A stretch of DNA of 17,905 nucleotides from Tardiphaga sp. Its GTDB lineage: Bacteria > Pseudomonadota > Alphaproteobacteria > Rhizobiales > Xanthobacteraceae. How positions within the stretch are numbered: the first letter of the stretch is position 1; the number at the start of each line of letters is the position of its first letter. The position numbers were made by a program, and so were the translations under genes. Positions 1-17,905 of this stretch are shown one piece after another. Under the pieces are notes generated by a model. It made no database searches and was not told the origin of the DNA. It saw only the letters and a list, made by a program, of their open reading frames with translations. The stretch lies in assembly GCA_028290765.1 (NCBI GenBank), contig JAQGJF010000107.1:1-17905 (forward strand). The letters are read 5' to 3'.

Positions 1-66
1 GCAATTTTGCACAGGCATGATCGACGCCATCATAACGTCCCGCGTCATGATCTTATGGGCACGCAT
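1..66 (-). CDS. Partial CDS, possible CBS-domain protein (N-terminus only)
   Basis: Reading leftward from an ATG at 66-64, 22 codons stay open to the window edge. The first residues read MRAHKIMTRDV, which resembles the start of many small bacterial CBS-domain proteins, where an IMTRDV-type stretch opens the first CBS motif. The next residues are less typical, so the family call is tentative. A GGAGG Shine-Dalgarno sequence lies 5 bases before the ATG. The gene starts 14 bases after the stop of the 33-residue membrane protein upstream, so the two are probably one transcription unit driven by the FNR-type promoter at 211-252. The C-terminal part is outside the window. Confidence 0.5.
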   Translation of the reverse strand, partial: MRAHKIMTRDVMMASIMPVQNC

Positions 67-80
67 CAAAGCCTCCGCGC

Positions 81-182
81 TCACATCTTGCGCGTCTGTC
101 GTTCACCCCAGCCCAGCGCGACGGCGAAGGTCACGAACATCATCGTAACGGCGATCACAACGAGAATGGTGTCGAGGGGCAT
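81..182 (-). CDS. 33-residue single-span membrane protein, predicted FNR/FixK-controlled
   Basis: A short ORF begins with ATG at 182-180 and ends with TGA at 83-81. It is preceded by a strong AAAGGAGAA ribosome site about 5-6 bases upstream. The protein starts MPLDTILVVIAV, has one hydrophobic helix at about residues 5-24, and ends in a short polar, basic tail (WGERQTRKM), so a small inner-membrane protein with the tail in the cytoplasm is likely. I recognise no named family. An FNR box stands upstream with class II spacing, and a possible CBS-domain gene follows 14 bases downstream, which points to a role under low oxygen. Small proteins of this kind often stabilise respiratory oxidases, but that function is speculation here. 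Its reality rests on the ribosome site, promoter and coherent hydrophobicity. Confidence 0.72.
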   Translation of the reverse strand: MPLDTILVVIAVTMMFVTFAVALGWGERQTRKM

Positions 183-210
183 GGTCTTCTCCTTTGATTG
201 ATGGAGAAGA

Positions 211-252
211 TTCATAACGGGTTCGCGTCGAACGCGATTTGATGTGGGTCAA
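211..252 (-). promoter_or_regulatory. Class II FNR/FixK-type promoter for the 33-residue protein
   Basis: Read on the minus strand, TTGACCCACATCAA (252-239) matches the FNR/FixK consensus TTGAT-N4-ATCAA in nine of ten defined positions. Exactly 22 bases later comes TATGAA (216-211), a plausible -10. This is the geometry of a class II FNR promoter, with the activator box centred near -41.5. The predicted transcript starts near 204 and carries the ribosome site and the ATG at 182. The likely activator is encoded next door at 272-1003. Confidence 0.7.
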
Positions 253-271
253 AATCGTCCGGTCGGGACGA

Positions 272-1003
272 TCAGGCCACGGTGAGCTGGTCCAGCCGCG
301 CCGAGCCGAGCAGACGCACGCCATCCGGCACCACCACGAGCACCTTCTCTTTGGCGAGCTTTGTCAGCGTCCGGCTGACGGTCTCGATGGTGAGACCAAG
401 ATAGTCGGCGATGTCCTGCCGGCTCATCGGCAGCGGCACGGTGACCGAGCTCGCGCCGATGCGGCCATAGCGCGCCTGCAGGTTGAGCAGGAAGCCGGCG
501 ACCTTCTCTTCCGCGGTTTTGCGGCCGAGCAACAGCATCTGGTCCTGCGCCAGGCTGAGTTCGTGACCGGCGAGTTCATGCAGCCGCCGCAGCAGATGCG
601 GCCTGGCGTCGACATAGACCAGGAACGCCGGACGCGCAAAGCGGCAGACCTTGACCGGCGTGACGGCTTCGGCGGCGACGCCGTAGCGGTCCATCAGGGC
701 CAGTCCGAGAAAGTCTCCGGGCAGTGCAAAGCCGACAATCTGGCGGCGTCCGTCCGGCAGCGATTTGTAGAGCCGCACGATGCCTTCGGTGACGTTGAAG
801 ACGCTGCCGGCCAGCGCGCCCTGATCGAACAGCATCGTCCTGGCCGGAAAATTCCTGACTTGGCTGATCCGGTCGAGTTCATTCAGTTCCGACGGCTCGA
901 GCGCGCCGCAGACACTGAACAGCCGCACCTTGCAGTCTTCGCAGCCGTTCTCGCTGCGTCCGTGCTTGCAATCGCGTTTTGCCGGCTCGGTGCAAATGTC
1001 CAT
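272..1003 (-). CDS. Crp/Fnr-family oxygen-responsive regulator (FnrN/FixK1/AadR-like)
   Basis: A 243-residue cyclic-nucleotide-binding-fold regulator. The N-terminus holds cysteines at 4, 12, 21, 24 and 32, and the CxxCx7C spacing at 21-32 together with C120 in the effector domain resembles the 4Fe-4S ligand set of FNR and rhizobial FnrN/FixK1. Known members sense oxygen through that cluster. The core PDGRRQIVGFALPGDFLG is typical of the FixK/FnrN branch. The C-terminal winged helix-turn-helix contains SRQDIADYLGLTIETVSRT, whose E-x-x-S-R recognition helix is the signature that reads TTGAT half sites. FixK2-type proteins lack the cysteine cluster, so this is more like FixK1, FnrN or AadR; the sequence alone does not decide which. 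FNR boxes lie on both sides of the gene, at 239-252 and 1051-1064, suggesting local regulation and autoregulation. Confidence 0.93.
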   Translation of the reverse strand: MDICTEPAKRDCKHGRSENGCEDCKVRLFSVCGALEPSELNELDRISQVRNFPARTMLFDQGALAGSVFNVTEGIVRLYKSLPDGRRQIVGFALPGDFLGLALMDRYGVAAEAVTPVKVCRFARPAFLVYVDARPHLLRRLHELAGHELSLAQDQMLLLGRKTAEEKVAGFLLNLQARYGRIGASSVTVPLPMSRQDIADYLGLTIETVSRTLTKLAKEKVLVVVPDGVRLLGSARLDQLTVA

Positions 1004-1040
1004 GGGAAGTCCCGTTCTCAGTCATTCGGCTTACTCTCTG

Positions 1041-1064
1041 TATATACCATTTGACATGGATCAA
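1041..1064 (-). promoter_or_regulatory. FNR/FixK box with extended -10 upstream of the regulator gene
   Basis: TTGACATGGATCAA at 1051-1064 matches the FNR/FixK box in nine of ten defined positions. On the minus strand it is followed directly by TGGTATATA, an extended -10-like element (TATATA at 1046-1041). That would centre the box near -24, a position more consistent with repression than activation. The -10 expected for class II activation, at 1028-1023, is poor. The box is also upstream of the divergent gene at 1141 and could serve it, although no good -10 lies at class II spacing there. Confidence 0.6.
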
Positions 1065-1140
1065 CCGGCGGCGTCGTTGATTCAGATCAAGGCCGGAACC
1101 GGCTGTTACCCGCTACTATCCCGGCTTCTCGGGGATCCGG

Positions 1141-1590
1141 ATGAGCCAGCCATTTCATGCACTTCCACTGGACCGGCAGCAGGCGCCCGCGGCCTACTCG
1201 CTGGTGTATCTGCACGACGCCAGCATCACGCCGGCAGACTGGCTGCGTTACGTCGTCGAGTGCTGCCGGAACCCTTCCGGGCGAGCCGGATTGATTGCGA
1301 TCCGCGACCCTCGCGGCATTATCCATGCGCTGTTCAGCTATCGCATCGACATCGATCTGCGGATTCGCAAGCGCCTCTGTATTGTCGACCTGATCGTCGC
1401 CCATGTGGCCGGGTCGCAAATCGATGCTGCGGTCGCCGCCGCCGCCAAGGACGTCTCGGCTCAATTCGGCTGTCAGATGATTACCATCGAACAGCCCTTC
1501 CATTCCCCGCTCCATCTCCGGAAGAGCTGTCCGACCGCCGAAGCCCTCAAAAGGCGGGCTCATCCCGCGGCAGGCACCAGGCTTCAGTAA
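1141..1590 (+). CDS. Hypothetical protein, possibly GNAT-like fold
   Basis: A 149-residue soluble protein with GGGGA 5 bases before the ATG. No signal peptide or membrane segment is visible. The middle of the protein alternates strand-like stretches (AGLIAIRDPRGIIHALFSY, RLCIVDLIVA) with a helix-like stretch rich in alanine and then another strand (CQMITIEQ). This order resembles the core of GNAT acetyltransferases, but I see no convincing acetyl-CoA P-loop, so an enzymatic role is unproven. The last 25 or so residues are basic and low in order. It is divergent from the Fnr-type regulator across an FNR box and might be oxygen regulated. Confidence 0.6.
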   Translation: MSQPFHALPLDRQQAPAAYSLVYLHDASITPADWLRYVVECCRNPSGRAGLIAIRDPRGIIHALFSYRIDIDLRIRKRLCIVDLIVAHVAGSQIDAAVAAAAKDVSAQFGCQMITIEQPFHSPLHLRKSCPTAEALKRRAHPAAGTRLQ

Positions 1591-1715
1591 TCGGCGTCCA
1601 TAGCGCCGCCCGGATGCGCGACGTTCGCGCGGTGGTTCATTGCCCACGCCGTCCGGATTACGGTATATGCCATGGTCGAACCGAATGACTGGCAAATATC
1701 CAAAAGGATTTTTCG

Positions 1716-2330
1716 ATGAAGCTGTACTATGCCACCGGGACCTGCGCGCTCGCCTCGCACATAGCGCTGGAGGAATCCGGCGCGGTCTACACCCCGGTGC
1801 GCGTCGATTTTCGCGCCGAAGAACAGCGCAAACCGGACTATCTGGCCATCAATCCGAAAGGGCGCGTACCGGCGCTGGTCACGGAGCGAGGTGTTCTCAC
1901 CGAAACGCCGGCCATTCTGGCCTATGTGGCGCAGAGTTTTCCCAAGACGTGGCCGACGCTCGACGACCCCTTCAAGTTTGCCCAGGCGCAAGCCTTCAAC
2001 AATTATCTCTGCTCCACGGTTCATGTCGCTCATGCCCATCGCATGCGGGGTACCCGCTGGGCCGACGATCCGGTCGCCATCGCCGAGATGAAGCGAAAGG
2101 TCCCGCAAACTGTCGGCGAGTGCTTTGCCCTGATCGAACGCCGGATGTTCACCGGACCGTGGGTGATGGGCGACAGCTACACGATCTGCGATCCATATCT
2201 GTTTACCCTGGCGCAATGGCTGGAGGCCGACGGCGTCGATCTCGCAGGGCTTCCGAAGATCGCCGATCATCGGGCGCGGATGGCGGAACGTCCCGCGGTG
2301 ACGAAAGCAGTCGCGCAGGAACGCGGGTAG
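1716..2330 (+). CDS. Glutathione S-transferase, beta-class-like
   Basis: A 204-residue protein of normal GST length. The N-terminal thioredoxin-like domain (about 1-78) opens MKLYYATGTCALASH. Cys10 falls where beta-class bacterial GSTs such as the Proteus enzyme carry their mixed-disulphide cysteine. NPKGRVPAL near residue 50 carries the cis-proline that contacts glutathione, and a conserved T-E-T-P-A-I stretch follows. The all-helical C-terminal domain has GPWVMGDSYTICDPYLF, the N-capping and hydrophobic-staple region typical of the fold. It probably conjugates or reduces electrophiles with glutathione in the cytoplasm. AAAAGGA precedes the start. The gene is convergent with the LysR gene at 2361 and has no obvious operon partner. 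Confidence 0.93.
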   Translation: MKLYYATGTCALASHIALEESGAVYTPVRVDFRAEEQRKPDYLAINPKGRVPALVTERGVLTETPAILAYVAQSFPKTWPTLDDPFKFAQAQAFNNYLCSTVHVAHAHRMRGTRWADDPVAIAEMKRKVPQTVGECFALIERRMFTGPWVMGDSYTICDPYLFTLAQWLEADGVDLAGLPKIADHRARMAERPAVTKAVAQERG

Positions 2331-2360
2331 TCTGGAGCGGCGCGCTGGCGCGGAGCCGGC

Positions 2361-3263
2361 TCACACCATCCATTTGCGGTGATCGGCAAAGCGCTCGGCG
2401 AGCAGGTCGATGAACAGGCGGACCTTGCTGGAGAGATGATGGCGGTGCGGATAGATCGCGTTGATGGCGAATTCGACCGGGCGATAGTCGGGGATCAGCC
2501 GGACCAGGCTGCCGGCCGCTAGTTCGTCGACAACGACAAAGCTCGGCGCCAGAAAAACACCGCGGCCGCGCAGCGCCAGAAACCGCAACAGCTCGGCGTT
2601 GTTGGAAACGGCATTGCCGGCGACGCGGGCCGAGACGACGGCGTCATCGGGCCCCTCGAAGCGCCAGTCGTCGCCAAACGGATAGAACGGGTAGCGCATG
2701 CAATTGTGCTGGGCGAGATCGGACGGATGTTTGATTTCCGGATGGGCTTCGGTGTAGCCCGGCGCGCAGCACAGAACATGCCGCCACGGCGTTAATCGCC
2801 GGACGATCAGGCTGGAATCGGGTGACGGCACGGTACGGATGGCAAGGTCGAAGCCCTCCTCGATCAGATCGACCGATCGCTCGCCGGTGGTGAGTTCGAC
2901 CGACACGCCGGGGTACAGCGACAGGAATTCATCGAAGATCGGCGACAGGAAACGCACCAGGTGCATGGTGGTGTGAACGCGCAAGGTGCCGCGCGGCGTC
3001 GACTGCAGCGCGTCGGCGATACGGTCGGCCTCTTCGAGATCCATCAGGATCTGGCGTGACCGCTCGTAATAGGCCTTGCCGGTCTCGGTCAGGCTGACCT
3101 TGCGGGTGGTGCGGTTGAGCAGCCGGGCGCCGAGCCGGTCTTCGAGCGACTGGATATGGTTGCTCACCATGGTGACGGACATGTTCAGCCGCCGGCCGGC
3201 GGCAGAAAAGCCACCGCATTCAACAACTTGGCCAAACACCGTGAGGCTCGTGAGTCGATCCAT
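2361..3263 (-). CDS. LysR-family transcriptional regulator, CrgA/DsdC-like branch
   Basis: A 300-residue LysR protein. The N-terminal winged helix-turn-helix (about 1-60) reads MDRLTSLTVFGQVVECGGFS, then AAGRRLNMSVTMVSNHIQSL and LLNRTTRKVSLTETG, the standard LTTR pattern. The co-inducer domain occupies the rest, with a VELTTGERSVDLIEEGFDLAIR stretch near the first subdomain. It is divergent from the efflux genes at 3393 and 4679, so it most likely controls them and itself. The 11-bp palindrome at 3272-3282 begins 9 bases upstream of its start codon, where a bound protein could block its own expression. The nearest AGGAG is about 19 bases from the ATG, so translation initiation may be weak. 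The inducer is unknown. Confidence 0.93.
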   Translation of the reverse strand: MDRLTSLTVFGQVVECGGFSAAGRRLNMSVTMVSNHIQSLEDRLGARLLNRTTRKVSLTETGKAYYERSRQILMDLEEADRIADALQSTPRGTLRVHTTMHLVRFLSPIFDEFLSLYPGVSVELTTGERSVDLIEEGFDLAIRTVPSPDSSLIVRRLTPWRHVLCCAPGYTEAHPEIKHPSDLAQHNCMRYPFYPFGDDWRFEGPDDAVVSARVAGNAVSNNAELLRFLALRGRGVFLAPSFVVVDELAAGSLVRLIPDYRPVEFAINAIYPHRHHLSSKVRLFIDLLAERFADHRKWMV

Positions 3264-3271
3264 GCTCGGGC

Positions 3272-3282
3272 CGGATTATCCG
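3272..3282. promoter_or_regulatory. Palindrome 1 (CGGATTATCCG), candidate LysR operator
   Basis: A perfect inverted repeat, CGGAT-T-ATCCG, with the core GATTATC. It lies between the start codon of the LysR gene and its only strong Shine-Dalgarno-like AGGAG. The same core recurs in palindrome 2, centred 41 bp away. Confidence 0.45.
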
Positions 3283-3312
3283 CTCCTGGTTGATGATCCT
3301 TTCGGATTTTAC

Positions 3313-3323
3313 CTGATTATCAG
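3313..3323. promoter_or_regulatory. Palindrome 2 (CTGATTATCAG), candidate LysR operator
   Basis: A perfect inverted repeat, CTGAT-T-ATCAG, differing from palindrome 1 only in the second base pair from each end. Its centre (3318) is 41 bp from that of palindrome 1 (3277), close to four helical turns, so both would face the same side of the DNA. It sits about 70 bases upstream of the emrA-like start codon. Confidence 0.45.
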
Positions 3324-3392
3324 ATCGGGCTTCCGGCCGCATCTTCGCACCATCAGGTCCGCGCCGCCTTCGGCAGGCCACAGGAGGATAAA

Positions 3393-4601
3393 ATGGTCGA
3401 GATGCCCCGCACCGAGAACTTCCAGCAAGCCACTGAGATCGTTCAGGATAAAGCCACCCTGCCGGCGCCTTCCCGGCGTCGCGCCCGGCTCAAACGCGGT
3501 GCCCTGGCGCTGGCCCTGCTGGCCGGGACTGCTTTGGCCGGCAGCTATGGTCATTCCTACTGGACCACCGGCCGCTACCTCGAATCGACCGACGACGCCT
3601 ATGTGAAGGCCGACTACACCACCGTCGCGCCCAAGGTCGCCGGCTACATCGGCGAAGTCCTGGTGACGGATAACCAGAATGTCCGCGCCGGACAGGTGCT
3701 CGCCCGTATCGACGACCGCGATTTCCGCGCGGCACTGGCGCAATCCAATGCCGAGGTCGATGCGGCCGCTGCGGCGGTTCGTAACCTCGATGCGCAGATC
3801 GGCCTGCAGCAGTCCCTGATCGAACAAGCCAAGGCGGCCGTCGATGTCTCACAGTCAGCGCTCACTTTCGCCGACGCGGATGCCCAGCGTTACCGCGAGT
3901 TGATGACGACCGGTTCCGGCACAATCCAGCGGGCCCAGCAAACCGAATCGGCGCGCGGCCAGGCCACCGCGCAATTGCAGCGCGATCAGGCCGGTGTTTT
4001 GGCCGCACAGAAGAAGGTGGCAGTCCTCACCACCGAACGCGAGCAGGCCAAGGCACAGCTCGAGCGCAGCCGCGCATTGACGCATCAGGCTGAGCTCAAT
4101 CTCAGCTACACGACGATATCCGCACCGGTCGACGGCACTGTCGGCGCCCGCTCGCTGCGGGTCGGCCAGTTCGTCTCGGCCGGCACGCAACTGATGGCGG
4201 TGGTGCCGCTGCATGCGACCTATATCGTCGCCAACTTCAAGGAAACCCAGCTCACCTTCGTGCGCGACGGCCAGCCGGTCGAAATCCGGGTCGACGGTTT
4301 CCCGAACGCCAGGCTGAAGGGGCATGTCGACAGCCTGTCGCCGGCCAGCGGACTCGAATTCGCGCTGCTGCCGCCCGACAACGCTACCGGCAATTTCACC
4401 AAGATCGTGCAGCGCATTCCGGTGAAGATCACGCTGGACGATTCCGGCCTGACCGGATTGTTGCGGGCCGGCATGTCGGTCGAGCCCACGGTGGACACCA
4501 AGACGGCCGTGATCGCGGACCGAAGCAAGTCCGGCAAGCCGGTCGCGCCGTCCGTCCCGCTGGCAATTGAACCGGTCCGATCTTCCACTCCCGCTGGATA
4601 G
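3393..4601 (+). CDS. emrA: HlyD/EmrA-family membrane fusion protein of an efflux pump
   Basis: A 402-residue periplasmic adaptor. A basic cytoplasmic N-terminus is followed by one membrane helix at about 36-52. STDDAYVKAD (from residue 65) is the EmrA-type entry to the first half of the biotinyl-lipoyl domain, continuing VAPKVAGYIGEVLVTDNQ. A long Ala/Gln/Glu-rich coiled-coil hairpin covers about 105-230. The second lipoyl half is TISAPVDGTVGARSLRVGQ, followed by YIVANFKETQL and a LLPPDNATGNFTKIVQRIPV stretch, both highly characteristic of EmrA. The protein links the inner-membrane transporter encoded next to an outer-membrane channel not present in the window. AGGAGGATAAA precedes the ATG. 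It is the first gene of an operon with the transporter, probably under the divergent LysR regulator. The symbol reflects family only; the substrate is unknown. Confidence 0.95.
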   Translation: MVEMPRTENFQQATEIVQDKATLPAPSRRRARLKRGALALALLAGTALAGSYGHSYWTTGRYLESTDDAYVKADYTTVAPKVAGYIGEVLVTDNQNVRAGQVLARIDDRDFRAALAQSNAEVDAAAAAVRNLDAQIGLQQSLIEQAKAAVDVSQSALTFADADAQRYRELMTTGSGTIQRAQQTESARGQATAQLQRDQAGVLAAQKKVAVLTTEREQAKAQLERSRALTHQAELNLSYTTISAPVDGTVGARSLRVGQFVSAGTQLMAVVPLHATYIVANFKETQLTFVRDGQPVEIRVDGFPNARLKGHVDSLSPASGLEFALLPPDNATGNFTKIVQRIPVKITLDDSGLTGLLRAGMSVEPTVDTKTAVIADRSKSGKPVAPSVPLAIEPVRSSTPAG

Positions 4602-4678
4602 TCCTTCCAGATCTTCGCCGATTATCACGCCGGGCGTACCCCGGCATTGTCTGGGCCATCAACCCGATGGAGTCCGCC

Positions 4679-6301
4679 ATGACCGCCCAAGTGATCTCCC
4701 CCCACTTCCCCGTTCGCGCCCCGGCCGCCGGCGGCGCATCGGCCTCGCGGCCGGCGGCATCCAGCGCGTTGAAAATGTGGATCGCGGTCGGCGGCTCGAC
4801 GCTGGGGGCCTTCATGGCGGTGCTCAATATCCAGATCGTCAATGCGTCGCTGGCCGACATCCAGGGCGCGATCGGAGCCGGCATCGACGACGGCGGCTGG
4901 ATCTCGACCGCCTACCTGATCGCCGAGATCGTCGTCATCCCGCTCTCGGCGTGGCTGGCGAAGGTATTCTCGCTGCGGATCTATCTGCTCACCAATGCCG
5001 TGCTGTTCCTGGTGTTCTCGGTGGCCTGCGCCTTCGCGGCCAACCTCGGCCAGATGATCGCGCTGCGCGCGGTGCAGGGCTTCACCGGCGGCGTGCTGAT
5101 CCCGATGGCGTTCACCATCATCATCACGCTGCTGCCGAAGGCCAAGCAGCCGGTCGGCCTGGCGCTGTTCGCACTGTCGGCGACCTTTGCGCCGGCGATC
5201 GGCCCGACCATCGGCGGATATCTCACCGAGAACTGGGGCTGGGAGTATATCTTCTACGTCAATCTGGTGCCGGGCGCGGTGATGATCGGCATGCTGTGGT
5301 ACGCGCTCGACCGCGCGCCGATGCAGCTCAACCTGCTCCGCGAAGGCGACTGGTTCGGCATCGCCACCATGGCGATCGGCCTGGCCGCCCTGCAGACCGT
5401 GCTCGAGGAAGGCAACAAGGACGACTGGTTCGGCTCGCCGTTCATCGTTCGCCTGTCGGTCATCGCCGCCGTCGCGCTGTCGCTGTTCCTCGTCATCGAA
5501 TTGACGGCCAGGAAGCCGCTCTTGAACCTGCGTCTGCTGGCGCGGCGCAATTTCGGCTTCGGTATCCTCGCCAACTTCCTGCTCGGGATCGCGCTGTACG
5601 GCTCGGTGTTCATCCTGCCGGTCTATCTGGCCCGCATCCAGGGCTACAATTCCGAACAGATCGGCATGGTGCTGGCCTGGACCGGATTGCCGCAGCTGGT
5701 CCTGATCCCGCTGGTGCCGCAGCTGATGCGGCGGTTCGACGCGCGGATCGTGATCGGCATCGGCTTCGCCCTGTTCGCCGCCAGCAATTTCATGAACATC
5801 CACATGACGGGCAACACCGGCGCCGACCAGTTGCTGTGGCCCAACATCGTCCGCGCCATCGGCCAGGCGCTGGTATTCGCGCCGCTGTCGGCGGTCGCGA
5901 CCGCGGGTATCGAGCCGGAGAATGCCGGCTCGGCCTCGGCGCTGTTCAACATGATGCGCAACCTCGGCGGCGCCATCGGCATCGCCGGGCTGCAGACCTT
6001 CCTGACCAAGCGCGAGCAATTCCACTCCAACATCCTGACCCACTCGGTCTCGCTGTTCGAGGAAGCGACCCGGGCCCGCCTTGCCCAACTGACGACCTAC
6101 TTCCTCCATCACGGCATTTCGGATCTGGCGACCGCGCAGCACAAGGCCGTCGTCGCGGTGGCCCTGCGGGTCCGCCAGCAGGCCAACATCATGGCGTTCG
6201 GCGACACATTCTATCTGCTCGGCATCGCCCTGGTGGTTGCACTGATCGCAACGCTCATGCTGAAAAAGCCGGGTCACCTTTCCGGCGGCGGGGCCCACTG
6301 A
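4679..6301 (+). CDS. emrB: DHA2-family MFS multidrug exporter, EmrB/QacA type
   Basis: A roughly 540-residue, probable 14-helix proton-driven exporter. The first helix carries FMAVLNIQIVNASL, and GGWISTAYLIAEIVVIP follows in helix 2. LRAVQGFTGGVLIPMAFT and GPTIGGYLTENWGWEYIFYV match the drug-antiporter motifs, the second being motif C, a hallmark of exporters. Helix 1 has Asn where many EmrB proteins carry Asp (LDTTI), a variant seen in a subgroup. I prefer the ATG at 4679 because GGAG lies 6 bases before it; an in-frame ATG at 4667 would add four residues but has no ribosome site. It follows emrA by 77 bases and should work with it as a tripartite pump. Substrates cannot be read from the sequence. 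Confidence 0.94.
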   Translation: MTAQVISPHFPVRAPAAGGASASRPAASSALKMWIAVGGSTLGAFMAVLNIQIVNASLADIQGAIGAGIDDGGWISTAYLIAEIVVIPLSAWLAKVFSLRIYLLTNAVLFLVFSVACAFAANLGQMIALRAVQGFTGGVLIPMAFTIIITLLPKAKQPVGLALFALSATFAPAIGPTIGGYLTENWGWEYIFYVNLVPGAVMIGMLWYALDRAPMQLNLLREGDWFGIATMAIGLAALQTVLEEGNKDDWFGSPFIVRLSVIAAVALSLFLVIELTARKPLLNLRLLARRNFGFGILANFLLGIALYGSVFILPVYLARIQGYNSEQIGMVLAWTGLPQLVLIPLVPQLMRRFDARIVIGIGFALFAASNFMNIHMTGNTGADQLLWPNIVRAIGQALVFAPLSAVATAGIEPENAGSASALFNMMRNLGGAIGIAGLQTFLTKREQFHSNILTHSVSLFEEATRARLAQLTTYFLHHGISDLATAQHKAVVAVALRVRQQANIMAFGDTFYLLGIALVVALIATLMLKKPGHLSGGGAH

Positions 6302-6370
6302 ACTGACGCCAATAGTCCCATCACGATTCCAACCTTGCCGCATCGGCGGTGCAGCCAACAGGAGACGACC

Positions 6371-6832
6371 ATGCAACCGAGACTCAATCCCTATAAAGCG
6401 GCGCCGGAGATGATGAAGGCGCTTGGCGCGCTCGAAACCACGATCCAGGACAGCGGCCTGGAAATCTCCCTGATCGACCTCGTCAAGACCCGTGCTTCGC
6501 AGGTCAATGGCTGTGCCTATTGCATTCACATGCACACCAAGGATGCCCGCGGACGCGGCGAAAGCGAAGAGCGGCTCTATCTGCTCAACGCCTGGCGCGA
6601 GTCGCCGCTCTATTCGGATCGCGAGCGCGCGGCGCTGGCATGGACCGAGGCGGTGACCCTGGTTTCACAGACCCATGTTCCCGACAGCGTCTACGAGGAG
6701 GTGCGCAAGGCCTTTTCGGAAGCCGAAATCGTCAAGCTGACGATGCTGGTCGCCACCATCAACGCCTGGAACCGGATCGCGATCAGTTTCCGCTCGGTTC
6801 ACCCGGTCAAGGTCGTGGCCGGCGCGGCGTAG
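6371..6832 (+). CDS. Carboxymuconolactone decarboxylase / AhpD-like family protein
   Basis: A 153-residue all-helical protein. NGCAYCIHMHTKDAR contains the CxxC pair (Cys48, Cys51) and the following His55 that form the AhpD-type redox and proton-relay centre. In AhpD this centre reduces a partner peroxidase; many uncharacterised paralogues keep it and probably act as alkylhydroperoxidase-like or thiol oxidoreductase proteins. The AALAWTEAVTLV and VKLTMLVATINAWNRIA stretches are also typical of the family. Start chosen at 6371 because AGGAGA lies about 6 bases upstream; the longer frame from 6335 would add a non-homologous leader. It lies 69 bases after the emrB-like gene and is probably in the same transcript, which suggests a shared chemical-stress inducer. 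Confidence 0.9.
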   Translation: MQPRLNPYKAAPEMMKALGALETTIQDSGLEISLIDLVKTRASQVNGCAYCIHMHTKDARGRGESEERLYLLNAWRESPLYSDRERAALAWTEAVTLVSQTHVPDSVYEEVRKAFSEAEIVKLTMLVATINAWNRIAISFRSVHPVKVVAGAA

Positions 6833-6892
6833 AGGTGGCCACGCGGCAACGTCCTCTATTTTCAAAATCGCTGAACCGGAAGGCGCAGGACC

Positions 6893-7519
6893 ATGACCAC
6901 TCAAGACCACCTTGTCGTCCGATCGCATCAAGATCATCCTGAAGGCGTACCGGTATCCGCCCGGCGCGTCACCGGCTGGCTGCGCGGCGACGAAGCGCGC
7001 AGCCTCGACGATCCTGGCCTGGTGTCCTCGCTCGGATGCCGTTTGCACGAGGCAGGTCTTGGGTTCGATCGGCTGGCTTTTCATGTCGGCACCTTGCATC
7101 CGGAAGTTTTCGCACGGATTCTGGCATGGAGCCCGAACGAGCCGGTGGAGGTTTATGAACGGGACCATCCCGCGACCGTTGCCGCGGGCTTTCCCGAGAG
7201 TCCGTTTTATCGGGCGGCGATCTCGCAGAGAAAGCTCGTTGCGCGGGCCTTGGAACCGCCATTTCTCGGCCGGGCGGCAGGCCATCTGCTGCAAGACCGC
7301 GGCGTCGGCGAACTCGTCGCGGCGCCGTTCAGCGAACGGAATGGCCGGACCGTCATCGTGTCCTTCTGCAAGGCGCGGCCGAACGCCTTCAGCCCCGCCG
7401 ATCATCTGGCGATCGACAGCATCGTCTCGTCGCTACAGGAAATGGACCGACGGCATCGGGTCAGCCGTCCATCAGGATCGAAACACGCCGGAATATCTCG
7501 AGCAGCGCCACCAGGCTGA
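6893..7519 (+). CDS. Stand-alone sensor module of adenylate cyclase type, catalytic domain absent
   Basis: A 208-residue protein. Residues about 25-185 resemble the N-terminal region of Rhizobiales class III adenylate/guanylate cyclases: a GWL..EARS opening, GCRLHEAGLGFDRLAFHVGT, then LHPEVFARILAWSPNEPVEV, SPFYRA, and a GAF-like end with GELVAAPFSERNGRTVIVSF and AFSPADHLAIDSIVSSL. In those proteins a cyclase catalytic domain follows immediately. Here the frame stops after about 25 unrelated residues that are antisense to the next gene. It is therefore either a truncated gene or a small sensor that regulates a partner in trans. CAGGA sits just before the ATG. The last 59 bases overlap the convergent gene at 7461-7790. 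Confidence 0.72.
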   Translation: MTTQDHLVVRSHQDHPEGVPVSARRVTGWLRGDEARSLDDPGLVSSLGCRLHEAGLGFDRLAFHVGTLHPEVFARILAWSPNEPVEVYERDHPATVAAGFPESPFYRAAISQRKLVARALEPPFLGRAAGHLLQDRGVGELVAAPFSERNGRTVIVSFCKARPNAFSPADHLAIDSIVSSLQEMDRRHRVSRPSGSKHAGISRAAPPG

Positions 7520-7790
7520 GGAAGCCGCCGGCAATCAAAAGATGAAGGCGGGCGCGGCGCAGTCCGAGCCCACTGCCGAAAACGCTGCCGGCCAGCGCAC
7601 TCAGGCCCAGCGGCAGCAACGTGACCGATGCCCAGAACACCGGCATGAGTTGAAATCCGTCAGCCCGAGGGTCGTTCCAGGTCTTGAGCGCGGGCACCAG
7701 GGTCAGGGCCCAGACCAGGAGAATGGCCACCGCGCCGAGAATCAGCCTGCCACGCAGCTTGGGTGACGGCAGGATTTCGAGCTTTTCCAT
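7461..7790 (-). CDS. Small three-span membrane protein, unknown function
   Basis: A 109-residue protein with a charged N-terminus (MEKLEILPSPKLRGR) and three hydrophobic segments at about 16-36, 49-73 and 80-100. I recognise no family. Start chosen at 7790 because GGAAAG lies just upstream; the frame extends to a TTG at 7811, but that has no ribosome site. Its coding end overlaps the end of the cyclase-like sensor gene by 59 bases in convergent orientation, which supports the idea that the sensor's tail is not conserved coding sequence. No partner is evident. Confidence 0.72.
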   Translation of the reverse strand: MEKLEILPSPKLRGRLILGAVAILLVWALTLVPALKTWNDPRADGFQLMPVFWASVTLLPLGLSALAGSVFGSGLGLRRARLHLLIAGGFLSLVALLEIFRRVSILMDG

Positions 7791-7980
7791 CGGCTTTCCA
7801 ATGACGCGCAACGGCCAGAAACGAGTCCGTCATTCCGCACCGTTGGTCTGTCGATCCGCGGAAAGGTTCATCCATGGCGACGGCGCGGCAACGGCCTTCC
7901 TGAACCAACCCGGCCGACGGTCCGTCTCACCAGATATGAAGCACCCGGCACTCGACTGCGACAAGGAAGGAGACGATCCC

Positions 7981-8436
7981 GTGAACAAGGCCGCAACCGC
8001 TGCCCTGGCGATGCTGGCGTTATACAGCCTGAGCACGTCGGCCCACGCCGCAAAGTTCGACTTTCTCGGCACATGGACGGTTACGACGTCGGAGCCTGCG
8101 CCGTGGGCAGACGCAAAGGAAAAGCCCGTTGCCTCCGATTTGAAAGCGCTGATCGGCCATTCAGTATCGTTCCAGGCCGACAGGATCGATGCACCGGCGC
8201 CGCTGAAATGCCGGAAGCTCCGCTACGAGATCAAGCAATATACGCCCGACATGCTTTTCCAAGGCAGCCTGACCGACCCGAAGCCGCAGGCGGCAGCGCT
8301 GGGCTTCGCCGGGAACACGATCCCGACCGTCGAAACCGGCTGCGAAGGCGCTTTCGACTTTCATTTCCTGAATGCGGACAACGCCATGTTCGGCTTGAAC
8401 AACCGGATCTACAGAATCCAGCGCAGCAAGCCTTGA
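7981..8436 (+). CDS. Small secreted periplasmic protein, unknown family
   Basis: A 151-residue precursor beginning at GTG, supported by AAGGAAGGAG about 8 bases upstream. Residues 1-23 form a clear Sec signal peptide (NKAATAALAMLALYS, ending in an AHA|A signal-peptidase I site). The mature part begins AKFDFLGTWTVTTSEPAPWA and is rich in short strand-like segments, with F-L-G-T-W as in small beta-barrel lipocalin-like proteins. Two mature cysteines (in PLKCRKL and ETGCEGAF) could form a disulphide. It ends NRIYRIQRSKP. An in-frame ATG at 7936 would put a polar leader ahead of the signal peptide and is less likely. Function cannot be assigned; a ligand-binding or inhibitor-like role is only a guess from the fold impression. 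Confidence 0.78.
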   Translation: MNKAATAALAMLALYSLSTSAHAAKFDFLGTWTVTTSEPAPWADAKEKPVASDLKALIGHSVSFQADRIDAPAPLKCRKLRYEIKQYTPDMLFQGSLTDPKPQAAALGFAGNTIPTVETGCEGAFDFHFLNADNAMFGLNNRIYRIQRSKP

Positions 8437-8440
8437 GCGA

Positions 8441-8453
8441 CGCGGAAACCGCG
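8441..8453 (+). terminator. Small GC hairpin after the secreted-protein gene
   Basis: CGCGG-AAA-CCGCG is a perfect 5-bp stem with a 3-base loop, 5 bases after the stop codon at 8436. No T-run follows, so it is at best a weak or Rho-assisted terminator, or a 3'-end stabiliser. Confidence 0.3.
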
Positions 8454-8904
8454 CGACCCGCGGTCGCATGGCACTATCGAAAGTGTGCTGCGACATTTGC
8501 GCTGGCCGTTTTAATCCTCGAAAGACTACGGGTCCGTCGAGATGGAAAACAATTGCTTAATGATTGGCGCGCAGCCTTCCCAAAGGCCCGGAGATTCCAC
8601 ATGGCTATCTTCAAGTCCGAACCTTCCGCGAAGATCGATGCGCCGAACAGGTCGCAAGCCGTCCTCGCGTTCAATCTCGATGGGACGATCGACAAGCATC
8701 ACGGCATGTTCGCTGAAACGCGTGACGCGCCCGCTTCCATTCACCGCTTTGCCGCAGCCAATACTCGGCGCTCTCGCGAAGGAGCTCCTGCGCAAGCGGG
8801 ATGGCAAGGACTAACGGAACTTTTGCGCCTTCGTTCCCAGCAAATCTACGAGGTAGTTCACGTTGATGAACAGACTGACAGACTCTGGATCAGACTTCCG
8901 GCTA

Positions 8905-8920
8905 GTGGCGCAGACGCCAC
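8905..8920. repeat. Perfect 6-bp hairpin in the remnant region
   Basis: GTGGCG-CAGA-CGCCAC forms a perfect stem with a 4-base loop. It lies inside the decayed PAS frame, 235 bases before prkA. No T-run follows and its role is unknown. Confidence 0.35.
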
Positions 8921-9006
8921 ACACGCCGGTCATTTTGGCCCCGAGTGGGCACCGCAGCACAACTTTTCAACAAGTTGCCCGTTTATGGACCGTCGGCTGC
9001 CCACGA

Positions 9007-9022
9007 AGTGCATTGTAGCACT
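9007..9022. repeat. Inverted repeat AGTGC-ATTGTA-GCACT upstream of prkA
   Basis: Perfect 5-bp arms around a 6-base AT-rich centre, about 133 bases before the prkA start codon. It could be an operator for the stress operon. Chance occurrence is not excluded for arms this short. Confidence 0.35.
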
Positions 9023-9066
9023 GCGCCGCGAGGCGTCCAATTAAAGAATGTGCCGATGTTGATTCG

Positions 9067-9092
9067 CGACAGTGCGCCAGCGCCGACAGTGC
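9067..9092 (+). repeat. 9-bp direct repeat CGACAGTGC upstream of prkA
   Basis: CGACAGTGC occurs at 9067-9075 and again at 9084-9092, a period of 17 bases, 63-88 bases before the prkA start. The position suits a pair of activator sites. I found no convincing housekeeping -35/-10, sigma-54 or EcfG-type (GGAAC/CGTT) promoter here, so the promoter class for the operon is undetermined. Confidence 0.35.
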
Positions 9093-9154
9093 ATATATCC
9101 AACGGGAGTCGCTATCAAGCAGGACGGTCAACCGGATTAGGAGAGAGAGATATC

Positions 9155-11098
9155 ATGTACAACGATTCTCTGTTCAATGCGTTCGCTCGCACCTTCGAGG
9201 CCAGGAGCGAAACCGACATGTCGATGGCCGAATACCTGGAGTCGTGCAGAGACGACCCCATGCGATACGCCAACGCGGCGGAAAGGCTGCTGGCAGCCAT
9301 CGGCGAACCTCAGATGATCGACACGGCCAAGGACCCTCGCCTTGGCCGTATTTTTTTGAACCGGACCATGCGGACCTATCCGGCCTTCACCGGCTTCCAC
9401 GGCATGGAAGACACCATCGAGCGCATCGTCGCGTTCTTCCGCCACGCGGCGCAAGGACTGGAAGAGCGCAAGCAGATCCTCTATCTGCTGGGGCCGGTCG
9501 GCGGCGGCAAGTCTTCGCTCGCCGAGCGTCTCAAGTCGCTGATGGAAGTTCACCCGATCTATGTGCTGAAGGCCGGCGACGAACTCAGCCCGGTCTATGA
9601 AAGCCCGCTCGGCCTGTTCGACCCCGACGCCCTGGGGCCGATGATCGAGGAGAAATACGGCATTCCGCGAAGGCGCCTGAGCGGACTGATGTCGCCGTGG
9701 TGCTACAAGCGGCTGGAAGCTTTCGGCGGTGACATTTCGCGCTTCCGCGTCGCCCGGATCCAGCCCTCGCGGCTGCGGCAGATCGGAATCGCGAAAACCG
9801 AGCCCGGCGACGAAAACAACCAGGACATCTCGTCGTTGGTCGGCAAGGTCGATATCCGCAAACTGGAGACGTTTGCCCAGAACGATCCGGACGCCTACAG
9901 CTATTCGGGCGGCCTGAACCGCGCCAACCAGGGCATCCTCGAATTCGTCGAGATGTTCAAGGCTCCGATCAAGATGCTGCATCCCCTGCTGACAGCGACG
10001 CAGGAAGGCAACTACATCGGCACCGAGAACATCGGCGCGATACCGTTTACCGGCGTGATCCTTGCGCATTCCAACGAATCCGAATGGCAGAGCTTCAAGG
10101 CCAACAAGAACAACGAAGCCTTCATCGACCGCATCTGCGTGATCAAGGTGCCCTACTGCCTGCGGGTGACCGAGGAGCAGAAGATCTACGAGAAGCTGAT
10201 CCAGGGCTCCGAACTGGCGACGGCGCCGTGCGCGCCGGCGACGCTGGAGACGCTGGCCCGCTTCTCGGTGGTCTCGCGCCTGCGCAAGCATGAGAACTCG
10301 ACGCTGTTCGCCAAGATGCGGGTCTATGACGGCGAAAGCCTCAAGGAGTCCGATCCGAAGGCCCGCAGCGTCCAGGAATACCGGGATGCCGCCGGCGTCG
10401 ATGAGGGCATGGACGGCGTCTCGACCCGGTTCGCCTTCAAGATCCTGGCCGCGACGTATAATCACGACACCGCCGAAATCGGCGCGGATCCGGTCCATCT
10501 CATGTATGCGCTCGAACAGTCGGTCCGACGCGAACAGCTGCCCGAGGAAGTCGAGAAGCGCTATCTCGAATTCATCAAGGCCGAACTGGCGCCGCGCTAC
10601 GCGGAATTCATCGGGCACGAGATCCAGAAGGCCTATCTGGAATCTTATTCCGACTATGGCCAGAACCTGTTCGACCGCTACGTGGACTATGCCGATGCCT
10701 GGATCGAAGATCAGGATTTCAAGGATCCGGACACCGGACAACTGCTCGACCGCGAACTTCTCAATCAGGAACTGACCAAGATCGAGAAGCCCGCGGGGAT
10801 CGCCAATCCGAAGGACTTCCGCAACGAGGTCGTCAAATTCTCGCTGCGGTCGCGTGCGCAAAACAACGGAAAGAATCCGGGCTGGACCAGCTACGAGAAG
10901 ATCCGCGAAGTCATCGAGAAACGGATCTTTTCGCAGGTCGAAGACCTGCTTCCGGTCATTTCGTTCGGATCGAAGAAGGACGGCGAGACCGAAAAGAAGC
11001 ATGGCGAATTCGTCGAGCGAATGGTCGCGCGTGGATACACCGAACGTCAGGTCCGCCGGCTTGTCGAATGGTACATGCGCGTGAAACAGGCCGGCTGA
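9155..11098 (+). CDS. prkA: PrkA (YeaG) AAA+/serine protein kinase family protein
   Basis: A 647-residue protein, the usual PrkA/YeaG length. The N-terminal AAA_PrkA domain (to about residue 400) has a Walker A loop, GPVGGGKSS, near 112-120 and a hydrophobic-acidic GILEFVEMFKA stretch near 260-270 that fits Walker B. TATQEGNYIG and ILAHSNESEW are strongly conserved in the family. The C-terminal PrkA domain follows. PrkA was described as a serine kinase in Bacillus, with protease activity also proposed; in E. coli YeaG acts in nitrogen-starvation and stationary-phase stress. Start chosen at 9155 (MYNDSLFNAF) because AGGAGAGAGAG lies just upstream; the frame extends back to 8945 but that leader has no family character. 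It is the first gene of a prkA-yeaH-spoVR operon, 19 bases from the next gene. Confidence 0.97.
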   Translation: MYNDSLFNAFARTFEARSETDMSMAEYLESCRDDPMRYANAAERLLAAIGEPQMIDTAKDPRLGRIFLNRTMRTYPAFTGFHGMEDTIERIVAFFRHAAQGLEERKQILYLLGPVGGGKSSLAERLKSLMEVHPIYVLKAGDELSPVYESPLGLFDPDALGPMIEEKYGIPRRRLSGLMSPWCYKRLEAFGGDISRFRVARIQPSRLRQIGIAKTEPGDENNQDISSLVGKVDIRKLETFAQNDPDAYSYSGGLNRANQGILEFVEMFKAPIKMLHPLLTATQEGNYIGTENIGAIPFTGVILAHSNESEWQSFKANKNNEAFIDRICVIKVPYCLRVTEEQKIYEKLIQGSELATAPCAPATLETLARFSVVSRLRKHENSTLFAKMRVYDGESLKESDPKARSVQEYRDAAGVDEGMDGVSTRFAFKILAATYNHDTAEIGADPVHLMYALEQSVRREQLPEEVEKRYLEFIKAELAPRYAEFIGHEIQKAYLESYSDYGQNLFDRYVDYADAWIEDQDFKDPDTGQLLDRELLNQELTKIEKPAGIANPKDFRNEVVKFSLRSRAQNNGKNPGWTSYEKIREVIEKRIFSQVEDLLPVISFGSKKDGETEKKHGEFVERMVARGYTERQVRRLVEWYMRVKQAG

Positions 11099-11117
11099 GG
11101 CGGATACAAAGGCAAAC

Positions 11118-12389
11118 ATGCAGATCGTCGATCGACGCCTGAACCCAAGCAGCAAGAGCCTCGAAAACCGCCAGAGGTTCTTGCGACGCGCCAAGGCTTT
11201 GGTCCAGGGGGCCGTCAAGAAAACGTCCCAGGACCGCGACATCAAGGATGTCCTGGAAGGCGGGGAAGTCAGCATCCCGCTCGGCGGGATGGCCGAGCCC
11301 CGCTTCCGCCGCGAGGGCGGCATCCGCGACATGGTGCTCCCGGGAAACAAGAAGTTTGTCGAAGGCGACATGATATCGCGCTCCGGCAGCGGCAGCGCCA
11401 AATCGTCGGGGCCGGGCGAAGGCGACGGCGAAGACTCCTTCCGCTTCGTGCTGAGCCGCGACGAATTCGTCGATTTGTTCCTCGAAGACCTTGAATTGCC
11501 GGACCTCGCCAAGCGCAAGCTGGCCGAAACGGAGAGCGAGGGGCTGCAGCGTGCGGGCTACACGACTTCCGGCTCTCCCGCCAACATCTCGGTCAGCCGC
11601 ACCGTTCGAGTGGCAATGGCGCGGCGCGTTGCGTTGCGGCGGCCACGGCGGGAAACCATCGCGCAGCTCGAGGCGGAACTCGCCAACTGCAGCGACGAGC
11701 GGAAGGTCGAACTGCAGGCGGAAATCGAGGTGCTCAAGGCCAGATTTCGCCGGATCCCGTTCCTCGACCCGATCGACATTCGCTACCGCCGGTTCGAGAC
11801 GGTGCCGAAGCCGGTCGCCCAGGCGGTGATGTTCTGCCTGATGGATGTCTCCGGCTCGATGTCGGAGCACATGAAGGATCTGGCGAAGCGATTCTACATG
11901 CTGCTCTACGTCTTCCTGACCCGGCGTTATCGCCGGGTCGAGATCGTCTTCATTCGCCACACCGATCGGGCGGAAGAAGTCGACGAAGAGACTTTTTTCC
12001 GGGGACCGGCCTCAGGCGGCACCCTGGTATCGAGCGCGCTCGAGGCGATGGACAGCATCGTGAAGTCGCGCTATCGCCCCGCCGACTGGAACATCTACGC
12101 GGCCCAGGCCTCGGACGGCGACAATTCCTATGCGGATGGCGATGTTGTCAGCGAGCTGCTGACGGAATCCATCCTGCCGATCACGCAGTTTTTTGCCTAT
12201 CTGGAGGTCAGCGAAGCCGGAGGTCATACTTTCGACGTCTCCGACTCCTCGCTCTGGAAAGTCTACGAGCGGCTGCGCTCCGAGGGGGCGCCGCTGTCGG
12301 CGCGCAAGGTGAGCGATCGCAGCCAGATATTTCCGGTGTTTCACGACCTGTTTCACCGTCGCCGCAACGAGGAGAAAACCGCTCCATGA
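11118..12389 (+). CDS. yeaH: YeaH/YhbH family protein with VWA-like domain
   Basis: A 423-residue protein, close to E. coli YeaH in length. The N-terminus (MQIVDRRLNPSSKSLENRQR) and a Gly/Ser-rich stretch near residues 90-105 are family features. The VWA-like C-terminal half begins near residue 238 with FCLMDVSGSMSEHMKDL: Asp243, Ser245 and Ser247 form the DxSxS part of a metal-ion-dependent adhesion site, and GGTLVSSALEAM and ASDGDN supply the later Thr and Asp. YeaH proteins occur next to PrkA and are thought to act with it in the same stress response; the biochemical role is not established. The stop codon overlaps the spoVR start in an ATGA, so translation of the two is probably coupled. 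Confidence 0.95.
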   Translation: MQIVDRRLNPSSKSLENRQRFLRRAKALVQGAVKKTSQDRDIKDVLEGGEVSIPLGGMAEPRFRREGGIRDMVLPGNKKFVEGDMISRSGSGSAKSSGPGEGDGEDSFRFVLSRDEFVDLFLEDLELPDLAKRKLAETESEGLQRAGYTTSGSPANISVSRTVRVAMARRVALRRPRRETIAQLEAELANCSDERKVELQAEIEVLKARFRRIPFLDPIDIRYRRFETVPKPVAQAVMFCLMDVSGSMSEHMKDLAKRFYMLLYVFLTRRYRRVEIVFIRHTDRAEEVDEETFFRGPASGGTLVSSALEAMDSIVKSRYRPADWNIYAAQASDGDNSYADGDVVSELLTESILPITQFFAYLEVSEAGGHTFDVSDSSLWKVYERLRSEGAPLSARKVSDRSQIFPVFHDLFHRRRNEEKTAP

Positions 12390-13933
12390 CCGCGACCTCC
12401 GAACTGCTGTACAAGGGTGCCGACTGGGATTTTGCCACGCTGCAGCGTATCCACGACGCCTGCGAGGAAATCGCGCAATCCGAGCTCGGGCTCGACGTCT
12501 ATCCGAACCGGATCGAGGTCATCACCGCGGAGCAGATGCTGGACGCCTACTCCTCGGTCGGCATGCCGCTGTTCTACAAGCACTGGTCGTTCGGCAAGCA
12601 TTTCGCCCATCAGGAGGCCTCCTACCGCAAGGGATTGATGGGCCTCGCCTATGAAATCGTGATCAACTCTTCGCCGTGCATTTCCTATTTGATGGAGGAA
12701 AACACCGCGACCATGCAGACGCTGGTGACCGCCCACGCCGCCTTCGGGCACAATCATTTCTTCAAGAACAACTATCTGTTCAAACAGTGGACCGATGCCG
12801 AGGGCATTCTCGATTACCTCGAATTCGCCAAGGGCTACGTGGCGCAGTGCGAGGAGCGTCACGGCACGCTCGCGGTGGAGCAGACGCTCGATGCCGCGCA
12901 TGCCTTGATGTCGCATGGGGTCGACCGCTATCCCGGCAAGAAAACCCTCGACCTTCGCGCCGAGGAAACCCGGGCCAAGGAACGCCGCTCGCACGAGGAG
13001 AGTACCTTCAACGATCTCTGGCGCACCGTTCCGACCGGGGCGGCCAAAAGCGCCGCGGCGCTGAGCACCAAGCGGCGGCGCGCGCTGCTGGGCCTGCCGC
13101 AGGAAAATCTGTTGTATTTTCTGGAGAAATCCGCCCCGCGCCTGCAATCCTGGCAGCGCGAGCTGCTGCGGATCGTGCGCCACATCGCGCAGTATTTCTA
13201 TCCCCAGGGACAGACCAAGGTCATGAACGAGGGCACCGCGACCTACGTGCATTACCGCATCATGACCCGGCTGCACGAACAGGGACGGATCTCCGACGGA
13301 AATTTCCTCGAATTCCTGCAGTCGCACACCAATGTGGTGTTTCAGCCGGCGTTCGACGATCAGCGGTTCTCGGGCTTCAATCCCTATGCGCTCGGCTTCG
13401 CCATGATGCAGGACATCGAGCGGATCGTCGCCAATCCCGACGACGAGGATCGCGCCTGGTTTCCCGAGATCGCCGGCACCGGGGACGTCATGGGCGTGTT
13501 GCGCGACATCTGGGCGAACTACCGCGACGAGAGTTTCATCAGCCAGTTCCTCAGCCCGCGGCTGATGCGGCAGATGCGGATCTTTCACCTGCACGACGAC
13601 CCGGCCGAAACCGCCGGCATCCGGGTCGACGCCATCCACGACGAACGCGGCTATCGCCGGGTGCGGCGGCAGCTTTCGCGACAATATGACGTCGGCCTGA
13701 TCGACCCGAACATCGAGGTCGAGGATGTCGATCTCGCCGGCGACCGCCGCCTCCTGGTACGCCACACCGTGTTGAACGGGGCCTTGCTGAACGAGCCGGA
13801 CGCCAAGCGGGTGCTGCAGCACCTCGCAGACCTCTGGAGCTACGACGTGCTGCTTCGGGAAACCGATGCATCCGGCACCGTGCTGAAGGAACACACGGCA
13901 AGCCCGCGGGTGATGGCCGCCGCCGCGGCGTAA
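12386..13933 (+). CDS. spoVR: SpoVR/YcgB family protein
   Basis: A 515-residue SpoVR-family protein, full length for the family. It begins MTATSELLYKGADWDF and carries the family blocks HWSFGKHF near residue 66, FGHNHFFKNNYLF near 125, NEGTATYVHYRIMTRLHEQG near 280 and NPYALGFAMMQDIER near 333. SpoVR was named for a role in Bacillus spore cortex formation; in Gram-negative bacteria, which do not sporulate, it occurs with prkA and yeaH as a stress module of uncertain mechanism. The ATG overlaps the yeaH stop by 4 bases, with GAGGAGAAAA about 8 bases upstream. It is the last gene of the operon. No clear intrinsic terminator follows in 13934-14049. Confidence 0.96.
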   Translation: MTATSELLYKGADWDFATLQRIHDACEEIAQSELGLDVYPNRIEVITAEQMLDAYSSVGMPLFYKHWSFGKHFAHQEASYRKGLMGLAYEIVINSSPCISYLMEENTATMQTLVTAHAAFGHNHFFKNNYLFKQWTDAEGILDYLEFAKGYVAQCEERHGTLAVEQTLDAAHALMSHGVDRYPGKKTLDLRAEETRAKERRSHEESTFNDLWRTVPTGAAKSAAALSTKRRRALLGLPQENLLYFLEKSAPRLQSWQRELLRIVRHIAQYFYPQGQTKVMNEGTATYVHYRIMTRLHEQGRISDGNFLEFLQSHTNVVFQPAFDDQRFSGFNPYALGFAMMQDIERIVANPDDEDRAWFPEIAGTGDVMGVLRDIWANYRDESFISQFLSPRLMRQMRIFHLHDDPAETAGIRVDAIHDERGYRRVRRQLSRQYDVGLIDPNIEVEDVDLAGDRRLLVRHTVLNGALLNEPDAKRVLQHLADLWSYDVLLRETDASGTVLKEHTASPRVMAAAAA

Positions 13934-14049
13934 GTACGGCCAAGCAGGCTGCGCTCGACGACCGCGGCGGTAATGCCGGTGGATCATCGGAAGCCGTGCA
14001 TCGATTTGGATTCTCCAGCTTGCGCGAGATCGGCCCACGCAATTTGCGG

Positions 14050-14084
14050 TTGACCTAAACCGCTTCCTGGAACAAATTAAGAAC
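14050..14084 (+). promoter_or_regulatory. Predicted LexA-controlled promoter of first paralogue
   Basis: TTGACC (14050-14055) serves as -35. The box GAAC-AAATTAA-GAAC (14070-14084) covers the expected -10 (AAATTA at 14074-14079, 18-base spacer). GAAC-N7-GAAC, read on the other strand as GTTC-N7-GTTC, is the direct-repeat LexA operator known in alphaproteobacteria, and a LexA dimer here would block the promoter until DNA damage. The box ends 30 bases before the ATG at 14115. The same arrangement precedes the second paralogue. Confidence 0.75.
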
Positions 14085-14114
14085 ACGCCGGATCTCTAGT
14101 CCCGCGGAAGGAAA

Positions 14115-15323
14115 ATGACCGACAGCACAAAACTCGCCATCGATGCCATCAATCGAATCCATGACCTGTGGATGGTGGATAAGGACTGCGTCCAGTGGGT
14201 AGGTGACGCGTCCGCAAGCACGCTTCAGCACCAGGGCTTTGGTTTCAACTGGTGGCCGGGCGATTTCAAGGTTGAGCTTCGGGTTACCGGACCTCATCCG
14301 GAACTGGGGCCTGAACCCAACTATCGTTTGACCGTTCGAACCGATTTTCTTCGGGATGCGGATGTCACCCGTCCTAACTTTGGGCAGTATCTTTCGCACC
14401 TGAACAAGTTGACGCCCGCATTCGCCATTTGTGCTCATCCCGCAACAGATGCGGAAAACCTGGCCAAGTACGAACCGCTCCGCGAGTTCAGGCTTGATCT
14501 GAAGTCATCCAAAGTATGGCTCGCATCGACGGCTAATCTGCATGAGGGCGTAGAGCAATGGCTTCCTCATGCATTTGGGGTGCTTGCGATTCTGCAGCCG
14601 GTCGAAGCTCAGTTCCGAGCGGCGACCATGGCCCCGTTGCTGGGCGGCAAACCCGATCATTCGCGACCGCCGACGGGCGAAACCCCAGCCGCCATGGACA
14701 ACTTGATTGGCGTCGAACAAGCCATGCTCGAGCCACACGGGCAGCAGGCATGCAGGTGGGTAGGTACGGGAGAATTCGAAGCCATCATTGCAAAATGGGG
14801 ACAGTCCGATCATGGCTTTGGCCTCGCCGACTACATGGGCCTGACCATGGAGACACCGTTTGGTAACGAAACGGCGATGATTTCGCTGAGAACCGACCGG
14901 CCGCATCCTCGTCTCGGCAATGGTCTCACCGTGATCTTGTCGTTGCCGCACACCGCGGATGAGAGCACCCACGCTCTGACCAACCGGTTGAACTATCTTG
15001 AAGACCGCCTTCTGTCCAAGTTCAGCACGCCCTTGATAGGCAGTTGGCACGCAGTGGAGCTGACCGGATCCGGTTTTTCGCCAGAGTTCAACTTCTTCGT
15101 TCCCAACGTCCTTTATTTTCCGGACCTCGCTGAAAATCTCGTGCTTTACGCCATGGCGCGCGCAAAATGGGCACGCGAAATTTTGCGACCGGGCGCGGTC
15201 GACCTTCCGATGTACGAAATTCTGGAGAAGCGGTTTGGTCCGATCCCGCGGAAGGACACCAGAACAGGTGTCGCTGCAGGTTTATTTTCTGCCGCAAAAC
15301 GGTTGCTCCGCGGCCGCCACTAA
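14115..15323 (+). CDS. Unrecognised two-domain protein, predicted SOS-induced (paralogue A)
   Basis: A 402-residue soluble protein of a family I do not recognise, preceded by GGAAGGAAA close to the ATG. It seems to consist of two related halves. Half one (about 1-180) has VQWVG, FNWWPGDFKVELRV, PHPELG and RLTVRTDFL, then a helix, strands and a long helix ending near LLGGK. Half two (about 195-375) has CRWVGTGEFE, TAMISLRTDRPHPRLGNG and LTVILSLP, again followed by helix, strands and the helix AENLVLYAMARAKWAREIL. The order of strands and helices recalls YbjN / type III chaperone-like (TY-Chap) domains, but that is a fold impression only. The C-terminus is short and basic (SAAKRLLRGRH), possibly amphipathic. 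It is end-to-end similar to the next gene. LexA-type control suggests a role in the DNA-damage response. Confidence 0.85.
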   Translation: MTDSTKLAIDAINRIHDLWMVDKDCVQWVGDASASTLQHQGFGFNWWPGDFKVELRVTGPHPELGPEPNYRLTVRTDFLRDADVTRPNFGQYLSHLNKLTPAFAICAHPATDAENLAKYEPLREFRLDLKSSKVWLASTANLHEGVEQWLPHAFGVLAILQPVEAQFRAATMAPLLGGKPDHSRPPTGETPAAMDNLIGVEQAMLEPHGQQACRWVGTGEFEAIIAKWGQSDHGFGLADYMGLTMETPFGNETAMISLRTDRPHPRLGNGLTVILSLPHTADESTHALTNRLNYLEDRLLSKFSTPLIGSWHAVELTGSGFSPEFNFFVPNVLYFPDLAENLVLYAMARAKWAREILRPGAVDLPMYEILEKRFGPIPRKDTRTGVAAGLFSAAKRLLRGRH

Positions 15324-15379
15324 GTGATTTTCGTTTCTTCAGAGCCAAGCGCGGTCTGCTGCTCCAGCACAATCGATGA

Positions 15380-15413
15380 TTGACTCGTTTTTCGAAATGA
15401 ACAAAATAAGAAC
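15380..15413 (+). promoter_or_regulatory. Predicted LexA-controlled promoter of second paralogue
   Basis: TTGACT (15380-15385) and AAAATA (15403-15408), with a 17-base spacer, form the promoter. GAAC-AAAATAA-GAAC (15399-15413) covers the -10 and is a perfect alphaproteobacterial LexA direct repeat. It differs from the upstream box only in one spacer base. The box ends 29 bases before the ATG at 15443, against 30 for paralogue A. This means gene B has its own damage-inducible promoter rather than relying on readthrough. Confidence 0.75.
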
Positions 15414-15442
15414 ATAAGAAGCGATATTCATTGGAAGGGATA

Positions 15443-16735
15443 ATGTCCGACAGTACAGCGCTGGCCGTCGACGCCATCAAGACAATGCACGATATTTGGA
15501 AGGTCGATCCAGACCGTGTTCAGTGGATAGGAAACCCCGACGCGTTCGTTCACGAATTCTATGGATTCGATTGGTGGCCCTCCAATTTCAAGGTGGAAGT
15601 TCGTGTACATGGCCCGCATCCGGAATTAGATTCGCCGACATTTCGCCTGAGCGTCCGAACCGATTATCTTTGCGATGTCGACGTCAGCACACCGGAATTC
15701 AGGCATTACCTCTCTCATACGCACAATGCGTGGGCTCCGATATTTGCGACCTGCACGCATCCGACGGCACTATCCGAGGTTATAGAGCCGCACGGATCGC
15801 CGAGTGAGTTCGGGCTGGACTTCACGTCTACTGATGTGTGGCTTTGTTCCACAGCCTATCTGCAGGAATGGAATAAGGGCTGGCTTCCGCGGTTTCTGGC
15901 CATAGCTGCGACTATGCAGATAGCGGAATCCCAGTTCATGGCAGAGCAGATGACGTCCCGCCTCGGCGGGAAGGCGAATCGTTCGCAGCCTGTCGGGCGC
16001 GCTCCTTTAACCAGCCTGCCAAATCTGTTGAAAATTGAAAAATTCGAGATTCGTCCTCGCGGCGAGTTGCCAAGTGAGTGGATAGGCACGGGAGAATTTG
16101 AGAAAATCGTCGAGATGTTCGGACGTTTCAACCCCGGACTAGGCGAGGCAAGCGACCGGGGAGTCCGGATCATGGTCCCATTCGGCAAAAAAACAGCAAG
16201 GATCAACCTTCAGACAGACATACCGCATTTGCACTTTGGCAACGGCCTGCATGTTTTCTTGACTCTTCCTTATTCATCAGACTTCGACAGCCTGAGCACG
16301 CTCGCTAACGAGATGAACTACGCGGAGGACCGAACCTGGTGCAGGCATGGCATGCCGTTCATGGGTAGCTGGATCCCGGTGCAGAAGCATGACGAGACGC
16401 AGTATGAGCTCGCGTTCTGTTTGTTTATCCCAAATCTGTTTTATCAGCTCAATCTTGCGGAAATTTTTGTTTCATTTGCCATTCGGCGCGCCCGATGGGC
16501 TCGTGAATTCTTGTTGCCAAATTCGATCGACCTTCCGCTACGTGAGATACTCGAAGCGCAAAAGTCCAAGCCAACCCGCTCAGCCAATGCGGAGACTGTG
16601 GAACGATTGCCTCAAAAGGTTGTCAATTCGGCGGACAAATCCAGACAAACCAGCGCCTGGCGTGCGATCCTCGTCGCCGGCCTGTTAGCCGGCGTTCTGC
16701 TTCTGCTGGCTTTCTACCTGTCGAACAGGTCGTAG
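15443..16735 (+). CDS. Unrecognised two-domain protein with C-terminal membrane anchor, predicted SOS-induced (paralogue B)
   Basis: A 430-residue paralogue of the preceding gene. Shared blocks include WKVDPDRVQWIG, GFDWWPSNFKVEVRVHGPHP, RLSVRTDYL, YLSH, RLGGK, EWIGTGEFEKIV, DIPHLHFGNGLHVFLTLP, NYAEDR, GSW and RARWAREFLLP. The main difference is the C-terminus: after a polar linker (about 375-404) there is one hydrophobic helix at about 408-426 and a four-residue tail, the layout of a tail-anchored membrane protein with the globular part in the cytoplasm. Start chosen at ATG 15443, with GGAAGGG upstream; the frame opens at a TTG at 15431. Base composition is lower in GC than the flanking operon, for example 29 GC of 60 over 16441-16500 by hand count. 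Function unknown; a membrane-tethered damage-response effector is conceivable. Confidence 0.85.
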   Translation: MSDSTALAVDAIKTMHDIWKVDPDRVQWIGNPDAFVHEFYGFDWWPSNFKVEVRVHGPHPELDSPTFRLSVRTDYLCDVDVSTPEFRHYLSHTHNAWAPIFATCTHPTALSEVIEPHGSPSEFGLDFTSTDVWLCSTAYLQEWNKGWLPRFLAIAATMQIAESQFMAEQMTSRLGGKANRSQPVGRAPLTSLPNLLKIEKFEIRPRGELPSEWIGTGEFEKIVEMFGRFNPGLGEASDRGVRIMVPFGKKTARINLQTDIPHLHFGNGLHVFLTLPYSSDFDSLSTLANEMNYAEDRTWCRHGMPFMGSWIPVQKHDETQYELAFCLFIPNLFYQLNLAEIFVSFAIRRARWAREFLLPNSIDLPLREILEAQKSKPTRSANAETVERLPQKVVNSADKSRQTSAWRAILVAGLLAGVLLLLAFYLSNRS

Positions 16736-16758
16736 AAACCATCTCACATTTGTGCTGG

Positions 16759-16789
16759 CGTCGAACTCAGACTGCAGCTCGTTTCGACG
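16759..16789. terminator. Candidate stem-loop between convergent genes
   Basis: CGTCGAA (16759-16765) pairs perfectly with TTCGACG (16783-16789) around a 17-base loop that itself contains CTGCAG. It lies 24 bases after the stop of paralogue B and before the end of the convergent LysR gene. There is no T-run, so bidirectional termination is only a possibility. Confidence 0.3.
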
Positions 16790-16835
16790 TCTTATGACCC
16801 AAATTCACTCCGATCAACAAGCAAAACACGGCCAG

Positions 16836-17732
16836 CTAATCAATCAGCCTCGCCAGGCTCGCTTGCAATTCCTCGGCAAACAAGATCGCCAGCGGATCCA
16901 GCGCGCGACGGGCGACCAGTGCCAGCGGCTGCGGATCAAGATAGGGCGCGATCAGCGGGCGGAATGCCAGCCGACCCATCGCGCATTCGTCGGCGACGTC
17001 GAGCCGGTTCAACAGCGTGACGCGCTGGCTGCCGGCGACGAGGCGGATCAGGGCGTGGATCGAATTGGTCTCGACATGCGGCTTCGGGGTGAATGACAGC
17101 CGCGCGAAGGCGGCGTCGATCACGCCGCGCAGCTTCATCCCGCTTTCCACCAGCACCAGCGGATGCTCGACCAGATCGGCGAGCCGGACCGTGGTTCGCA
17201 GCGCCAGGACGTGGCCGGGCGACGACACCATGCCGAAATGGGTTTCGAAATTCATCAAGGCGCGCAGCCCGGGATTCGGCAGCAGATAATAGCCCAGCCC
17301 CAGATCGGCCTCGCCGCTGATCACCGCGTTCGCGATCAATTCCACCGACATGGTATTGAGCACGATCTGGACGCTCGGCCGGTGTTCGAGAAAGCCGGCC
17401 ACGATCGACGGGATGGCGCCGCCGGCGAGGCCGGGCGTCAGCGCCAGCGTCACCTTGCCGCCGACCAGCCCCTGCAGGGCGTCGATCCGGGCATTGGTCC
17501 GCGCATAGGCCTTCAGCGTCTCGCGGGCGTGTTCGATCAGGATTTCGCCCGCGGCGGTGAGCCGCAGCCCGCGCGGCAGCCGCTCGAATACCTGGGTGCC
17601 GAGTTCGGTTTCCAGCGCGATGACCTGCCGGTTGATCGCCGAGGAAGCGACGTTGAGCTCACGGGCGGCGCGGCGGATCGAGCCCATCTTGGCGACGGTA
17701 TCGAGGTATTTGAGCATTCGGGAATGCAACAT
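16836..17732 (-). CDS. LysR-family transcriptional regulator
   Basis: A 298-residue LysR protein of normal length. The N-terminal helix-turn-helix reads LKYLDTVAKMGSIRRAAREL, then NVASSAINRQVIALETELGT and VFERLPRGLRLTAAGEIL, a clear LTTR DNA-binding domain. The co-inducer domain starts near residue 90 (GKVTLALTPGLAGGAIPSIV) and includes ISGEADLGLGYYLLPNPGL in the first subdomain. The gene most likely acts on a divergent gene beyond the right edge. AGGAG sits 3 bases before the ATG at 17732; a second in-frame ATG five codons in is possible. It is convergent with paralogue B, and I see no reason to link it to that pair. Effector unknown. Confidence 0.93.
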   Translation of the reverse strand: MLHSRMLKYLDTVAKMGSIRRAARELNVASSAINRQVIALETELGTQVFERLPRGLRLTAAGEILIEHARETLKAYARTNARIDALQGLVGGKVTLALTPGLAGGAIPSIVAGFLEHRPSVQIVLNTMSVELIANAVISGEADLGLGYYLLPNPGLRALMNFETHFGMVSSPGHVLALRTTVRLADLVEHPLVLVESGMKLRGVIDAAFARLSFTPKPHVETNSIHALIRLVAGSQRVTLLNRLDVADECAMGRLAFRPLIAPYLDPQPLALVARRALDPLAILFAEELQASLARLID

Positions 17733-17799
17733 CCGCTCCTGACACCGCCCGCGAGGCGAGCAACCGCTGCCTTTTTGGCATCCTTGCGGACGAAATTAA

Positions 17800-17814
17800 G
17801 CGCTTTTCAAGCGC
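17800..17814. promoter_or_regulatory. Palindrome GCGCTT-TTC-AAGCGC, candidate LysR operator
   Basis: Perfect 6-bp arms around a 3-base centre, 67 bases upstream of the LysR start codon and in the expected divergent control region. LysR proteins commonly bind imperfect dyads at about this distance from their own gene. The remaining 3' part of the window (17815-17905) shows no start codon with a good ribosome site, but ends in GGAGAG, which could serve a gene starting just outside. Confidence 0.4.
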
Positions 17815-17905
17815 GCAGACAAGCGCGAGTTTGCAGTGCAGTAGACGGCCGCGAGCCTATCGAAGGCCGCAATGCCGGATCGATATTTGGCTGGAACGCG
17901 GAGAG

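Follow-up and report, generated by a model that had tools for sequence, protein, structure and literature searches.

Two paralogous genes of an undescribed family with LexA-type boxes at both promoters in Tardiphaga sp.

Genes A and B, a tandem pair encoding rare, undescribed proteins, each have the operator GAAC-N7-GAAC at their promoter and are probably switched on by DNA damage. They lie in a window of 17,905 nucleotides, the whole stretch of DNA that was analysed. Judged from the boxes and from the operator used in related genomes, control of the two promoters by LexA is very probable. In the SOS response, LexA undergoes RecA-stimulated self-cleavage after DNA damage, and repression is lifted. 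We propose a model where LexA, seated on GAAC-N7-GAAC over the -10 region of each gene, would keep RNA polymerase off until damage and the ensuing loss of LexA derepress A and B. A single gene, copied along with its promoter, would have given rise to the pair, which probably arrived by horizontal transfer. The two products, A soluble and B membrane-tethered, may bind partner proteins and hold on to them in the damage response, in the way that DR1245 binds DdrB. The model is built on computation, namely the boxes, the operator type of the lineage, the paralogy of the genes, the fold similarity of B and its predicted tail helix. Taken in full (LexA-repressed promoters, duplicated and probably horizontally acquired, with client-binding two-domain products), we consider it likely. 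As for the role of the proteins, the idea that a soluble and a membrane-tethered partner bind clients after damage is a tentative proposal drawn from analogy, and both the binding and the identity of the clients are speculative.

Promoter layout and origin of the pair

The features on which the model draws, in order along the window, are these:

14050..14055, + strand: TTGACC, putative -35 of gene A, seen in the sequence and missed by the consensus scan
14070..14084, + strand: LexA-type box A, GAACAAATTAAGAAC, read from the sequence
14115..15323, + strand: gene A, 402 aa, predicted soluble paralogue, with a fold presumed from 45% identity to B
15380..15407, + strand: TTGACT-N16-CAAAAT, promoter-like, gene B; 9/12 in the consensus scan, about one such match being expected by chance
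15399..15413, + strand: LexA-type box B, GAACAAAATAAGAAC, read from the sequence
15443..16735, + strand: gene B, 430 aa, paralogue of A with two YbjN/type III secretion (T3S)-chaperone-like domains (about residues 1-178 and 207-375)
16655..16729, + strand: predicted C-terminal membrane helix of B, residues 405-429, hydropathy 2.69

When both strands of the window were searched, boxes A and B were the only perfect GAAC-N7-GAAC repeats, and they lie where a sequence-only reading had placed them. The distances given there also hold: TTGAC starts at 14050 and 15380, which is 20 and 19 bases upstream of the starts of boxes A and B, and 30 and 29 bases lie between the box ends and the ATGs at 14115 and 15443, respectively. 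That reading further had both boxes covering the -10 element, a claim that holds less firmly. Box B overlaps the -10 of the promoter-like TTGACT-N16-CAAAAT, a match at about chance level (the window's single hit, at 15380, against a shuffle mean of 0.7). At the promoter of gene A the consensus scan accepted no match.

The two boxes had been described as independent copies, and this we reject. A and B are paralogues, with 170 of 377 alignment columns identical (45%), and their promoters can be aligned at the box, where 14 of 15 bases are the same, between flanks that align poorly. As the genes are paralogues and their box-to-ATG spacing agrees within one base, the simplest and most likely reading is that one ancestral promoter was duplicated together with its gene. 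Retention of the box while its flanks diverged points to selection on it in both copies. GC3 is 0.64 in gene A and 0.62 in gene B, lower than in ten neighbours (0.75-0.91), which suggests a foreign, horizontally acquired origin of the pair. Pfam identified four of the neighbours as PrkA, DUF444, SpoVR and LysR; the names of the others are readings of translations alone. The LysR neighbour was found in none of nine loci in which it was sought (L001-L009), all of them short.

The SOS operator of the lineage and the chance level

The window is Nitrobacteraceae-like, and the operator was judged in relatives, with the family of Bradyrhizobium sp. LHD-71 as proxy genomes, to which the window's SpoVR gene has up to 83% DNA identity. 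A perfect GAAC-N7-GAAC lies upstream of lexA at 20 of 20 loci, 12 of them with GAACACATATGGAAC, and upstream of recA at all 19 loci above the cut-off, every one with GAACATATTGCGAAC. It is likewise present at 16 of 17 imuA-like loci and at 17 of 17 loci of the main ssb. Because perfect boxes stand at these four kinds of gene, GAAC-N7-GAAC is, on the evidence of their upstream DNA, the SOS operator of the group. The sequence-only reading had taken this repeat for the alphaproteobacterial LexA operator form and had suggested looking for it at recA, lexA and imuAB promoters; the relatives bear out the form, and the box is there. The same form (GTTCN7GTTC / GAACN7GAAC) is stated for alphaproteobacteria in the available text of PMC3091678, and for Caulobacter in that of PMC9578287 and PMC12700426. 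Among the titles listed, and with passages of PMC13384398 consulted, none dealt with the SOS regulon of Bradyrhizobium.

Some detail underlies these counts. The control boxes at lexA, recA, imuA-like genes and ssb were scored by script as having the same sense as their gene in 68 of 68 cases. The imuA query, taken from G156, fits the NCBIfam ImuA model (NF033429) at E 7.4e-16, yet below the model cut-off, and the other imuA loci were assigned by similarity to it (34-80% identity); among the 18 relatives, four gave no imuA match and one no ssb match. Left out were, for lexA, L034, which fell under the cut-off, and L035, the remaining part of a split gene; for recA, L055-L057 (fragments or weak matches); the SSB homologues L158-L160, upstream of which no box was found; and a fourth weak match, in G199 and without a locus. 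At three loci (L046, L129 and L146) a contig edge shifts the coordinates; these were entered by hand as box-bearing, and the recA locus L054 was likewise added by hand.

Alone, the bare GAAC-N7-GAAC pattern is weak evidence and not significant. A shuffled window is expected to hold 0.61 of them, and two or more arose in 25 of 200 dinucleotide-preserving shuffles, a result on which we reject the bare pattern as proof of an SOS box. Both window boxes, in addition, carry the A-rich core form GAACAAANNAAGAAC. Every one of the 18 relatives has it, with 75 occurrences in all compared with 3 of the reversed-pattern control, so two A-core boxes in 18 kb are far above chance. The exact 15-mers of boxes A and B make up 7 and 22, respectively, of the 75 A-core places.

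A scoring matrix trained on 20 of the 23 distinct control boxes, after removal of any that differ from A or B by one change at most, gives each window box 4.68 bits (random P 0.006). With the A- and B-like boxes retained, P is 0.0007-0.0008, and about 0.012-0.013 when the background is set to the 41% GC of the A-B spacer; in such AT-richer DNA the two cores are less special, which counts against the LexA explanation. In the background of G003, nine of the sites listed (100 of 221) score at least as high as the window boxes, A- and B-type boxes themselves included. The window boxes thus fall in the SOS-like minority of such sites, not at its very top.

A and B resemble members of the alphaproteobacterial LexA/SOS regulon in operator form, in the position of the operator over the promoter, and in sharing that operator with lexA, recA, imuA-like genes and ssb of relatives. 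They differ in being absent from the SOS genes identified in relatives, in belonging to an undescribed family, and in having an A-rich core where the usual lexA and recA cores are GAACACATATGGAAC and GAACATATTGCGAAC. A-core boxes also precede radA (G221), imuA (G156) and ssb (in G001, where the letters are exactly those of box B), and the intermediate cores GAACATAATAAGAAC and GAACAAAACAGGAAC occur at ssb and imuA loci. For many genes under SOS control no role is known; A and B add two with a clear operator.

A rare family with a chaperone-like fold

Neither protein has a match in Pfam (to E 1), NCBIfam or PADLOC. A protein search returned 44 proteins, B itself among them, from 7,998 scored candidates, and where these are named the name is 'hypothetical protein'. 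A scan of one genome per species over 84,980 species, which relies on conserved peptide words and may miss distant members, gave four loci (L001-L004). Searches with profiles in sets of 391, 397 and 274 genomes added nothing beyond the genomes of those loci. Relatives of A and B are rare, and their distribution is very patchy. There was no relative of gene B in the plasmids searched, of gene A in the phages searched, or of the family (alignment A2) in the viral contigs searched.

Bradyrhizobium sp. LHD-71 has a distant tandem pair of the family (L003:4529-7065), whose upstream stretches are homologous. In copy 1 a perfect box, GTTCATTATTTGTTC, ends 42 bases before the chosen ATG (L003:4586) and lies in the opposite sense. 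The box of copy 2 is degenerate (ATCC-N7-GTTT), and the DNA fetched for the single relatives L001, L002 and L004 contains no perfect one. A perfect box is found at three of the seven family genes with DNA (window A, window B and LHD-71 copy 1), which speaks against the LexA explanation. Outside the window the figure is one of five, in the opposite sense, in a sample made up of the LHD-71 pair, L001, L002 and L004. The sense of the LHD-71 box counts against LexA control as well, since all 68 control boxes share the sense of their gene. Because an opposite-sense direct repeat is hard to derive by point changes, the LHD-71 box, if working, was probably gained separately from those of the window.

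The AlphaFold model of the gene B protein has two domains in succession, each of a YbjN/DR1245/type-III-chaperone-like kind, and ends in a membrane helix. Both domains show the YbjN/DR1245-type fold, with Foldseek E-values above 0.001; fold similarity alone shows no function. From the sequence identity of the two proteins we infer that A folds like B. A is predicted to be soluble, and B to be anchored in the membrane through its C-terminal helix. A PDB sequence search found no relatives up to E 1, and no sequence similarity was detected between the N and C domains (hhalign probability 0.3%). The pair offers a confident predicted fold for one gene and a directly testable hypothesis, comprising damage induction, client binding and the membrane location of B.

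DR1245 of Deinococcus radiodurans, the YbjN-like partner of DdrB, is a single domain of 149-152 residues in solved chains, whereas B has two; it lacks the second domain and the membrane helix, and no sequence relation was found. According to the available part of PMC3575483, DR1245 binds the SSB-like protein DdrB, and its removal slows growth threefold and leaves radioresistance intact. Since the knockout stays radioresistant, even a correct DR1245 analogy would not have to imply one in repair. By titles, no related paper was found for YbjN with LexA and SOS, and for YbjN with DNA damage and chaperone the DR1245 paper alone has the terms in its title or abstract. As for the YbjN family (PF10722), its Pfam model was not matched by A or B up to E 1, one of 42 members of the A/B family reached YbjN at E 0.038, below significance, and the A/B family differs in having two domains in a row. 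There is also a broader idea, in which a hitherto undescribed family of double YbjN/T3S-chaperone fold was recruited to SOS, perhaps more than once, since the window and LHD-71 pairs have the box in opposite senses. A soluble and a membrane-tethered partner would then hold or deliver damage-response proteins, SSB-like clients for example, possibly at the membrane; we consider this less likely than not.

Other explanations of the boxes deserve weighing. The box could be a relic, one site, functional or chance, that was copied with the gene, with at least one copy no longer under LexA. In paralogues a second box can be explained without selection, the bare pattern turns up often, and four of the seven family genes lack a perfect box; however, the box is 14/15 identical between A and B while the flanks diverged, and its A-rich core is strongly enriched in relatives, which makes a relic improbable. 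The enriched core might instead be the signature of another regulator whose operator shares the GAAC-N7-GAAC form. Such a core is unlike the usual lexA and recA cores, and many A-core sites precede genes not known as SOS genes, but the A-core boxes ahead of radA, imuA and ssb and the intermediate cores at ssb and imuA loci leave this reading little room, and we consider it very improbable.

If LexA does control the pair, A and B could still be SOS-induced cargo of a mobile island, related to toxins, defence or the element itself, with no repair or chaperone role. Their GC3 and very patchy distribution are what such cargo would show, yet PADLOC gave no match and the phages (gene A), plasmids (gene B) and viral contigs (alignment A2) held no relative; we regard cargo as unlikely, though it weighs more with us than any other alternative. 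That A and B serve as genuine effector chaperones of type III secretion seems to us scarcely credible. Class I chaperones (CesT, SycT, ExsC and others) share the fold of both B domains and are many of the closest folds of B, but at 109-155 residues they are about a third the length of A and B (402 and 430 aa), and they lack tandem domains and the membrane helix that B has. Moreover, no secretion gene was recognised near A and B among the ORFs read in the window, with Pfam run on four neighbours only.

A-core sites elsewhere in the relatives

The downstream side was read at 60 of the 75 A-core sites, the other 15 being in G199 (12), G090 (2) and G030 (1). Eight of the 60 have no downstream ORF by the rule used, which counts against the LexA explanation, and many singletons are not convincing genes. 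Near these 60 sites there are 10 same-sense TTGAC, at offsets from the box of 9 (five), 10 (one), 12 (two), 20 (one) and 25 (one) bases. With eight of the ten at 9-12 bases and one at 20, TTGAC placed 19-20 bases ahead of the box was rejected as a general layout.

The core GAACAAANNAAGAAC recurs in Nitrobacteraceae-like genomes and could be used to seek further uncharacterised SOS genes there. An A-core box precedes dusA in G004 and, in 11 genomes (L161, L167 and nine further loci), a glycosyltransferase-like gene. A PA0069-family radical-SAM gene, a candidate SOS gene, lies divergent from the latter in both loci checked. A small conserved protein, mostly starting MSTIAFDQFAL and with no match in Pfam or NCBIfam, has an A-core box upstream in seven genomes (L069, L073, L097, L102, L111, L118 and L121), the exact box A in five. 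G199 has 12 A-core boxes, the most among the 18 genomes. In L089 (G097) the box lies 163 bases ahead of a gene that, read from its translation, resembles an insertion-sequence transposase, and mobile elements may carry the A-core box. In L162 (G236) it stands just ahead of a DUF5131 gene, behind which lies another gene resembling its usual three-Cys-motif partner.
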